Of a DNA stretch of 64,000 nt, positions 1 through 64,000 are shown one piece after another. Origin of the DNA: Variibacter gotjawalensis (GTDB lineage: Bacteria > Pseudomonadota > Alphaproteobacteria > Rhizobiales > Xanthobacteraceae). Numbering within the stretch: the stretch's first letter is position 1; every line of letters starts with the position of its first letter. The position numbers and the translations under genes were made by a program. The stretch lies in NCBI RefSeq assembly GCF_002355335.1, contig NZ_AP014946.1:3983501-4047500 (forward strand). Direction: 5' to 3'. A model generated the notes under the pieces. It was not told the DNA's origin and ran no database searches. It worked only from the letters and a program-made list of their open reading frames with translations.

Positions 1-1389
1 GAGGTCTATCCGCGCGGCGAAGGCGACGCGCGTGAAGACCTCGATGGCCAGTTCCAGGATTGGTACAAGAAGCTATGGCCGAAGCTCGCCAAGGAGCTGA
101 AGATCGACGCCGATCTCTCCAAGGCGGCCAAAGCCGCTCCGCTTTATGAACTCGACTACGTCCCGGCCCCGGCGCCGAACACGATCGTCGCCTCGACCGG
201 CGCTCAGAAAATGCGCATCACGGCGAACCGCGAACTCCAAAAGCGCGACGGCGACAACGCTTCCGACCGCTCGACCCGGCATATCGAGATCGAACTCCCG
301 GACGGCGTGAACTACCGCGCCGGCGACCACTTGATGGTGATCCCGTCGAACAGCCGCGCGCTGGTCGAGCGCGTGATGGACCGCTTCGGCATCGCGCCGG
401 ACACCCACATCCGCCTCGACGTCGCGGAAGGCCGCCGAGCGTCCCTGCCGACCGGACAGACCCTACCGGTCTACAACCTGCTCGCCGACTATGTGGAGCT
501 GCAGGGCATCGCGACCCGCAAGCAGATCCAGACTCTGGCGGACAACACACGCTGCCCGCACACCAAGCCGCAGCTTCAGGCGCTCGCGGCCGAGGACGGC
601 GAAAAGTACAAGACCGAGGTCTTCCAGAAGCGGAAATCGGTGCTCGACCTGCTGGAGGAGTTCCCGGCCTGCGAACTCCCCTTCAACCTCTTCCTCGAAA
701 TGCTGCCGTTGATCGTGCCGCGCTACTACTCGATCTCGTCGTCGCCCAAGCTCGACCCCAAGAAGGCGAGCATCACGGTCGGCGTTGTCGAGGGTCCGGC
801 CCGATCCGGTAACGGCGTCTACCGGGGCGTCTGCTCCAACCACCTGCTCCGTCAGGGTCCGGGCAGCGTGGTCCAGGGCATCGTCAAGGAGACCAAGGTC
901 GGCTTCCGCCTACCGGACGACCTTTCGACCCCGATCGTCATGATCGGCCCCGGCACCGGCCTCGCGCCCTTCCGCGCCTTCATGCAGGAACGGGCAGCGG
1001 CCAAGAAGAAGGGCAAGAAGCTCGGCACCGCGATGCTGTTCTTCGGGTGCCGGCACCCGGACCAGGACTTCATCTATGGCGACGAGCTCAAGCAGCTTGC
1101 CAAGGACAGCGACACCGAACTGCACATCGCCTTCTCCCGGCACAACGGGAAGAAGACCTACGTTCAGGACCTAATCAAAGCCGAGGGCACCAAGATCAAG
1201 AAGCTCTTCCGGGATGGCGCGATCGTCTATGTCTGCGGAGACGGCAGCCGGATGGAGCCGGATGTGAAGAAGGTTTTGGCCGCGATGTACGGCGAGGAGA
1301 CCGGCTCCAGCGAGGACAATTCCCTCGCCTGGGTCGATAAGATGACGTCGAAGAACCGCTACGTCCTCGATGTTTGGGTCGGCAGCTGA
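1..1389 (+). CDS. CYP102 (P450 BM3-type) fusion, C-terminal reductase part (5' truncated by window)
   Basis: The frame is open from base 1, so only the last ~462 codons are present. The visible part is the FMN-domain end/linker followed by the FAD/NADPH domain of a diflavin reductase, which passes NADPH electrons through FAD and FMN to a heme. Motifs seen are RYYSISSS (FAD), GPGTGLAPFR (NADPH pyrophosphate), YVCGDGSRM and a C-terminal DVWVGS. The linker (GEGDAREDLDGQF) and the STRHIEIELP and CPHTKPQLQAL segments resemble the self-sufficient fatty-acid hydroxylase P450 BM3 more than sulfite reductase. I infer that the heme domain lies upstream, outside the window. An internal ATG at 211 is not the true start. 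Confidence 0.87.
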   Translation, partial: EVYPRGEGDAREDLDGQFQDWYKKLWPKLAKELKIDADLSKAAKAAPLYELDYVPAPAPNTIVASTGAQKMRITANRELQKRDGDNASDRSTRHIEIELPDGVNYRAGDHLMVIPSNSRALVERVMDRFGIAPDTHIRLDVAEGRRASLPTGQTLPVYNLLADYVELQGIATRKQIQTLADNTRCPHTKPQLQALAAEDGEKYKTEVFQKRKSVLDLLEEFPACELPFNLFLEMLPLIVPRYYSISSSPKLDPKKASITVGVVEGPARSGNGVYRGVCSNHLLRQGPGSVVQGIVKETKVGFRLPDDLSTPIVMIGPGTGLAPFRAFMQERAAAKKKGKKLGTAMLFFGCRHPDQDFIYGDELKQLAKDSDTELHIAFSRHNGKKTYVQDLIKAEGTKIKKLFRDGAIVYVCGDGSRMEPDVKKVLAAMYGEETGSSEDNSLAWVDKMTSKNRYVLDVWVGS

Positions 1390-1576
1390 GCTTAGTTGAC
1401 GTTAACGGCAACTACGCCGATACCGAGAGCTAAGACCCTCACGCATGCCTGGCGTGAGGGCGATGAATCACAATCTCAGATTGCAATCGCAACTGGTTGA
1501 TTCGGCGCAACTTTGGCGGGCTGCGACTAAAGGATATTACTTCAAGTTTACGTTTGCGGCATGCAAGCGATTGACT

Positions 1577-1589
1577 TTGCATGCTGCAA
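1577..1589. promoter_or_regulatory. TTGCA-N3-TGCAA palindrome upstream of GNAT gene
   Basis: TTGCATGCTGCAA is an inverted repeat of TTGCA/TGCAA about 75 bases before the GNAT start. It overlaps the end of a TTGACT (1571-1576) that could serve as a -35 box. Similar TTGCA-rich elements precede the phasin gene, the PHA operon and fadD in this window. Assignment to PhaR or another regulator is inference. Confidence 0.35.
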
Positions 1590-1663
1590 TGCACAAATCT
1601 ACTTATGTCGAGCAACGATGTCCCTCTGGCCATCGGTTTTCCCTCGGCAATGGAGGGCCCATT

Positions 1664-2209
1664 ATGGCTCGCGACAAAACCCAGGGTGTCATCCGCAAAT
1701 TGCGCGCGCGGGAAGCCCATCTGTTTCAGGACCACCTGCTGCGCCTCGATGCCGAAAGCCGAAACCAGCGTTTCCTCGGCGGGGTCAACGACGCCTTCAT
1801 TTCCCGTTACCCGGGCCGCTGCTTCGCCAATGGCGCGACGGTCTTCGCCTATATCGAGGACGGTAAAGTGCTGGGCGCGGCCGAGCTGCACCCCGAGGAC
1901 CAGGACCAGCCGAATACGGCCGAGATCGCCTTTTCGGTCGAGCCGGAGCTGCGCCGCCGTGGCATCGGCCAGCGCCTGTTCCGCCGCCTGATCACCTCGG
2001 CGCGTAACGAGGGCATCCGTCACCTTCGTCTCAACTCGCACCCGTCAAACGAGGCCATGCAGGCCCTCGCCCGCAAGTTCAAGGCGCAGATCACGTTCGG
2101 CAACTGCGGCACCATGGGCAGTCTCAAGCTGCCGCAGGCGACCCATTCGTCGATCGCCAATGAGCTCCTGGACGATATCGAGGCGAATATCATCGAGAAC
2201 GCCGCGTAA
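1664..2209 (+). CDS. GNAT-family N-acetyltransferase
   Basis: A 181-residue protein with one GNAT domain. Motif A reads VEPELRRRGIGQRLF, giving the RRxGxG acetyl-CoA pyrophosphate loop near residue 100. GNATs transfer acetyl from acetyl-CoA to amines or protein N-termini; the substrate here is unknown. The frame stays open upstream to 1445, but ATG 1664 is preceded by GGAGGG at a normal distance, and the upstream 220 bases are AT-richer and look like a leader with a TTGCA palindrome. The C-terminus ends in an acidic helix (LLDDIEANIIENAA). It stands alone between the P450 fusion and the DUF445 gene. Confidence 0.8.
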   Translation: MARDKTQGVIRKLRAREAHLFQDHLLRLDAESRNQRFLGGVNDAFISRYPGRCFANGATVFAYIEDGKVLGAAELHPEDQDQPNTAEIAFSVEPELRRRGIGQRLFRRLITSARNEGIRHLRLNSHPSNEAMQALARKFKAQITFGNCGTMGSLKLPQATHSSIANELLDDIEANIIENAA

Positions 2210-2231
2210 CGCCTAAGCGGCGTCGTCGGGT

Positions 2232-3524
2232 ATGATGCGCGCCATGTCCCTTGCCGCCCTCTCCCCCGACGACGCCGAAAAACTCTCCGGCCTCCGCCGG
2301 ATGAAGCTGATCGCGACCGGTCTGCTGGTCGTCAGCGTCCTGCTGCTGATCGCGGCGAAAATCCTCGACCGCCGCTATCCCGGCGTCGGCTTCGCCTTCG
2401 TCGCCGCCTTCGCGGAGGCCGCCACCATCGGCGGCCTCGCCGACTGGTACGCGGTCGTCGCCCTCTTCCGCCGGCCGCTCGGCCTGCCGATCCCGCACAC
2501 CGCCATCATCCCGCACAACCACCACCGGATCGCCGAGAGCCTCGGCACCTTCGTCGAGACCAACTTCCTCGCGCCCGAGCCCGTGAAGCAGAAGCTGCGC
2601 GAGGTCGATTTCGCGATCCTGATCTCCGACTGGCTCGCCGACCGGGGGCGCAGCGCGAACCTCTCGCGCTTCGTGCTCGGCCTGATGCCGCAGATCATTC
2701 AGGGCATCGAGGGGACGGGCCTGCGCCAATTCTTCGTCGAGCGCGGGCTCAACGAACTCAAGAATGTCGACGTCGCGCCGATCGCCGCCAACCTCCTCGG
2801 CGCACTGACCGACGACCGCCGGCATCAGTCGATCCTCGACGAAGTGCTGGTCGGCATCGGCAAGATCCTCTCCGACCAGAAGACCATCGATCTCATCCGC
2901 GACAAGATCCGCGACGAGTTGCCGACCCTGCTCCGGCTCTATCGGGCCGACGCGTATCTGCTGCGCAAGGTCATCTCGTCGTCGTTCTCGTTCCTACAAG
3001 AGGTGCAAGGCGACCCCGAACACCCGATGCGGAGCGAGTTCGATCGCTTCATCACGAACTTCGTCGAGAAGCTGCGCACCTCGCCCGAATACGCCGCCAA
3101 GATCGATACGCTGAAGCAGGAGCTGCTCGCCCGCCCCGAGATCGCGAAGCTTGCCGACGCCGTCTGGGAAAGCCTCAAGACATTCCTGCTCGACAATGCG
3201 GCGGACGCGCAGTCGGCGCTGTCGAAGCATCTCGAGAAGCTTCTGGTCGATGTCGGCCACCAGCTCGCCAACTCGCCGAAGATCCGCGCCGAGATCAACG
3301 ACGGCATGGTGATGATCCTGGAAACCTTCATCGCCAGCCAGAAGAGCGGCGTATCGCGCTTCATCGCCGATCAAGTGAAGTCGTGGGATATCGACCAGCT
3401 CATTCGCCTGGTCGAGATCAACATCGGCCGCGACCTGCAATACATCCGCTTCAACGGCGCATTGGTCGGCGGCCTCGCCGGGCTGGTGCTCTACACGGCG
3501 GAGTATTTCCTGCGGTTGAATTGA
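2232..3524 (+). CDS. DUF445 family membrane protein
   Basis: 430 residues. A short cytoplasmic N-terminus is followed by a transmembrane helix (about 28-48, LIATGLLVVSVLLLIAA), the conserved block FAEAATIGGLADWYAVVALFR (about 63-83) that typifies DUF445/YjiN-like proteins, a long helical soluble region, and a C-terminal hydrophobic helix (GALVGGLAGLVLYTAEYFL). Biochemical function is unknown for the family. ATG 2232 and ATG 2244 are both possible; neither has a strong ribosome site. A perfect 18-bp hairpin lies 31 bases after the stop. Confidence 0.85.
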   Translation: MMRAMSLAALSPDDAEKLSGLRRMKLIATGLLVVSVLLLIAAKILDRRYPGVGFAFVAAFAEAATIGGLADWYAVVALFRRPLGLPIPHTAIIPHNHHRIAESLGTFVETNFLAPEPVKQKLREVDFAILISDWLADRGRSANLSRFVLGLMPQIIQGIEGTGLRQFFVERGLNELKNVDVAPIAANLLGALTDDRRHQSILDEVLVGIGKILSDQKTIDLIRDKIRDELPTLLRLYRADAYLLRKVISSSFSFLQEVQGDPEHPMRSEFDRFITNFVEKLRTSPEYAAKIDTLKQELLARPEIAKLADAVWESLKTFLLDNAADAQSALSKHLEKLLVDVGHQLANSPKIRAEINDGMVMILETFIASQKSGVSRFIADQVKSWDIDQLIRLVEINIGRDLQYIRFNGALVGGLAGLVLYTAEYFLRLN

Positions 3525-3555
3525 GTGCGGTCGTCATGGCCACCGCATGGACACT

Positions 3556-3596
3556 CTCTCCGTCATGGCCCGCATGAAGCGGGCCATGACGGAGAG
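3556..3596. repeat. REP-like hairpin, family A (18-bp perfect stem)
   Basis: An 18-base arm (CTCTCCGTCATGGCCCGC), a 5-base loop ATGAA and the exact complementary arm. The GGCCCGC-loop-GCGGGCCAT core recurs at 6223-6245, 6432-6454 and 14897-14993. It sits just downstream of the DUF445 stop and lacks a T-run, so it looks more like a REP element than an intrinsic terminator, though it could stabilise 3' ends. Confidence 0.85.
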
Positions 3597-3660
3597 AAAC
3601 GGCCCGATCAGCAACCTTGGCACCAATGATCAGCAACCCCGGCTCGCTTGAAGTAACCCG

Positions 3661-3688
3661 TTGCATCACTATGCTAAGGTTTGTTGCA
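3661..3688. promoter_or_regulatory. TTGCA elements in PHA operon leader
   Basis: TTGCATC (3661) and TTGTTGCA (3681) lie 60-90 bases before the PhaE-like start. The same pair of words occurs upstream of the phasin gene (9219 and 9235). A shared storage-granule regulator is inferred, not shown. Confidence 0.3.
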
Positions 3689-3750
3689 CAGAAACAATTT
3701 CGTCTATGCTCCCGTCATTAGCGGCAGCCACGGATGAAGGGAGACACCCG

Positions 3751-4170
3751 ATGGCCGACCAAAACGACGCGAAGCCCGAACAGAAGGAAGCGCCGAAGCT
3801 CGACCCGCAGGCCGCCTTCCGCGACGTGATGGCGCAATGGGAGAAGGGCTTCAACAAGCTCGCCAACGACACGATGGGCACGGAAGTGTTCGCGCAGGCG
3901 ATGCACAAATTCACCAACGTGCCGATGGGCATGCAGAACCAGCTCGGCGAGATGATCGGCCGCTACCTCGCGGCGCTCAATCTGCCGTCGCGCGCCGAGA
4001 TGGTGAACATCGGCGAACGCATGAAATCGATGGAAGCCTCCCTCGCGCGCATCGAAGCGCGGCTCGTCAGCGTGACCAACGCGGCCGCCGCCGAAGCGAT
4101 CAGCACGGCGCCGCCGACATCGAAGCCGCCGCGCACCAAGAAGCCGCCTTCGGCCGAGGGTAGTGCATGA
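3751..4170 (+). CDS. PhaE-like small PHA synthase subunit
   Basis: 139 residues, mostly helical and hydrophilic, ending in a Pro/Lys-rich tail. The segment LNLPSRAEMVNIGERMKSME followed by LARIEARL resembles the C-terminal leucine-heptad region of PhaE/PhaR-type subunits that partner class III/IV PhaC. The gene overlaps phaC by ATGA (4167-4170), so translational coupling is likely. It is much shorter than classical PhaE (about 350 residues), so it may be a minimal synthase partner or a granule-associated protein. ATG 3751 was chosen over an upstream frame start at 3661: GGGAG precedes it and the preceding codons look non-coding. Function is inferred from context. Confidence 0.65.
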   Translation: MADQNDAKPEQKEAPKLDPQAAFRDVMAQWEKGFNKLANDTMGTEVFAQAMHKFTNVPMGMQNQLGEMIGRYLAALNLPSRAEMVNIGERMKSMEASLARIEARLVSVTNAAAAEAISTAPPTSKPPRTKKPPSAEGSA

Positions 4171-5252
4171 GCACGGCGCAAAAGCAGAAGCCCGACGACT
4201 CGATCGCCTCTCGCATCCAGGCCGAAGTCGATCGCGCCATCCAGCGCAACATCAAAGGCCTCGAATACTTCACCTCGCCCGCGCCTGCTGTCGGACTGAC
4301 GCCGAAAGACGTCATGGTCACGCGCGGGACGATGACGCTTTATCACTATCGTCCGATGGCGAAGGAAGTGTACCGCAAGCCGTTGCTGATCGTGATGGCG
4401 ACCAGCAACCGCGGCTACATCCTCGATCTCGCGCCGGGTCAGAGCTTCATCGAGTTTTTGCTCAAGCAGGGCTACGACGTTTACGTGCTCGACTGGAATC
4501 CGCCGACCGCGGACGAGAAGCATCTTCGCTTCGAAGACTACGTGCTCGACTTCATCCCGGATGCGGTTCAGCGCGTGCTGAAGGAATCCGGTCAGCCCGA
4601 TCTCAACATGATCGGCTACTGCATGGGCGGCGTCCTATCGACGTGGTACGCGGCACTGCACGCCGACGGCCCGCTGCAAAATCTCGTGTGCTTCACGACG
4701 CCTGTCGATTTCCGGCACATGAAGCTGTTCAACAACTGGTCCGACAAGCGTCACTTCGACGTCGACAAACTCGTCGAGCGTCTCGGCAACGTGCCGCCGG
4801 AATTCATCTACGCCTCGTTCGACATGCTGCGCCCCGCATCGCGCGTCACCGCGCAGATCTCGCTGTGGGAGAATATGTGGAGCGATCAGTATGTGAAGTC
4901 GTACCGCATGCTCGATCGCTGGTCGAACGAAACGCTGCCGCTCGCCGGCGAGTATTTCAAACAGACCGTGAAGGAGCTCATGTGGGAGAACTCCTTCTAC
5001 AAGAATGAACTCGTGATCGGCGGCCGCCGCGTCGACCTCGGCAACATCAAGGTGCCGCTGCTGCACGTGCTTGCCGAACACGATCACATCGTCCCTTACG
5101 AAGCCGCCAAGCCGCTCGTCGCGCATGTCGGCTCGGAGGAAAAGGAAGAAGTCGTCCTCAAGGGTGGTCACGTCAGCCTCGTGGCCGGCGGCAACGCGAT
5201 GAAGCGCTTGTGGCCCAAGGTCGACAACTGGCTTGGAGAACGTTCCGTATGA
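4167..5252 (+). CDS. phaC: Class III poly(3-hydroxyalkanoate) synthase subunit PhaC
   Basis: 361 residues, the usual size for class III PhaC (about 355) and much shorter than class I (about 590). It is an alpha/beta-hydrolase fold with a lipase-like box GYCMGG, so the nucleophile is Cys152 rather than Ser. Asp306 (in LAEHDHIVP) and His335 (in KGGHVSL) complete the triad, spaced as in the Allochromatium enzyme. It polymerises (R)-3-hydroxyacyl-CoA into polyester on granules. It overlaps the PhaE-like gene upstream and a GNAT gene downstream by ATGA at both ends, giving a three-gene operon. Confidence 0.9.
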   Translation: MSTAQKQKPDDSIASRIQAEVDRAIQRNIKGLEYFTSPAPAVGLTPKDVMVTRGTMTLYHYRPMAKEVYRKPLLIVMATSNRGYILDLAPGQSFIEFLLKQGYDVYVLDWNPPTADEKHLRFEDYVLDFIPDAVQRVLKESGQPDLNMIGYCMGGVLSTWYAALHADGPLQNLVCFTTPVDFRHMKLFNNWSDKRHFDVDKLVERLGNVPPEFIYASFDMLRPASRVTAQISLWENMWSDQYVKSYRMLDRWSNETLPLAGEYFKQTVKELMWENSFYKNELVIGGRRVDLGNIKVPLLHVLAEHDHIVPYEAAKPLVAHVGSEEKEEVVLKGGHVSLVAGGNAMKRLWPKVDNWLGERSV

Positions 5253-5848
5253 CCACCGAAAGAAGTTACCCGCGGCCGCTCGAATATGCGGGCCGCACCG
5301 CGACGCTGCGTTACATGACGGGCGACGACGAAGCCGCCGTGCTGAAATTCGCGCGCACATTGCCGACGCACGATCTGTTGTTTCTGCCGCGCGACATCAC
5401 GCAGCCGAAGGTCCTTGCTGCCTGGGCGTCGGAAGTCGAGCGCGGCGCGCTGACGACTCTGCTTGCCGTCGACGGCGATGAAGTGATCGGCTGCGCGACG
5501 CTGTCGTCCGATCCGCTCTCGTGGTCACCGCATGTCGGCGAAGTCCGCGTCGTGTCGTCGCCGAAGGTGCGCGGCATGGGCGTCGGCCGCACGCTGACGC
5601 AGGAGATTTTTGCCGTCGCGTTGGGGCAAGGCAAGAAGAAGCTCACAGCCCAGATGACGATCGATCAGCGCGGCGCGATCGCGGTGTTCGAAGGTCTCGG
5701 CTTCCGCGGCGAAGCTTTGCTGCGCGATCACGTCCAGGATCACGACGGCAACATGCACGACATCGTCGTGCTCAGCCACGACGTCGCGCAGTTCCAGGCG
5801 CAGATGGAAGCTTACGGCTTCGATCAGGCTTTCAGTGGCGCGCATTGA
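5249..5848 (+). CDS. GNAT-family N-acetyltransferase in phaC operon
   Basis: 199 residues. The GNAT acetyl-CoA loop is seen as VRGMGVGRTLTQEIF at roughly 105-120, with a C-terminal beta/alpha part (AIAVFEGLGFRGEALL) typical of RimI-like folds. The start ATG overlaps the phaC stop, so I chose 5249 rather than the in-frame codon at 5210. GNAT genes next to PHA synthase are seen in some alphaproteobacteria. Whether this one acetylates a granule protein or is only co-transcribed is unknown. Confidence 0.8.
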   Translation: MTTERSYPRPLEYAGRTATLRYMTGDDEAAVLKFARTLPTHDLLFLPRDITQPKVLAAWASEVERGALTTLLAVDGDEVIGCATLSSDPLSWSPHVGEVRVVSSPKVRGMGVGRTLTQEIFAVALGQGKKKLTAQMTIDQRGAIAVFEGLGFRGEALLRDHVQDHDGNMHDIVVLSHDVAQFQAQMEAYGFDQAFSGAH

Positions 5849-5870
5849 GCTAGACGGCGCGCCTCACTCT

Positions 5871-6470
5871 CAGCCGTCATCACGGAAGCCGCAGCTTGCG
5901 CAGCAAGCAAGGCTATCCGGGATCCACGTATCCCTGCGCTTGTGTTGTCTCAGCCGTTCTCGCGACACCGATCCACCGGGATACATGGGTCCCGGCTCGC
6001 GCGAATAGCCCTTCGGGCTGGTCGCTTGGCCGGGATGACAGCCGGGGTATTGGGCAACGCCTCGATGCAACCCGTAGCCCGGATGAGCAATGCGCTTAGC
6101 GCGATTGCGACATCCGGGGGCGGCAATAGAGGCGCGTTCTGATCCCTGGATTGCGCTCGGCGCGCGCGCGAAAAGCGCGCCGCCTCGCTTCATCCAGGCT
6201 ACAAGAAGAAAGTAAGACGTGGATGGCCCGCATGAAGCGGGCCATGACGGGGGAACTCCGGCCGCGCGACAACAGGCTCAGCTCGTAGCCCAGATGAGCA
6301 ACGCGCAGCGCGATTGCGACATCCGGGGATCGGCAATCGCCGAGCTGATCTCGAAAACGGTCCCGGATATCGCTTCGGCGGCCGCGCCAAAAGCGCGGCG
6401 CCTCGCTTCATCCGGGCTACAAGTAAAAGAAATGGCCCGCATGAAGCGGGCCATGACGGAACGATATCTG
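5871..6470. repeat. Repeat-rich gap with REP families A and B
   Basis: A ~640-base gap between the GNAT stop and the WS/DGAT 3' end with no supported gene. It holds degraded family B elements (GTAGCCCGGATGAGC ... CATCCGGGCTAC; roughly 6072-6212 and 6276-6422) and two family A hairpins (6223-6245 and 6432-6454, ATGGCCCGC-ATGAA-GCGGGCCAT). Long stretches are internally palindromic, and the short open frames here follow the repeats. Confidence 0.75.
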
Positions 6471-6486
6471 CGAGGTTGCTGGCCCG

Positions 6487-8070
6487 CTAATTCGCGAGCC
6501 GCCGCTCCGCATCTTTCTTCCGCGGCTTCTCGGGCTTTGCATCCGCCGCCGGAGCTTCGGCCGGCACCGGTGTTTCGGCACGCGGCGCAGCCGCCTCAAT
6601 CGCCTTCTCGTTCGCCTCGGCTTTCTCCGCTTTGCCGTTCGGCGCAGCAGCAGCGCCTGCCGGCTCCAACGCGACAAGCTCTTCGAAAGCCTTCACGAGA
6701 TGCTTGCCGAGGGCTTTGAGATCGTCCTGCGGCAGCGCGCGGCGGCATGCCGTGAAGCCGAAGTCGAGCGAGCCGGCGTAGCTCTCGAGCGTGATGTTGA
6801 GCGCCTGCCCGTGATACGGGATCGACGCCGGGAAGTAATGCGTCATGCGCGCGCCGGCGACATACAGCGGGATCGGCGGTCCCGGCACGTTCGAGATCAG
6901 CACGTTCCCGATCGGCGGCAGACGATCGACCAGATTCGAGCGACCATACATCGATGCCATCGACGACATCAGCCACGGCGAACCCATCATCGGGAAGTCG
7001 GTCGCGATGATGCCCTTCACCTGGTTCATGAAGGTCTTCGACGTTTCGGTGCTCTTGCGGATCTTGTCCCAGCGCTTGCGCGGATCTTTTTCGTCCGTTT
7101 CCAAACTGACCCGGATCGCCGCGACCTGATTGTTCTGCGCACTATCGCCGTCAGCGCGCAAGCTGACCGGCACGAGAGCGCTGAGAGATTCAGCCGGCAG
7201 GCTCGCGCGTTCTTCCAAGAAACTACGCAACGCCGAGCTGCAGATCGCCATCACGCCGTCGTTCAGCGTCGCGCCGTGACGCTTCACGGCCTTCTTCATA
7301 CCGTCGAGGGGAAGCGAGACCGTTGCGAACGAACGCTGGTTGGTGATCGCTACGTTGAAGATCGTCTTCGGCGCGGGCTTCAGCGACGCCAGCAAATCCT
7401 TGCCGTCGCCGCCAAGCAGCTTCGGCGCATTCTGTACGAATCCGGAGAAGATCTTCGCGGCTTCCGGAGCAAGCTTCGCGAGCTTGGTATATTGCTGGAC
7501 CGCGTTGTTGACGCTCGCTTCCAGCAGCTCTGCCATCCCGAGCTGATATTGGCCGCGCGGCCGCCGCGTCGGGACGTTGTACACCTTCGATTCCGGCGTC
7601 GTATCGAAGAAGACTTTCGCAAGCTCCGTTCCGGATTTCCCATCGATGCCGGCGTGATGCAGCTTCGAGTAGTAGCCGAAGCGGCCGTCTTCGGTGCCCT
7701 CGATCACGTAGATTTCCCACAGCGGGCGGCTGCGATCGAGCAAGCTCGAGTGCAGTCGCGCTGCCAGCGACTCGACCTGCGCCATTGTCCCGGGCGGCGG
7801 AACCGTGACGCGGCGAATGTGATAGTCGAGATCGATATCGTCATCCTCGATCCACACGGGATCGCCGAGTTCGAACGGCATCGGCGCAAGCTTGCGTGTG
7901 AACACGCGCGCCAGATGCATGCGGTTGATGACTTGCTTCCTCACCGCGTCGTAGAAGTCGCCTTCGTAATCTTGCGGCAACTCGACCATGCAGAGACTGC
8001 CGACATGCATCGGCGTCTCGGGTGTCTCCATATGGAGAAAAGACGCGTCTAGACTGCTGAGATGATCCAT
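6487..8070 (-). CDS. Wax ester synthase / acyl-CoA:diacylglycerol acyltransferase (WS/DGAT)
   Basis: 527 residues. The acyltransferase motif HHxxxDG is present as HHAGIDG at 138-144, after the family N-terminus (LSSLDASFLHMETPETPMHVG). The C-terminal WS/DGAT half includes NVLISNVPGPPIPLYVAGA. The enzyme esterifies acyl-CoA to fatty alcohols or diacylglycerol to make neutral storage lipid. The last ~55 residues form an Ala/Glu/Lys/Pro-rich tail beyond the usual ~470-residue length. An alpha/beta hydrolase gene lies upstream on the same strand, separated by a hairpin terminator, so the two are probably separate units. Confidence 0.9.
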   Translation of the reverse strand: MDHLSSLDASFLHMETPETPMHVGSLCMVELPQDYEGDFYDAVRKQVINRMHLARVFTRKLAPMPFELGDPVWIEDDDIDLDYHIRRVTVPPPGTMAQVESLAARLHSSLLDRSRPLWEIYVIEGTEDGRFGYYSKLHHAGIDGKSGTELAKVFFDTTPESKVYNVPTRRPRGQYQLGMAELLEASVNNAVQQYTKLAKLAPEAAKIFSGFVQNAPKLLGGDGKDLLASLKPAPKTIFNVAITNQRSFATVSLPLDGMKKAVKRHGATLNDGVMAICSSALRSFLEERASLPAESLSALVPVSLRADGDSAQNNQVAAIRVSLETDEKDPRKRWDKIRKSTETSKTFMNQVKGIIATDFPMMGSPWLMSSMASMYGRSNLVDRLPPIGNVLISNVPGPPIPLYVAGARMTHYFPASIPYHGQALNITLESYAGSLDFGFTACRRALPQDDLKALGKHLVKAFEELVALEPAGAAAAPNGKAEKAEANEKAIEAAAPRAETPVPAEAPAADAKPEKPRKKDAERRLAN

Positions 8071-8150
8071 CTCGGCCTCCCCGAAATTTTTTCGAACAAG
8101 CCCGGCTGTATTCAGCCTTCTGGCGAATGAAACTGTTGGCGGTCAAAGCA

Positions 8151-8186
8151 AAGCACCGCCCGCGCATTCAGGCGCAAGCGGTGCTT
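8151..8186 (-). terminator. Hairpin terminator downstream of alpha/beta hydrolase
   Basis: On the minus strand AAGCACCGC (8186-8178) pairs with GCGGTGCTT (8159-8151) across an 18-base GC-rich loop and is followed by TGCTTT. It starts 18 bases after the hydrolase stop. The T-run is short, so termination efficiency is uncertain. Confidence 0.55.
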
Positions 8187-8203
8187 AAAGGCAATATAGA
8201 TTA

Positions 8204-8980
8204 TTACGAGTACTTCGGATTTGGATAAAGGCAGGACATCCAGCCCGCGCTGAACTTTGTCCATTCACCCTCGGGTTGCGCCAAACGGTCGGCGATCGCG
8301 TAAACGGCGGCCGGAAGATGACCGAGGCCCATGTGGCTACCGTGCACCTCGATGCTCTCGGTTTGGGGGCCGTCCTTCTCCATGCACGACTGCCAGGCAC
8401 ACACCCCGTCCGTCTTCGAATAGATCGCAGTGGTCGGCACCGGCGGCGGCTCATGCATCGGGCCGGCGTGATGGCGAAACTCGGCCTTCTCGGCGCGCTG
8501 GCCGCTGGCCATCTCGTAAACGCGCCACGCGTTGGTCGACTTCGGCGGGCCCGCGAACGGGCTGCCGAGCGTGATCACCAGGCGGACATCGTCCGGCAAC
8601 AGCTTCGCGAGTTGGCGCGCGTAGAGGCCGCCGAGGCTCCAGCCGACGAGGCTGACCTTGCGGCCGTAGCGCTCGCGGAGTTCACGAATGCGCTCGATCA
8701 TCGCTTCTTCGACGCCCGGGCGCAGACCGAGATTGCGGCCCTGATTCCAGCCATGCGCCTTGTAGCCGCGGCTGTTGAGGAACGAGCGCAGCGGCCGCGT
8801 CGTCGCGTCGCCGGCCATCAAGCCCGGCAGAACGAGTACCGGGTGTCCGTCACCGCGTGCGGTCATCGAGAGGAGTGGAAGGGAGCAGTAGAACGCTCCG
8901 AGTTCGGGCAGCGCCCGCCCCTCGAGGAGCAACAACAGCTTCGAGGGAGCCTCAATCGTACCCGCTGCAGCAGCCGACAT
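8204..8980 (-). CDS. Alpha/beta hydrolase (lipase/esterase-like)
   Basis: 258 residues. GWSLGG puts a Ser nucleophile at 115, with an oxyanion-side LPGLMAG loop near 51 and a late His in HGSHMGLGHLP; the acid may be the Asp in SKTDGV. The chain begins with a hydrophobic LLLLLEGR stretch but no clear signal peptide. Start 8980 was chosen because AAAGGA lies 8 bases upstream; the frame is open further to 9151 without support. Location beside the WS/DGAT suggests acyl-ester hydrolysis or lipid turnover, which is inference. Confidence 0.8.
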   Translation of the reverse strand: MSAAAAGTIEAPSKLLLLLEGRALPELGAFYCSLPLLSMTARGDGHPVLVLPGLMAGDATTRPLRSFLNSRGYKAHGWNQGRNLGLRPGVEEAMIERIRELRERYGRKVSLVGWSLGGLYARQLAKLLPDDVRLVITLGSPFAGPPKSTNAWRVYEMASGQRAEKAEFRHHAGPMHEPPPVPTTAIYSKTDGVCAWQSCMEKDGPQTESIEVHGSHMGLGHLPAAVYAIADRLAQPEGEWTKFSAGWMSCLYPNPKYS

Positions 8981-9218
8981 TAGTATTCCTTTCTTGAAAT
9001 CGCGGCTGGTCAACGCCGAGCCGGGCAGAAATTTCCTCAACCAAGCGTCGACTCGGGAAAAAGGTCGACTTAATCGATATGGTAACACCAAACGGGACCG
9101 CAATTGCCCGCAGCAAAACGTTCGCACCGCAGAGTGGCTTCCCGGTAACATTGGACCACGTTAGGCCTGCGACGACACTCACATTGCCCTGCATTTGCTG
9201 AGAAAACAAGAAAATTTA

Positions 9219-9265
9219 TTGCATCGCAATATTTTTGTTGCAACGCACAAAAAGCTCTCTATATT
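9219..9265 (+). promoter_or_regulatory. Phasin promoter with TTGCATCGCAA palindrome
   Basis: An AT-rich block before the phasin. TTGC-ATC-GCAA (9219-9229) is a perfect palindrome. TTGCAA (9238) and TATATT (9260), 16 bases apart, are reasonable -35/-10 boxes. Phasin genes in related bacteria are repressed by PhaR at TGC-rich palindromes, so this is a candidate operator. PhaR itself is not in the window. Confidence 0.5.
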
Positions 9266-9336
9266 CGGTTGGTGAAGGCGGGCAACAACGTTTGCTTGCC
9301 GCTAGGGTTTTAAACGCACAACACCAGGAGATGATC

Positions 9337-9765
9337 ATGGCCAAGGCCGAGAAAGTTGACGTCAACACGATCCCGCAACAGCTCCAGGCTGCTTCGGACA
9401 AGTTCAAGGAATACGCCGAGTCGGGCGTTCAGCGCGCCAAGGACGGCTACGAGCAGTTCGTGAAGGCTGCCCAGGAAGCCAACGAAAAGTCCCGCAAGGC
9501 CGCGACCGAAGCCAGCCTCAAGCTGCTCGACGTTGCCAAGGAAGACGCTGACGCTGCCTACGCCGTCACGCGCGACCTGATCAACGCGAAGAGCCTGACC
9601 GAGGCCTACCAGATCCAGATGGCCTACCTGAAGGGCCGCTACGAGGCTCGCGTCTCGCAGGCTCAGGAACTCGGCGCTTACGTCAAGCAGAACGCCGAAG
9701 ACGCGACCGCTCCGGTCCGCGAAGGCCTGAAGAAGATTTTCCCCGAGGCTAAGTCGGCTGCGTAA
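9337..9765 (+). CDS. Phasin family protein (PHA granule-associated)
   Basis: 142 residues, almost entirely amphipathic helix, rich in Ala, Lys, Glu and Gln with no Cys. The pattern matches Phasin_2: FKEYAESGVQRAKDGYEQF near 24-42 and AYLKGRYEARVSQAQELGAY near 95-115. Phasins coat PHA granules and control their number and size. The two ATGs at 9331 and 9337 are in frame; GGAG abuts 9331 and sits 6 bases before 9337, so 9337 is preferred. It is monocistronic: an AT-rich promoter upstream and a strong intrinsic terminator 26 bases after the stop. Likely highly expressed. Confidence 0.88.
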   Translation: MAKAEKVDVNTIPQQLQAASDKFKEYAESGVQRAKDGYEQFVKAAQEANEKSRKAATEASLKLLDVAKEDADAAYAVTRDLINAKSLTEAYQIQMAYLKGRYEARVSQAQELGAYVKQNAEDATAPVREGLKKIFPEAKSAA

Positions 9766-9790
9766 TTTCGGCCATTAGCTTGGACTGACT

Positions 9791-9818
9791 AGGGCGCCAC
9801 AAGGCGCCCTTTTCTTTT
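9791..9818 (+). terminator. Rho-independent terminator of phasin gene
   Basis: AGGGCGCC-ACAA-GGCGCCCT forms an 8-bp GC-rich stem with a tetraloop followed by TTTCTTTT. This is the clearest intrinsic terminator in the window. Confidence 0.92.
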
Positions 9819-9833
9819 GTGCGGTTTGCACCT

Positions 9834-9944
9834 GTAGCCCGGATGAGCGGCTCGCGAAGCGAGCGGCGCCATCCGGGGTTGGCGGCGAACACGATCCCGG
9901 ATGTCGCTGGGCGCGCAAAGCGGCGCCTCGCTCATCCGGGCTAC
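9834..9944. repeat. REP-like element, family B
   Basis: Begins GTAGCCCGGATGAGC and ends GCTCATCCGGGCTAC as an inverted pair, with internal matching segments (GCCATCCGGGG, ATCCCGGATGTCGC). It sits in the convergent 3' gap between the phasin and the epoxide-hydrolase gene. Confidence 0.85.
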
Positions 9945-9958
9945 AAGCGGCCAATCAC

Positions 9959-10834
9959 TCAACGCGCAATGAACGCGCGGATATCCTTGGCGATCTGATC
10001 CGGCACTTCGTGGATCAACCAGTGGCTGCCGCCCGCAATGCGCTTGATCGTGACGTCCGGCACGAACTCTTCGAGCCCGTCGAGATTCTCCTTCACGAGC
10101 GCGATGTCGTTCTCGCCCCAGATCACCAGCGTCGGCACCTTCACTTCGAGCGAATTCGCGCCGCCACCCCAGGTCCGCGCCGGCTGGCCCGAATGCGGCG
10201 GCCCGGCTTTCGAATGCCGGTAGTAGTTGAGGTTGCCGGTCAGCGCGCCCGGCTGCGACCACGCCTTGATGTATTCGGCGCGATCTTCCTCGGTGAACTC
10301 TCCCTTCTCGACGCCGTCGCGGATGACGATGTCCTGCAGCGCCTTGTAGTTATTGGCCGCCAGAAACTTCTCGGTGTTGGGATCGAGAAATTGCACCATG
10401 TATTGGCTTTTCTTCTGCTGCTTCGGATTGTTCGCAAGCTCGCGCAGGAAGCAGCCGGGATGCGGTGAATTGATGATGACGAGCTTCTCGATCAGCTCCG
10501 GATGCTTGATCGCCATCGACCAGGCAACACCCCCACCCCAATCGTGCGCAACGAGGATGAACTTGTCGTGGCCAAGCGCCTTGGCGAAAGCGCGCATGTC
10601 CTCGACCAAGATCTTGATGTCGTAGCTGTCGATATCCTGCGGCTTGTCGGTGAGGTTGTAGCCGCGCATGTCCGGCGCGACCGCGTGATGATCCTTACCG
10701 AACTCAGGCAACAGATCTTTCCAGCAGTACCAAAATTCCGGAAAGCCGTGCAGGAACAGCATCAGCTTGCCTTCACCCGCATGCGCGTAGTGAAAACGAA
10801 TGCCGTTGGCATCGATGTAATCGTGCTTGATCAA
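9959..10834 (-). CDS. Alpha/beta hydrolase, epoxide-hydrolase-like
   Basis: 291 residues. HGFPEFWYCW (29-38) forms the oxyanion region and VAHDWGGG carries the Asp98 nucleophile, as in soluble epoxide hydrolases and dehalogenases. A late GSHWLIHE supplies the catalytic His. The paired Arg residues that bind fluoroacetate in dehalogenases are not seen after the nucleophile, so epoxide hydrolysis fits better. It is divergent from fadD; oxidation products of the nearby P450 fusion are a possible but unproven substrate link. Confidence 0.8.
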   Translation of the reverse strand: MIKHDYIDANGIRFHYAHAGEGKLMLFLHGFPEFWYCWKDLLPEFGKDHHAVAPDMRGYNLTDKPQDIDSYDIKILVEDMRAFAKALGHDKFILVAHDWGGGVAWSMAIKHPELIEKLVIINSPHPGCFLRELANNPKQQKKSQYMVQFLDPNTEKFLAANNYKALQDIVIRDGVEKGEFTEEDRAEYIKAWSQPGALTGNLNYYRHSKAGPPHSGQPARTWGGGANSLEVKVPTLVIWGENDIALVKENLDGLEEFVPDVTIKRIAGGSHWLIHEVPDQIAKDIRAFIAR

Positions 10835-10933
10835 AAAAACCTCCCCGGCGCCTTATCGGCCAGCGCGAACGACGATCTTACCGGCGCGCTTGCGTGAAGC
10901 AACTGCGCGCTGATGTCGAACCGCGGCAGCGCA

Positions 10934-11007
10934 TTGCACTGCACCACGTTTTCAACTTTCCCGCGCGCAATGGTTGATTGAACAACCTCGCGAACTTTGC
11001 CTATCTT
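10934..11007 (+). promoter_or_regulatory. Putative fadD promoter/operator region
   Basis: The divergent gap holds TTGCACTGCA (10934), the palindrome GGTTG-N6-CAACC (10972-10987), and TTGAAC (10978) with TATCTT (11002) 18 bases apart as possible -35/-10. The palindrome overlaps the -35, as a repressor site would. The regulator is unknown. Confidence 0.4.
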
Positions 11008-11044
11008 CGCGCGCATTAATTGTCCCCTGGGGAGGGTGAATTTC

Positions 11045-12706
11045 ATGAATAAGTTCTGGCTTCAAAATTATCCGGCGGGCGTTCCCGCCGACGTCAATGT
11101 AGACGAGTATCGCTCGGTCACTGCTCTGCTCGAAGCGAGCTACGAAAAATTCAAAAACGACAACGCCTATGTCTGTATGGGCCGCTTTCTGACTTACGGG
11201 CAGGTCGACGAGCTGTCGTCCTCGCTCGCCGCATGGCTGCAGAGCCAAGGGCTGAAGAAAGGCGACCGCGTTGCGATCATGCTGCCCAATCTTCTGCAGT
11301 TTCCAATCGCGGCAGCCGCGATCCTTCGCGCCGGTCTGATCATCGTCAACGTCAACCCGATGTACACCCCGCGCGAACTCGAGCATCAGCTCAAGGATTC
11401 AGGCGCCGAGACGATCTTCATTCTGGATTCCTTCGCGCCGACTTTGGTCGAGGTGATTCAGCGAACGCCGATCAAGAGCGTGATCCTGTCTGGCGCAGGC
11501 GACATGCTTGGCGCTCCGGATGGGACCAACGATTTCGGCCTGCCGAATGCCACGCGCTTCAACCTCGCGCTGGCCGCCGGCCGCGAGCTCGAGCTGCAGA
11601 AGCCCGACATCGGGCCCGACGATATCGCGGTGCTGCAATATACCGGCGGCACGACGGGCGTTTCGAAAGGCGCGGTCCTGCTGCACAAGACGTTGGTCGC
11701 CAACCTGCTCTCGTCGGAAGCGTGGACGCAGCCGGGCCTCAAGCGCAAGACGCTCACCGGTCAATTTAACATGGTGACGGCGATCCCGCTCTACCACGTG
11801 TTCGCATTCATCGTGTGCAATCTGCTGTCGAACCGTCTCGGCGCATTGAGCATCCTGATTCCGAACCCGCGCGATCTTCCCGGAATGATCAAGACGCTGC
11901 AGGGCTTCAAGATCAACTCGTTCCCGGCCGTGAACACGCTGTTCAACTCGCTCGCGCACGATCCGGAATTTGCCAAGCTCGACTTCTCTGAACTTGCCGT
12001 TTCGACCGGCGGCGGCATGGCCGTGCAGGAAGCTGTCGCGAAAAAGTGGCTGGAGGTCACCGGCTGCCCGATCTCGGAGGGTTACGGCCTCACCGAAACG
12101 TCGGCCGGCATCGCGTCGAACCCGACCGACACCGACGCTTACACCGGCACGATCGGGCTCCCGATGCCGGGCGTCGAGATCCGCATCATCGACGACAACG
12201 GCAACGATGTGCCGGCGGGCGAGCGCGGCGAGATCGCGATCCGCGGCCCGCAGGTGATGGCCGGCTACTGGCAGCGTCCGGACGAAACCGCCAACGTTAT
12301 GACGCCCGACGGCTTCTTCAAATCTGGCGATATCGGCATCATGGACGAGCGCGGCTACACACGCATCGTCGATCGCAAGAAGGATATGATCCTCGTCTCG
12401 GGCTTCAACGTGTACCCGAACGAGATCGAGGGCGTCGTCGTCAGCCATCCGGGCGTGCTCGAATGCGCCGCGATCGGCGTGCCGGACAAGAACACGGGCG
12501 AAGCCGTGAAGGTGTTCGTCGTGAAGCACGATCCGAGCCTGACGGAAGCCGATCTCATCGAGTTCTGCAAAGAGCAGCTCACCGGCTACAAGCGGCCGCG
12601 CACGATCGAATTCCGCGACGATCTGCCGAAGAGCAATGTCGGCAAAATCCTCCGCCGCGAATTGCGCGACGAGGTGCTGAAGACGGCGGCGCAGGCGGCA
12701 GAGTAG
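11045..12706 (+). CDS. fadD: Long-chain fatty-acid--CoA ligase FadD
   Basis: 553 residues, the normal FadD length, with the family N-terminus (FWLQNYPAGVPADV). The AMP-binding P-loop YTGGTTGVSKG is at 199-209, GYGLTET near 353, a GDIG hinge region and the C-terminal Lys in SNVGKILRRELRDE. It activates fatty acids to acyl-CoA with ATP for beta-oxidation, PHA or wax/TAG synthesis. ATG 11045 follows GGGGAGGG at good spacing; an upstream in-frame start at 10997 is unlikely. Monocistronic, followed by a family B repeat. Confidence 0.92.
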   Translation: MNKFWLQNYPAGVPADVNVDEYRSVTALLEASYEKFKNDNAYVCMGRFLTYGQVDELSSSLAAWLQSQGLKKGDRVAIMLPNLLQFPIAAAAILRAGLIIVNVNPMYTPRELEHQLKDSGAETIFILDSFAPTLVEVIQRTPIKSVILSGAGDMLGAPDGTNDFGLPNATRFNLALAAGRELELQKPDIGPDDIAVLQYTGGTTGVSKGAVLLHKTLVANLLSSEAWTQPGLKRKTLTGQFNMVTAIPLYHVFAFIVCNLLSNRLGALSILIPNPRDLPGMIKTLQGFKINSFPAVNTLFNSLAHDPEFAKLDFSELAVSTGGGMAVQEAVAKKWLEVTGCPISEGYGLTETSAGIASNPTDTDAYTGTIGLPMPGVEIRIIDDNGNDVPAGERGEIAIRGPQVMAGYWQRPDETANVMTPDGFFKSGDIGIMDERGYTRIVDRKKDMILVSGFNVYPNEIEGVVVSHPGVLECAAIGVPDKNTGEAVKVFVVKHDPSLTEADLIEFCKEQLTGYKRPRTIEFRDDLPKSNVGKILRRELRDEVLKTAAQAAE

Positions 12707-12722
12707 CTTCGCAGAAAAGACC

Positions 12723-12826
12723 GTAGCCCGGATGAAGCGAGACGAAGTCGAGCAAAATCCGGGACGGAGCTGACAGCACCCCGGATTGCGCGCGGCGCTT
12801 ACGCGCCGGCGCTCCATCCGGGCTAC
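12723..12826. repeat. REP-like element, family B
   Basis: GTAGCCCGGATGAAGCG ... CATCCGGGCTAC inverted pair with an internal ATCCGGGACGG segment, in the convergent gap between fadD and the flavoprotein gene. Confidence 0.85.
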
Positions 12827-12836
12827 GTCGCAAGCG

Positions 12837-14051
12837 TCAACGATCAAGCCATGCGGCGGCACCCCGGCCTGCCGCATGGCCTGTCGCGAAACACGCCTGC
12901 AAAAGATAGCCGCCGGTCGGCGCTTCCCAATCCAGCATCTCACCGGCGACAAATGTGCCGGACCGCGCGCTCAGCATGTAGCTTGCGTCGATCTCCGAAA
13001 ACTTGACGCCACCCGCTGTCGAGATCGCACGGTCGAGCGAGGCCATGCCGGTCACAGGCAGCGGCAGCGCGTTGACGAGCTCCGCGATCTTCTCCGCCGA
13101 TAACGCCGCGAGCTTTTCACCGCGTGCCAGCGCAGCCTCATGCAGCAACGAGACGGCCACGGGCGATAGGTTCAACGTCTTGCGCAAATGCGACGAAATC
13201 GATTGCTTCCCACGCGGCTTCGCGAGTTTCGCGGCGATCTGAGCCGCATCCATGTCGGGCCGCAACGCGAGCAAAAGCGACGCCCTCCCCTCCGCCGCGA
13301 TTGCTTTACGTATCGGTGCCGACAGCGCGTAAACAGCACCGCCTTCAAGGCCACTCGCCGTGACGATGGCTTCACCGCGCACAGTCTCGGCCCCACAGGT
13401 CAAAGCGATGCGCTTGAGCGGCGTGCCCGCAAAGGCGCGCATCGTCTCGGACCACGTAATCCTCACGCCGCAATTCGTAGCGACCAGCGGCTCGACAGCG
13501 ACGCCCTCGCGCGACAGCGGCTCGCGCCAATCACCGTCGGAGCCGAGCCGTGGCCAACTCGCGCCGCCACATGCCAACACAACGAGGTCAGCCGCGATCT
13601 CTCGCTTGCCATCCGGTGTGTCGAAGACCAGCGCGTCACCATTCCAGCCGCGCCAGTGATGGCGATACGCGATCGTGACACCTTGCGCGTCGAGACGGCG
13701 CAGCCATGCACGCAGCAACGGCGAGGCCTTAAAGCTCTTCGGAAACACACGTCCGCTCGAACCAACAAATGTCGGCTCGCCGAGCGCGTCGGCAAAATCG
13801 CGCAGGGCTTGCGGAGAGAAGGCTTCGAGCGCGGCGACAAGATGTGGCGCGGCTTCTCGATAACGCGCGAGGAAACGATCGAACGCTTCGCCATGGGTGA
13901 GGTTAAGGCCGCCGCGCCCCGCCATCAGAAACTTGCGGCCGGCCGACGGCATGCGTTCGTAAATCGTGACCTTCACGCCACGCGACGAGAGCACGTCGGC
14001 AGCCATCAGACCCGCCGGCCCTGCCCCGACGATCGCGGCACTTTGCGTCAT
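12837..14051 (-). CDS. NAD(P)/FAD-dependent oxidoreductase (YhiN/HI0933-type flavoprotein)
   Basis: 404 residues. The N-terminal dinucleotide loop AAIVGAGPAGLMAADVLS binds FAD. GRKFLMAGRGGLNLTHGE is the signature of the YhiN/BaiN flavoprotein family, and a C-terminal FVAGEMLDWEAPTGGYLLQ block closes the FAD fold. Family members reduce small molecules or bile-acid-like enones; the substrate here is unknown. The start ATG overlaps the GST stop (14051-14053), showing a GST-flavoprotein operon. The longer frame to 14132 runs through the GST gene and is not used. Confidence 0.85.
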   Translation of the reverse strand: MTQSAAIVGAGPAGLMAADVLSSRGVKVTIYERMPSAGRKFLMAGRGGLNLTHGEAFDRFLARYREAAPHLVAALEAFSPQALRDFADALGEPTFVGSSGRVFPKSFKASPLLRAWLRRLDAQGVTIAYRHHWRGWNGDALVFDTPDGKREIAADLVVLACGGASWPRLGSDGDWREPLSREGVAVEPLVATNCGVRITWSETMRAFAGTPLKRIALTCGAETVRGEAIVTASGLEGGAVYALSAPIRKAIAAEGRASLLLALRPDMDAAQIAAKLAKPRGKQSISSHLRKTLNLSPVAVSLLHEAALARGEKLAALSAEKIAELVNALPLPVTGMASLDRAISTAGGVKFSEIDASYMLSARSGTFVAGEMLDWEAPTGGYLLQACFATGHAAGRGAAAWLDR

Positions 14052-14695
14052 CAACGCGCGCCGACGTCGCGCTCGCCGCCTTGCGCCGCAATCGCGCGCT
14101 TGAAGCCGTCGCGCGTCTTCATGCGCGCCCAATAGTCCGCGACGGCCGGCGGAAATTCGCCCGAGATGCCGAGGCGCTCGGCCAGCATCAGTGCATACGC
14201 TACGGAAATATCGGCCGCCGTGAAGCGATCGGCGCAGACAAACTCAGCGCCCGAGCCGAGCTTCTCGTTCAGCAGCTTCAGCCGGCCGTAAAACCAGCGC
14301 GTATAGTCCTCGACCACTTGAGCGTTACGCCGCTCCGGCGGCTCGAGTTTCGAATAACGCAGCACAAGCGTTTGCGGAAACGTCAGCGTCGCTTCGCCGT
14401 GATGCAGCCAGTTGAGAAACGGGCCGTAGTCTTTCTCATCGACACTCACCGCGAGCGGCGTCGGGCCGTATTTCGTCACTACGTATTGGCAGATCGCGGA
14501 TGACTCCGTCATGCGGATGCCGTTGTCGAGCAGCGTCGGGATCGTGCCGAGCGGATTGATCTCGAAATATTCTTTCGCGTGAACGCGCGGCGGAAACGGC
14601 AGCAGCTTAAGCTCGTACGGCAGCTGCATCTCTTCGAGCGCCCACAGGGGCCGGAACGAACGCGCGCTGCCGCAGTGATAAAGGGTGATGGTCAT
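14051..14695 (-). CDS. Glutathione S-transferase family protein
   Basis: 214 residues. The thioredoxin-like N-domain starts TLYHCGSARSFRPLWALEE, with the GSH-binding cis-Pro region in NPLGTIPTLLDNG and the Glu/Ser pair TESSAICQYV. An all-helical C-domain follows, ending in YWARMKTRDGFKRA. GSTs conjugate or isomerise electrophiles with glutathione in the cytoplasm. MTITLYH at 14695 was chosen over 14713 because the fold starts there; neither has a strong ribosome site. Operonic with the downstream flavoprotein. Confidence 0.85.
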   Translation of the reverse strand: MTITLYHCGSARSFRPLWALEEMQLPYELKLLPFPPRVHAKEYFEINPLGTIPTLLDNGIRMTESSAICQYVVTKYGPTPLAVSVDEKDYGPFLNWLHHGEATLTFPQTLVLRYSKLEPPERRNAQVVEDYTRWFYGRLKLLNEKLGSGAEFVCADRFTAADISVAYALMLAERLGISGEFPPAVADYWARMKTRDGFKRAIAAQGGERDVGAR

Positions 14696-14735
14696 TCTTG
14701 TCCGCAGTTCCATTCGAGAGCCGCGAACCTATCCC

Positions 14736-14843
14736 CGTCATTGCGAGGAGCGCAAGCGACGAAGCAATCCAGCTTTTTCTATGCGGCTTCTGGATTGCCG
14801 CGTCGCGGCCGCGCTTCGCGCTAGGCCGCTCCTCGCAATGACG
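14736..14843. repeat. REP-like element, family D
   Basis: CGTCATTGCGAGGAGCG ... CGCTCCTCGCAATGACG inverted pair, with an inner GCAATCCAG/CTGGATTGC hairpin. Two other copies lie at 23195-23303 and 35334-35457. This copy lies just upstream of the GST start. Confidence 0.85.
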
Positions 14844-14896
14844 AAATCGCTCTCTCGACGCCGCGCGCAGCTGCTTCGCGCTATGGCGACAATCCG

Positions 14897-14993
14897 CTCT
14901 CCGTCATGGCCCGCTTTATGCGGGCCATCCACGTCTTTCTTTCTACTCTTAAGCAAGACGTGGATGGCCCGGACAAGCCGGGCCATGACGGAG
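14897..14993. repeat. Composite REP-like element, family A (BIME-like)
   Basis: Two GGCCCG-type hairpins face each other. The outer arms are TCTCCGTCATGGCC and GGCCATGACGGAGA, the inner arms CATCCACGTCTT and AAGACGTGGATG. It combines the short family A hairpin with an additional internal palindrome. Confidence 0.85.
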
Positions 14994-15005
14994 AACGTTG
15001 ATAGT

Positions 15006-15047
15006 CATCAAAACAAAACCGCCCCGCGATTCCTCGCGAGGCGGTTT
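15006..15047 (-). terminator. Intrinsic terminator of Liv operon 1
   Basis: On the minus strand AAACCGCC and GGCGGTTT enclose an inner TCGCG/CGCGA stem, followed by TTTTGTTTTG. It lies about 65 bases after the stop of the binding-protein gene at 15112 and ends that operon. Confidence 0.85.
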
Positions 15048-15111
15048 CGTCAACATCCCCGCATTACGCTAGCGGCTTCGCCGCCGCTTCATGCGGGCTA
15101 CGAGCAACCCA

Positions 15112-16308
15112 TCAGAAGCCCAAGCCGTCTTTCACCAAAACCCAGCGGCCGTTCTTGATTTCCTGCACCTGCGTCACCGTCGACGCGAGGTGGTTGGTCT
15201 TCGAGAACTTCGTCGGCGGCGAGGCAAAAATGTCCTGGAACACGTCACCCGACTCGAGCGCATCGAGGAATTTCTGTCCCGTGAGGTCCTTGCCGGCGAG
15301 CTTCACATAGTGCGCGAACGTCATGATGACGTTGTAGCCGATGACGGCCTGCGGATTCGGCTCGGTGCCGTAAGTTTTGAAGTAAGCCTCGGCCCACTCC
15401 TTCACCTTGCCCTTCGCGGTGTCGCGATACGGGATCTCGAACGCGCCCGCCGCATACATGCCCTCGACCACTTCCTTGCCGAGCGCCGGCACTTCGTTGA
15501 CGTTGGTCGGCGTTGCGCCGAGCCAGATCGGGTTGAAGCCGGTCTTCTTGCCTTCGGCTTGCGCGCCGATCGTCTCACGCACCACGGTGCCGAGCACGAC
15601 GAGATCGCAACCGTCCGACTTCATCTTCGCGACTTGCGCCGAGAAATCGGTTGCGCCGCGTTTGTATGTCGTCACCGACTTCGGCGTGATCTTCATTGCG
15701 GCGAGCTGCTGCGTGAAGCCATCGAAGATGTTCTTACCGTACTCGTCGTCCTGATACATGATGCAAGCGCCTTGCGGCTTCTTCCACTCGATCATGTGCT
15801 TCACGGCTGCGCGCGTGCTTTCGACATACGGCAGCAGGTTGTTGAACTTCAGCCGCTCCTGCGGCTTCTTCGGATCGAACTGGTAGGTGAACTCGGCCGC
15901 CGTCAGCGGGAAGAGCTGCGGCACGCCGGCTTCGAACAGGATGTCCTGCGCGGCGAGCACCGTCGGCGATCCCATCGGCCCGAGCATCGCGAAGATCTTA
16001 TCCTTCTCGACCATCTTCTGCGTGCCGAGCACAGCCTTGCGCGGATCGTAAGCCGAGTCCTCGGTGATCATCTTGATCTTACGGCCGTTGATGCCGCCTG
16101 CCGCATTCACTTCCTCGACGGCCTGCTTCATGCCGTTGAGCACCGCGACGCCCCAGGTCTTGATCGGACCCGACAGATCTTGATGCGTGCCGATGACGAT
16201 CTCGTTCGCCGAGATGCCTTGGTTGGTAACTTTGGTGGCCTGCGCGAAAGCGGGACCTGCCGCCACCGCAAACACCGCCCCGAGGAGCGCTGCTTTTGTC
16301 GTGTTCAT
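15112..16308 (-). CDS. Branched-chain-type ABC transporter substrate-binding protein
   Basis: 398 residues with a signal peptide (MNTTKAALLGAVFAVAAGPAFAQA, cleavage near 23). The mature protein begins EIVIGTHQDLSGPIKTWGV, the LivK/HbaE-like start of the periplasmic-binding fold, and carries NAAGGINGRKIKMI, typical of amide/aromatic-acid binders. It captures substrate in the periplasm for the permease encoded upstream. The gene is last in the operon, 76 bases after the acyl-CoA synthetase. AGGGAGAG precedes the ATG. Confidence 0.88.
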   Translation of the reverse strand: MNTTKAALLGAVFAVAAGPAFAQATKVTNQGISANEIVIGTHQDLSGPIKTWGVAVLNGMKQAVEEVNAAGGINGRKIKMITEDSAYDPRKAVLGTQKMVEKDKIFAMLGPMGSPTVLAAQDILFEAGVPQLFPLTAAEFTYQFDPKKPQERLKFNNLLPYVESTRAAVKHMIEWKKPQGACIMYQDDEYGKNIFDGFTQQLAAMKITPKSVTTYKRGATDFSAQVAKMKSDGCDLVVLGTVVRETIGAQAEGKKTGFNPIWLGATPTNVNEVPALGKEVVEGMYAAGAFEIPYRDTAKGKVKEWAEAYFKTYGTEPNPQAVIGYNVIMTFAHYVKLAGKDLTGQKFLDALESGDVFQDIFASPPTKFSKTNHLASTVTQVQEIKNGRWVLVKDGLGF

Positions 16309-16384
16309 CTCTCTCTCCCTAGTTCGCCGTTAACCGGCGTTGTTCCGAATATAACCCGGAATTCAAATCCTGCGCAGCGCGGCG

Positions 16385-18223
16385 CTACGCCGCGACCTTG
16401 TCTCGATACATCGCCTCGATTTCAGCCGCATATCTCGTGTTCACGAACGAACGCTTGAGTTTCATGGTCGGCGTCAGCTCTTCGTCTTCCGGCGTAAGCT
16501 GTTGCTCGATCAAATAGAAACGCTTGATCGTCTCGACCCGCGCGAAGCCCGCATTGACCTTCTCGATCTCGGCGAAGATCAGATCTTGCACCTCCTTGGT
16601 GCGGCAGAGGCTGGCATAATTGGTGAACGGCACGCTCTTGTCCTGCGCGTATTTCTCGACGTTTTCCTGGTCGATCATGACGAGGCAGGTGAGATACGGG
16701 CGCTTCTCGCCGATCACGACGGCGTCCGAAATATACGGCGAGAATTTCAACTGGTTCTCGATCTCGGACGGCGTGATGTTCTTGCCGCCGGCCGTGATGA
16801 TGATGTCCTTCATGCGGTCCGTGATCTTCACGAAGCCATCGTTGTCGATCAGGCCGACATCGCCGGTGTGCAGCCAGCCGTCCGCATCGAGCGTCTCGGC
16901 GGTTTTCTCCGGCTGATTGAGATAACCCATGAAGTTGAATTTGCCGCGAATGAGAATCTCACCCTGCGGGCTGATCTTCACTTCGCCCCACGGAACCGTC
17001 TTGCCGACAGTGCCAAGCTTCACATGCTCCGCGGGCATCAGCGTCGCGACGCCGCAATTCTCCGTCTGCCCGTAGACCTCGTACATGTTGAGGCCGAGCG
17101 AGAGATACCAGCGCACGAGATCCGGCGAGATCGGCGCGGCGCCCGTGAGCAGGATGCGCGCACTATCGAGGCCCATCATCTTGCGCATGTTGCGCAGCAC
17201 CAGCCAGTAACCGAGCTGGTTGGCGAGACGCAGCGGCAGCGACGCGGACTTGCCCTGCAGCCGCGCATCGGCGACGCGCGAGCCCGCGCCGATTGCGAGC
17301 TTATAGGCGAGTTGCTCCAGCTTGGTCGCATCTTTCAGCGCGATGACGACGGCGGAGTACAGCTTCTCCCACACGCGCGGGACCGCGAGGAACGCGTTCG
17401 GCTGCACCTCGCGCAGATTCTCGAACACGGTCTCGGGGCTCTCGGCAAAATGCATCACGACGTCGAGCGAGAGCGACGAGTAATAACCGCCGAGCCGCTC
17501 CGCCACGTGACACAGCGGCAGGAACAGCAGACGGCTGTCGCCCACATAGCTGTGATAGAGCACGTCGACATGCGCGAGCTGGTGGATCACGCTGCCGTTC
17601 GAATGCATCGCGCCCTTCGCGGGGCCGGTCGTGCCGGACGTGTAGACCAGCATCGCGAGATCGTCAGGCCCACGCGAATTGATCATCGCGTCCCATTCGC
17701 TCGCGTGCGCTTGGCCGTAAGCAGCGCCCTGGCTGATGAATGTGTCGAGCGACACGCACATTGGGTCGCTGAACTCGGCAAGGCCTTCCATGTCGAAGAT
17801 CACGATGCGCTTCAGCGTCGGGCATCGCTCGCGGCATGACAGCGCCTTGTCGAGCTGCTCCTCATCCTCGACGAACAGAACGCTCGTGCGGCTATCGTTG
17901 AGAAGATATTCGAGCTGCTTCATCGAGTCCGTCGGGTAAACGCCGGACGAGACGCCGCCAGCGCACAGCACGCCCATATCGGCGTAGACCCATTCGGGCA
18001 CCGTATTGGCGAGGATCGAGGCGACATCGCCTGGCGCAAATCCATCCTCGCGGAGCGCGAAGGCGATGTCGCGGGAAATGTCCGCCCATTGATTCCAGGT
18101 CGTCGTTCGCCAGATGCCGCGATCCTTTTCGCGGATCGCCGGCTTGTCGCCACGATCTTTCACGGCGAGCAGAAACGTCTTCGCGATCGTCTCCGCGACC
18201 TTCGCTTTGCTGATCTCGCTCAT
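16385..18223 (-). CDS. Long-chain acyl-CoA synthetase (FAA1-type, AMP-forming)
   Basis: 612 residues. The AMP-binding loop is YTSGTTGPAKGAM, followed by YGQTE and the hinge TGDVGLIDNDGFVKITDRMKD; the C-terminal Lys lies in TPTMKLKRSF. This is the longer FAA1/COG1022 branch, unlike the FadD gene in this window. It makes acyl-CoA from imported carboxylic acid. Codon 18229 is TTG; ATG 18223 with GAGGA upstream is the start. It lies between livF and the binding protein, so uptake and CoA activation are coupled. Confidence 0.9.
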   Translation of the reverse strand: MSEISKAKVAETIAKTFLLAVKDRGDKPAIREKDRGIWRTTTWNQWADISRDIAFALREDGFAPGDVASILANTVPEWVYADMGVLCAGGVSSGVYPTDSMKQLEYLLNDSRTSVLFVEDEEQLDKALSCRERCPTLKRIVIFDMEGLAEFSDPMCVSLDTFISQGAAYGQAHASEWDAMINSRGPDDLAMLVYTSGTTGPAKGAMHSNGSVIHQLAHVDVLYHSYVGDSRLLFLPLCHVAERLGGYYSSLSLDVVMHFAESPETVFENLREVQPNAFLAVPRVWEKLYSAVVIALKDATKLEQLAYKLAIGAGSRVADARLQGKSASLPLRLANQLGYWLVLRNMRKMMGLDSARILLTGAAPISPDLVRWYLSLGLNMYEVYGQTENCGVATLMPAEHVKLGTVGKTVPWGEVKISPQGEILIRGKFNFMGYLNQPEKTAETLDADGWLHTGDVGLIDNDGFVKITDRMKDIIITAGGKNITPSEIENQLKFSPYISDAVVIGEKRPYLTCLVMIDQENVEKYAQDKSVPFTNYASLCRTKEVQDLIFAEIEKVNAGFARVETIKRFYLIEQQLTPEDEELTPTMKLKRSFVNTRYAAEIEAMYRDKVAA

Positions 18224-18261
18224 CGCCAAATCCTCATCGCCAATTCTTCATCGCAAAACCT

Positions 18262-19044
18262 TCACCGCCAGGTCTTCTTCTTTTTCCAGCGCCGTTCGCC
18301 GCGCGCACTCTCTTCCTTTGCGCCGAGGTAGAATTCCTGAATATCTTTGCTGGCGCGCAGGCGCTCGCACGTATCCGCCATCACGATGCGGCCGACTTCG
18401 AGTACGTAGCCGTAATGCGCGGTCTCCAGCGCCATACGTGCATTCTGCTCGACCAACAGGATCGAGACGCCCTGCTCGTCGTTGATGCGCCGAATGATCG
18501 TGAAGATGTCTTTCACAAGCAGAGGCGATAGGCCGAGCGACGGCTCGTCGAGCAGCAGCACTTTCGGTCGGTTCATCAGCGCGCGGCTGATCGCCAGCAT
18601 CTGCTGTTCGCCGCCCGACATGAGACCGGCCGGCTGATCGAGACGATCTTTGAGCCGCGGGAAATAGCCGTAGACGCGCTCCATATCCTTCGCGATGCCG
18701 TCCGCATCGCGACGCAGATACGCGCCCATCATCAGGTTCTCGCGCACGGTGAGGAACGGAAACACCTCGCGGCCTTCCGGCACATGCGAGAGCCCCATCC
18801 GCACGATGCGATCGACGTCCATCTTCTGGATCTGCTTGCCGTCGTATTCGACGCTGCCTTTTTGCGGATCGAGCACACCCGAGATCGTCTTCAAGATCGT
18901 CGTCTTGCCGGCGCCGTTCGCGCCGAGCACCGTGACGATCGAACCGCGCTCAAGTTCGAGGCTCACGCCACGAATGGCGCGGATCGGCCCGTAGTAACTC
19001 TCGATATTCGAGACTTTGAGAATCGGCGCTTCGCTCATCGTCAT
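18262..19044 (-). CDS. livF: ABC transporter ATP-binding protein LivF-type
   Basis: 260 residues. Walker A is GANGAGKT, the signature region LMSGGEQQMLAISRALM, and Walker B VLLLDEPSLGL, ending in the LivF-type helix. A Lys/Arg-rich tail (ARGERRWKKKKTWR) extends beyond the usual ~235 residues. It is one of two ATPases powering the importer. The ATG at 19044 overlaps the livG stop; a second ATG at 19038 is also possible. Confidence 0.9.
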   Translation of the reverse strand: MTMSEAPILKVSNIESYYGPIRAIRGVSLELERGSIVTVLGANGAGKTTILKTISGVLDPQKGSVEYDGKQIQKMDVDRIVRMGLSHVPEGREVFPFLTVRENLMMGAYLRRDADGIAKDMERVYGYFPRLKDRLDQPAGLMSGGEQQMLAISRALMNRPKVLLLDEPSLGLSPLLVKDIFTIIRRINDEQGVSILLVEQNARMALETAHYGYVLEVGRIVMADTCERLRASKDIQEFYLGAKEESARGERRWKKKKTWR

Positions 19045-19799
19045 GCCCCGATGTACGCCGCGACGACATCCGGATGCTGCTGCACCTCGGCGGGCGTGCC
19101 CATCGCGAGCACCTTGCCGTAGTTCAGCGCGAGCACGCGGTCCGAGACGCGGCTGACCAGCGCCATGTCGTGCTCGACCATGATCACCGTGATGCCGAGC
19201 TGCGAGCGGATGTCGCGAATCCAGAACGCCATGTCATCGGTCTCTTCGACGTTGAGGCCGGACGACGGCTCGTCCAGCAGGATGATCTTCGGCTCCGAAC
19301 ACAGCGCGCGCGCGATCTCGGTCACCTTGCGGATGCCGTAGGGCAAGCTCGCGATGTAGGTATCGCGATAGACCGCTAGATCGAGAAACTCGATCACCTC
19401 CTCGCATTTCTCGCGGTGCGCTCGTTCCGCCGCCTTTACGCTCGGCAGAAACAGCGCTTCCTGCCACGCTTGCGTCGTCGAGTGGCAATGCCGCCCGATC
19501 AGGAGGTTGCTGAGCAGCGACGCATTCTCGAACAGCTCGATGTTCTGGAACGTCCGCGCGATACCCATCTTGGCGATCTTGTGCGGGGCGACGTTGGTGA
19601 TGTCCTGATCCTCAAACATCAGCCGTCCGCCGGTCGGCCGATAGATGCGCGAGATCAGATTGAAGATCGACGTCTTGCCGGCGCCGTTCGGGCCGATGAT
19701 CGTGAAGATCTCGCCCTTGTCGACGTTGAAGCTGACGTTGTCGACGGCACGGACGCCGCCGAAGTGAAGTGACACGCCTTCGACCTTGAAGAAGCTCAT
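19041..19799 (-). CDS. livG: ABC transporter ATP-binding protein LivG-type
   Basis: 252 residues. Walker A is GPNGAGKT, the LivG-specific insert includes GIARTFQNIELFENASLLSNLL, and Walker B is IILLDEPSSGL. It pairs with the LivF subunit at the membrane. A 20-base tandem duplication separates its start from the livM stop by 16 bases (see findings). Confidence 0.92.
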   Translation of the reverse strand: MSFFKVEGVSLHFGGVRAVDNVSFNVDKGEIFTIIGPNGAGKTSIFNLISRIYRPTGGRLMFEDQDITNVAPHKIAKMGIARTFQNIELFENASLLSNLLIGRHCHSTTQAWQEALFLPSVKAAERAHREKCEEVIEFLDLAVYRDTYIASLPYGIRKVTEIARALCSEPKIILLDEPSSGLNVEETDDMAFWIRDIRSQLGITVIMVEHDMALVSRVSDRVLALNYGKVLAMGTPAEVQQHPDVVAAYIGA

Positions 19800-19832
19800 C
19801 GGTTGCGCTCCGCGGTCATCGGTTGCGCTCCG
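19796..19832. repeat. 17-base direct repeat at the livM/livG junction
   Basis: TCATCGGTTGCGCTCCG occurs at 19796-19812 and 19816-19832, a 20-base period. The first copy holds the livG start and the second the livM stop. Confidence 0.9.
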
Positions 19833-20964
19833 ATTTCACGTAAGTCTTTTGACGTTTGAACGTCGCGCGTTTGTAGAGCGGAAAGAGCTGGAAATACGCC
19901 TTGATCTTCAGCCAGCGGCCGTAGAGGCCGGCCGGCTCGAACTGAATGAACAGAATGATGATGAGACCGTAGAGCGCGCCTTTCAGGCCCGCGAGCGAGA
20001 AGAAGGATGCGACGCGCCCTTCGGCGGCGCGCGCCGTGTCCGCGCTCGTGACCGTCTGCAGAATGCCGCCGACGACGCCCGGGAAGTCGTCTTTCAGCGC
20101 GACCAACAGCGGATCGACCATCACGATGAACATCGCACCGAGGATCGCCCCGTGCAGCCCGAACATACCGCCGATGATGATCACCATGATGAACTCGATG
20201 GAGAGCAGCAGCGTGAACATTTCGGGGCTGATGAACGACATCTTGTGCGCGAACAGAGACCCCGCGAGCCCGGCAATGCCGGCGCTGATCGCGAAGGCTT
20301 TCACTTTGTAGGCCGCCGTATCGATACCCATGCTCTGCGCCGCGGTCTCGCTGTCGCGGATCGCGATGAAGGCACGGCCGGTCGGCGAGCGCATGAGGTT
20401 GAGCACCGCGATAATCGTCAGCGCGAGCACGGCGAGGCAGAGATAGTAGAACTCGGCGCTGTCGCGCGGGATCGTCCAGCCGAGGATATCGAGCGCACGA
20501 ACGCGCATGCCTTCGTTGCCGTGCGTCACGCTTTCCCAGCGCGCGAGAATCTCCTCGACGATGAAGCCGAACGAAATCGTCGCAATGAGAAGATAGATGC
20601 CGTGCAGCCGCAACGCCGGGAATCCGACAATCGCGCCGATGATCGCGGTCAGTATGCCGGCGAGCGGGAAATACGCGACGAAGCCGAAGCCTTTCGCCTG
20701 CATATAGGCTGTCGTGTAAGCGCCGATCGCGAGAAACGCCGCGTGGCCGAGCGAGCCCTGGCCCGTGAAGCCGGTCAGCACCATCAACCCAACGCCGACG
20801 ATCGCGTAAATGATGACGAAGACCATCTGGCTCTGGATGTAGCTCGACACGACGAACGGTAGCGCGACGAGAACCAGCAGCAGCGCGCCGTAAGACCACC
20901 ATTGTCCCGAATGCTGGAACAGCCGGATGTCTTGGTCGTAATTGGTTTTGAAGATGAAGCGCAT
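19816..20964 (-). CDS. livM: Branched-chain-type ABC transporter permease LivM
   Basis: 382 residues with about nine hydrophobic helices and the LivM hallmark GFTGQGSLGHAAFLAIGAYT near 60-79. The C-terminus has an extra basic tail (ATFKRQKTYVKSERNR). It forms the transmembrane channel with LivH. It begins 6 bases after the livH stop. Confidence 0.9.
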   Translation of the reverse strand: MRFIFKTNYDQDIRLFQHSGQWWSYGALLLVLVALPFVVSSYIQSQMVFVIIYAIVGVGLMVLTGFTGQGSLGHAAFLAIGAYTTAYMQAKGFGFVAYFPLAGILTAIIGAIVGFPALRLHGIYLLIATISFGFIVEEILARWESVTHGNEGMRVRALDILGWTIPRDSAEFYYLCLAVLALTIIAVLNLMRSPTGRAFIAIRDSETAAQSMGIDTAAYKVKAFAISAGIAGLAGSLFAHKMSFISPEMFTLLLSIEFIMVIIIGGMFGLHGAILGAMFIVMVDPLLVALKDDFPGVVGGILQTVTSADTARAAEGRVASFFSLAGLKGALYGLIIILFIQFEPAGLYGRWLKIKAYFQLFPLYKRATFKRQKTYVKSERNR

Positions 20965-20970
20965 GGCGGC

Positions 20971-21846
20971 TTACACCTTCTTCCGGCCGACATTGCCGAA
21001 CAGCCCTTCGGGCTTCAGCAACAGAACGGCGAGCAACACGATGTAGGGCGCGACATCCTTCCAGCCTTGCGGCAGGTAGAAGCCCGCCATCGTCTCGATG
21101 ATACCGATAATGATGCCGCCGACGAGCGCACCCGGAATGCTGCCGAAGCCGCCGAGCACGGCGGCCGGAAAAGCCTTGAGCCCCAGCGCTAAACCGACAT
21201 TCGAATGCACGAAGGTGATCGGCGCCAACAGAATGCCCGCGATCGCCGCGACAGCCGCGCTGATCGCCCAGATCAGCGACACGATGTGCTTGACCGGAAT
21301 GCCCATATAGCCGGCCGCCAGCATGTTCTCGGATGTCGCGCGCATCGCGATGCCGAGCCGCGTCTTGGCGAAGAAGAAATAGAGCACGACGCAGAGGATC
21401 ACGGTTGCGACGATGATCGAGAGCTTGTCGTAGGCGATGACGAGATCGCCGATCTTCAAGAGGCCCGTGGAGAACGGCGTATCGATGCGCAGATCGTCGG
21501 TGCCCCAGATGATGCCCGCCATCGAGCGCAGGAAGAAGCCGAGGCCGATCGTTGCCATCACGATGGCAAATTGCGGATAACCGAGGATCGGACGAATGAC
21601 GAGCCGCTCTACGAGCGCGCCGAACACCGCCATGATGCAGACGGCGAGTAGAAAGCCGAGCCAGTAATTCAGCCCGAACATGACGATGAAGGTGTAGGCC
21701 GCAAAACCGCCCAGCATCATCAAATCGCCTTGCGCGAAATTGACGACCTCGGTGGTTTTGTAGATCAGCACGAAGCCGAGCGCGATCAGGCCGTAGACGC
21801 AGCCGAGCGCGATCCCCCCAACGAGCTGCTGAATGAAATCCAGCAT
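20971..21846 (-). CDS. livH: Branched-chain-type ABC transporter permease LivH
   Basis: 291 residues, eight or so hydrophobic helices. It starts with the LivH pattern GGIALGCVYGLIALGFVLIY followed by VNFAQGDLMMLGGFAAY. First transporter gene of operon 1, 84 bases downstream of the TetR gene on the same strand, so TetR probably heads the transcript or sits on its own leader. Confidence 0.9.
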   Translation of the reverse strand: MLDFIQQLVGGIALGCVYGLIALGFVLIYKTTEVVNFAQGDLMMLGGFAAYTFIVMFGLNYWLGFLLAVCIMAVFGALVERLVIRPILGYPQFAIVMATIGLGFFLRSMAGIIWGTDDLRIDTPFSTGLLKIGDLVIAYDKLSIIVATVILCVVLYFFFAKTRLGIAMRATSENMLAAGYMGIPVKHIVSLIWAISAAVAAIAGILLAPITFVHSNVGLALGLKAFPAAVLGGFGSIPGALVGGIIIGIIETMAGFYLPQGWKDVAPYIVLLAVLLLKPEGLFGNVGRKKV

Positions 21847-21930
21847 CCCGGATTATCCTCCCTACGGTCTTCGCCGTCGCGGCTTCTGATGAGCCGCTAC
21901 AATCCAGCGTGCCTGAGACTTCTTCTTAAC

Positions 21931-22632
21931 TCAACCGGACCTCGCACGTTTCCGCTGCGCCGTTTTGGCGCGTGGCGATGCGAGGGTCTTCGTGCGTGCT
22001 TCCAGTTTCCCCCCGAAAGCACGCAGATAAGCGCCCGCGATATCCCAAGATGTTTTGTCGACGTCGAGCGCTTTGTCGCGCTCCTGCAGCACCGCCGTCT
22101 GCACGAAATTCTCGACACCGCCGAAGATCAGATCGCGCATCATGCCGAAGTCTATGCCCGGCGGGATGTCGCGCGGCGCCAGCCACTTCTTGAGCAAATG
22201 AATCATCGGCGTCGAATAGCGCCGCAGCATCGCGCGCGCCGGCAGCTTGCCGTAGTCTTCCGCACCGCGAACTTCGCGCATCCAGATGCGATAGATTTCT
22301 TTGGCGTCGAGCAGGATGCTCATCTGCAGCGCGATCATGCGGGCAACGCCTTCGTGCAGGCTTTGCGCCTCTGCTGCGATGTGCTCGGCCTTCACCGCAT
22401 GCTCCTCGAACGCATCGAGACTGACGCGCAGCACGAGGTCGTGGCGATCGCGGAAATAGTTATAGAGCGTGCCTTCGGATAAGCCGGCTTCGGCCGCGAC
22501 GTCGGCCATCGTGACGTTCTGGTAGCCACGGCGATCGAACAGCGCTGCGGCAACTTCGAGAATGCCGGCCTCGCGCTCACCCCAGCGGCCAACAGGCGCG
22601 AGCACTTCTTTCCTGCGGCTGACCGAACGCAT
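21931..22632 (-). CDS. TetR/AcrR family transcriptional regulator
   Basis: 233 residues. The N-terminal helix-turn-helix reads ILEVAAALFDRRGYQNVTMADVAAEAGLSEGTLYNYFRDR (about 24-62, seen in pieces), followed by a helical ligand domain and a basic tail (SPRAKTAQRKRARSG). It is similar in plan to FadR-like TetR regulators that sense acyl-CoA. A palindromic CTCAA/TTGAG array lies 63-84 bases upstream of its start, suggesting autoregulation and control of the Liv/acyl-CoA-synthetase operon. Confidence 0.88.
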   Translation of the reverse strand: MRSVSRRKEVLAPVGRWGEREAGILEVAAALFDRRGYQNVTMADVAAEAGLSEGTLYNYFRDRHDLVLRVSLDAFEEHAVKAEHIAAEAQSLHEGVARMIALQMSILLDAKEIYRIWMREVRGAEDYGKLPARAMLRRYSTPMIHLLKKWLAPRDIPPGIDFGMMRDLIFGGVENFVQTAVLQERDKALDVDKTSWDIAGAYLRAFGGKLEARTKTLASPRAKTAQRKRARSG

Positions 22633-22694
22633 ACCCCTCCGGATGTCTCGCGCCTTGTGGCGGCGGCGATGACACCGGGAAAGAATGAGACAAA

Positions 22695-22716
22695 CTCAAA
22701 CTTGAGGCAACCTCAA
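22695..22716. promoter_or_regulatory. Palindromic operator, likely for the adjacent TetR
   Basis: CTCAA-AC-TTGAG (22695-22706) overlaps TTGAGG-CAA-CCTCAA (22702-22716), giving three alternating half-sites. It lies upstream of the TetR gene and downstream of the small-protein gene at 22771. Confidence 0.55.
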
Positions 22717-22770
22717 AGAATGAGCTGTCCTAAGCCCTCCGTGCTGCGGCGCAACGCGGAGCGCCGTCCG

Positions 22771-23013
22771 TTAGGCGGCGGCAAGTGCGAGAGAGTACGT
22801 ATTGACGCGGATGAAGACTTCGCCGGTGCGCTGAATTTCGTAGTTGTCGGCGCCGACTTGGCGCAACACCGTTCCATCTTCGGCACGAAAGAAGCCCGTG
22901 ATCCGCACGGTGGTTGAGCCGAAACCCATCTCGGCGATGTGCTCGCCCGCGATGACGTGGAAGATTTCCCCGTTCGACGCGCGAACCGGAAAGCGCTCGC
23001 ATTCAGTCCACAT
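22771..23013 (-). CDS. Small conserved-looking protein of unknown function
   Basis: 80 residues starting MWTECERFPVRASNGEIFHV and ending VNTYSLALAAA. The content is beta-rich with one Cys, and there is no signal peptide or membrane helix. The frame is open upstream to 23070, but ATG 23013 is preceded by GAGGGG at a good distance. It is not obviously operonic: the next minus-strand gene is the TetR ~140 bases away beyond an operator. Family not recognised. Confidence 0.6.
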   Translation of the reverse strand: MWTECERFPVRASNGEIFHVIAGEHIAEMGFGSTTVRITGFFRAEDGTVLRQVGADNYEIQRTGEVFIRVNTYSLALAAA

Positions 23014-23194
23014 GTTGTCGCCCCTCGTTTTGTTATGGGACAACCTTACGCAGAAAGATCGCATTTTCATTTAATGCGGCAAGCATTCGATGTTCATTCG
23101 ACGAGTGCGGTAAAGCACTCATCAACGATTGCGCGCCTGGATGTTAAATCGGATTAACTATGCGGCTTGCTCTCGAACAGACGAAGAAGATCTC

Positions 23195-23303
23195 CGTCAT
23201 TGCGAGGAGCGGCGCAGCCGCGACGCGGCAATCCAGCCTCTTCTAGAGAAAAAAGACAGAACTGGATTGCTTCGTCGGCGTTACACGCCGCCTCGCAATG
23301 ACG
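23195..23303. repeat. REP-like element, family D
   Basis: CGTCATTGCGAGGAGCGGCG ... GCCTCGCAATGACG with inner GCAATCCAG/CTGGATTGC. It lies 9 bases past the 3' end of the esterase gene at 23312. Confidence 0.85.
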
Positions 23304-23311
23304 AAAAGACA

Positions 23312-24253
23312 TTACCGGCCAAAGGCATGGCGCATCGCGGCGGCCGCCATTTCGAGCGCCATGTCGGCGGCGCGCACGATGCGGCCTTGTGTCAAGAAGC
23401 CGTGCATCTGATCGGCGAGATGCACGAACGACACCTGCGCCTCGGCTTCCTCGAGCTTCTTTGCGTAAGCTTTGCCTTCTTCCCACAACGGATCGAAGCC
23501 GGCCGTGAGCACAAAAGCCGGCGCCAGATCCTTGAAGCTCTTCGCGCGCAGCGGCGAGGCGCGCCAGTCATCCACATCGGCCGGGCCGTTGAGATAATGG
23601 CCCATGAAGTATTTGATCGCCGCGAGGTTGAGCGGAAAACGATCGAACTGCGGGCCGTAGGACGAAAACTGCATGCCCATGTCGCAGCCCGGATAGAGCA
23701 GCACCTGGAAACACAGCGCGGGCGCATCGCCGTCGCGCGCCATATGCGCCATCACGGCTGAGAGATTGCCGCCCGCAGAATCGCCGCCGACCGCGACGCG
23801 CTTCGCATCGATCCCGAGCGTCGCCGCATTGACGACGATCCACTGCAGAGCCGCGTGGCTGTCGATCACCGCTGCGGGAAATTTGTGTTCGGGCGCGAGC
23901 CGGTAGTCGACCGAGACAACGACGCACTTCGCTTCGTTCGCGAGTTTGCGGCAGACATAGTCGTGCGTGTCGCGATCGCCGATCACCCAGCCGCCGCCGT
24001 GATAGAAGACGAGCGCCGGCGCGTTTTCTTTCGGCGCGCCCTGCCCGCGATAGTAACGCAGCGGGATCGCGCCGAGCGGTCCGGTCGCATCCATGTCGCG
24101 CATGTCGTCGACATCCGGCGGATCCGGCATCAGGAATTTGCGGCCGCCGCGGTAGACTTCGCGCGCCGCCGGCGGCTCAAGCGAGGCGATCGGCGGACGC
24201 CCCGCCGCGATGATCAAGTCGAGAACTTTTTGATTATCGGGGTCCAGCCGCAT
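23312..24253 (-). CDS. HSL-type alpha/beta hydrolase (esterase)
   Basis: 313 residues. The hormone-sensitive-lipase hallmarks are HGGG at 85-88 and GDSAGG at 157-162 with Ser159 as nucleophile; the acid lies in TAGFDPLWEEG and the His in QMHGFLT. It hydrolyses short to medium acyl esters in the cytoplasm. ATG 24253 has AAGGAG 9 bases upstream. Divergent from the second Liv operon, which may import what this esterase releases or use related substrates; that link is inference. Confidence 0.87.
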   Translation of the reverse strand: MRLDPDNQKVLDLIIAAGRPPIASLEPPAAREVYRGGRKFLMPDPPDVDDMRDMDATGPLGAIPLRYYRGQGAPKENAPALVFYHGGGWVIGDRDTHDYVCRKLANEAKCVVVSVDYRLAPEHKFPAAVIDSHAALQWIVVNAATLGIDAKRVAVGGDSAGGNLSAVMAHMARDGDAPALCFQVLLYPGCDMGMQFSSYGPQFDRFPLNLAAIKYFMGHYLNGPADVDDWRASPLRAKSFKDLAPAFVLTAGFDPLWEEGKAYAKKLEEAEAQVSFVHLADQMHGFLTQGRIVRAADMALEMAAAAMRHAFGR

Positions 24254-24357
24254 CGCTTTGTCTCCTTGGATTGCGCGCGAATCCATGCCGGATGCTCAGC
24301 GATTGCGCAAGTCGCTCGCGCTTCGTGGGATGACGACGCCCGCGACCGCGAAGCCGA

Positions 24358-24363
24358 TTGACA
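24358..24363 (+). promoter_or_regulatory. Possible -35 box for Liv operon 2
   Basis: TTGACA lies 73 bases before the binding-protein start. The matching -10 is weak (TCTGCT or CTAGAT, 17-21 bases on). ATGCAACAAA follows immediately. Confidence 0.3.
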
Positions 24364-24435
24364 ATCGCCACGGCGCGCATTCTGCTAGATGCAACAAATA
24401 AGCGGACCATAAAGAACCGCGTCAGGGAGCGAACA

Positions 24436-25731
24436 ATGAAAAGACTCGTCAAACAGAGCCTTGTCTTAGCCAGCGTCGTTGCCTTGAGCGCAACCGCAGC
24501 CGTTGCCGACATCAAGGTCGGCGTTCTCTACGATTACACGGGCGCGCTCGCGGGCGGCGGCTCGAAGCCCGGCGGCATTGGTACCAAGATCGCGATCGAT
24601 ATGTTCAACGAGCGCGGCGGTGTGGCGGGCCACAAGATCATTGCGACTTACGCGGACGCACAATCGAAAACCGATGTCGCGATCAACGAGACCGAACGCC
24701 TGCTCAACGACGTCAAAGTCGATCTCCTGATGGGCGTGTTCTCGAGCGCGCAATGCGTGCCGATGGCCGCGAAGGTGGACGCCGCAAAGAAGTTCTTCTG
24801 GGCCAACATCTGCGTCTCGTCGGCGGTGTTCAAGGACAAGAACCTGCAATACGTCTTCCGCGGCACCGTGCATTCGGATCAGTTCGGCGAAGCGTCCTGC
24901 ACCTTCCTCGGCGAGAACGCGAAGGCGAAACTCGGCAAAGACCCGAAGGACGTGCGCGTCGCCATCATTCACGAGGACGGGCCGTATGGCTCCGGCGTCG
25001 CGATGGGCAACGAGTCGAAGTGCAAAGAACTCGGCATGCAGATCGTGCACAAGGAAGGTTACGCCGCGACCGCGACCGACCTTTCAGCGCTCGTCACCAA
25101 GCTGCGCCGCGCGCGGCCGGACGTGATCCTGCACACCGGCTACAATCCGGACATCACGTTGTTCCTGCGTCAATCGAAGGAAGCCGGCCTGAAATGGGCG
25201 GCATTGATCGGCCACGGCGCCGGTCACGCGCAGATCGACAAGCTCACCGAAACCTTCGGCAAGGACGTCAACTATCTCTACAACGTCGACCCGGTTGCCG
25301 CGCAACTGCTCGATCCGAAATCGCTGAAGCCCGGTCTCGGCGAAGTGACGCAAGAGATGGTGACGCGCTATCGCAAGGAAGCCGGCATCGGCCCGAACGA
25401 AGAAGTGCCCTCGCACGTCTCGATGGGCTTCAACCAGGCTTGGTATTTCCTCAATGACGTGCTGCCGCGCGCGATCCAGAAGCACGGCGGCTTCGATCCT
25501 GAGGCATTGCGCAAGGCCGCGCTCGAGACCGACATCCCGGAAGGCGGCACGATCCAGGGCTACGGCGTAAAATTCTTCCCGCCCGGCACCAAGATGTCCG
25601 GCCAGAACGAGCGTTCGACGCCGGTCGTGATGCAGTTCATCGACGGCAAGACGAAGATCGCATGGCCGAACTCGATCAAGACGGCGGACCCGGTGCTGCC
25701 GCTGCCGAAAGGACACGGCTACGCGCAGTAA
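24436..25731 (+). CDS. ABC transporter substrate-binding protein (Liv-type)
   Basis: 431 residues with a signal peptide (KRLVKQSLVLASVVALSATA, cleavage after VADI region near 27). The mature start IKVGVLYDYTGALAGGG belongs to the type I periplasmic-binding fold, and several Cys residues (SAQCVP, ANICVSS) are unusual for LivK. First gene of a five-gene importer operon. ATG 24436 follows AGGGAG; the open frame to 24358 is not needed. Confidence 0.88.
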   Translation: MKRLVKQSLVLASVVALSATAAVADIKVGVLYDYTGALAGGGSKPGGIGTKIAIDMFNERGGVAGHKIIATYADAQSKTDVAINETERLLNDVKVDLLMGVFSSAQCVPMAAKVDAAKKFFWANICVSSAVFKDKNLQYVFRGTVHSDQFGEASCTFLGENAKAKLGKDPKDVRVAIIHEDGPYGSGVAMGNESKCKELGMQIVHKEGYAATATDLSALVTKLRRARPDVILHTGYNPDITLFLRQSKEAGLKWAALIGHGAGHAQIDKLTETFGKDVNYLYNVDPVAAQLLDPKSLKPGLGEVTQEMVTRYRKEAGIGPNEEVPSHVSMGFNQAWYFLNDVLPRAIQKHGGFDPEALRKAALETDIPEGGTIQGYGVKFFPPGTKMSGQNERSTPVVMQFIDGKTKIAWPNSIKTADPVLPLPKGHGYAQ

Positions 25732-25746
25732 CGCAAAGCCAGCGCG

Positions 25747-26472
25747 ATGCTGAGCGTCAAGAACCTCACCCGGAAGTTCGGCGCGCTCGTCGCCGTCAAC
25801 AATGTGTCGTTCGAGGTCGAGCAAGGCGAGATTCTCGGCCTCATCGGCCCGAACGGCTCCGGCAAGAGCACGACGTTCAACTGCATCGCGGGGCTCTACG
25901 CGCCGACGAGCGGCAGCATCGCGTTCGAAAATGGCGAGATCGGCGGGCTCACGTCCAACGCGATCTGCCACAAGGGAATAGCGCGAACGTTCCAAATTCC
26001 GCGCCCGTTCCACAATCTCACGCTGCTCGAAAACGTCGCGCTCTCGGCTTACTTCGGGCAGAACGCGACAGTCACCCGCGAAGACTGCTGGAAACTTGCC
26101 GAAGATGCGCTGCAGACCGTCGGCTTGCCCGTCGACCCGGATGCGACCACCGACGGCCTCGGCGCCGCATCGCTCAAGAAGCTCGAACTCGCGCGCGCAC
26201 TCTCGACGCAGCCGCGCTTGCTGCTCGCCGACGAGAGCCTCAATGGCCTCGACCACGGCGAGATGGAGCAGGCCGCCGACATGCTGCTACGCATCCGCCG
26301 CGACAAAGGCATTACGATCGTCTGGGTCGAGCACATCATGGGCGTGCTGATGCGCGTGGTCGATCGCGTCGTCGTGCTCGATCATGGCGAGGTGATCTTC
26401 CGCGGTAAGCCGCGCGAGGCGCAGTCTGATCCGCGCGTGATCGAGGTTTATCTCGGCGCGGAGGCGGCCTGA
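25747..26472 (+). CDS. livG: ABC transporter ATP-binding protein LivG-type
   Basis: 241 residues. Walker A is GPNGSGKST, followed by GIARTFQIPRPFHNLTLLENV. The segment GAASLKKLELARALSTQ replaces the usual LSGGQQ signature, and the Walker B region reads LLLADESLNGLDHGE, with Asp-Glu retained. The weak C-loop is noteworthy but common in this LivG subgroup. Its stop overlaps the livF start. Confidence 0.88.
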   Translation: MLSVKNLTRKFGALVAVNNVSFEVEQGEILGLIGPNGSGKSTTFNCIAGLYAPTSGSIAFENGEIGGLTSNAICHKGIARTFQIPRPFHNLTLLENVALSAYFGQNATVTREDCWKLAEDALQTVGLPVDPDATTDGLGAASLKKLELARALSTQPRLLLADESLNGLDHGEMEQAADMLLRIRRDKGITIVWVEHIMGVLMRVVDRVVVLDHGEVIFRGKPREAQSDPRVIEVYLGAEAA

Positions 26473-27176
26473 TGCTTGAACTCCGCAATGTCGATGCGCG
26501 CTACGGCGCCTTCCAGGCGCTGTTCGGCGTCTCGATGCAGGTGCAAGCCGGCGAAGCCGTCGCGGTGATCGGCGCGAATGGCGCCGGCAAGACGACGCTG
26601 CTGCGTGCGATCTCCGGCATGATTCCCGTGACGGGCGGCGAGATGACGATGGAAGGCGTTTCCATCCCGTCGCTCGCGCCGCACAAGATTGTCGAGACCG
26701 GCATCGCGCATGTGCCGGAAAGCCGCCGTCTGTTCCCGCGCCTCTCGGTCGAAGACAATCTCAAGATGGGCGCGTTTATCCCCGCTGCGCGCGAGAAGGC
26801 CGCCGAACGGCTCGACTACGTTTACGGCCTGTTTCCGCGCCTCAAGGAGCGCCGCACGCAGCTCGCCGGCACGATGTCCGGCGGCGAGCAGCAGATGTGC
26901 GCGATCGGCCGCGCGTTGATGAGCGGCCCGAAGCTCGTGCTGCTCGACGAACCGTCGATGGGCCTCGCACCCGTGATCGTGCAGCAAGTGTTCGAACTCG
27001 TGCGCCGTATCCGCAGCGAAGGCTACACGGTGCTCATCGTCGAGCAGAACGTGCGTCAGGTCATGAAGATCGTTGACCGCGCCTACCTCATCGAGGTCGG
27101 CCGCGTGAAAGCAAGCGGCCCGGCCAGCGAGCTGCTCGACAACGACGAAATCCGCCGCGCGTATATGGGGGTATGA
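26472..27176 (+). CDS. livF: ABC transporter ATP-binding protein LivF-type
   Basis: 234 residues. Walker A is GANGAGKTT, signature MSGGEQQMCAIGRAL, Walker B LVLLDEPSMGL and a H-loop replaced by VEQNVRQ as usual in LivF. It starts on the last base of the livG stop codon, indicating tight coupling. Confidence 0.92.
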   Translation: MLELRNVDARYGAFQALFGVSMQVQAGEAVAVIGANGAGKTTLLRAISGMIPVTGGEMTMEGVSIPSLAPHKIVETGIAHVPESRRLFPRLSVEDNLKMGAFIPAAREKAAERLDYVYGLFPRLKERRTQLAGTMSGGEQQMCAIGRALMSGPKLVLLDEPSMGLAPVIVQQVFELVRRIRSEGYTVLIVEQNVRQVMKIVDRAYLIEVGRVKASGPASELLDNDEIRRAYMGV

Positions 27177-27182
27177 CACGCG

Positions 27183-28052
27183 ATGGAATGTCATCTCGAT
27201 ATCTTCTTTCTTGAGGCAGTGCTCAACGGCATCCTGCTCGCCGGACTTTTGGCGCTGCTGGCGCTCGGCCTCAATCTCGTCTTCGGCGTCATCGACGTCG
27301 TGTGGATCTGTTACGCCGAACTCGTCATGATCGGCATGTACGGCATCTACTATGCGAGCAAGAGCGGCGCGCCGTTCCCGGTCGCGGTCATATTCGGCAT
27401 CATCCTGGTCGCGCTTCTCGGCGCGGCGCTGCATTACTTCATCATCCGGCCCGTGCTCGACACCGCGCCGATCAATCAGCTTCTCGTCACCGGCGGCGTG
27501 TTGTTTCTGCTGCAAGCGCTCGCCACGATGGCGTTCGGCATCGACTTCCGAAATCTCGGCATCCAGCTCGGCTCGACCGGTTTTGCCGATATGTCGTTCG
27601 CCTGGTCCCGCATCATCACCTTCGGCGTCGCGCTCGCCGGCATGCTCGGGCTGTGGCTGTTCCTCACGAAAACCTATCTCGGCACCGCCATTCGCGCGAT
27701 CGCGCAGGATCGCCAGATCATGCCGCTGATGGGCGTCGACAGTAAGCGCATCTATCTGGTGACGTCGGCGATTGGTGGCGGGCTCGCGGGTCTCGCGGCC
27801 GCACTGATGGTCCTGCAGTACGACATCTATCCGCAGATCGGCCTACAGTTCGGGCCGCTGATCTTTATGATCTGCGTGCTCGGCGGCCTCGGCAATATGC
27901 TGGGCGGCTTCGCGGCGGCCTTCATCATCAGCCAATTCATCGCGATCGGCGGCTCCTGCGCGGCAACCGAATGGGGTTACGCGATCGCGTTCCTGTTCTT
28001 TATGATCGTCATCTTCATCCGCCCGCAGGGCTTGTTCGGAGCGAAGTCCTGA
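27183..28052 (+). CDS. livH: Branched-chain-type ABC transporter permease LivH
   Basis: 289 residues, eight or so hydrophobic helices. The N-terminus LNGILLAGLLALLALGLNLVFGVIDVVWICYAE matches the LivH pattern in short form, with Trp-Ile-Cys in place of the usual NFAQG loop. It is 6 bases after livF and overlaps livM. Confidence 0.88.
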   Translation: MECHLDIFFLEAVLNGILLAGLLALLALGLNLVFGVIDVVWICYAELVMIGMYGIYYASKSGAPFPVAVIFGIILVALLGAALHYFIIRPVLDTAPINQLLVTGGVLFLLQALATMAFGIDFRNLGIQLGSTGFADMSFAWSRIITFGVALAGMLGLWLFLTKTYLGTAIRAIAQDRQIMPLMGVDSKRIYLVTSAIGGGLAGLAAALMVLQYDIYPQIGLQFGPLIFMICVLGGLGNMLGGFAAAFIISQFIAIGGSCAATEWGYAIAFLFFMIVIFIRPQGLFGAKS

Positions 28053-29065
28053 TGGGCAAACTTCGCTTATCGCCAGCTTGGATCGTCGGCATCGTCGCGC
28101 TCATCGCGCTGCCGTTTCTCATCCGCATCTTCTTCGCGTCGTCGGAGAAGTACTATCTCCATCTGCTGATCCAGATTTTGCTGTGGTCGTTCATCTACAC
28201 GGGCTGGTCGCTGATGGGCCGCTTCGGCCTGACCTCGCTCGGCCACGGCGCCTTCACGGGCATCGGCGCTTACACGACCGTGATGCTGTGGAATATCCTC
28301 GGCCTCACGCCGTGGATCGGCATTCCGGTCGCGGTCGTCGTCTCTGTCGCGGTCGCCCTGCTGATCGGCTATCCGTGTTTCCGCCTTCGCATCACCGGGC
28401 ACTACTTCGCGCTGCTGACGCTGGCGCTCACCGAATTCATCCGGCTCTGCATCGTCGGCCTGCGCGATTTCACCGGCGGTTCGCTCGGCACGCAGCCGCT
28501 GCGCCAAGGCAACGGCTTGTCGCTTTACGCGATGCAGTTCGAGCCGGATCGCTTTCTCTCTTACTACGTCGCGCTCGTGCTGTGGCTGATCGGGCTCGCC
28601 ATCTGGGCCTTCGTCGACCGCAGCATGGATCGCTACGCGCTCGATGCCGCCAGCCAAGACGAGGATGCGGCAGCGTCCGTCGGCGTCAACGTTACACGCG
28701 AGAAGCTGAAGATCACCGCGCTCTCCGCCGCAATGTGCGCGGTCGGCGGCGCGATCTACGGCCAGTATCAGATGTATATCGGGCCCGACACAATCGCGGG
28801 CATCGGCGTTTCGCTCAACATCGTCTTCGCGGTCGTCGCGGGCGGCATGTGGGTTCTGCTCGGCCCGACAGTCGGCGCGATCTTCACGCAGATGTTGTCG
28901 GAGACATTGCGCGTGACGATCCAGTCATCGTCCGCGATCAAGGATCTGCTCGGCAACGCCGCGCTCGCGCTCGACACCGCGATTTACGGACTGCTGCTGA
29001 TCCTCTTCATCATCTACATGCCGAAGGGGATTTTGGGCACGATCTTGGAGAAGGTGAAGAAGTAG
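28052..29065 (+). CDS. livM: Branched-chain-type ABC transporter permease LivM
   Basis: 337 residues, about nine hydrophobic helices with SLMGRFGLTSLGHGAFTGIGAYTT near 50-72, the LivM hallmark. ATG 28052 overlaps the livH stop; the longer frame from 27971 runs inside livH. Last gene of Liv operon 2; followed by a family C repeat rather than a T-run terminator. Confidence 0.9.
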   Translation: MGKLRLSPAWIVGIVALIALPFLIRIFFASSEKYYLHLLIQILLWSFIYTGWSLMGRFGLTSLGHGAFTGIGAYTTVMLWNILGLTPWIGIPVAVVVSVAVALLIGYPCFRLRITGHYFALLTLALTEFIRLCIVGLRDFTGGSLGTQPLRQGNGLSLYAMQFEPDRFLSYYVALVLWLIGLAIWAFVDRSMDRYALDAASQDEDAAASVGVNVTREKLKITALSAAMCAVGGAIYGQYQMYIGPDTIAGIGVSLNIVFAVVAGGMWVLLGPTVGAIFTQMLSETLRVTIQSSSAIKDLLGNAALALDTAIYGLLLILFIIYMPKGILGTILEKVKK

Positions 29066-29093
29066 CGGCGGAACTTCGCAGCGTGCGCGCTCC

Positions 29094-29208
29094 TTCTCCC
29101 GCTTGCGGGAGAGGGTCGGGGTGAGGGCAAGCGGCAGATTCGGAGATCGAAACTTCCCCTCACCCGGCTCGCGTTGCTCGCCACCCTCTCCCGCAAGCGG
29201 GAGAGGGA
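29094..29208. repeat. REP-like element, family C (empty form)
   Basis: CTCCCGCTTGCGGGAGAGGGT ... GGGGTGAGGG, about 30 bases, CCCTCACCC ... ACCCTCTCCCGCAAGCGGGAG. The same two arms flank the DUF559 gene at 41946-42383. It lies between the convergent ends of livM and the thiolase. Confidence 0.87.
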
Positions 29209-29215
29209 CAAAACG

Positions 29216-30421
29216 TCAAGCCCCGTGCTGACCAACGATGGTCACCGCGCACACGTTCTGATGCGGAAAGCCGCCGAGATTATGCGTCAGCCCGAACACC
29301 GGCGTGTCGCTGCGCTGACGCTCTCCGGCGCGGCCGAGCATCTGCAGATACATCTCGTAGATCATGCGTAGACCAGATGCGCCGATTGGATGGCCGAAGC
29401 ATTTGAGGCCGCCGTCGATCTGGCACGGGATCTTGCCGTCGTGATCGTAGAAGCCGTCCATCACGTCCTTGATCGCGGTGCCTTCCGGCGAGATGTGCAG
29501 GTCTTCCATCGTGACGAGTTCGGTCACCGAGAAGCAGTCGTGCACTTCGATAAGCGAGAGCTGGTCGCGCGGCTTGGTGATGCCGGCTTCCTGATAGGCG
29601 CGCGTCGCCGCGGTTCGCGTCGTCACAAAGTGGCTGCCGTCCCACGAATTGTGCTGCGCCTCGGTGCCGTTGGAGACCGAAAGCTGCAGCGCCTTGATGC
29701 TGATGAGGTCCTTCTTGCCCATGCTGCGCGCAATCTCGGGCGTCGTAACGATCGCGCAGGCCGCGCCGTCCGACACGCCGCAGCAGTCGTAAAGACCGAG
29801 CGGCTCGGCGACAGTCGGCGCCTTCATCACGGTCTCTTCCGTGATCTTGTTGCGCAAATGCGCTTTCGGATTGCGCGAGCCGTTGTCGTGGCTCTTGATC
29901 GACACGTGCGCGATGGCGCGCTTCAAATCCTCGGCAGAGACGCCGAACTTTGCGCGATACGCCGCCGCAAGCTGCGCGAACGAACCCGGTGCCGAAAGGT
30001 TCGGCCAATACATCGACGAGACCGTGCCGCGTTGACGCTGCGGCAGACCGCCGTAACCCGTATCCTTCAACTTCTCGACGCCCATCGCGAGCGCGATATC
30101 GCACGCGCCCGACGCCACCGCATAAACGGCGCCGCGGAACGCTTCCGAGCCGGACGCGCAGTAATTCTCGACGCGCGTTACCGGGATATACGGAAGCCGC
30201 AGCGCGACCGCGAGCGGCACGCCGGATTTGCCGACATGCTGTTCTTCGATCGCGGTCGAGAACCAAGCGGCTTGGATCTGGCTCGTCTCGACGCCGGAAT
30301 CCTGCAGCGCTTCCTGATAGGCTTCGACCATCAAATCTTCGGCGTCGCAATCCCAGCGCTCGCCGAATTTCGAGCAGCCCATTCCGAGGATGGCGACTTT
30401 GTCGCGAATGCCGGTTGCCAT
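29216..30421 (-). CDS. Thiolase family protein (SCP-x/acetyl-CoA acetyltransferase-like)
   Basis: 401 residues. The nucleophile Cys88 lies in VENYCASGSEAF, His294 in EVHDCFS, and His344 in CFGHPIGASG. All three thiolase motifs are therefore intact, unlike the neighbouring HMGS-like protein. It belongs to the SCP-x/Ltp2-like branch that often works with a DUF35 partner, cleaving 3-oxoacyl-CoA or side chains. 90 bases downstream of the HMGS-like/DUF35 gene in the same direction, so they are probably co-transcribed. Confidence 0.9.
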   Translation of the reverse strand: MATGIRDKVAILGMGCSKFGERWDCDAEDLMVEAYQEALQDSGVETSQIQAAWFSTAIEEQHVGKSGVPLAVALRLPYIPVTRVENYCASGSEAFRGAVYAVASGACDIALAMGVEKLKDTGYGGLPQRQRGTVSSMYWPNLSAPGSFAQLAAAYRAKFGVSAEDLKRAIAHVSIKSHDNGSRNPKAHLRNKITEETVMKAPTVAEPLGLYDCCGVSDGAACAIVTTPEIARSMGKKDLISIKALQLSVSNGTEAQHNSWDGSHFVTTRTAATRAYQEAGITKPRDQLSLIEVHDCFSVTELVTMEDLHISPEGTAIKDVMDGFYDHDGKIPCQIDGGLKCFGHPIGASGLRMIYEMYLQMLGRAGERQRSDTPVFGLTHNLGGFPHQNVCAVTIVGQHGA

Positions 30422-30511
30422 GTCTTCCTCCGTCCGCAGGTTAACCCGCGTGTTGTCGCATGAAGTTAGGTCTTGGCCGCGCGCTTGCCTAGGGCACGCA
30501 CGCGGCGGTTC

Positions 30512-31957
30512 TTAGGCCGCTTGTTCAGTCGGCGATGCCTTCCAGAAATACCGGACGAAGCCGCGCTGACTGTCGAAGTCCTTGATGCGGAACACCATCC
30601 GCATTTTCATCCCGACATCGACCTTGCCCTGATCGACATCCGTGAAGTCCATCATGATGCGGCCTCCCTCCGGGAAGGTGATCATGCCGAAATGCTGCGG
30701 TGGCTCGGGGCTGTAGGTCAGCATGTCCGCCGTGTAGGACATGATCGCGCCGGTCATCTCAGAGAACGGATGCGGCTCCTGCGTGTTGATAGCGTTGCAG
30801 TTCGGCGAAACGCAGATGCGCGTCTTCGGATACTGCAGCGTGCCGCACTTCGTGCACTTGCCGCCGACAAGGCCGAGGATCATGTCGCGGTTGCGGTAGA
30901 GCGCCGTCATCGGCGTCTGCTTGTCGACTTCGGCGCGCATGCCGCGTTCGAGCGGGACGAGATTGTTGAAGGCGAGCAGCTTCTGATAGTTCGTCTCTTC
31001 GCGGCGGCGCTTGAGCGAACCCGTGACGCCGCGGCGTTTAGCCATCTTCGCGATGGCGGGCGTTGCCTCGAACAGCATCGCGTCGCAGCCTTGCGCGAAG
31101 TTTGCGACAAGGATCTTGTCGCCCGGCTTCGCGTCTTCCAGCGCATGCACCAGCAGCATGATCGGATGCGCCGCGCCCGTATCGCCGACGACGGCCGCGA
31201 GATTGTCGCGCACGGCCGTTTCCGCGAGGCCCAGCTTCTTCGCCATCGTCGGGCCGATCTTGGCGAGCGTGCCCGGCATGCAGAAATGCGTGATGCTGTC
31301 CGCGCTCGTGTTGGTGTCCTTGAGAAGACGGCCGACCACGCGCGGCACGATCTTCATGTAGCCTTCGTCGCGGATCCAGCGCTCTTCCCAGCTATAGTCG
31401 AACTCGCTGCCCTCGGTGCGGTAGTGGTCGACGAAGTCGACACTCTCGCCGGCAGAGCCGAGCAGCTTGGCGACGACATCGCCCTCACCGATCAGCAGCG
31501 CGGCCGCACCGTCGCCGTAGGCCATCTCCTGCGCGCTGCCGGCTTTCGTCTTGCGATGCTCGGAGGCGACCAGTAGCGTCTGCCCTGCCTTCGCGCGTAG
31601 TGCGTTCACGGCGCCGGAAGTAGCGGCGCGCAGCGAGCCCGCGAGATCGAGCGTGCCGACCTGCGTGTCGAGATTGAGCGCGTTGGCGACGATGCCGGCA
31701 TTCTGCCGATCCTCGAATGGGAGCGATGTCGATGCGAGCTGCAGCGACGTCAGGTCATCACGCGAGAAGCCTTCGAGCGCGTCGCGCGCGGCATCCACCG
31801 CCATCGTGACCGAGTCTTCGTCCCACCCGGCCATCGCGCGTTCGCCCTTCTGCCCCTTGAGGCCCGGACTGAACCACGCATTGGCATCCGCCGCGGCTTT
31901 GCGCTGCAGACGCATGCGCGGGATATACGCACCAAACGAGAGAATACCGTACGCCAT
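30512..31957 (-). CDS. HMG-CoA-synthase-like (thiolase fold) protein fused to DUF35 Zn-ribbon/OB domain
   Basis: 481 residues. Residues ~1-310 follow the HMG-CoA synthase/KAS III fold (GILSFGAYIPRMRL, AYGDGAAALLIGEG, GDTGAAHPIMLL). Residues ~345-475 are DUF35, with a zinc ribbon Cys368-x2-Cys371-x10-Cys382-x4-Cys387 and an OB fold. By eye the catalytic Cys of HMGS aligns with Leu109 (GSLRAAT), the His with Cys226 (FCMP) and the Glu region reads ASTS. The enzyme triad therefore seems lost and a scaffold or acyl-CoA-channelling role beside the thiolase is possible. It lies between the SDR and thiolase genes in one operon. Confidence 0.8.
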   Translation of the reverse strand: MAYGILSFGAYIPRMRLQRKAAADANAWFSPGLKGQKGERAMAGWDEDSVTMAVDAARDALEGFSRDDLTSLQLASTSLPFEDRQNAGIVANALNLDTQVGTLDLAGSLRAATSGAVNALRAKAGQTLLVASEHRKTKAGSAQEMAYGDGAAALLIGEGDVVAKLLGSAGESVDFVDHYRTEGSEFDYSWEERWIRDEGYMKIVPRVVGRLLKDTNTSADSITHFCMPGTLAKIGPTMAKKLGLAETAVRDNLAAVVGDTGAAHPIMLLVHALEDAKPGDKILVANFAQGCDAMLFEATPAIAKMAKRRGVTGSLKRRREETNYQKLLAFNNLVPLERGMRAEVDKQTPMTALYRNRDMILGLVGGKCTKCGTLQYPKTRICVSPNCNAINTQEPHPFSEMTGAIMSYTADMLTYSPEPPQHFGMITFPEGGRIMMDFTDVDQGKVDVGMKMRMVFRIKDFDSQRGFVRYFWKASPTEQAA

Positions 31958-31969
31958 CGCGTCGCTCCC

Positions 31970-32881
31970 TTACACCGGTTCCCACGAGAAGATGTCGGCC
32001 GATCGATCCAGCGGATAGAATGACGACTTCATCGCCGGCAGCAATTCTTTCGCCATCGACTGCACGGTCCAGCCCTCGGCGCGGTGCATGCCGCGGATCG
32101 GCCGCGACTGGCCCATGAGGAAGACCTCGTTCATGCGCGCCGCGAAGATCTGGCCGGACACGCCGTCCGACAAATCGCTGGCGAGGAAGACGGCGAGCGG
32201 CGCGATCTTGTCCGGCCCCATCGCCTTCATGCGCTCGACGCGCGCGGCTTCGGCTTCGGTCTGGGTCGGTATCGTGCCGATGAGGCGGCTCCATGCGAAC
32301 GGCGACACGCAGTTCGAACGCACATTGTAGCGCGCCATGTCGAGCGCGATCGACTTCGACAGTCCGACGATGCCGAGCTTGGCGGCTGCGTAGTTCGCTT
32401 GGCCGAAGTTGCCGATGAGGCCCGAGGTCGACGTGAAGTGCACCATCGTGCCGGAATTCTGTTCGCGGAAATGCTGCGCGGCAGCGCGCGCCATGTAGAA
32501 CGAACCCATCAGATGAACTTTGATGACGGTCTCGAAATCGTCGACGCTCATCTTGTGGAAGATGCGGTCGCGCAAAATGCCGGCGTTGTTGACGAGGCAA
32601 TCGATGCGGCCAAATTTCTGCACGGTCTGCGCAATGATGTTGTCGGCGCTCTTCGGGTCCGCAACGCTGTCGCCGTTCGCGATCGCGTCGCCGCCGGCCT
32701 TCTTGATGATCTCGACAACTTCCGCGGCCGGGCCCAAATCCTTGCCGCCGCCTTCGGCATCACCACCCAGATCGTTGACGACGACGCGGCCGCCTTCCTT
32801 ACCGGCGAGGATTGCAATCTCGCGGCCAATACCGCGCCCAGCGCCCGTTACGACAATGACTTTTCCGTCCAAGCTGCCCAC
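31970..32881 (-). CDS. SDR oxidoreductase, MFE-2-type 3-hydroxyacyl-CoA dehydrogenase
   Basis: 303 residues with a GTG start preceded by GGAAGGAAA. NAD binding is TGAGRGIG, the NNAGI motif is NNAGILRDRIFHK, and the catalytic Tyr-Lys sits in ANYAAAKLG. The NDLGGDAEGGG insertion after beta 2 and the ~300-residue length match the dehydrogenase part of peroxisomal multifunctional enzyme 2. It oxidises (3R)-hydroxyacyl-CoA; the stereochemically matching hydratase (MaoC, 34381) is nearby. First gene of the operon to the thiolase. Confidence 0.87.
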   Translation of the reverse strand: MGSLDGKVIVVTGAGRGIGREIAILAGKEGGRVVVNDLGGDAEGGGKDLGPAAEVVEIIKKAGGDAIANGDSVADPKSADNIIAQTVQKFGRIDCLVNNAGILRDRIFHKMSVDDFETVIKVHLMGSFYMARAAAQHFREQNSGTMVHFTSTSGLIGNFGQANYAAAKLGIVGLSKSIALDMARYNVRSNCVSPFAWSRLIGTIPTQTEAEAARVERMKAMGPDKIAPLAVFLASDLSDGVSGQIFAARMNEVFLMGQSRPIRGMHRAEGWTVQSMAKELLPAMKSSFYPLDRSADIFSWEPV

Positions 32882-32912
32882 GATCGTTTCCTTCCGATAT
32901 TGTTTTGTTGCA

Positions 32913-32930
32913 CCGGTTTAGCGTAACCGG
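32913..32930. promoter_or_regulatory. Palindromic operator CCGGTT-N6-AACCGG in divergent promoter
   Basis: A perfect 6+6 inverted repeat between the SDR operon and the acyl-CoA dehydrogenase gene, preceded by TTTTGTTGCA. The size suits a TetR-like acyl-CoA sensor; the regulator is not adjacent. Confidence 0.5.
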
Positions 32931-33013
32931 GCAGTATCCGCGAGACCATTTTGCAGGCTGAGTTTCGCCTCACGAAAACTCCGCCCTGAACGAAAAAATT
33001 GAGGGAGGCCATC

Positions 33014-34153
33014 ATGATTCCGCGCCAAGCTTTCACCGAAGAGCACGACATGTTTCGCGCCACGGTGCGCAAGTTCGTCGAGCGTGAAGTCGCCCCCTAT
33101 CACGCACAGTGGGAGAAGGACGGACAGGTCAGCCGCGAGGTTTGGCTCAAAGCCGGCGAAACCGGAATTCTCTGCACGGCGATACCGGAGGAATACGGCG
33201 GCGGCGGCGGCGACTTCCGCCACGTCGCCATCGTCTCGGAGGAATTTTCGCGCGGCATTTTCAACGGCCCTGGCTTCCGCGTGCATTCGGATATCTGCGC
33301 CTTTTATCTGCTCAATCACGGCTCCGAGGAACAGAAGAAGAAGTGGCTGCCGAAGATGGCGACGGGCGAAGTGATTGCCGCCGTCGCGATGACAGAGCCT
33401 GGCGCCGGCAGCGACCTGCAGAATATCCGCACCACGGCGCTGCGCGACGACAACCAGAACTTCGTCATCAACGGATCGAAGACGTTCATCTCGAACGGCC
33501 AACTCTCCGATCTCATCATCACGGTGTGCAAGACAGATCCGCAGGCGCGCGCGAAAGGCGTGAGCTTGATCTTGGTCGAGAGCGACCGGCCCGGCTTCAA
33601 GCGCGGCCGCAATCTCGAAAAGCTCGGCATGCATGCGCAGGACACGTCGGAGCTTTTCTACGACGACTGCCGCGTGCCGATCGAGAACTTGCTCGGCCAG
33701 GAAGGCCGCGGTTTCGCGCAGTTGATGACCGAGCTGCCGCAGGAGCGCCTGCTCGTCGCGCTCGCCTCGATGGCGACGACCGAGTCCGTGCTGGAGACAA
33801 CGCTGACCTACACGCGCGACCGCAAGGTGTTCGGCCAGCCGATCGCGGAGTATCAGCACAATCGCTTCAAGCTCGCCGAGATGAAGACGGAAATTCAGAT
33901 CGGCCGAGTATTCCTCGACCGCTGCCTGGAGCTGCATCTCGAGCGCAAGCTCGACACCGAGACGGCCGCAATGGCGAAGTATTGGATTTCCGAACTCGAA
34001 TGCCGCGTCGTCGATCAGTGCGTGCAGATGCACGGCGGCTACGGCTACATGACGGAATATCCAGTGACGCGGGCCTATGCTGACGCACGTGTGCGCCGCA
34101 TCTTCGGCGGCTCGAACGAGATCATGCGCGAGTTGATTGCGCGCGGGATGTAG
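33014..34153 (+). CDS. Acyl-CoA dehydrogenase
   Basis: 379 residues. The FAD/substrate motifs are VAMTEPGAGSDLQNI and SNGQLSDLI, and the C-terminal signature is MHGGYGYMTEYPVTRAYADARVRRIFGGSNEIM. It introduces the 2,3-double bond in acyl-CoA, passing electrons to ETF. ATG 33014 follows GAGGGAGG; the TTG at 32999 is not used. Divergent from the SDR-HMGS/DUF35-thiolase operon across a shared palindrome. Confidence 0.92.
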   Translation: MIPRQAFTEEHDMFRATVRKFVEREVAPYHAQWEKDGQVSREVWLKAGETGILCTAIPEEYGGGGGDFRHVAIVSEEFSRGIFNGPGFRVHSDICAFYLLNHGSEEQKKKWLPKMATGEVIAAVAMTEPGAGSDLQNIRTTALRDDNQNFVINGSKTFISNGQLSDLIITVCKTDPQARAKGVSLILVESDRPGFKRGRNLEKLGMHAQDTSELFYDDCRVPIENLLGQEGRGFAQLMTELPQERLLVALASMATTESVLETTLTYTRDRKVFGQPIAEYQHNRFKLAEMKTEIQIGRVFLDRCLELHLERKLDTETAAMAKYWISELECRVVDQCVQMHGGYGYMTEYPVTRAYADARVRRIFGGSNEIMRELIARGM

Positions 34154-34213
34154 GACTTCGCTCCGCCGTCATCCTGAGGAGGATTGAGAAGCAAGCGTTA
34201 CCAAAACACAAGC

Positions 34214-34349
34214 CGTCATTCCGGGGCGCGAGCGCGTAGCGCCGCGAGCCCGGAATCCATAACCCCTGTGGTTATGATTGAATGCCCGGGAGTATGGATC
34301 CCGGACAGCCGCCTGGCTCGCTGCGCGAGCGAGCGGCTTCCGGGATGAC
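34214..34349. repeat. REP-like element, family E
   Basis: CGTCATTCCGGGGCGCGAGC ... GCGGCTTCCGGGATGACC with the inner hairpin CATAACC-CCTGT-GGTTATG and GCTCGCTGCGCGAGC. A family F fragment (CGTCATCCTGAGGAGGA) lies just before, near 34168. Convergent 3' gap. Confidence 0.8.
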
Positions 34350-34380
34350 CATGCGGCGCTCAAGATGACGCCGGGCGACG

Positions 34381-35238
34381 TTACTTGAACTCCGCCTTAC
34401 CATTGTTGATCACCACGATATCGCGCTCCTTCACCTTGGCGCGGAACGAAACCACATTCCCGTCGCGCCACATCTCGGTGACGATCGTCTCGCCCGGATA
34501 GACCGGCGCCGAGAAGCGAACCTGCATGGTCTTCATCGCATTCGCGTCGTATTTGCCGATGGTCTTGAGCAGTGCGTGGCCGACGACGCCGAACGTGCAG
34601 AGGCCGTGCAGGATCGGCGCTTCGAACCCGCCGGCTTTCGCGACGTCCGGATCGGCATGCAGCGGATTATAGTCGCCCGACAAGCGATAGATCAGCGCGG
34701 CCTGCGGCAGCGTCGCGATCTCGGTCGTCGTGTCAGGCGCACGATCCGGGATAGCATGCGGCGCCGGCGCGGAACCTGCCGGCCCACCGAAGCCGCCGTC
34801 GCCGCGCAGGAACGTCGTTGATGTCAGCTTGCAGAGAAGCTCGCCGGTCGCCTTGTCGTAGACGTCGCGCTCAGACAGCATGATCGCGCCTTTGCCGGCG
34901 CCCTTGTCGTAAGCCTCGGTGACGCGGTGCTTGCCGACAACGGTGCCGGACGCCGGCAGCGGCTTGTAGAGGATGACGCCCTGCTCTCCGTGCAGCACCT
35001 TCTTCCAGTCCGCGCCGAATTCCGGTTCCTTGATCCAGAAGCCCGGATAGCCGAGCACGACCGCCATCGTCGGCAGCGCTTTCAGCCCATCCTCGTAAAC
35101 GAATTTGAGTTGATCGCGATTGAGCGGATCGGCGCCGAGGCCGAGACCGAGCGCATACAGGATCGTGTCGCGCTCAGAATACGTGTGTTCGATATCGTCG
35201 AACTGATGATTGACGAGCTTGTCGCGTGCGATGAGCAT
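34381..35238 (-). CDS. MaoC-type 2-enoyl-CoA hydratase (MFE-2 hydratase-2-like)
   Basis: 285 residues, a double hot-dog protein. The second hot-dog has the hydratase-2 signature SGDYNPLHADP with Asp189 and His194, then FEAPILHGLCTFG. It hydrates trans-2-enoyl-CoA to (3R)-hydroxyacyl-CoA, which can feed the SDR at 31970 or PHA synthesis. Single gene on the minus strand, convergent with the acyl-CoA dehydrogenase. Confidence 0.9.
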   Translation of the reverse strand: MLIARDKLVNHQFDDIEHTYSERDTILYALGLGLGADPLNRDQLKFVYEDGLKALPTMAVVLGYPGFWIKEPEFGADWKKVLHGEQGVILYKPLPASGTVVGKHRVTEAYDKGAGKGAIMLSERDVYDKATGELLCKLTSTTFLRGDGGFGGPAGSAPAPHAIPDRAPDTTTEIATLPQAALIYRLSGDYNPLHADPDVAKAGGFEAPILHGLCTFGVVGHALLKTIGKYDANAMKTMQVRFSAPVYPGETIVTEMWRDGNVVSFRAKVKERDIVVINNGKAEFK

Positions 35239-35333
35239 TCGGCGTTTCCATGATCTGTTTGTGCGAAAATCGCACGCGCACGACGCTGGATCAATGCTCG
35301 AGATGTGACGCTACGCGGAACTATAAGTTGCGC

Positions 35334-35457
35334 CGTCATTGCGAGGAGCGACCCTGCGCGAAGCGCCGTCGCGACGAAGCAATCCAGTTCTTTCTGCTAG
35401 CATCTGGATTGCCACGTCGCCGCTTTGCGCTACGCGCCGCGGCTCCTCGCAATGACG
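35334..35457. repeat. REP-like element, family D
   Basis: CGTCATTGCGAGGAGCG ... CTCCTCGCAATGACG with inner GCAATCCAG/CTGGATTGC. It ends 7 bases before the MATE gene 3' end. Confidence 0.85.
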
Positions 35458-35463
35458 AGGAGA

Positions 35464-36813
35464 TCAGGCGAGCTTCCCCCAACGCACGAAGTAGACGGCG
35501 GCGGCAGCGGCAAGTCCGTAGACCACCATCGCGATGCCGACGAGCGCGAACATCTGCCACACCGGCGCGTTCGTCGCGGTCAGCCACCAGCCGCCGAGCG
35601 CGACCGTGATCAGACGCACCGACTGCGCCAGAACCGGGCCGATGATCTTTCCGGCGCCCTGCGATGCGAAATAGAGGCATAGACCAAGGCCGAAGAAGAA
35701 ATACGTGGGGCCGGCCCAAGCGAAGTACGAACGCGCCGCGGCGAGCACCGCCTCGTTCGTCGTAAAGAGTTTGCCCCACAGATCCGGCGCGAGCGCGACC
35801 ACGATACCGACGACACCGACGATGATCGCGGCGAGCAAGCCGCCGGTCCACGCGACGCTGCGCGCCCGCGGTATGTTGCCCGAACCCACCGCCATGCCGA
35901 CCATCGGCACACAGGCGACGCCGACCGCGAAGACGATCGGGATCAGCAGAAACTCAAGCCGCGCGCCGATGCCGTAGCCCGCCAGCGCTTCGTCGCCGAA
36001 ACGCGAGACGAGCGCCGTGACGATGAGCACCGTCAGCACGGTCTGCACCGACGAGAGCGACGCGATGCCGCCGACGCGCAGAATGTCGAAGAAGATTTCG
36101 CGCGACAGCTTCTGCGAGAAGCTCAAGCGGACGCGCGCGCGGCTCGACATGAGATAGCCGGCGAGGAACAACGCGGCTGCCGTGAACGCGATCACCTGAC
36201 CGAGGCCGATGCCGAGCATGCCGAGGCGCGGAAACGGCCCGAGGCCGAGGCCGAGCGCGCCGCCGAGCACGACTTGCAGCGCCGCCGCCACCAGCAACGT
36301 CGCGGACGGCACCTTCATGTTGCCGCCGCCGCGCACGATCGACGCGAAGGTGTTGGTCAACCAGATGCTGACGGCGCCGAAGAAGATCGTGTTCGAATAA
36401 AGGAGCGCCTGCCCCAGCACATCGCCGCTGCCGCCGAGTATGCGATAGATCCACGGACCGCCCGCGAGGAAAGCGATGAACATTGCGAGCCCCGCGCCGA
36501 GGCCGATCACCGTCGCATGGAACGCGACCGCTTCGGCCCGCTGCATCAAGCCGGCGCCGAGCGCGCGGCTGATCGCCGACGAAATGCCGCCGCCCATCGC
36601 GCCGGCCGACATCGTCTGCTGCAGCATCACCATCGGAAAGACGAGCGCCATCGCGGCAAGCGGCGCGGTGCCGAGAAGACCGACGTAAGCCGTCTCCGCC
36701 ACCGCGACGAGCGCGATCGCCAGCATCGAGATCATGTTCGGCAGCGAAAGCCGCGTCAGCGTCGGCAGAATAGGATCGACGAGCAGCGGGTTCGGCGGGA
36801 TCGGCGCATGCAT
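35464..36813 (-). CDS. MATE family efflux transporter
   Basis: 449 residues, twelve hydrophobic helices. The N-half has LSLPNMISMLAIALVAVAE and GGGISSAISRALG, the C-half GGIASLSSVQTVL and GVACVPMVGMAVGSG, all typical of MATE proteins. It exports cationic drugs or metabolites against Na+ or H+. It starts 15 bases after the HxlR regulator on the same strand, so they form an operon. Confidence 0.9.
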   Translation of the reverse strand: MHAPIPPNPLLVDPILPTLTRLSLPNMISMLAIALVAVAETAYVGLLGTAPLAAMALVFPMVMLQQTMSAGAMGGGISSAISRALGAGLMQRAEAVAFHATVIGLGAGLAMFIAFLAGGPWIYRILGGSGDVLGQALLYSNTIFFGAVSIWLTNTFASIVRGGGNMKVPSATLLVAAALQVVLGGALGLGLGPFPRLGMLGIGLGQVIAFTAAALFLAGYLMSSRARVRLSFSQKLSREIFFDILRVGGIASLSSVQTVLTVLIVTALVSRFGDEALAGYGIGARLEFLLIPIVFAVGVACVPMVGMAVGSGNIPRARSVAWTGGLLAAIIVGVVGIVVALAPDLWGKLFTTNEAVLAAARSYFAWAGPTYFFFGLGLCLYFASQGAGKIIGPVLAQSVRLITVALGGWWLTATNAPVWQMFALVGIAMVVYGLAAAAAVYFVRWGKLA

Positions 36814-36828
36814 GGCGGATACCCGCTG

Positions 36829-37326
36829 TTAGTTTGATTTGACGGCGTCGCGGCGGGCAAAACGCTTTCGCAAACCATCGCTCGCGGCGGGGCCAGCCCC
36901 CATCTTGAATTCCGTGCCGGTGTAGACGCGGCCGGTGTTGCGATCGACCAGCGCGAGATCGACCGGCTTGCCGGTATCGATATCGCAGAGATCGACGCTG
37001 ACGCCTTCCGGTGCGAAATGCTTGTTGCCGAAGGCGAGCAGCGCGAACAGCACCGGGCGGAAATCGCGGCCGCGATCGGTCGGCACATACTCGTAGCGCG
37101 GCGGCCGCGCATTATAGAGGTGGCGCTCGAGCAGCCCCGCCTCGACCAGCGCATTCAAGCGCCGCGTCAGCATGTTCGGAGCGATGCCCAGCTTCTTCTG
37201 AAATTCGTCGAAACGCCGCAGACCCGCGAGCGCATCGCGCATGATCAGCATCGACCACCACTCGCCTACGCGATCGAGGCTGCGGGCGATGGGGCACACC
37301 ATGTCGGCAAAGGATTTGCGTTCCAT
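36829..37326 (-). CDS. HxlR family transcriptional regulator
   Basis: 165 residues. The winged helix contains the conserved Cys (FADMVCPIARSLDRVGEWWS) and the recognition region FDEFQKKLGIAPNMLTRRL. The C-terminal ~55 residues (VDLCDIDTGKPVDLALVDRN) extend beyond the ~110-residue HxlR core and may sense a ligand. Likely controls itself and the MATE pump in response to redox or electrophile stress through the Cys. Confidence 0.9.
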   Translation of the reverse strand: MERKSFADMVCPIARSLDRVGEWWSMLIMRDALAGLRRFDEFQKKLGIAPNMLTRRLNALVEAGLLERHLYNARPPRYEYVPTDRGRDFRPVLFALLAFGNKHFAPEGVSVDLCDIDTGKPVDLALVDRNTGRVYTGTEFKMGAGPAASDGLRKRFARRDAVKSN

Positions 37327-37343
37327 AGCCGACGTGTAAGCCG

Positions 37344-37366
37344 GTAACTATCTTTTTGCAAGTGAC
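37344..37366. promoter_or_regulatory. Putative HxlR operator
   Basis: GTAACT-N11-AGTGAC, an inverted repeat with one mismatch, 18 bases before the HxlR start. Its minus-strand reading (ACTTGCAAAAAGATAGT) is of the type often found before HxlR genes. Confidence 0.5.
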
Positions 37367-37371
37367 ATAAT

Positions 37372-37731
37372 CTAAGCGCTCGGCGTACGAAAATTCACCA
37401 GTAGGTTTCCAAGCTTTTCCGGCACGTCGAGTTCGAAGCCGAGCACGGCGGCCGACAGCGCTTTGCCGTAATTGTCGAGCGATAGCGACCGCGAGACGCC
37501 GCCGCCGAGCGCACCTTCGGCGACGAAGTTGAGCACGCCGAGCTTGTCGACCTCGTAACGCGTCACCTTGCCGGTGACGATACCGGCGTAGAAAGCCTTG
37601 AATTTGTCCGCCGTCAGCTGGTCTTTCAGGATCGGGTATAGGTCGGGCTCGTAGGCAATCACCGTGATGTTCGACGTGTTGCCTTTGTCGCCGGAGCGGA
37701 CATGCGCCGCGTGTTGAAGTTTGACGCGCAT
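37372..37731 (-). CDS. AtuA C-terminal-like domain protein (small subunit of split AtuA)
   Basis: 119 residues. HAAHVRSGDKGNTSNITVIA at the start is the hallmark of the domain found at the C-terminus of full-length AtuA. The gene starts one base after the stop of the AtuA-like gene, so the two products probably form one complex. No signal peptide. AtuA is needed for acyclic terpene/isovalerate-type catabolism in Pseudomonas, but its reaction is unknown. Confidence 0.8.
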   Translation of the reverse strand: MRVKLQHAAHVRSGDKGNTSNITVIAYEPDLYPILKDQLTADKFKAFYAGIVTGKVTRYEVDKLGVLNFVAEGALGGGVSRSLSLDNYGKALSAAVLGFELDVPEKLGNLLVNFRTPSA

Positions 37732-37732
37732 T

Positions 37733-39085
37733 TCAGCTCTCGTACATCGTGATGACCGGCTTGATCGCTTCGCGCGCGACCAGCGACGACCAGACGCCGA
37801 TGATCTCTCGCGTGCGGTCCTGATGCGGCACGCGCTTGCCCGTCATCGCAACGCCGGACACCGCCATTCCGTCGATCTCGCGGCCGATCTTCATTGCTTC
37901 TTCGCGCGTCTTGGTGCGCGCCGCAACGCGCACCGCGATCTCGTAAGGCTCCGGCTGGTCTTTCGGTGAGACGCCGGCGTGGATCGCGTTAAGGCCGACG
38001 AAATCGACGCGCACGTCTTCGGCTTTGAGATTCACGATCTTGAAGCGCTCTTCCAAAATCTTCTTTGCGAGTTCGGCGCGGCGCAGAGCGCCCGGTCCCG
38101 CGTAGAAAAACATATCTTCGCCGATAAAGCCTTCGTGGCACGCGATCGAGACCTTCAGCGTCGGCGTGCGCGGCTTGCCCGAGATGTTGGTGACGCGCAC
38201 GCGGTCATGGCCGATTTCCTCAAGGTCCGTGGTGGTGAAATCGACGACGACGTCCGGCGTGATGTAGTTCGCCGGATCGTGCACCTCGTAGAAAAGCTGC
38301 TCCTTCACGGTGCGGATGTTGATCGCGCCACCCGTATTCTTCACTTTCGAAATCACGGCCGAACCGTCGCTTTCGACTTCGGCAATCGGAAACGCGAGAT
38401 CCCACGGGTCCGGCACATCCTTGAATCCCGGATCGCAGAAGTAACCGCCGGTCACTTGCGCACCGCATTCGAGCAGATGGCCGATGCCGTTGCCGTGACC
38501 GACGCGCGCGTGATCGAGCGCATCCCAGCCGTATTCGTGCATCATCGGCGCCATGAAGATCGACGGATCGGCAACGCGGCCCGTTATCACGATCTGCGCG
38601 CCGTCCTTCAGCGCCTGCACGATCGGCTCGGCACCCATATAGGCTTCGGCAGAAACGATCGAACCTTTGAGCGCGGAAGCCGGCCGCCCGTCTTCCATCA
38701 GCGTATCGGCGTGATCGAGCACCGTATCGGTGATCAGCGATCCGTTAACGGCCGCGACCTTGATGCCTTTCGGCGCGCCGAGTTCGCGCAGCCAATGCAC
38801 GACGCGCTCGGACGCGCCTTCCGGATTGATCCAGCCCTGGTTGGAGACGATCTTCGTGCCGCGCTTGAGGCAGCCCGGCAGCACGCGGCTCATGCGGTCG
38901 TCGAGATACGTATCGTAGCCCGGAAACGACGGGTCGCGCCGCTTGCGCACCTGCGCGGCCGAGATCGTCGCCTCCGCCATCGTCTCGAAGCAGAGATAAT
39001 CGAGATCGCCCTGCTCGGCGTTGAGTTTGGCGGGCTCCAGCCGATCACCCCACCAGGCCGACCCCGATCCGATACGTAATGCCAT
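37733..39085 (-). CDS. Acyclic terpene utilisation AtuA-family protein (DUF1446)
   Basis: 450 residues. Starts RIGSGSAWWGDRLEPA and carries KIVSNQGWINPEGASERV, GRVADPSIFMAPMMHEYGW and VGHGNGIGHLLECGAQVTGG, the main DUF1446 blocks. It lacks the C-terminal ~110 residues of the longer AtuA proteins; these are encoded by the next gene. The TTT-type binding protein lies upstream on the same strand, with a family F repeat in between. Confidence 0.85.
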   Translation of the reverse strand: MALRIGSGSAWWGDRLEPAKLNAEQGDLDYLCFETMAEATISAAQVRKRRDPSFPGYDTYLDDRMSRVLPGCLKRGTKIVSNQGWINPEGASERVVHWLRELGAPKGIKVAAVNGSLITDTVLDHADTLMEDGRPASALKGSIVSAEAYMGAEPIVQALKDGAQIVITGRVADPSIFMAPMMHEYGWDALDHARVGHGNGIGHLLECGAQVTGGYFCDPGFKDVPDPWDLAFPIAEVESDGSAVISKVKNTGGAINIRTVKEQLFYEVHDPANYITPDVVVDFTTTDLEEIGHDRVRVTNISGKPRTPTLKVSIACHEGFIGEDMFFYAGPGALRRAELAKKILEERFKIVNLKAEDVRVDFVGLNAIHAGVSPKDQPEPYEIAVRVAARTKTREEAMKIGREIDGMAVSGVAMTGKRVPHQDRTREIIGVWSSLVAREAIKPVITMYES

Positions 39086-39115
39086 TATTCTTGCCTTTCA
39101 GTCTCAGCTTCTCTC

Positions 39116-39252
39116 CGTCATCCTGAGGAGCCTGTCGGTCCGGCTTCGCCGGACCGCAGGCGTCTCGAAGGACGACGGCCCATTCCGCAGTCACAACGTT
39201 GAGGCCGCCATCCTTCGAGACGCGGTGCTTCGCAACGCTCCTTAGGATGACG
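39116..39252. repeat. REP-like element, family F
   Basis: CGTCATCCTGAGGAGC ... GCTCCTTAGGATGACG with inner CGTCTCGAAGGACG/CCTTCGAGACG palindrome. It lies between the binding-protein 3' end and the atuA-like 5' end, both on the minus strand. Confidence 0.85.
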
Positions 39253-39269
39253 GATGACTCACTCCACGC

Positions 39270-40229
39270 TCACTCCACCTTCACGCCAGTTTTCTGTACG
39301 ACCGGCGGCCACTTCTCGACTTCACGCTTCACCACATCGCCGAACGCTTGCTGCGACATCGGCGACGGTACCGCCCCGAGCTCGAGCAGACGCGTCTTCA
39401 CGTCGTCTTCGCCGAGCGATGCGACAACGTTCTGATGCAGCCTATCGACGATCGCCTGCGGCGTCTTCGCCGGCGCGAAGAGACCGAACCATGCGGAGAC
39501 CTCATACCCCGGCACGCCGGCCTCGACCATCGTCGGCACATCCGTGAGGCTTGGGAAGCGCTGCGTTGTCGTCACCGCGAGCGCTTTCACGGTGCCGGCG
39601 CGGATATGCCCGATCGACGACGGCAGATTGTCGACGCCGACTTTGATGTGGCCCGCAATGAGGTCGTTCAGCATCGGCCCGGCGCCGCGATACGGCACGT
39701 GATTGATGTTGATGTCGGTGAGCGCTTTGAGAAGCTCGCCGGACATATGCGTGGACGCACCGACCGACGTTGAACCGAAATCGACTTTGCCGGGCTGCGC
39801 CTTCGCGAGCTTGATCAAATCGGCGACCGAATTCACCCCAAGCGATGCATGCACCATAAGCACGTTTGGCGTCGCGCCGACCATCGTGATCGGCATGAAG
39901 TCCTTTTGCGGATCGTAAGCCAGTTGCTTGAACACGCTCGAATTGATGCCGTGCGTGTTCACGGTGCCCATCAGCAGCGTGTACCCATCCGGCGGCGATT
40001 GATGCACGGCTTGCGTTCCGATCGAGCCGCTCGCGCCGCTGCGATTCTCAACAACGAAATTCTGCCCGAGCTTTTTGCTGAGCTTGTCCGCGATGACACG
40101 CGCCAGAATGTCGGTTGTTCCGCCTGCCGGATACGGCACGATGATTTTCACGGGGCGATCGGGATACGTCTGCGCCTGCGCGGCGAACGACGTGACGAGG
40201 GCGAGCGCAGCAATCAATCCACGAAGCAT
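39270..40229 (-). CDS. Tripartite tricarboxylate transporter-type substrate-binding protein (Bug family)
   Basis: 319 residues with a signal peptide (LRGLIAALALVTSFAAQAQ, cleavage near 19). Bug-family motifs are PVKIIVPYPAGGTTDILAR and NRSGASGSIGTQAV, plus VPYRGAGPML later. The membrane subunits TctA/TctB are not present, as is common for orphan Bug genes. It probably binds a carboxylated compound; the AtuA pair downstream may act on it. Confidence 0.9.
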   Translation of the reverse strand: MLRGLIAALALVTSFAAQAQTYPDRPVKIIVPYPAGGTTDILARVIADKLSKKLGQNFVVENRSGASGSIGTQAVHQSPPDGYTLLMGTVNTHGINSSVFKQLAYDPQKDFMPITMVGATPNVLMVHASLGVNSVADLIKLAKAQPGKVDFGSTSVGASTHMSGELLKALTDININHVPYRGAGPMLNDLIAGHIKVGVDNLPSSIGHIRAGTVKALAVTTTQRFPSLTDVPTMVEAGVPGYEVSAWFGLFAPAKTPQAIVDRLHQNVVASLGEDDVKTRLLELGAVPSPMSQQAFGDVVKREVEKWPPVVQKTGVKVE

Positions 40230-40315
40230 GCTTCCTCCTTCGGACCACCTTCTGCGCTTGCCGCGCGTGCGGTCTCGTCTCGATCGCTAGCACAGGTGAG
40301 GAGCGATCCGCACCG

Positions 40316-40348
40316 TTGACATCGCGAAAGCATTAACTATCATAATGC
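40316..40348 (+). promoter_or_regulatory. Promoter with palindrome upstream of MFS gene
   Basis: TTGACA (40316) and TATCAT (40338) are 16 bases apart, a good sigma-70-like promoter. GCATTA-N7-TAATGC (40330-40348) covers the -10, as expected for a repressor site. The regulator is not recognised. Confidence 0.6.
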
Positions 40349-40419
40349 AAGTTAGTCGGCTCGCGGGCAGTGCCCGCGTGGCCGCTTTTGGCGTAGGCTG
40401 AACATTCAATGCTGGGGCG

Positions 40420-41679
40420 ATGACGCGCATGACCAAACAACGAAGCTTCTGGGTCCCGGTGCTCTGCGGTGCCGCCATCCTCACCATCGGCATGGGCGCG
40501 CGACAAAGCTTCGGCATTTTCCAGAAGCCGATTTCTGAAAGCCTCGGCGTCGGCCGCGAAGTCTGGTCGTTCGGTAACGCGCTCGCGATGTTGTTGATGG
40601 GTGCACTCGCGCCGTTCGCCGGCAACATGGCGGACCGCTTCGGCTCCGCGAAAACAGTCGCGGTCGGCGGCTTGGTCTACGTCGCCGGCATGGCGACGAT
40701 CGCGTTCGCCAGCGGCAGCACGCTGTTGATCCTCGGCAACCTCATCGCGGGCTTCGGCCTTGCGGCCGCCGGTATGGGCCCGATCTTCGGCGCCGTCTCG
40801 CGACAGACGCCGCCGGAGAAGCGCTCGCTCGCGCTCGGCATCACGACGGCGGGCGGCTCGTTCGGCCAATTCGCCATCGTGCCGCTCGCCTCCGTGCTGC
40901 AAGCCAAATTCGGCGACTGGCACTTCACGATGTGGGTCCTGACGTTTCTCTCGATCATCATGATCCCGCTCGCGATCGGCATTCGCGAGCCGAACCGCGC
41001 CGCGCCCGCCGTCGGCGCGCCGATCCCACAGGGAACGAAGGAAGCTCTGACCGAGGCCTACGGCACGCGCGGCTATATCCTGCTGATCATCGGCTTCTTC
41101 GTCTGCGGCTTCCACGTCGCCTTCATCGGCCTGCATCTGCCGGCTTATATCGCCGACAACGCAATCGGCATGTCGTTCTTCGGCCGCCCGATCACGCCGC
41201 TCGAACTCGGCGGCTGGGCTATCGGTCTCGTCGGTCTCTTCAATCTCGCCGGCGCGTTGATCTGGGGTGCGCTCGGCGCCAAGCATTCGAAGAAGGACTT
41301 GCTCGCCCTGCTCTACTTCCTGCGCGCGGTCGGCTTCATCATCTTTCTCGTCCTGCCGCTCTCGTGGATGTCGGTGCTGATCTTCTCGGCGACGCTCGGC
41401 TTCCTTTGGCTGGGCACCGTGCCGCTCACCAGCGGGCTCGTCGGCTATATGTTCGGCCAGACCCATATGGCGATGCTGTGGGGCATCGTGTTCTTCAGCC
41501 ACCAGATCGGCAGCTTCTTGGGCGGCTGGGGCGCGGGACGCCTCTACGACATCCAAGGCAACTACGATGCGATGTGGTGGATCTCGGTCGGCCTCGGCCT
41601 GTTCGCCGCGGCCATCCATTGGTTCATTCGCGAAGAGCCGGTGCCACGCCTCCGCGCCGCCGCGACCGCAGCCGCATGA
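40420..41679 (+). CDS. MFS transporter
   Basis: 419 residues, twelve hydrophobic helices. The loop 2-3 motif is NMADRFGSAKTVAVGG and the N-terminus GMGARQSFGIFQKPISE fits OFA/monocarboxylate-type MFS carriers. It likely carries an organic anion. ATG 40420 and ATG 40429 are both possible; GGGG precedes the first closely and the second at 12 bases. It overlaps a 56-codon downstream gene by ATGA. Confidence 0.88.
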   Translation: MTRMTKQRSFWVPVLCGAAILTIGMGARQSFGIFQKPISESLGVGREVWSFGNALAMLLMGALAPFAGNMADRFGSAKTVAVGGLVYVAGMATIAFASGSTLLILGNLIAGFGLAAAGMGPIFGAVSRQTPPEKRSLALGITTAGGSFGQFAIVPLASVLQAKFGDWHFTMWVLTFLSIIMIPLAIGIREPNRAAPAVGAPIPQGTKEALTEAYGTRGYILLIIGFFVCGFHVAFIGLHLPAYIADNAIGMSFFGRPITPLELGGWAIGLVGLFNLAGALIWGALGAKHSKKDLLALLYFLRAVGFIIFLVLPLSWMSVLIFSATLGFLWLGTVPLTSGLVGYMFGQTHMAMLWGIVFFSHQIGSFLGGWGAGRLYDIQGNYDAMWWISVGLGLFAAAIHWFIREEPVPRLRAAATAAA

Positions 41680-41846
41680 GCGACCGACCCCACGATACGC
41701 CGGCGCAAGCGACGAACACGTCGCCGCGCTGGCTTGTCTGGGGTGCGGCTTTTGCCGGCGCCGCCGTGCTCGGTGGCTTGTTCGCGGTGTGGGGCATCGA
41801 GGGCCCGAAATATCTCCTCGATGTCATCGCGGCTTATTGTTTTTAG
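41676..41846 (+). CDS. Small membrane protein coupled to MFS gene
   Basis: 56 residues: a hydrophilic N-terminus (SDRPHDTPAQATNTSPR) and one transmembrane helix (WLVWGAAFAGAAVLGGLFAVWG), then a short tail ending AYCF. The ATG overlaps the MFS stop codon, which argues for a real, translationally coupled gene. It may be a small accessory subunit of the carrier; no family recognised. Confidence 0.6.
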   Translation: MSDRPHDTPAQATNTSPRWLVWGAAFAGAAVLGGLFAVWGIEGPKYLLDVIAAYCF

Positions 41847-41849
41847 CTC

Positions 41850-41917
41850 CCCTCACCCGTCTCGCGGTTCGCTTCGCGAACAACGCTCGCCACCCTCTCC
41901 CGTGAACGGGAGAGGGA
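41850..41917. repeat. REP-like half element, family C
   Basis: CCCCTCACCCGTCTCGCGG ... ACCCTCTCCCGTGAACGGGAGAGGG. It matches the right-hand arm of the other family C elements, with a changed loop. Directly follows the small membrane protein stop. Confidence 0.8.
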
Positions 41918-41939
41918 AAAAAGCGGCAAGCCGCAGCGC

Positions 41940-42314
41940 TTAGACTCCCTCTCCCGCTTGCGGGAGAGGGTTGGGGTGAGGGCAAATCGCTTGCTCGAGC
42001 GTTAGCCAAACGCCCTCTCGATTTGACAAAACGTCATTGTTCCAAAATCGGATAATGTGCCAGCCTTCCGCCCGCAGGTAAGTATCGCGCCGCGCGTCGG
42101 AAGCACTGTTGGCGTGGTGCCCGCCGTCAACTTCGATGATGAGCTTTCGACAGATACACGCAAAATCTGCAACGAATGGCCCAATTGGAACTTGCCGCCG
42201 AAACTTGATCCCGGCGAACCGGCGATCCCGCAGCATCCACCACAAGCGGCGTTCCGCCTCCGTGCTATCGCGGCGTAGCGATCGTGCCGAATCCCGTTTC
42301 TGCCCGTTAAGCAT
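41940..42314 (-). CDS. DUF559 endonuclease-like protein
   Basis: 124 residues. The fold is of the very-short-patch-repair/restriction type: TEAERRLWWMLRDRRFAGIKFRRQVPIG (in parts), then ADFACICRKLIIEVDGGHH with the metal-binding Asp/Glu, and IRFWNNDVLSNREGV. Start ATG 42314 abuts one family C repeat arm, and the last ~13 residues (PHPNPLPQAGEGV) are encoded by the other arm, so the gene fills the gap of the repeat. The frame open to 42413 passes through the arm. No clear ribosome site. Confidence 0.82.
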   Translation of the reverse strand: MLNGQKRDSARSLRRDSTEAERRLWWMLRDRRFAGIKFRRQVPIGPFVADFACICRKLIIEVDGGHHANSASDARRDTYLRAEGWHIIRFWNNDVLSNREGVWLTLEQAICPHPNPLPQAGEGV

Positions 42315-42383
42315 TCCCTCACCCGGCTCGCGGTTCGCTTCGCGAACAAAGCTCGCCACCCTCTCCCGCAAGCGGGAGAGGGA
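41946..42383. mobile_element. DUF559 gene enclosed by 26-bp perfect inverted repeats of REP family C
   Basis: TCCCTCTCCCGCTTGCGGGA... (41946-41971) and its exact complement (42358-42383) bracket the DUF559 gene. Inside the ends are GGGTGAGGG and CCCTCACCC. The same arm pair with only ~30 bases between occurs at 29094-29208. No clear target duplication or transposase is seen, so mobility is hypothetical. Confidence 0.45.
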
Positions 42384-42414
42384 AAGACCGCAACGCATCA
42401 CCAATCTAACCACC

Positions 42415-42667
42415 GTGCCATTTTTCCGCCAAGGTCGTTCGGCAAAAGCGCGCGACCTTCAACTCCAGCGCGGGAGGACTGCATTGAATATGATCTGCAC
42501 GATCTTCCCTTCCGGGATGTCGCGACGTTAGTTCGCGCGAATCCGCGGCCCGCCTCATAAGCGGTCAGCTGGACTTTTCACCCTACCGATAATCATTCGA
42601 AGCGGCGCGTGACGCATCTGCGTGCGCGTTGCCAGGAGTCGGCGGCCTCACGGCGCCGGTGAACATT
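42415..42667. other. Gap without supported gene
   Basis: A 250-base gap between the repeat element and the ABC exporter. Short open frames exist on both strands (e.g. about 49 codons on the minus strand) but none has a ribosome site or recognisable product. Confidence 0.5.
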
Positions 42668-44470
42668 ATGTCGAAACAAACCTTTCGGCGACCCGACCCT
42701 TTTCGGGCGGCGCTCTCCTTCACGTTCGCGCATTGGGCGCGGCAACGCGGCGCGGTCTCCCTCGTCGCGGCGCTCGTCGTCATCCAAACGATGGCCGACG
42801 TTTTTGTCCCGCTCTTCGCGGGTAAACTCGTCGACGCGGTCGCGCTCGGCCTCACGGACCGTGACGCCGCGACGCGCGCTGCGCTATGGGCGCTCGGCGC
42901 AATGCTGGCGCTCGGCGTTGGCGCACTTGTCTTCCGCCACCTCACCTTCGTCGGCGTCACGCAGGTGACGCTGAAGACGATGACGGAGGTCGCGCAAGAA
43001 GGCTTTGCCCGCGTGCAACGCTTCTCGACGGACTGGCACGCGAACAACTTCGCGGGCTCGACCGTGCGCAAAGTCACGCGCGGCATGTGGGCACTCGACC
43101 TGCTGACCGACACGCTGCTGATCGCATTGCTGCCGTCGATCGTGGTGCTCGTCGGCACGACGATCCTGCTCGGCTGGAATTGGCCGATCCTCGGCGCGAT
43201 CGTCTTTGCGGGCGCCGTCGTCTATGTCGGCATGACGGTCGTGGTGTCGTTGAAGTACGTCTCGCCGTCGGCACGGCTCGCGAACTCGTGGGACACCCGC
43301 GTCGGCGGCGCATTGGCTGACGCTGTCTCGTGCAACGCGGTGGTGAAATCGTTCGGCGCGGAGGCACGAGAGGATGCGCGGCTTTCGCACGTCCTCTCAA
43401 AGTGGCGGACCCGCACGCGGCGCACATGGCTGCGCGGCACCAACGCGGGCACGGCGCAGAACGCCGTGTTGCTGGTGTTGCGTGCGGCCATCCTCGGCGG
43501 CGTGCTCGTGATGTGGATGCGTGGTCAGGCGAGCGCCGGTGACGTCGCTTTCGTTCTTACGTCCTACACGGTCGTGCAGGGCTATCTGCGCGATGTCGGC
43601 ATGCACGTGCACAATCTCCAGCGCTCCGTGAACGACATGGAGGAGCTTGTGGCGTTGTCTGCGGCCACGCTCGGCGTTGCGGATCGCAGCGATGCGAAGC
43701 CGATCAAGGTGACGCGCGGCGAAGTCGCCTTCGAGAACGTGACCTTCCACTACGGCGGTCACGCGGAGCCGCTCTATCGCGACTTCTCGGTGACGCTGCG
43801 CGCCGGCGAGAAGGTCGGCCTCGTCGGACGTTCCGGCTCCGGGAAGACGACGTTCGTCAAGCTCATCCAACGGCTTTACGACGTCAACGCGGGGCGCATC
43901 GCGATCGACGGCCAGGAGATCGCGGCGGCGACGCAGGCGAGCCTGCGCGGCCAAATTGCGATCGTTCAGCAGGAGCCGCTCCTGTTCCACCGCTCGCTGG
44001 CGGAGAACATCGCTTACGGCCGGCCTGGCGCGAGCCAGTCCGATATCGAGCGCGCGGCGCGCCTCGCCAACGCGCACGACTTCATCACGCGGCTGCCCTC
44101 CGGCTATTCGACGCTGGTCGGCGAACGCGGCGTGAAGCTGTCGGGCGGCGAACGTCAGCGTGTCGCGCTGGCGCGAGCGTTCCTCGCCGACGCGCCGATC
44201 CTCATCCTGGACGAGGCAACTTCCAGCCTCGACTCGGAATCCGAGGCGTTGGTGCAGGAGGCGATGGAGCGGCTGATGGCGAACCGCACGACAATCGTTA
44301 TCGCGCATCGTCTCTCGACGGTCCGCGCGATGGATCGCATCTTGGTCTTCGACCGCGGCACGATCGCCGAGGAAGGCGACCACGCCAGCCTCGTGCGTCT
44401 TGACGGCGGCATCTACCGCGCATTGTTCGAGCGTCAAGCGCTCGAACTCACCAAGGGACTTGCCGCGTAA
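42668..44470 (+). CDS. ABC exporter, fused permease and ATP-binding domains
   Basis: 600 residues. Six transmembrane helices (about 28-310) precede an ATPase with Walker A GRSGSGKTTF, signature KLSGGERQRVALARAF, Walker B ILILDEATSSLDSES and the H-loop IVIAHRLS. It is of type IV (MsbA/lipid- or peptide-exporter-like) and would work as a homodimer. ATG 42668 was chosen over the in-frame codon at 42629, since the protein start (SKQTFRRPDPFRAAL) fits the family. Convergent with the RND gene, 15 bases apart. Confidence 0.88.
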   Translation: MSKQTFRRPDPFRAALSFTFAHWARQRGAVSLVAALVVIQTMADVFVPLFAGKLVDAVALGLTDRDAATRAALWALGAMLALGVGALVFRHLTFVGVTQVTLKTMTEVAQEGFARVQRFSTDWHANNFAGSTVRKVTRGMWALDLLTDTLLIALLPSIVVLVGTTILLGWNWPILGAIVFAGAVVYVGMTVVVSLKYVSPSARLANSWDTRVGGALADAVSCNAVVKSFGAEAREDARLSHVLSKWRTRTRRTWLRGTNAGTAQNAVLLVLRAAILGGVLVMWMRGQASAGDVAFVLTSYTVVQGYLRDVGMHVHNLQRSVNDMEELVALSAATLGVADRSDAKPIKVTRGEVAFENVTFHYGGHAEPLYRDFSVTLRAGEKVGLVGRSGSGKTTFVKLIQRLYDVNAGRIAIDGQEIAAATQASLRGQIAIVQQEPLLFHRSLAENIAYGRPGASQSDIERAARLANAHDFITRLPSGYSTLVGERGVKLSGGERQRVALARAFLADAPILILDEATSSLDSESEALVQEAMERLMANRTTIVIAHRLSTVRAMDRILVFDRGTIAEEGDHASLVRLDGGIYRALFERQALELTKGLAA

Positions 44471-44485
44471 TCGTACGCGGCGAGA

Positions 44486-47400
44486 TTAGTGCACCGTCGC
44501 CGGTTCGGCGTGGGCCGGCGGCGGTTCGCGCTCGCCCTCGGCCGGCTCGTGGATACGGAACCACGCGACGTAAAGCGCCGGCAGGAACAGCAGCGTGAGC
44601 ACCGTACCGACGATGATGCCGCCCATCATGGCGTAAGCCATCGGGCCCCAGAACACTTCGCGCGCAATCGGGATCAGCGCCAGCGATGCCGCTGCCGCCG
44701 TGAGCAGAATCGGCCGCATGCGATGCTCGGTCGCGTCAACCACCGCGTCCCAAGCGTTCCAACCCTCTTTGCGATGATCCTCGATCTGCACGATCAGGAT
44801 CACCGAGTTTCTGATGAGAATGCCGATCAGCGCCAGCACGCCGAGGATCGCGACGAAGCCGAGTGGCGCGCCGCTCGGTAACAACGCGGCGACGACGCCG
44901 ATCAGCGCCAGCGGCGCGACCGCGACGACGAGGAACAATCGGCTGAAGCTCTGCAGCTGGATCATCAGGATCGTCGCCATGATCAGCAGCATCAGCGGCA
45001 CGACCGCCGCGATCGGCCCCTGCGCCTTCCCGCTGTCTTCGACCGGGCCACCCGCTACGATGCTGAAGCCGACCGGCAGTTCCTCGGTAAATTTCTTGAT
45101 GCTCGGCTCGAGCTGCTTGACCAGCGTATCCGGCTGCGTCGCGTCCGTGATCGTGCCTTTGACGATGATCGTCGGCACGCGGCTGCGCCGCCAGATCAAC
45201 GGCTGCTCGAGTTCGTAACGGAAATTCGCGACCGCCGCGAGCGGGACCGACTGCCCGCTGCGCGCCGGCAACTGAAGATTCTGGAAGGTCTCGATCGAGC
45301 CGCGTTCTTCGCCGCGGGCACGGCCGACAACGTTGATGAGATAAATGTTGTCGCGCACCTGCGTGACGGCAGCGCCGCCGACGACACCGTTGAGAGTCTG
45401 CGAAATATCTTCCGACGATACGCCAAGTTGCCGCGCTTTATCTTGAAGAACATCAACCTTCAGCACACGCGCGGGCTCGTTCCAATCGAAGACGACGCTG
45501 CCGATACGCCCATTCTCGCTCACGACTTGCGCCAGCTTGTGCGCCTGGAAGCGAAGCGCCTGCAGGTCCGGCCCGCTCAAGCGATACTGAATCGGACGGC
45601 CGGACGGCGGACCAAGCGCCAGCGGATTGACCAGCGTGTCGACGCCGACGAACTCGTCCTGCAGCACCTTATTGAGCCGCAATTGAACACGCTGGCGCGC
45701 CGCGAGGTCTTTCGTGACGATCACGACCTGCCCATAGAAGACGTTGGCGGGCTGCACGTCGAACGACAGCACGAAGCGTACGGCGCTCTGCCCGACATAA
45801 GACGACCAGCGATTGATGTCGGCATCGCCCGCGAGATGTCTCTCGAAGCGGTCCATCTGCGCTTTCGTCTCGGCAATCGACGCATTGGCCGGCAGCGTGA
45901 AATCGACCGTCAATTCGGGCCGATCCGACGATGGGAAGAATTGCTGCTGCACGTAGCGCATCCCGAACACCGACAGCGCGAACATCGCGACGGTGATCGC
46001 GATCGTGATCCATCGCGCACGCATCGCCAGCAGCAGAGTACGCCGGAACATCGTCGCGAAACGGCTCGGCTTCGCATCGTGCTTATGCATCGTCTTCGGG
46101 AGGATGTGGACGCCGAGCAGCGGCGTGAAGATCACCGCGACAATCCACGACAGCAGCAACGACACCGCAATCACGACGAACAGCGTGAAAGTGTACTCAC
46201 CGGCAGCGCTCGAGTTGAGGCCGATCGGAATGAAGCCCGCGACCGTGACCAGCGTGCCGGTCAGCATCGGGAACGCGGTCGATGTGTAAACGGCGGTCGC
46301 GGCTTTTCGTAAGTTATCGCCGGCCTCCAGCCGCGCGACCATCATCTCCACCGCGATCATCGCATCGTCGACCAAGAGGCCGAGCGAGATAATCAGCGCA
46401 CCGAGTGAGATGCGCTGCAGTGAGATGCCGAGATACGCCATGATCAGGAACGTGATCGCGAGCACCAGCGGAATCGACAACGCGACGACCAGTCCGGCGC
46501 GCAAGCCAAGGCTGATGAAACTGACGACGAGCACGATCGCGACGGCTTCGAACAGCGCGCGCGTGAAGCCGCCGACCGCTTCCTCGACGACGACCGGCTG
46601 ATCCGACACGAGATGCACGCCGACACCGATCGGCAGATCGCCGATGATCTCGCGCATTTTGTGCTTCAGCGCCTCGCCGAACTGCAGGAGGTTCGCGCCG
46701 GGCTTCATGCCGATGGCGAGGCCGATGGCGGGCTCACCACGGAAGCGGAAGAGATTCGTCGCCGGGTCCTGGTAGCCGCGCGTCACCGTCGCGACATCGC
46801 TGAGCCGGAAGAAGCGATCGTTGGCGCGGATGTTGATCGCCTTGAGGCTTTCCTCGGAGCTGAACTGCCCGCCGACGCGCACCGCGACACGCTCCGGCCC
46901 GCTCTGGATGACACCGGACGGCGAAACGGCATTCTGCTGCTGGAGCGTTTGAATCACTGCGTTGCGATCGATGCCGAGCGCCGCGAGTTGCCGCGTCGAG
47001 AATTCGAGATAGATGACTTCGTCCTGTGCACCGACGAGATCGACGCGGCCGACATTCGGCACGGTCAGCACTTTGGCGCGGACATTCTCGACATAGTCGC
47101 GCAGTTGCCGCTGCGTCAGGCCATCAGACGTGAAGGCATAAACGTTGCCGTAAACATCGCCGAACCGGTCGTTGAAGAACGGTCCTTGCGTACCTTGCGG
47201 GAACTGCGCGCGGATATCACCAATCATATTGCGGATGCGGTTCCACGTCGGCTGCACGTCGCGCGCCGGCGTGTTGTCGCGCAGATTGACGAAGATCGTC
47301 GTCTGCCCCGGTACCGTCACGCTGCGCGTGAAATCGAGCTGCTCCAACTCTTCGAGCTTCTTCTCGATGCGATCCGTGATCTGCATGATGGTTTCTTGCG

Positions 47401-47575
47401 CGGTCGCGCCCGGCCAGCTCGCTTGGATCAACATCGTCTTGATCGTGAAGGCCGGATCTTCCTCACGGCCGAGGCTGACATACGACATGACGCCGGCAAT
47501 CGCCGAAACGATCATGAAGTAGAAGATCATCGACTGATGACGGAGCGCCCAGTCGGAGAGGTTGAAATTGCTCAC
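44486..47575 (-). CDS. RND efflux pump, inner-membrane transporter (AcrB/TriC-like)
   Basis: 1029 residues with the RND plan: one N-terminal helix (QSMIFYFMIVSAIAGVMSY), a porter domain, eleven more helices and an internal repeat. The proton-relay pair is in LGLLVDDAMIAVE (TM4) and a second LVTVAGFIPIGL block follows. Start overlaps the stop of the first adaptor gene. Pumps lipophilic compounds using the proton gradient. No outer-membrane factor gene is adjacent. Confidence 0.92.
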   Translation of the reverse strand: MSNFNLSDWALRHQSMIFYFMIVSAIAGVMSYVSLGREEDPAFTIKTMLIQASWPGATAQETIMQITDRIEKKLEELEQLDFTRSVTVPGQTTIFVNLRDNTPARDVQPTWNRIRNMIGDIRAQFPQGTQGPFFNDRFGDVYGNVYAFTSDGLTQRQLRDYVENVRAKVLTVPNVGRVDLVGAQDEVIYLEFSTRQLAALGIDRNAVIQTLQQQNAVSPSGVIQSGPERVAVRVGGQFSSEESLKAINIRANDRFFRLSDVATVTRGYQDPATNLFRFRGEPAIGLAIGMKPGANLLQFGEALKHKMREIIGDLPIGVGVHLVSDQPVVVEEAVGGFTRALFEAVAIVLVVSFISLGLRAGLVVALSIPLVLAITFLIMAYLGISLQRISLGALIISLGLLVDDAMIAVEMMVARLEAGDNLRKAATAVYTSTAFPMLTGTLVTVAGFIPIGLNSSAAGEYTFTLFVVIAVSLLLSWIVAVIFTPLLGVHILPKTMHKHDAKPSRFATMFRRTLLLAMRARWITIAITVAMFALSVFGMRYVQQQFFPSSDRPELTVDFTLPANASIAETKAQMDRFERHLAGDADINRWSSYVGQSAVRFVLSFDVQPANVFYGQVVIVTKDLAARQRVQLRLNKVLQDEFVGVDTLVNPLALGPPSGRPIQYRLSGPDLQALRFQAHKLAQVVSENGRIGSVVFDWNEPARVLKVDVLQDKARQLGVSSEDISQTLNGVVGGAAVTQVRDNIYLINVVGRARGEERGSIETFQNLQLPARSGQSVPLAAVANFRYELEQPLIWRRSRVPTIIVKGTITDATQPDTLVKQLEPSIKKFTEELPVGFSIVAGGPVEDSGKAQGPIAAVVPLMLLIMATILMIQLQSFSRLFLVVAVAPLALIGVVAALLPSGAPLGFVAILGVLALIGILIRNSVILIVQIEDHRKEGWNAWDAVVDATEHRMRPILLTAAAASLALIPIAREVFWGPMAYAMMGGIIVGTVLTLLFLPALYVAWFRIHEPAEGEREPPPAHAEPATVH

Positions 47576-48636
47576 CGCGCCGCTCCTTCGACAATCTTCA
47601 CCGCTTGGCCGGGCTGCAGGCTATTCACGCCTGCCGTCACGACGCGCATACCGGGCGTTACGCCCTCCGCGATCCTGACCCAACCATTGTCGCGCCGGCC
47701 GATACGTACATCGCGCAGCGACACCGTCTTGGCGCTCTCGTCGACGACCCACACTTTCGTCGCGCCGTTCTGATCGAGCACTGCGGATGCAGGCAGTTCG
47801 ATCTCGGGCGATGGCTTGCTCGTTACGTTCGCCGTGATCGTGGTGCCGAGCCGGAAACTCGACGGCGGGTTCTCCAGCGTGATGCGTACGCGCCGCGTCC
47901 GCGTTGTCGGATCGGCCTGCGGCGCGACTTCGCGCACAACACCCGCGACATGAACGTCCGGGCTGATCTGCAGATGCACATCGAAGCGCGTGCCCGCTTC
48001 GAGCCCACCCGCGATGCCTTCCGGCACGTCGACGACGGCCTCACGCACATCCGGTCGCGCGACCGACAGCACCGTCTGGCCGGGCGACACGACTTGCCCA
48101 ACCTCGGCATCGACCGAGGTCACGACGCCGTCGAAATCGGACGTCAGCTGCGCGTAGCCGAATTGCTCCTGCGCTTTCGCGAGATTGGCGCGGGCGCGCG
48201 ACACCGAAGCTTCCGCCGACTCGCGCGACTGCTGGGCGAGTTCGAATTGCGCCTGCGTTGTCGTGTTTTGCTCGAGCAACGTCCGCTGGCGCGACTCTGT
48301 TGCGGTCGCATTAGCAAGTTGCGCCAGCGAATTTGCAAGATCGGCCTGCGCGGACCGCACCGCAAGCTCCAGCGCGACCGGATCGATCGCGGCGAGCCGC
48401 TGCCCGCGCGTCACCGGATCGCCGACATTGACGTCGCGCGCAACGATGCGTCCGAGAACGCGGAAGCCGAGTGTCGAGCGATAACGTGGCTCGACGACAC
48501 CGGCGAAACCGAATGTGCGCGGCACATGCGGCTCGACCAGCATCGAGAGCACCGGACGCACGACATGCGGCGGCTCTTCCTTCTTGCAGGCAACGAGCGC
48601 GAGCGGAACGAGCAGCAAAGCGAAGCGCGATTTCAT
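47572..48636 (-). CDS. RND periplasmic adaptor (lipoprotein), second of two
   Basis: 354 residues. The lipoprotein signal ends LVPLALVACKK, with Cys17 as the lipid anchor. The membrane-fusion hallmarks are FRVLGRIVARDVNVGDPVTRGQ, a coiled-coil hairpin (about 95-160) and QLTSDFDGVVTSVDAEVGQVV, then a beta-barrel. It bridges the inner-membrane pump and an outer-membrane channel. Overlaps the adaptor gene upstream and the pump gene downstream by ATGA. Confidence 0.9.
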   Translation of the reverse strand: MKSRFALLLVPLALVACKKEEPPHVVRPVLSMLVEPHVPRTFGFAGVVEPRYRSTLGFRVLGRIVARDVNVGDPVTRGQRLAAIDPVALELAVRSAQADLANSLAQLANATATESRQRTLLEQNTTTQAQFELAQQSRESAEASVSRARANLAKAQEQFGYAQLTSDFDGVVTSVDAEVGQVVSPGQTVLSVARPDVREAVVDVPEGIAGGLEAGTRFDVHLQISPDVHVAGVVREVAPQADPTTRTRRVRITLENPPSSFRLGTTITANVTSKPSPEIELPASAVLDQNGATKVWVVDESAKTVSLRDVRIGRRDNGWVRIAEGVTPGMRVVTAGVNSLQPGQAVKIVEGAAR

Positions 48637-49706
48637 TTAGCGCCTCCCTGTGCGAAGGCGACGACCTTGTTCGGCCATAGAAGTTGCGCCCCGCTGGTCA
48701 CGAGCACTTCGCCGGGCTTCACGCCATCGCGCAGCACGACCTCACCCGTGTGATAGCTATCGATGACGATTTTGCGCAGCGACACGGTCTTCTTCGTCGG
48801 ATCGACAACCCAAACGGCGGGGAAGCCGCTATCGAGCGTCAGCGCCGCGGCCGGAATGATCACCAGCGACCGCGCGCGGAATTTGCCGGAGCCGACAACG
48901 GGCGCGCCGAGCGCCATCGCGGGCGGCGGATCGATGATGTTGACCTTGACGCGCACCGTGCCCGTCTGCGGATCGATCGTCGGCGAGACCTCGCGCACCT
49001 TGCCCTTCGCCGTCACGGCGGGGTCGGATATCAGCGCGAGTTCGATCGTGCCGTCGTCGGCCGGCTGCTGCACGAACACCGACTCGTAAACGTTGAACAC
49101 CGCGTCGCGCGGGCCGTCCTGCGCGATGCTGAACATCGTCTGCGCCGCCTGCACGACCTGCCCGACCTCGACGTTGCGTGCCGTGATCGTTCCCGAGACA
49201 CCGGCGCGCAAGATGGTATGACCGAGCTGATCGCGCGCGGTGCCGAGCTGAGCCTGCGCGGATTGCAGCGTGCCCTCGGCGGTGCGGAACGATGCTTCGG
49301 CCTGATCGTATTCGCGGCGTGTCGTGAAGCCGCGATCCATCAGCTGCTTCTGCCGATCGAACGCGGACGATGCCTGACGTAACTGCGCTTCGGCCGCCTG
49401 CACGGTCGCCTCGGCGGCCGTAACGTTGGCTTGCTGCTCTTGCGGATCGACCTCGGCGAGCACCTGATCGGGCGTTACATGCGCGCCGACATCGACGTTG
49501 CGCTGGATCACGCGGCCACTGACTCGGAACGAGAGATCGCTCTGGATGCGCGCTCTCACCTCGCCGGTAAGAACGACGGCGGGCGCATAGTCGGTCGCGC
49601 GCGCGGTCTCGACGCCGACCCTGAGCGGCTGGCGCTCAGGCGGCGCGGCTTCTTGGCCGCATCCGGCCAAAAGCAGAAGCGCCAAACAACTAATCCCCGC
49701 CCGCAT
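48633..49706 (-). CDS. RND periplasmic adaptor (lipoprotein), first of two
   Basis: 357 residues. Lipobox LLLLAGCGQ near 9-17. The lipoyl half-motifs are FRVSGRVIQRNVDVGAHVTPDQ and TILRAGVSGTITARNVEVGQVV, with a helical hairpin between. It is clearly different in sequence from the other adaptor, so the pump probably uses a heteromeric adaptor ring, as TriA/TriB do for TriC. ATG 49706 has AGGAGG at good distance; 49730 is not needed. Confidence 0.9.
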   Translation of the reverse strand: MRAGISCLALLLLAGCGQEAAPPERQPLRVGVETARATDYAPAVVLTGEVRARIQSDLSFRVSGRVIQRNVDVGAHVTPDQVLAEVDPQEQQANVTAAEATVQAAEAQLRQASSAFDRQKQLMDRGFTTRREYDQAEASFRTAEGTLQSAQAQLGTARDQLGHTILRAGVSGTITARNVEVGQVVQAAQTMFSIAQDGPRDAVFNVYESVFVQQPADDGTIELALISDPAVTAKGKVREVSPTIDPQTGTVRVKVNIIDPPPAMALGAPVVGSGKFRARSLVIIPAAALTLDSGFPAVWVVDPTKKTVSLRKIVIDSYHTGEVVLRDGVKPGEVLVTSGAQLLWPNKVVAFAQGGAK

Positions 49707-49735
49707 CGGAAAGCCTCCTGGAGCAGCCATGCAAA

Positions 49736-49747
49736 TTGCTAAAGCAA
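49736..49747. promoter_or_regulatory. Small palindrome upstream of RND operon
   Basis: TTGCT-AA-AGCAA lies about 30 bases before the first adaptor start, in the leader. A local repressor site is possible; no regulator is adjacent. Confidence 0.3.
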
Positions 49748-49858
49748 CTGCGCTCTCATAGCGCCGTGCATGCTGCAGCGCAATGTATCGCGCATGCGGG
49801 ATGCCGCAATTGCGTCGGTTTTGTTGCCGGAATGTAAAGTTGACTCGACTTGCACTTC

Positions 49859-49972
49859 GTAGCCCGGATGAAGCGGCGGCGCGCTAGCGCCGTACGCAAA
49901 ATCCGGGAACAGACTCGCGGCTAATTCAGTTCCCGGATGTCGCGCGGCTTCGCCGCCGCTCATCCGGGCTAC
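49859..49972. repeat. REP-like element, family B
   Basis: GTAGCCCGGATGAAGCG ... GCTCATCCGGGCTAC inverted pair with inner AAAATCCGGGAA/TTCCCGGATG arms. It ends 5 bases before the DUF427 3' end. Confidence 0.85.
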
Positions 49973-49977
49973 GAATT

Positions 49978-50262
49978 CTACGGCTTCACCTCAACGTCGC
50001 GCCAGAAGCCGAACCGTTCGGCCGTCGCCTGCATCGCGGGAAGCGGCGCCTCGTACTGCCACGCCGCGCGCGCATATCGATCGCCGTCGATGATGACATC
50101 ATAGAACTGCACACCGTGTGGACACTTGAGATCGTCCGGCGTTCTCGCCGTTTTCTCCAGCCACTCGGTGCGCACGTCGCGCGTCGGGAAATATTGATAG
50201 CCCGCGCACGCTATGACGTCGTTACTATCGGCTACGACGGAGCCTTTCACACTTGCGCGCAT
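49978..50262 (-). CDS. DUF427 domain protein
   Basis: 94 residues. YQYFPTRDVRTEWLEKT and CPHGVQFYDVIIDGDRYARAAWQY are the DUF427 core, a small beta-fold of unknown function. ATG 50262 overlaps the stop of the cyclopropane synthase gene, so the two are translationally coupled; the longer frame to 50667 lies inside that gene. Confidence 0.8.
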   Translation of the reverse strand: MRASVKGSVVADSNDVIACAGYQYFPTRDVRTEWLEKTARTPDDLKCPHGVQFYDVIIDGDRYARAAWQYEAPLPAMQATAERFGFWRDVEVKP

Positions 50263-51479
50263 CAGCGTGCCACCAGTTTGTATTGCCCGACATCGAGCGT
50301 GCCGAGGCGGAAGCCCGTCTCGCAATAGGCCAAATAGTATTCCCACATGCGCTTGAAGCGCAGGTCGAAGCCGAGCGCCTGGATCGACGGCCATGCGCGC
50401 TGAAAGCGCTGTTGCCATTCGGCGAGCGTCCGCGCGTAGCTTTCGCCGAACATATCGGCTTTCACCAGCGCCAGACCGGCGCGTTCGGCCTCGCGTCGGA
50501 TCGCATCGACGGTGAGCAGCATGCCACCCGGGAAAATGTAGCGCTGTATGAAGTCCGGCCGCTGCCGGTAGGCCGCAAAGCGCGAGACCTCGATCGTGAT
50601 CGCCTGCAACACCGCGATGCCGTGCGGCTTGAGGCGCTCGCGCACGGTGCGGAAGAATGTCGGCCAATAATTCTCGCCGACCGCCTCGATCATCTCGATC
50701 GAAACGATCTTGTCGAACAAGCCGTCAACGTCGCGATAATCCTGCAGGCGCAGCTGGGCCTTGTCGCCTTCGGCGCGCACGCGGTCGCTCGCGAGAGCAA
50801 GTTGCTCGGTCGAGAGCGTGACGCCGGTGAGCGTCGCGTCTTTGGCGAGCAGCGCGCGCGCCATCGCGCCCCAGCCGATGCCGATCTCCAGCACTTTGTC
50901 GTGTGGCTGGACCTCCAGAAGCTCGATCGCATGCGCGATCTTGTTCGCCTGCGCGTCTTCGAGACTTTGTGTCGGCGACTGATACATGGCTGACGAATAG
51001 GTCATGCTCGGATCGAGCCAGCCTTCGTAGAATTTGTTGCCGAGATCGTAATGCGCCGCGATGTTCCGCCGCGAGCCGCGCCGCGTATTCTCGTTGAGGA
51101 CATGCAGCGCACGGCCGGTCCATTTCGCCAGCCGCGAGCCTTCCATCGCGGAAGCAAGAGCTGCCTCGTTTTTGGTCGCCCACATAAGCAGTGCGGTGAG
51201 ATCCGGGCTCGCCACATCGCCATCCATATAGGCTTCGGCGAAACCGACATCGCCGCCGCGGAACAAACGCCAGATACCGCGCCAACGCTTGATGACGACA
51301 GTCGCCTCCGGCCCATCTTCGCGCCCAAAAACATGGATGCGTTCACCGCTCGGCGTCTCTATCGTCAAGCGGCCCTGATCGACCCGCCCGAGATGGCGCA
51401 GCAGCACGGCGCGCAACCACGCGCTTGGGCGCAGGCGTTCAAGAGCCGAGGTCGGCGGCGGTGAGGTCACAATCGACAT
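50262..51479 (-). CDS. cfa: Cyclopropane-fatty-acyl-phospholipid synthase
   Basis: 405 residues. The SAM site is VLEIGIGWGAMARAL. Catalytic-region blocks are AHYDLGNKFYEGWLDPSMTY, FDKIVSIEMIEAVGENYW and FIQRYIFPGGMLLT. An N-terminal lipid-binding domain precedes them. It methylenates membrane unsaturated acyl chains from S-adenosylmethionine. ATG 51479 (SIVTSPPP) was chosen over 51554, whose first 25 codons are Arg-rich and unlike the family. Followed by the coupled DUF427 gene. Confidence 0.9.
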   Translation of the reverse strand: MSIVTSPPPTSALERLRPSAWLRAVLLRHLGRVDQGRLTIETPSGERIHVFGREDGPEATVVIKRWRGIWRLFRGGDVGFAEAYMDGDVASPDLTALLMWATKNEAALASAMEGSRLAKWTGRALHVLNENTRRGSRRNIAAHYDLGNKFYEGWLDPSMTYSSAMYQSPTQSLEDAQANKIAHAIELLEVQPHDKVLEIGIGWGAMARALLAKDATLTGVTLSTEQLALASDRVRAEGDKAQLRLQDYRDVDGLFDKIVSIEMIEAVGENYWPTFFRTVRERLKPHGIAVLQAITIEVSRFAAYRQRPDFIQRYIFPGGMLLTVDAIRREAERAGLALVKADMFGESYARTLAEWQQRFQRAWPSIQALGFDLRFKRMWEYYLAYCETGFRLGTLDVGQYKLVAR

Positions 51480-51758
51480 AGCGCTTCTTCGTCTCCAAAC
51501 TGCGGACGTGACGCGCCGGAATGGTCGGGGCGGCACGTCGCGAAAACGCGGCACTTCAACCGGCGAGAATCTTAACGTAAGAAATCCCGGCGAGACAATA
51601 TGTGGCGGCGCTCATCGTGCGCCGCAATGCGTGCCTCGCATGGTTGACGTTCCCAGGGAGCAGATTTGCCCAACGAGCAGATTTGAAACGACCCACTGAG
51701 CATTCTCCTTACCTTCGGTTCCGCCACCGCGACAATTCACGAACACGGCGCCGAGCCC

Positions 51759-52562
51759 GTGCGATGGACTGTCGCAGGCCGCGATCTCCTGTGGCACCGC
51801 GACGCGCGCTTCTGGGATCGCGTCAGCCCCATCCTGTTTCCGATTGTCGGCTGGGCCCGCGATGGCATGATCCACGTCGATGGCCAAGCTTACGCGATGG
51901 GCGTGCACGGCTTCGCGGCGGGCGAAACGTTCGAGGTCGTCGGGCGGGCGGAAGATAGCGTCACCTTGGCGCTGCGGGATACGCCACAACTACGCGCGCG
52001 CTTCCCATTTAGTTTCCGCCTTGAAGTCACTTACACGCTGGAAGCCGCATCGCTGCGCGTGGACTTCGTCGTTACGAACGCCGGCGACCGCGACCTGCCC
52101 TACGCGCTCGGCCTGCATCCCGGGTTTGCGTGGCCCTTCGCGGGCGGACAGCGCGACGACTATGTGATCGAATTCGCCGAAGAGGAGCGCGCGAGCGTGC
52201 CGCGCATAACCGATGGCGGCCTCTTCGCTGCGGACCATCGTACGATACCGTTCACAGGCCGCCGGCTTGCGCTGAACGACGCGCTGTTCGCCAACGAAGC
52301 AATTTGCTTTCTCGATGGTCGGAGCAAAGCCGTGCGGTTCATCGCACCGGACGGCACCGCGATCGAACTCGCCACCGAGGAGTTCCCGCATCTCGCCTTG
52401 TGGAGCCGACCCGGCGCGCCTTTCATCTGCATCGAGGCGTGGACCGGACACGGCGACCCGGAAGGATTTTCCGGCGACATTCGCGAGAAGCCCTCGATGC
52501 GCCTGCTCGCTCCCGGCGACGCCGCGAAGCATGCCGTGACGATGTGCTGCGCCGGCCCCTAG
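51759..52562 (+). CDS. Aldose 1-epimerase-like protein (N-terminus uncertain)
   Basis: 267 residues from the GTG at 51759, a galactose-mutarotase-like beta fold. YALGLHPGFAWPF holds the catalytic His region, and a late FPHLALWSRPGAPFICIEAW block carries the Glu region. Conserved sequence (TATIHEHGAEPV) continues upstream in the same open frame, which stays open back to the TGA at 51684, but no ATG, GTG or TTG lies before 51759. CTG 51696 or ATT 51702 may be the real start. It likely interconverts sugar anomers. Overlaps the convergent TetR gene by 4 bases. Confidence 0.82.
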   Translation: MRWTVAGRDLLWHRDARFWDRVSPILFPIVGWARDGMIHVDGQAYAMGVHGFAAGETFEVVGRAEDSVTLALRDTPQLRARFPFSFRLEVTYTLEAASLRVDFVVTNAGDRDLPYALGLHPGFAWPFAGGQRDDYVIEFAEEERASVPRITDGGLFAADHRTIPFTGRRLALNDALFANEAICFLDGRSKAVRFIAPDGTAIELATEEFPHLALWSRPGAPFICIEAWTGHGDPEGFSGDIREKPSMRLLAPGDAAKHAVTMCCAGP

Positions 52563-53200
52563 CCGCCCGGCTGCGCGATCTCGCGCAGCATCATGCGCTT
52601 ATACGCTTCGACGAGCTTGTCTCCTTCGGCACGATCGACCGACACGGCAAGCCGCATCACGTGTTCGCCGAGTTGCCAAATCAGGAACGACGAAGCCGCC
52701 ACCTTCGATGCATCGAGCTTCGCGTGAACGCGCGTCATGACCTCGGTGAGCAACGCGCCGCTCGCCCGGCTCTCCGCCAACTCGATCGTCATCAGGTCTT
52801 TGTCGGCCTGCATGCCGAAGATGATGTCGCGCATCACGGGAGACGCCAGAAACATCCCGTAATACTGATCGACCAGACTGGCGAAGGCGCGCTTCAGCTC
52901 TTCGACATCGCGCACTTTTTCCAGCGCCTCCGCGATGCACTGACGGCTCGTTGCGACGTTGCGCTCGGCCAGCATGCGGATGATTGCCGCCTTGTCCGGA
53001 AAGTATTGGTAGAGCGAGCCGATCGAAATCTCGGCGCCGGCCGCGACGTCGCTCATCTTCAACGCGTCGCTGCCCGAACGCGCGATCAGGTCGGTTGCGA
53101 CGCTAAGGATGCGCTCCATCCGCTCACGGCTGCGCGCCTGCGCGGGCGAGCGCCGCGCGCTCGACGCCTCGCGCATTTCCGCAATTTTCCTGACCGACAT
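52559..53200 (-). CDS. TetR/AcrR family transcriptional regulator
   Basis: 213 residues. The helix-turn-helix reads ILSVATDLIARSGSDALKM and SDVAAGAEISIGSLYQYFPDK (about 31-70), followed by a helical sensor domain. Divergent from the NmrA-like/DUF1772 operon across a symmetric operator, so it most likely represses that operon and itself. The last base pairs overlap the convergent epimerase gene. Confidence 0.9.
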   Translation of the reverse strand: MSVRKIAEMREASSARRSPAQARSRERMERILSVATDLIARSGSDALKMSDVAAGAEISIGSLYQYFPDKAAIIRMLAERNVATSRQCIAEALEKVRDVEELKRAFASLVDQYYGMFLASPVMRDIIFGMQADKDLMTIELAESRASGALLTEVMTRVHAKLDASKVAASSFLIWQLGEHVMRLAVSVDRAEGDKLVEAYKRMMLREIAQPGG

Positions 53201-53202
53201 GC

Positions 53203-53259
53203 TTGACTTTCAAAATGTGAGGACTTATCACGTTTATCAACGTGAGCATTCCTCACATT
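53203..53259. promoter_or_regulatory. Divergent promoter with nested palindromic operator
   Basis: Outer arms AATGTGAGGA (53214) and TCCTCACATT (53250) and inner arms TCACGT/ACGTGA (53228-53233, 53240-53245) share the same centre (53236.5). TTGACT (53203) and TATCAC (53226), 17 bases apart, give a plausible rightward promoter inside it. Likely target of the TetR at 52559. Confidence 0.65.
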
Positions 53260-53275
53260 AACACGGAGCATGGAA

Positions 53276-54124
53276 ATGACAATGCCATTCCTCATCACGG
53301 GCGGGACCGGCAAAACCGGCTCGCGCATCGCCAAACTGTTGTGGGATCGGGGATATTCAGTGCGCGTCGGGTCTCGGCGCGAAACGCCGAGCTTCGACTG
53401 GAACGACAAATCGACCTGGGGACCGGCGCTCGACGGCTGCGGCGCCGTCTATGTCGCGTTCCAACCGGACCTCGCAGTGCCGGGGGCGTTGGAGATCATC
53501 GACGACTTCTTCCGCACCTCGATGGCGGCGGGCGTGAAGCGCATCGTTCTCCTCTCCGGCCGCGGCGAACCGGAAGCGGAGGACGGCGAACGCGCGCTGC
53601 TGCAGTCCGGCGCCGACTGGACGATCCTTCGCGCGAGCTGGTTCAACCAGAATTTCACCGAGGCGTTTCGCGATTGGGTCGTGGCCGGGAAACTCGCACT
53701 GCCGGTGCCGGCGATCCCGGAGCCGTTCATCGATGCGGACGACATCGCAGAGGTCGCAGTTGCGGCGCTGACGCAGCCCGGCCACTCCAGCAAGCTCTAC
53801 GAACTCACCGGCCCGCGCGCGATCCCCTATGCGAAGGCGATTGCCGAGATCGCGAAAGCGACCGGTCGCGACATCACTTACGAGACGATCTCGCCCGACG
53901 CGTTCCGCGCGCTCGCGGCGGACGCGAAGATCCCGGACGAATACACCTCGCTCCTGCTCTACCTCTTCTCGCTGTTCGACGGACGCAATCGCGAAACCCG
54001 CGACGGCGTGTTCGAAGCGCTTGGCCGCCCGGCCCGCGATTTCTCGGACTTCGTCAAAGCCGAAGCGAAGCGCGGCACCTGGGATCGGCAACCCGCGCTG
54101 GCGACGAATGGAGCGACCGCATGA
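53276..54124 (+). CDS. NmrA-like NAD(P)-binding oxidoreductase
   Basis: 282 residues. The nucleotide loop is LITGGTGKTGSRIAKLL and the RVGSRR segment follows beta 2; there is no SDR Tyr-x3-Lys. Atypical SDRs of this type act as quinone/NADPH sensors or reductases. CGGAG lies at good distance from ATG 53276 (ATG 53270 also in frame). Overlaps the DUF1772 gene by ATGA. Confidence 0.85.
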   Translation: MTMPFLITGGTGKTGSRIAKLLWDRGYSVRVGSRRETPSFDWNDKSTWGPALDGCGAVYVAFQPDLAVPGALEIIDDFFRTSMAAGVKRIVLLSGRGEPEAEDGERALLQSGADWTILRASWFNQNFTEAFRDWVVAGKLALPVPAIPEPFIDADDIAEVAVAALTQPGHSSKLYELTGPRAIPYAKAIAEIAKATGRDITYETISPDAFRALAADAKIPDEYTSLLLYLFSLFDGRNRETRDGVFEALGRPARDFSDFVKAEAKRGTWDRQPALATNGATA

Positions 54125-54588
54125 CGGCCGTTCTCACTTTCACGGCGGCGCTCGGTTGCGGGCTCGTCGCCGGCATCTTCTTCGCCTTCTCGAATTTCGT
54201 GATGGCAGGACTTGAACGCATCCCGCCCGAGCAAGGCATCGCGGCGATGCAGTCGATCAACGTCACAGTGCTCAACCCGCTGTTCCTCGGGCTGTTCACG
54301 GGCACGGCGATTCTCAGTGCCGTTATCGCACTTGTCATGCTGATCAATTGGCAAGGCACGACATCGCTGATGGTTCTCGCTGCCGCCGCGCTGTATGTGC
54401 TCGGCTGCTTCGGCGTCACGATGGCGTTCAACGTACCGCTCAACAATGCGCTGATGGCGGTCCAATCCGGCGCGGCCGCGACCGAATTCTGGGCGCACTA
54501 TCTCGACCGTTGGGTCATGTGGAACAGCGTGCGGACTGCGGCATCGCTCGCCGCGGCCGGCTTGTTCACCGCAGTGCTGATGCGATGA
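54121..54588 (+). CDS. DUF1772 (anthrone oxygenase-like) membrane protein
   Basis: 155 residues, four hydrophobic helices. GIFFAFSNFVMAGLERIPPEQGIAAMQSIN is split around helix 1, followed by FNVPLNNAL and RWVMWNSVRTAASL, all DUF1772 blocks. Relatives include anthrone oxygenases, but the bacterial role is unknown. Coupled to the NmrA-like gene, so the pair may handle a quinone-type compound sensed by the TetR. Confidence 0.82.
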   Translation: MTAVLTFTAALGCGLVAGIFFAFSNFVMAGLERIPPEQGIAAMQSINVTVLNPLFLGLFTGTAILSAVIALVMLINWQGTTSLMVLAAAALYVLGCFGVTMAFNVPLNNALMAVQSGAAATEFWAHYLDRWVMWNSVRTAASLAAAGLFTAVLMR

Positions 54589-54591
54589 CGG

Positions 54592-55371
54592 CTACGCCGT
54601 CGTCGCAAGACCACCGTCGACCGGAATGACGGCGCCGCAGACGAAGTCGCTTGCCTTCGACGACAGATACAGCGCAATGCCGGCCATGTCGGTCGGCCGG
54701 CCTTGCCGCTTCATCGGCGACGCGTCGACGGTTTCCTTTGCGTCTTCCTCGTCGAGCCCGGCCGTCATCTTGGACGGGAAGTACCCCGGAGCAATCGCAT
54801 TCACGGCGATGAATTTCGGCGCAAGGAACTTCGCCATCAGCCGTGTCAGGTGATTCACGCCCGCCTTTGACGCCGCATACGAATAAGCTTCGAGATGCGT
54901 CGTGCGGATGCCCTCGATCGATCCGATGTTGATGACGCGCGCATAAGAGTCCGGCTTGGCGGACGCTTCCAACAACGACAGTAGACGCTGCGTGAGGAAG
55001 AAAACGGACTTCACGTTGAGGTCCATCACCTTGTCCCAGCCCTTCTCGGGAAACTCCGCGAAGGTCGCGCCCCAGCTCGCACCGGCGTTGTTGACGAGGA
55101 TATCGAGCTTCTTCTCGCGCCCCTCCAGCGCCTTCGCCAGCGTCTCGACACCATCCATCGTCGAGAGATCGGCCGGCAGCGCGATGCACTCGCCGTGCTG
55201 CGAGAGCTCCTTCGCCAAATGCTCGCATGCGTCCGCGTTGCGCGCCGAGATGTAGACCTTAGCGCCGTTCTCGACATAAGCCCGCGCCATCATCTCGCCG
55301 AGGCCACGGCTGCCGCCGGTGACGAGCACGACCTTGCCGCGCACCGAGAACAGCTCTTCGATCTTCATCAT
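54592..55371 (-). CDS. SDR family oxidoreductase
   Basis: 259 residues. VTGGSRGLGEMMARA binds the nucleotide, NNAG is present as NNAGASWGATFAEF, and the catalytic pair is in YSYAASKAGVNH. C-terminal CGAVIPVDGG. Similar in plan to RhlG/FabG-like reductases of 3-oxoacyl or hydroxy substrates. ATG 55371 follows AAGGAG and begins 3 bases after the CaiB/BaiF stop; last gene of the four-gene operon. Confidence 0.87.
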   Translation of the reverse strand: MMKIEELFSVRGKVVLVTGGSRGLGEMMARAYVENGAKVYISARNADACEHLAKELSQHGECIALPADLSTMDGVETLAKALEGREKKLDILVNNAGASWGATFAEFPEKGWDKVMDLNVKSVFFLTQRLLSLLEASAKPDSYARVINIGSIEGIRTTHLEAYSYAASKAGVNHLTRLMAKFLAPKFIAVNAIAPGYFPSKMTAGLDEEDAKETVDASPMKRQGRPTDMAGIALYLSSKASDFVCGAVIPVDGGLATTA

Positions 55372-55373
55372 TG

Positions 55374-56576
55374 TTATTCTCCTTTGCCGAGCGCACCGGC
55401 CGCACGGAACGACGCGATGGCCGCGTCATCGAATCCCGCTTCGCGCAAAATTTCGTTCGTGTGTTGACCGACGCTCGGCGGCATGCGCGGCGTCACCTTC
55501 TCGACACCGCGTATCTCCACCGGCGAGGTGATCGTCAAGGTGTCGCTGTCGGCGAACTTGATGACGATGTTGTTGTCCTTGAGCTGCTGATCTTTCGGAA
55601 TGTCGGTCGGCACCGAGACGATATCGAACACGATGCGCCGCTCGTTGAGTCGGGGCCGCCAATAAGCGCGATCCTGTTTGCCGAAGGCTTCGTCGAGAAT
55701 ATGCGTGAGATCGCGCGCATTCTTCAAACGATCAGCTCGCGTGGCAAACCGCGCATCGTCGATCAATGCGTCGACCTCGAGGGCGCGGCAGAAATCCGGC
55801 CACTGCTTATCGTCGTTGAGAATGGTGAGGATCAGCCACTTGCCGTCGCGGCACTGGTAGTAATTCGTCAGCGCGTTGAAGGCTTCGGTGCGCGCCGGGC
55901 GATCGAAAAACTCGGCGCCGCAGAGCGCGGCTTGTCCGAAATAGCTGCCGGCCCATAGGCCATTCGCGATCAGCGATGAGCTGACCTCGCTGCCCTTTCC
56001 GGTAGTCTGCCGCTGATAGAGCGCCATCACGATGCCGGAGAAGAGCGCGAAGCTAGACGGATAGTCGCCCATCCCGCTGGCGGGTCTCACCGGCACATCC
56101 TGCGCGGAGGCGCGCACCGTATCCATCAGGCCCGACCGCGCCCAATATGCGGTCACATCGAAACCGGGCTTCGCGGCTTCGGCGCCGTTGTCGCCGTAAC
56201 CGGTGAAGGACGCATAGATGAGCTTATCGTTCAGCGCCGCGAGCGCGTCGTACGTTAGGCCAAGCTTGTTGCGCACCGCGTTCGGAAAATTGGTGATGAA
56301 GACGTCCGCATTCTTCACCAGCTTCTCGAGGATCAATCGCGCTTCCGGTTTGCCGAGATCGATTTCCAGGCTGCGTTTGTTGCGCGAGACGATCATCCAC
56401 GGATAGTTCTGCTCGCTCTTCGGATGCCCCGGCATCTTGCTGAGATAACGGAACGTATCGCCGCCCGGCGGCTCGACCTTGATGACGTCGGCGCCGAAAT
56501 CCGAAAGGATCGTCGCGGCAGCCGGCGCCGCGATGTAGCTGCTGCAATCGAGGACTTTGAGCCCTTTGAAAATCAT
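55374..56576 (-). CDS. CaiB/BaiF family CoA-transferase
   Basis: 400 residues. GLKVLDCSSYIAAPAAATILSDFGADVIKVEPPGGD (in parts, 5-40) is the family N-terminus, and the catalytic Asp is Asp171 in SGMGDYPSS. Class III CoA-transferases move CoA between acids without a covalent ping-pong release. It activates the acid that the rest of the cluster processes; the acid cannot be named. Confidence 0.9.
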   Translation of the reverse strand: MIFKGLKVLDCSSYIAAPAAATILSDFGADVIKVEPPGGDTFRYLSKMPGHPKSEQNYPWMIVSRNKRSLEIDLGKPEARLILEKLVKNADVFITNFPNAVRNKLGLTYDALAALNDKLIYASFTGYGDNGAEAAKPGFDVTAYWARSGLMDTVRASAQDVPVRPASGMGDYPSSFALFSGIVMALYQRQTTGKGSEVSSSLIANGLWAGSYFGQAALCGAEFFDRPARTEAFNALTNYYQCRDGKWLILTILNDDKQWPDFCRALEVDALIDDARFATRADRLKNARDLTHILDEAFGKQDRAYWRPRLNERRIVFDIVSVPTDIPKDQQLKDNNIVIKFADSDTLTITSPVEIRGVEKVTPRMPPSVGQHTNEILREAGFDDAAIASFRAAGALGKGE

Positions 56577-56584
56577 GACGGCCT

Positions 56585-57529
56585 CTAAGCTTTCACGGAT
56601 TTCAACGCACGCAGGATCGCGATTTGCTTCGCATCGCGCTCGGCTTCAAGCTCCGGCATCGGCGTCTTGGCAAAGGATGCATTTGCCTGATCGATGATCG
56701 TCTGCTGTTCTGTCGGGCCGAGATTGACCGGCGCGAGATTTTTCCATGCCTCATTGAGGCCGGGGCCGAACTGCCGGAAGAAATGCTCGAAGCCGCCCGG
56801 CCCGCCACCGAGATGGAATGACCTGAAGGGACCGTCCGCCGCCCAGCGCAAGCCGACCGAATTCGTCACGATGTCGTCGAGCTCGTCCGCCGTCACCACG
56901 CCTTCGATCACGAGATGGCAGCACTCGCGGAAGATCGCGCGCTGCAGACGATTGACGACGAAGCCATTCATCTCCTTGCGCAGGATGCGCGCAACCTTGC
57001 CGAGCGCCGTATAGAATGCGGCTGCATCTTGCGTCGCCTCTTCGCTCGTCTTTTCGCCCGGCACGACCTCGACCAGCGGAATGAGATGCGGCGGATTGAA
57101 CGGATGCCCGACCAACATACGCGAGGCGTCCGCCATCTTCGCGCTCTGTTCGGTCGCCGGGCGGCCTGAACTCGACGACAGCAGCAGCGCATGCTTCGGC
57201 ACGGATTTTTCGATGCGCGCCCAGAGGTCCTGCTTGAAGTCGACGCGCTCCGGCCCGTTCTCCTGCACGAGATCGACGCCGGCGACAGCCTTATCGAGAT
57301 CCCGCTCGAAGCTCAGGCGCTTGGTCAGATTGTCAGTCGGAATACCGAGCGCCTTCAGCGTCGGAACGGCGCCAGCGATGTAGTCGCGCGTGATCGTCTC
57401 GACATCGTCGCGCGGATCGTTGACGACCACCGCAAGACCATGCGCCAAAAACAGCGCCGCCCAAGACGCGCCGATGACGCCGGCGCCGATGATCGCGGTC
57501 GTGTCGTATCGCTTGAGAATATCCGTCAT
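56585..57529 (-). CDS. 3-hydroxyacyl-CoA dehydrogenase family protein (carnitine dehydrogenase/lambda-crystallin-like)
   Basis: 314 residues. GAGVIGASWAALFLAHG is the Rossmann loop and HPFNPPHLIPLVEVVPG carries the catalytic His. The C-terminal helical domain starts NGFVVNRLQ. This short form, without the hydratase domain, includes L-carnitine and gulonate dehydrogenases as well as hydroxybutyryl-CoA dehydrogenases. Starts 3 bases after the decarboxylase gene. Confidence 0.88.
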   Translation of the reverse strand: MTDILKRYDTTAIIGAGVIGASWAALFLAHGLAVVVNDPRDDVETITRDYIAGAVPTLKALGIPTDNLTKRLSFERDLDKAVAGVDLVQENGPERVDFKQDLWARIEKSVPKHALLLSSSSGRPATEQSAKMADASRMLVGHPFNPPHLIPLVEVVPGEKTSEEATQDAAAFYTALGKVARILRKEMNGFVVNRLQRAIFRECCHLVIEGVVTADELDDIVTNSVGLRWAADGPFRSFHLGGGPGGFEHFFRQFGPGLNEAWKNLAPVNLGPTEQQTIIDQANASFAKTPMPELEAERDAKQIAILRALKSVKA

Positions 57530-57532
57530 GGC

Positions 57533-58285
57533 TCACGATCCGGCTTGGTCGGTGAGATAATCGTAGATCACCGTCGCGGGCGACAGCGTCAGATCGGTGA
57601 GGATGTGCGAGGCCGAGACGATCTCGCGCACCGGTAAATCTGCGAGCGGCGCCAATACATGCTCGAACAGCTGGATGCGCGCCGGTCCCTTCCATGCGCC
57701 GCGGATCGTAACGTTCGTGATCTGCGTGCGCACCAGCTCGCAGATGCGCGGCCGCTTCGTGTAGCCCGGCATGATCTTCAGCATGAAGGTCGGCACCGTG
57801 ATTTCCTTCAGCGCCTCTTCGTGATCGAGCGGCTTGTGCTTGTAGCCCATCGTCGCGGTAGCGACGCGGATCGTGCCGTAATCGAGCGAGCCGACAAGCG
57901 TATCGGAATCGACGATGAGATCGGCTTTGCCGTACTTCTTCGGAAATGCGCTGAGTTCGCGTCCTGCTGCGATGGCCGGCAGATTGTCGAGATACATCCC
58001 GACGATGAACTCGCCCTTCTCGTCGTTGTGGCGCACGACTGCGGCCTGGCCGCACTCGACATACGCCCCGTAGCCGGTCGTGTCCGGCATCTTCATGACT
58101 TCGAAGCGCACCAGCGGATCGTCGATGACGAGCGGCTCCGGCACGATCTTTTCGAGCGCGGCTTTGTCGGTGCGGTACGTGACGTTGAGATATTCGCGCG
58201 ACGTGAAACGATGCGGCCCCGGCACAAACGCCGGAGCATTCACTGGCGTGGTGTATTGCTTGAGGACATCCTCTTTCTTCACCAC
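57533..58285 (-). CDS. Acetoacetate decarboxylase-family protein
   Basis: 250 residues, GTG start preceded by GGGGGGAA. The Schiff-base Lys is in ELSAFPKKYGKADL (Lys116 of the PKK motif), and the Glu in YVECGQ (Glu77) matches the family. DSDTLVGSLDYGTIRVATATMG follows. In true enzymes it decarboxylates acetoacetate; relatives act as aldolase-dehydratases. First gene of the operon, next to a palindromic divergent region. Confidence 0.87.
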   Translation of the reverse strand: MVKKEDVLKQYTTPVNAPAFVPGPHRFTSREYLNVTYRTDKAALEKIVPEPLVIDDPLVRFEVMKMPDTTGYGAYVECGQAAVVRHNDEKGEFIVGMYLDNLPAIAAGRELSAFPKKYGKADLIVDSDTLVGSLDYGTIRVATATMGYKHKPLDHEEALKEITVPTFMLKIMPGYTKRPRICELVRTQITNVTIRGAWKGPARIQLFEHVLAPLADLPVREIVSASHILTDLTLSPATVIYDYLTDQAGS

Positions 58286-58310
58286 TTCCCCCCAAAAAAT
58301 TTTGTCTTAT

Positions 58311-58345
58311 GGAAACGCCGTGATGTTTCACGACATTGCGTTTCC
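58311..58345. promoter_or_regulatory. Inverted repeats in divergent region of CoA cluster
   Basis: GGAAACGC (58311) pairs with GCGTTTCC (58338-58345), and CGTGA-TGTT-TCACG (58319-58332) lies inside. It may be an operator shared by the two divergent operons. Confidence 0.4.
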
Positions 58346-58500
58346 GATCAACCCCTCAAGAATTGAGATATGCGGGCGCGTCACGCCGGCTTTTCGCGCT
58401 GCACGCAAGAATTCGGCTAGAGCGCCGCGACAGATGCCGATAGCCTCTCGGCACAGAGCCAACGAAGACGCGAAAGAGTGCGCACGAAGGGACGGAAACA

Positions 58501-59223
58501 GTGACGACAAAGACCTTCGATCTATCCGGCATGCGGATCTTCATCACGGGCGCGGCCGGCGGCATTGGCAGCGCGACCGCCGCGATCTGCACCGCACAAG
58601 GCGCCGAAGTGATCCTCGCCGACGTCGTCGGCATCGAGCAGACGAAGGCGAAGAACGCCAAAGCCGCCGCGATATATCAGCTCGACACCAGCGATCGCGC
58701 CGCCGTCGAGAAGCTCGCGCGCGAGATCGGCCCGATCGACGCGCTGGTCGACACTGCCGCGATCTGCCCCTTCGACGACTGGATGGCGCCCGGCTGGGAC
58801 GAGGCGCTCGACCGCGTGCTCCGCGTCAACATCAAAGGCCCGATCAATCTGACGCGCGCGTTTCTCCCCGGAATGATGGAGCGCAAGAAAGGCCGCGTCG
58901 TTCTCTGCGGCTCGATCGCCGGGCACATGGGCGGCGTGCGCTCCGGCCCGCATTACGCCTTCACCAAGGGCGGCCTCCACTCGTTCATGCGTTGGCTGTC
59001 GCGCAAGGCCGCCGAACACAACGTGCTCGTCAATGCGGTCGCGCCCGGTCCGGTCGACACCGGCATGACCTCCGGCCAAGGCTACGATCCGAGCGGATTT
59101 CCCCTGCGCCGCATGGCCGGACCGGAGGAGATCGCGTCCTGCATCGCGTATCTCTGCAGCCCGAGCGCCAGCTACGCGACCGGCGCGATCTTTGACATCA
59201 ACGGCGGCACCGTCTTTCACTAA
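58501..59223 (+). CDS. SDR family oxidoreductase
   Basis: 240 residues, GTG start with AAGGGACGG upstream. ITGAAGGIGSATAAICTAQG is the nucleotide loop, the catalytic pair is HYAFTKGGLH, and ATGAIFDINGG closes the fold. Probably a 3-hydroxyacyl dehydrogenase or 3-oxoacyl reductase. 30 bases before the MaoC gene, so operonic with it and divergent from the decarboxylase operon. Confidence 0.87.
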   Translation: MTTKTFDLSGMRIFITGAAGGIGSATAAICTAQGAEVILADVVGIEQTKAKNAKAAAIYQLDTSDRAAVEKLAREIGPIDALVDTAAICPFDDWMAPGWDEALDRVLRVNIKGPINLTRAFLPGMMERKKGRVVLCGSIAGHMGGVRSGPHYAFTKGGLHSFMRWLSRKAAEHNVLVNAVAPGPVDTGMTSGQGYDPSGFPLRRMAGPEEIASCIAYLCSPSASYATGAIFDINGGTVFH

Positions 59224-59253
59224 CGGCGACAATCGCGAGAGAACGAGACACCG

Positions 59254-59697
59254 ATGGGCCTCTACTACGAAGACTTCGAACCCGGCGCGCGTCATGCCAC
59301 GCAGCGGCGCACCGTCATCGAAGCCGACATCAGCCAATTCGCTGGCCTTACCGGCGATTTCAATCCGCTGCATATGGACGAGATCTTCGCCGCCGAGTCC
59401 GATTTCGGCGGGCGGATCACGCATGGGCCGATGCTGGTCGGCATGGCCTTCGGCCTTGCATCCGGACTGCTCAACGGCACCGTGCTTGGACTTCTCGAAA
59501 TCACATGGAAGTTCGTGCGGCCGGTGCGCGGCGGCGACACGGTGTCGGTCGTCGTCCGCGTGCTCGATAAGCGCATGACGAAAAAAGCCGATCGCGGCGT
59601 CGTCGAACTCGAACTCGACATCACCAACCAGCACGGCGAGCAGGTTCAACAGGGCCAGGCGAAGCTGATGGTGAGAACGCGCGCGAGCGAAGCATAG
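59254..59697 (+). CDS. MaoC family dehydratase
   Basis: 147 residues, a single hot-dog. LTGDFNPLHMDEIFAAESDFGGRITHG gives the Asp/His hydratase signature. It hydrates or dehydrates short acyl-CoA thioesters as a dimer. Second gene after the SDR at 58501, so together they could interconvert enoyl, hydroxy and oxo forms. Confidence 0.9.
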   Translation: MGLYYEDFEPGARHATQRRTVIEADISQFAGLTGDFNPLHMDEIFAAESDFGGRITHGPMLVGMAFGLASGLLNGTVLGLLEITWKFVRPVRGGDTVSVVVRVLDKRMTKKADRGVVELELDITNQHGEQVQQGQAKLMVRTRASEA

Positions 59698-59947
59698 GTG
59701 TTGCCGCGCTGAGTCATAGGTGCGATGCGGCGACACGCACGCGCACGAATACTTGATGTATGACTTCCCGCTGCGCGCCAGTGGCTTCGAATACTTAGCG
59801 TTCCTACTCTTTGGAAAAGCTATAATGTATTCAAGGCGTTCTTTTCTTGGTTGTTGCGTCGCAGTGCGGGGTGTATATCGCTGATCGATAGGCACGGCCG
59901 CAGCTTTCGTGATCGGCTGGCTTCCGTTCGCAAAGAAGATTGGACGC
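59698..59947 (+). promoter_or_regulatory. Leader of exbB operon with TATAAT
   Basis: A 250-base gap without a supported gene, locally AT-rich. A consensus-like TATAAT lies at 59821; no good -35 is seen. No clear Fur or Irr box was recognised. Confidence 0.35.
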
Positions 59948-60874
59948 ATGCGGCACTCAGCGCTCCGGCGATCATTAGGCGTTTTTCTCGCAGCAACTTT
60001 GCTCGCAGGGCATCTGTTTTCACCAGCGGTCGCGCTCGCGCAGACGGCCCCCTCCGCACCGGCGCAACAACAGCCGGCTGCGCAGCCCCCCGCAGCACCT
60101 GCGCCGGCCACTCCGGCGCCCGCTGCCGAAGAAGCGACCGAAACACCGAGCGCGATCCCCGCCGTTCTCCCGCATGAGCTGACCCCGTGGGGCATGTTCA
60201 TGGCGGCCGACTTGGTCGTCAAAGCCGTGATGATCGGTCTTGCCTTCGCGTCGTTGCTGACCTGGACGGTCTGGCTCGCGAAAGGCATCGAACTTTACAG
60301 CGCGCGCCTCGTCGCGCACCGCTCGCTCAAAGCGCTCTCGCAGGCGCGCGATCTGCACGAAGGCTCGGAGACGATCGGCAATCGCGGCACCGTGCGCTCG
60401 CTCGTCAACGCGGCGCAGCTCGAACTCGATATGTCGGCCGATCTGCACGAGAAGGAAGGCATCAAGGACCGCATCGCGTCCCGCCTCTCGCGTATCGAGG
60501 CCGCTGCCGGCCGCCGCATTTCGCGTGGCACCGGCGTGCTCGCGACCATCGGCTCCACGGCTCCGTTCGTCGGCCTGTTTGGCACCGTCTGGGGCATCAT
60601 GAATTCGTTCATCGGCATCTCGAAGTCGCAGACGACGAACCTCGCCGTCGTCGCGCCCGGCATCGCCGAAGCGCTGCTCGCCACCGCGATCGGCCTCGTC
60701 GCCGCTATCCCGGCCGTCATGATCTACAACGTCTTCGCCCGCGGCATCACGGCGTATCGCGCGCAGCTCGGTGACGCTGCTGCCGAAATCCTCCGCCTCG
60801 TCAGTCGCGATCTCGATCGCGAGGAAGCCGCCGCGCATCAGGCGCGGAGTTCCCGTCGTATGGCGGCCGAATAA
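59948..60874 (+). CDS. exbB: TonB-system energiser ExbB
   Basis: 308 residues. A signal-like N-terminus (1-31) is followed by a Pro/Ala-rich stretch (about 32-68), then the ExbB core with three membrane helices, including GTGVLATIGSTAPFVGLFGTVWGIMNSF and VAPGIAEALLATAIGLVAAIPAV. It forms the proton-driven motor with ExbD. The ATG at 59948 was chosen over GTG 59909, both with weak ribosome sites. Overlaps exbD (TAATG). Confidence 0.93.
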   Translation: MRHSALRRSLGVFLAATLLAGHLFSPAVALAQTAPSAPAQQQPAAQPPAAPAPATPAPAAEEATETPSAIPAVLPHELTPWGMFMAADLVVKAVMIGLAFASLLTWTVWLAKGIELYSARLVAHRSLKALSQARDLHEGSETIGNRGTVRSLVNAAQLELDMSADLHEKEGIKDRIASRLSRIEAAAGRRISRGTGVLATIGSTAPFVGLFGTVWGIMNSFIGISKSQTTNLAVVAPGIAEALLATAIGLVAAIPAVMIYNVFARGITAYRAQLGDAAAEILRLVSRDLDREEAAAHQARSSRRMAAE

Positions 60875-61299
60875 TGGGCACGCGGCTCGAGGCACCGAGC
60901 GACGATCTCGCCGAGGTCAGCGAGATCAACGTGACGCCGTTCATCGACGTCATGCTCGTGCTTCTCATCATCTTCATGATCGCGGCCCCGCTCGCCACCG
61001 TCGACATTGCGGTCGACCTACCCGGCACCAACGCGCAGCGACAGCCGCGCCCCGACAAACCGATCTTCCTCACCATCAAACGCGACAAGACCGTGGCGCT
61101 CGGCGAAGAGCCGATCACGCGCGGCCAGATCGGCGCCGCGGTGAGCCGCGTCACCAACGGCGATCGCAAGCAGCGCATCTTCGTCCGCGCCGACAAGTCG
61201 GTGCCGTATGGCGAAATGATGGATGTAATGAACGCACTTCGGGCAGCCGGCTACCTTAAAGTTGCCTTGGTCGCACTGGAAAACTCTCCAGGAACATGA
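60874..61299 (+). CDS. exbD: TonB-system energiser ExbD
   Basis: 141 residues. INVTPFIDVMLVLLIIFMIAAP is the single helix with the essential Asp (Asp25 region), followed by a periplasmic domain ending in ADKSVPYGEMMDVMNALR. Overlaps tonB by ATGA. Confidence 0.95.
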   Translation: MGTRLEAPSDDLAEVSEINVTPFIDVMLVLLIIFMIAAPLATVDIAVDLPGTNAQRQPRPDKPIFLTIKRDKTVALGEEPITRGQIGAAVSRVTNGDRKQRIFVRADKSVPYGEMMDVMNALRAAGYLKVALVALENSPGT

Positions 61300-62051
61300 C
61301 CGATATCGACGCCCACGATTCACCGCGCAGCCGAGAAGTTTTCCGCTGGGGCGCGTGCTTCGCTTGCGTGCTCGCTCTGCACGGCGGCGTCGCTTGGGCA
61401 TTGATGAATCAGGAAGAGGCTGCCGACGTCTACGAAGGCAACACGCTGAATCTCGAACTCGCCGCGATGCCGGATCAGGTCTCGCCGTCGAATGCGCTGG
61501 CGAGCGGCGAGCCGCAGGAAGCGGTCGAAGAGCAGCAAGCCGTCCACGCCGAGAAGCCTGAGGAAAAGGTCGAGAAGGAAGACGAGAAGCCGCCGACCGA
61601 AGTGCCGCCCTCGGAAGATCCGCAGAAATACATCGCGCCGCTGGAAGCCGCCGAAGTCACGCTGCCGACCGCCGAGCCGCCGAAGAAAGTCGTCGAGACG
61701 CAGCAGCCGGTCGAAGAGCGCGAGCGCCGCGAGGAGACCGCGCGCACGTCATCGATGGGCAACCCGCAGACGCCGCAATGGCGCGCGCGTCTCGCCGCTC
61801 ACCTGCAGCGCTTCAAGCGCTATCCGAATGACGGCGCCCGCGCGACCGGAACCACGCAGATCGAATTCGCTGTCGACCGCGCCGGTAAGCTGGTCCACGC
61901 CAAGGTGCTGAAGGGCTCCGGCAGCGACGCGCTCGATAAGGCCGCCATCGAGATGCTGCGCCGCGCCGAGCCGCTCCCCGTTCCTCCGTCGAACATCGAC
62001 GAAGCTCAGCTGAAAATGCTGGTTCCGGTCAAATTTACCCTGCCGAAGTAA
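61296..62051 (+). CDS. tonB: TonB energy-transducing protein
   Basis: 251 residues. One N-terminal helix (about 17-37), a long Glu/Pro/Lys-rich periplasmic spacer (about 65-150) and the TonB C-domain with FKRYPNDGARATGTTQIEF and ALDKAAIEMLRRAEPLPVPP. It transmits the proton gradient to outer-membrane receptors for siderophores or similar. No receptor gene lies in the window. Confidence 0.93.
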   Translation: MTDIDAHDSPRSREVFRWGACFACVLALHGGVAWALMNQEEAADVYEGNTLNLELAAMPDQVSPSNALASGEPQEAVEEQQAVHAEKPEEKVEKEDEKPPTEVPPSEDPQKYIAPLEAAEVTLPTAEPPKKVVETQQPVEERERREETARTSSMGNPQTPQWRARLAAHLQRFKRYPNDGARATGTTQIEFAVDRAGKLVHAKVLKGSGSDALDKAAIEMLRRAEPLPVPPSNIDEAQLKMLVPVKFTLPK

Positions 62052-62171
62052 GGTTGCGCCGTCCTGACGTTTCGACCTGCGGTCCCTAGCACAACCGACT
62101 AATCCCTGTTTCCTTGCGCGTCAAAAGCTGCATCATCAGCCGCTTAAGACTGCCGGGATCCAGAAACGCCA

Positions 62172-63458
62172 ATGGCACACGCCGCTTCCTCCGCCGCCAA
62201 TCGCAACGTCACGGCGATCGCCGACTTCGACCGGACCGCCGAGGGCATGCCGCTCACTTTCCGCGCGCCGAATGTCGACCGCGACGCGCGCGCACTACTG
62301 CGCGGCATGAACGTGGCCGAGTTCAAGCCAGGCGCTTATCCGCTTACGCTCATGCGCGAACGCTTCCGCATGATCGCGCGCGGCCTCGGCCGCCACGATT
62401 TCAACGGCGTACAGCGCGAGGTGATGGTCGGCCCTGCCGACAAGCCGGTGCATATCCGCATCTACACACCGAGTGGCCGCAAGGTGCGGCCGGTCTTCGT
62501 CTGGTTCCACGGCGGCGCGTTCCTGATCGGCGGGCCGGACACGGCGGATTCGATCTGCCGCAACATCGCGAACAAAACCGACTTCGCCGTGATCGCTGTC
62601 GAATATCGGCTTGCGCCGGAGCATTCGCTGCACGACGGCCGCGCCGACTGCATCGTCGCGCTCGATTGGATTTATCAACACGGCGCCGAGTACGGCATCG
62701 ACCCTGAACGCCTCGCGCTCGGCGGCGATTCGGCCGGCGGCAATCTCGCGGCTGTCATGGCGCAGGAATGCCGCAAACGCGGACGTCATCCGAAGCTGCA
62801 GGTTTTGATATATCCCGCGACCAATCTCGCCGAGTCGTATCCATCGCTCGACGAGAACGCGTCCGGCTACATGCTGACCGCCGAGATGATCGACTGGATC
62901 CGCATGACCATCGGCGACGAAGACGATTCTTTCGACGTGCGCTTGTCGCCGATTTACGAGCCGCAACTCGGTGGCCTCGCCGACGCGCTGGTGATTTCTG
63001 CCGGCTACGATCCGATCCGCGACGACGGACTGCATTACGCGCAGCTATTGCGCAACGCCGGCGTGCCTGTCGAGATCGCGCACTATGCCGGCGAATTCCA
63101 CGGCTTCCTGAATTTCGACACCGTCGTTGCCGCAGCGCGCGATGCGCTCAACCGCATCGCCATCGCGCTGGTCGACGCCTTCGACGACAAGCGCATCGTC
63201 GATCGCACCACCGAGATCGCCGATCCGGGCGCGGAGCGCGATCAAAGCCGCGTGCCGGATCTCTTCTCCGAATGGATGACGAGCAGTTTCATGGCCGGCG
63301 AGTGGTTCGAATATCAGCGCAACCGCACGCTCAAAGCATTTTTGCCGATGTTCGCCTCGCCGCTGGCGGACAGTCAGTTGTTCAACATGGCGTCGACGCT
63401 GCGCAACATGACGACGCAGTCGGCGCTTGAGGCGCACGTTACTTACGAGCAAAACTGA
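62172..63458 (+). CDS. HSL-type alpha/beta hydrolase with long C-terminal extension
   Basis: 428 residues. WFHGGAFLIGG holds the oxyanion loop, GGDSAGGNLAAV the Ser nucleophile, SAGYDPIRDDG the acid and EFHGFL the His. The N-terminal ~75 residues and the last ~90 (from about 340: DRTTEIADPGAERDQ to the end) have no match to the ~310-residue HSL core; the tail is helical. Probably an intracellular ester or polyester hydrolase, with the tail as a binding or oligomerisation part. Convergent and abutting with the MarR gene. Confidence 0.85.
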   Translation: MAHAASSAANRNVTAIADFDRTAEGMPLTFRAPNVDRDARALLRGMNVAEFKPGAYPLTLMRERFRMIARGLGRHDFNGVQREVMVGPADKPVHIRIYTPSGRKVRPVFVWFHGGAFLIGGPDTADSICRNIANKTDFAVIAVEYRLAPEHSLHDGRADCIVALDWIYQHGAEYGIDPERLALGGDSAGGNLAAVMAQECRKRGRHPKLQVLIYPATNLAESYPSLDENASGYMLTAEMIDWIRMTIGDEDDSFDVRLSPIYEPQLGGLADALVISAGYDPIRDDGLHYAQLLRNAGVPVEIAHYAGEFHGFLNFDTVVAAARDALNRIAIALVDAFDDKRIVDRTTEIADPGAERDQSRVPDLFSEWMTSSFMAGEWFEYQRNRTLKAFLPMFASPLADSQLFNMASTLRNMTTQSALEAHVTYEQN

Positions 63459-63908
63459 TTATTTGCCAGAAAGGCTGACGGCGCTTTCGAGTAGGCGCAG
63501 CGCCTGCAGAACATCGCCGCGCTGGCGTGCCGGGATCTGCGCGAGCAGCTTCGTCTCGAAAGCTTTAGCGATCGGCACCAGCCGCGCGTAAGCCTGACGG
63601 CCTGCCGCAGTCAACGAGAGATGCTCGACGCGCTTGTCGCTCTCTTCGGAAGTTCGCTTCAGCCACCGCCGCTTTTCAAGCGCCGCGACCGCACGCGAGA
63701 CCTTGGTCTTATGCATCGCCGAATGCGCGCCGATCGCGGTCGCCGTCATCGTCGGAATTTCGCCGAGCGTCGCGAGGATGCGCCATTCGGGCCGCGTCAG
63801 CCCATATTCGGCGCGATAGAGCGCCGAGAATTCGCGACTGACCGCATCCGCCAACCGGTTGAGCCGATACGGCAAAAAGTCTTCGAGCCGCAACTGATCG
63901 TTTGCCAT
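63459..63908 (-). CDS. MarR family transcriptional regulator
   Basis: 149 residues from ATG 63908 (153 from ATG 63920). The winged helix has AEYGLTRPEWRILATLGEIPTMTATAIGAHSAMHKTKVSRAVAALEKR (in pieces, about 35-82), with the wing EESDKRVEHLSLTAAGR. Represses a nearby gene set, likely the divergent gene that begins at the window edge. Neither start has a strong ribosome site. Confidence 0.88.
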   Translation of the reverse strand: MANDQLRLEDFLPYRLNRLADAVSREFSALYRAEYGLTRPEWRILATLGEIPTMTATAIGAHSAMHKTKVSRAVAALEKRRWLKRTSEESDKRVEHLSLTAAGRQAYARLVPIAKAFETKLLAQIPARQRGDVLQALRLLESAVSLSGK

Positions 63909-63983
63909 CGCGCCGCACATTGAAAGTTACAAACGCAACGACTACGAAGGGCCTCAGGAAACGTCAAGACGAAGGGCGAGACA

Positions 63984-64000
63984 TTGAAAAGCTGGATCGA
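63984..64000 (+). CDS. Possible start of a gene cut by the window end
   Basis: TTG 63984 preceded by GAAGGGCGAGACA could begin a frame (MKSWI...) divergent from the MarR gene. Too short to judge. Confidence 0.2.

Follow-up and report, generated by a model that had tools for sequence, protein, structure and literature searches.

A DUF559 gene between inverted hairpin arms in Variibacter gotjawalensis: a probable, so far undescribed type of mobile element in many proteobacteria

RAYTs are usually single-copy, are each associated with one repeat family and persist vertically. To our knowledge, there is no dedicated mobilising enzyme for the CCCTCTCCC-type repeats. In the REPIN/RAYT systems, as described in the parts of PMC3116915, PMC8266576 and PMC3733652 cited here, the repeats are paired and the gene is flanked by the same repeats. 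The cited part of PMC3733652 further defines the GTAG and CGTC tags at the foot of REP hairpins and says that the CGTC REPs, a large alphaproteobacterial class, lack a dedicated transposase. Intergenic repeats of rhizobia are named RIME in the cited part of PMC2573895.

DUF559 is a widespread protein family with an unsettled role. The E. coli DUF559 protein of the NCBI model presumably bears the name YcjD, the homing endonuclease I-Bth0305I belongs to the EDxHD family, and we know of no flanking arms as part of the Vsr system. An E. coli DUF559 protein is listed as a member of the PD-(D/E)XK nucleases with a profile link to Vsr (PMC1189080, cited part). According to the cited part of PMC12907096, the authors regard the Caulobacter DUF559 protein VsrA as a mismatch-repair enzyme, which is needed for the SOS response upon deletion of a solitary methyltransferase. 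Among the matches listed in a search of the open literature, to which preprints and most subscription papers did not belong, no link between DUF559 and repeats was found, and none of the papers containing the word DUF559 concerned repeats by its title or the start of its abstract.

We analyzed a locus of V. gotjawalensis that we judge quite probable to be one copy of a minimal mobile element composed of a hairpin arm, a DUF559 gene and an inverted hairpin arm.

The window locus and related repeats in the V. gotjawalensis genome

The window is the whole stretch of DNA analyzed here, 64,000 nucleotides in length (bases 3983501-4047500 of the genome, which is a single contig of 4.59 Mb). Its features are given below with their positions in the window.

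29092 to 29207, no strand assigned: gene-less (empty) element of the window arm family, with the left arm at 29092-29127, a 29-base spacer and the right arm at 29157-29207
41850 to 41916, no strand assigned: extra solitary arm of the same family, with the hairpin variant GTGAAC, outside the left arm
41940 to 42313, minus strand: DUF559 (PF04480) nuclease gene, with a likely ATG at 42313-42311 and the stop at 41942-41940
41946 to 41982, plus strand: left arm, with the hairpin CCCTCTCCCGC-TT-GCGGGAGAGGG and the gene-facing tail GGGTGAGGG
42316 to 42383, minus strand: right arm, with the hairpin of the left arm, an inner hairpin and the tail GGGTGAGGG

An earlier note on this DNA had described a perfect 26-base inverted repeat around the gene, and the arms are indeed exact, 41946-41971 recurring as its reverse complement at 42358-42383. 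As the 26-mer is itself a hairpin palindrome, its inversion alone says little, and the evidence for the arm pair rests on pairing and spacing. The tail of the right arm ends two bases ahead of the likely ATG and the final ~13 codons of the gene (PHPNPLPQAGEGV) fall within the left arm, in agreement with the same note, which had the start codon abutting one arm and the last codons lying in the other. The copy that the note mentions with a gap of ~30 bases corresponds to the gene-less element listed above, and the view that the filled locus is the same element with a nuclease gene added is supported.

Predicted DNA folds are in favour of hairpins for both arms of the window locus (left arm, 41946-41984, -12.1 kcal/mol, z -3.4; arms of the empty copy, z -1.3 and -2.2), the longer right arm being predicted instead to pair its outer strand with the tail in an alternative fold (z -2.6). 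Neither GTAG nor CGTC occurs on either strand of the window arms (41946-41982 and 42316-42383). A single CGTC lies, by chance, within the extra arm, which makes the order of the locus extra arm, left arm, gene and right arm; further arms beside the flanking ones were also seen at other loci, such as L022 and L073. The purine tail GGGTGAGGG immediately precedes the start codon at many loci, including the window locus (42311-42324), and could serve as a ribosome-binding sequence. In the window gene, Pfam gave only DUF559-type matches (PF04480 domain at 41994-42299, E 3.7e-36); when four other frames of the unit were examined, no match exceeded a curated cut-off. The search for a clean empty counterpart of the window locus had no success: close homologues of the MFS gene in two genomes (G167 and G177) have no element downstream, but the genes that follow them differ.

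With up to 2 mismatches allowed, the genome contains 41 copies of the 20-base palindrome of the window family, against 2 of the reversed pattern. Of the 40 distances between neighbouring copies, 17 measure 54-113 bp, and the only ones between 121 and 3000 bp are 412 bp, which is the window DUF559 locus, and 2344 bp. A scan with the whole-arm pattern yielded 14 pairs of arms that lie within 3 kb of each other with their tails facing inward. The inner gap measures 20-59 bp in 13 of them and 369 bp in the remaining pair, where it contains another DUF559 gene (L003). The window pair, with an inner gap of ~330 bp, was missed by this pattern because its right arm is longer.

Six PF04480 genes were found in the genome, and five of them lie between inverted arms (four called by score; L005, with a score of 13.5, by eye), each with an arm pair from its own repeat family. 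Sorting by eye assigned gene-less arms at other genomic places to the families of L002, L003, L004 and L005, and for that of L001 only look-alikes were recognized. The sixth gene (L006; G000:C1:2361955-2365269) has no arms, and its DUF559 domain ends a 399-residue frame, which we take to be RNA methyltransferase-like. Frames of ~400 residues with weak DUF559 matches were observed in other genomes as well. The PF01797 (Y1 transposase) profile had no match in the whole genome, 5 of 14 control genomes being positive.

The DUF559 protein and the distribution of armed loci

The structure model of the DUF559 domain (pLDDT 88) matched best the DUF559 protein NGO0050 (3hrl; Z 15.3). The next characterised fold was that of I-Bth0305I, a homing endonuclease (Z 11.5, with an rmsd of 2.2 across 85 residues), and Vsr (1cw0) followed with a Z of 9.4, ranked after some mitoribosomal proteins of similar Z; rows of this comparison (VIA-align) below Z 8 were left out as evidence. 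In a 16-row alignment D45, E56, D58 and H62 are kept, and D45, E56 and D58, presumably the catalytic residues, are invariant. On this modelling the window protein is a probable, putative nuclease of the Vsr/I-Bth0305I type. A dN/dS of 0.044-0.194 in all but one of 15 pairs shows that the nuclease is under purifying selection. No ratio could be obtained for L278/L294; dS is saturated (above 1) in four of the 14 other pairs, one pair (L030/L060) has no arms, and the frame of L061 is interrupted by a stop. Among the 188 domains as delimited in this study, 5 contain a stop or a break of the frame.

The presence of arms was assessed by aligning the upstream flank of each gene to the reverse complement of the downstream flank, with a score cut-off of 15.5. 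In the order sample, matching inverted arms were found at 78 of 108 DUF559 loci, which are a part of the order's DUF559 matches, and none of 354 shifted-window controls exceeded the cut-off (the controls derive from the first 89 loci, the 19 later ones having none of their own). Before this count, L013, L032 and L034 (contig edges), L036, L044, L050 and L056 (duplicates) and L233 (a duplicate of L028) were left out. Among named relatives examined in a pattern scan, 48 of 79 loci had arms against 1 of 431 controls; L306 (contig edge) was left out of this count, and at least three of the loci overlap with the order sample (L236, L289 and L296 being the same places as L022, L008 and L014, respectively). 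The armed loci of the named relatives belong to Rhizobiales, Sphingomonadales, Rhodospirillales, an Asaia MAG, Nitrosovibrio, Nitrosomonadales and Gallionella MAGs, Luteimonas and Lysobacter tabacisoli; one armed SAR202 Chloroflexi locus was found on a single MAG contig. In the phylum sample, comprising the best-scoring loci of 398 genomes, arms were found at 14 of 27 loci (1/5 at the level of order, 4/6 of class and 9/16 of phylum) against 3 of 107 controls, which were noisier here. DUF559 matches themselves were detected in 145 of the 398 phylum genomes and 69 of the 150 order genomes. The search for armed DUF559 genes suggested in the earlier note thus succeeded both in this genome (five of six) and in the order (78/108).

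At 40 of 74 armed loci (L048, L049, L061, L071 and L235 left out beforehand), the open reading frame extends into the downstream arm by over 15 bases. We considered a conserved C-terminal tail encoded by the arm and rejected this idea, as the downstream arm is read in only that number of loci.

As 30 of the 108 order loci and 31 of the 79 named loci are armless by score, there are also DUF559 genes of an ordinary kind. Arms are absent from all five enterobacterial loci that were examined and from most loci of Xanthomonas, Stenotrophomonas and Lysobacter (Xanthomonadaceae outside Luteimonas), and, among the matches listed, several armless loci of Xanthomonadaceae are syntenic with one another and with the armed L279 and L314. 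According to the earlier note, homologues without arms, or a lack of filled and empty sites at matching places, would count against an element; neither objection holds, although 30 of the order homologues are armless by score. It may be supposed that the window gene is an ordinary repair or defence nuclease whose neighbourhood attracts repeats by chance. The armless syntenic genes, the purifying selection and the role of a DUF559 protein in the Caulobacter SOS response (PMC12907096, cited part) would fit this explanation. Nevertheless, arms that lie on both sides, are inverted, match in family and move with the gene are unlike a chance neighbourhood, and we regard the explanation as very improbable.

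At least five empty pairs were detected in 20 of the 52 order genomes with DUF559 (E <= 1e-20) and in 3 of the 98 others (P 2.7e-8), whereas Y1 had no clear link to empty pairs in the same 150 genomes (P 0.06 for at least 5 pairs, 0.48 for at least 10 pairs, and 0.53 in a third test), all of these associations being raw genome counts that ignore phylogeny and G+C. The reversed arm pattern in this order-wide scan is the outer hairpin itself and so provides no control. We rejected a RAYT as the mobiliser on the grounds that the genome has no Y1 match and that the order shows no clear association. The tie to RAYT drawn in the earlier note is therefore not upheld: the genome has no match to Y1, empty pairs track DUF559 and not clearly Y1, and the window arms have no GTAG.

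Alternatively, another enzyme may mobilise the repeats, and the DUF559 gene may have been captured and carried as a passenger. The repeats do outnumber the genes, and 2 of the 17 genomes with at least 10 empty pairs have no strong DUF559 match. However, this genome lacks a Y1 match, Y1 is not clearly linked to empty pairs, and the DUF559 pairs at 412 bp and 369 bp were found by the repeat pattern alone (the 2344-bp spacing being left aside). Furthermore, many distinct arm families, each with DUF559, occur in Alpha-, Beta- and Gammaproteobacteria and in one Chloroflexi MAG. A passenger thus appears unlikely.

Movement of the arms and the gene

In one genome, L027 and L057 are arm-gene-arm units of 499 bp that are 93.6% identical to each other and have unrelated flanks. 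Homology confined to the element, with unshared flanks, was likewise found for L048/L079, L069/L070, L038/L041 and L003/L035, and mostly so for L064/L065. Judged from these alignments, the arms and the gene demonstrably travel as one unit. The earlier note had offered a REP-mobilising unit or a passenger; movement as a unit holds for L027/L057, the tie to RAYT was lost, and the passenger is now less likely.

The gap between glyQ and glyS is 574 bp with an element here and 6 bp in three family relatives, which have no arms at all at this place. DUF559 was found in 7 of the 55 resolved glyQ-glyS intervals (one, in G129, being a weak match in a longer frame), while 21 of 76 glyQ loci had no glyS anchor. 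Within single genera, intervals of 83 bp versus 585 and 919 bp, of 502 versus 1201 bp, and of 459 bp with an arm remnant versus 1006 bp were found. Elements recur at the junctions of tRNA-synthetase subunit genes, pheS-pheT (as we recognized it from the L003 sequence) and glyQ-glyS, in several families. On plasmids, only arm fragments of 50-55 query bases were found, at 3 places in 2 records.

A classical insertion sequence would have a DDE, serine or HUH transposase and a target-site duplication. Pfam gave for the window unit the DUF559-type matches described above, and as to the target duplications for which the earlier note proposed a test, no consistent one was seen by eye in the unit copies, at glyQ-glyS or at the Mesorhizobium site described below. 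The gene-less element L319 (G232), which belongs to a different arm family, has its flanking AGTA returning on the other side as TACT, which is inverted and not direct.

The site in Mesorhizobium was searched for in 81 genomes; 50 loci were examined, 39 were classified by eye, and at the remaining 11 the left and right queries fell on one place. Mesorhizobium atlanticum and M. sp. WSM3859 have the arm-gene-arm form, and M. hawassense has at the same place two arms with a short spacer. The filled and empty sites at matching places anticipated by the earlier note therefore exist. The 39 loci comprise 9 filled ones, 2 with both arms only, 17 with only 4-23 bp, 2 with a single or degraded arm, 1 with arms split by an insertion of ~1 kb, 5 with gene-less elements of other arm families, 1 with a lone hairpin of another family and 2 with an unrelated insert of ~240 bp. 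In the M. hawassense spacer, some 40 bases have no clear alignment to the filled form, and the clean filled/empty pair is compatible with either direction of change. The inner hairpin of the left arm matches the right arm in the filled copies and not in the two empty ones (L331 being shown in part). An insertion of ~90 bases is present in both arms of the filled L331 (G276), and a similar one in a single arm of the empty L318 (G252), which suggests that one arm may have been copied onto the other. M. atlanticum and M. sp. WSM3859 (L305 and L292) have two DUF559 elements separated by ~1.07 kb; at this place in M. hawassense (L309), one element is filled and the other is empty.

These sites bear on a further alternative, in which the arm pairs are older, independent repeats, and DUF559 is a free-standing homing gene that cuts empty pairs and homes into their spacer. 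The nearest characterised fold after 3hrl is that of I-Bth0305I, both arms are common to the filled and the empty form of one Mesorhizobium site, the match of the inner hairpins is confined to the filled copies, as conversion would leave it, and a lone arm occupies the place of L057 in the sister genome. In contrast, the three family relatives without arms at glyQ-glyS indicate that arms and gene can be absent together, and 13 of the 14 arm pairs found by pattern in this genome stay empty. The protein and the arm family also tend to be inherited together: among non-syntenic loci in different genomes, similar proteins go with similar arms (r 0.233 for 2884 pairs, reached in 0 of 2000 permutations; this test replaced a protein tree that had too few columns and was mostly unresolved). 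A DUF559 lineage thus tends to stay with an arm family of its own, in the manner of RAYTs and their REPs. When armed loci of the same genome were compared in pairs, the score between their arms was below 20 in 63 of 71 cases. A second filled copy within an arm family is accordingly rare, which sits poorly with vigorous homing. Altogether, homing is favoured by the homing-type fold and the filled/empty pair, and unit copying by the joint absence of arms and gene at glyQ-glyS and the co-inheritance of protein and arms. We consider a free-standing homing gene to be a real possibility, albeit not the outcome we expect, and proceed with the arms and the gene as a single element.

Arm structure, proposed mechanism and comparison with known systems

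The arms, which we presume RIME to resemble, could be parsed as a pyrimidine/purine hairpin with a tail in 211 cases from 115 loci. Within the tail of most arms lies a mirror repeat of the purine strand of the hairpin, with T or A allowed opposite A. In 150 unique arms, the mirror match averaged 0.899 against 0.719 in permuted arms (z 15.4) and was perfect over 8 bases in 113 arms. With the same code, a direct-repeat relation gave a z of 6.4 and 63 perfect arms, and inversion a z of 2.1. The direct-repeat reading, which corresponds to the alternative pairing, fits less well than the mirror, yet the predicted fold of the window right arm uses it. Among the 91 arms of 54 loci in which both classes could be named, all 40 stems ending in GAAGG have GGATGAGGG tails and all 51 stems ending in GAGG(G) have GGGTGAGGG tails, a covariation whose P value overstates the evidence as the loci are related. 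G.GC, A.AT and T.AT are the triplets of the antiparallel purine triplex. From this triplet set, the mirror repeat and the covariation, which such a structure would require, we infer that the tail may fold back on the hairpin as a triplex. The tails might also form G-quadruplexes.

In the mechanism we propose, an element of ~0.45-0.6 kb travels with its arms and gene as one unit, and gene-less derivatives, made of two arms and a short spacer, form small populations in the same genome. The Vsr/I-Bth0305I-type nuclease would recognize the folded form of its own arms, namely the hairpin and the mirror-repeat tail, possibly as a fold-back triplex, and cut or nick there. The element might then spread when the whole unit is copied, or the gene might enter empty arm pairs by copying in a homing-like way. 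Movement as a unit, the filled, empty and absent states, the co-inheritance of protein and arms, purifying selection and the mirror covariation were established by sequence comparison; action of the nuclease on its own arms is what we infer from them.

A bolder reading is that this is a new class of autonomous elements, among the smallest known (0.5 kb with one PD-(D/E)XK nuclease of ~110 residues), in which the nuclease recognizes the hairpin-triplex of the arm, drives its own movement and that of arm-only copies, and explains a large share of the CCCTCTCCC-type repeats of proteobacteria. We put this forward tentatively, at somewhat short of an even chance. The link between DUF559 and the repeats gives each of them a testable explanation, extends the REPIN-like lifestyle to a second, unrelated type of enzyme, and leads to a clear prediction about structure, the mirror-repeat tail on the hairpin.

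With regard to the known systems, Vsr shares the fold with the window protein and the Caulobacter protein VsrA has a DUF559 domain (PMC12907096, cited part), but Vsr is a repair enzyme. RIME and the CGTC-type REPs are, like the arms studied here, palindromic intergenic repeats of Alphaproteobacteria, although the window arms carry no CGTC tag at the foot of the hairpin. The I-Bth0305I/Vsr-like homing endonucleases are similar in the catalytic fold and in having filled and empty sites. In contrast to I-Bth0305I homing, no intron or intein was seen around the DUF559 gene, the majority of the arm pairs of this genome are empty, and recognition of the arms is presumptive. The likeness to REPIN/RAYT lies in the paired inverted hairpins that occur as short units and in the gene flanked by the same repeats, both of which were found here. 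In contrast to REPIN/RAYT, the enzyme is a PD-(D/E)XK/Vsr-type nuclease and not a Y1 HUH transposase, the Y1 protein required there has no match in this genome, the foot of the window hairpins has neither GTAG nor CGTC, and the tail of the arm is a mirror repeat of the stem. Thus, the best reading is that of an element REPIN-like in organisation, in which a Vsr-type nuclease takes the place of RAYT.
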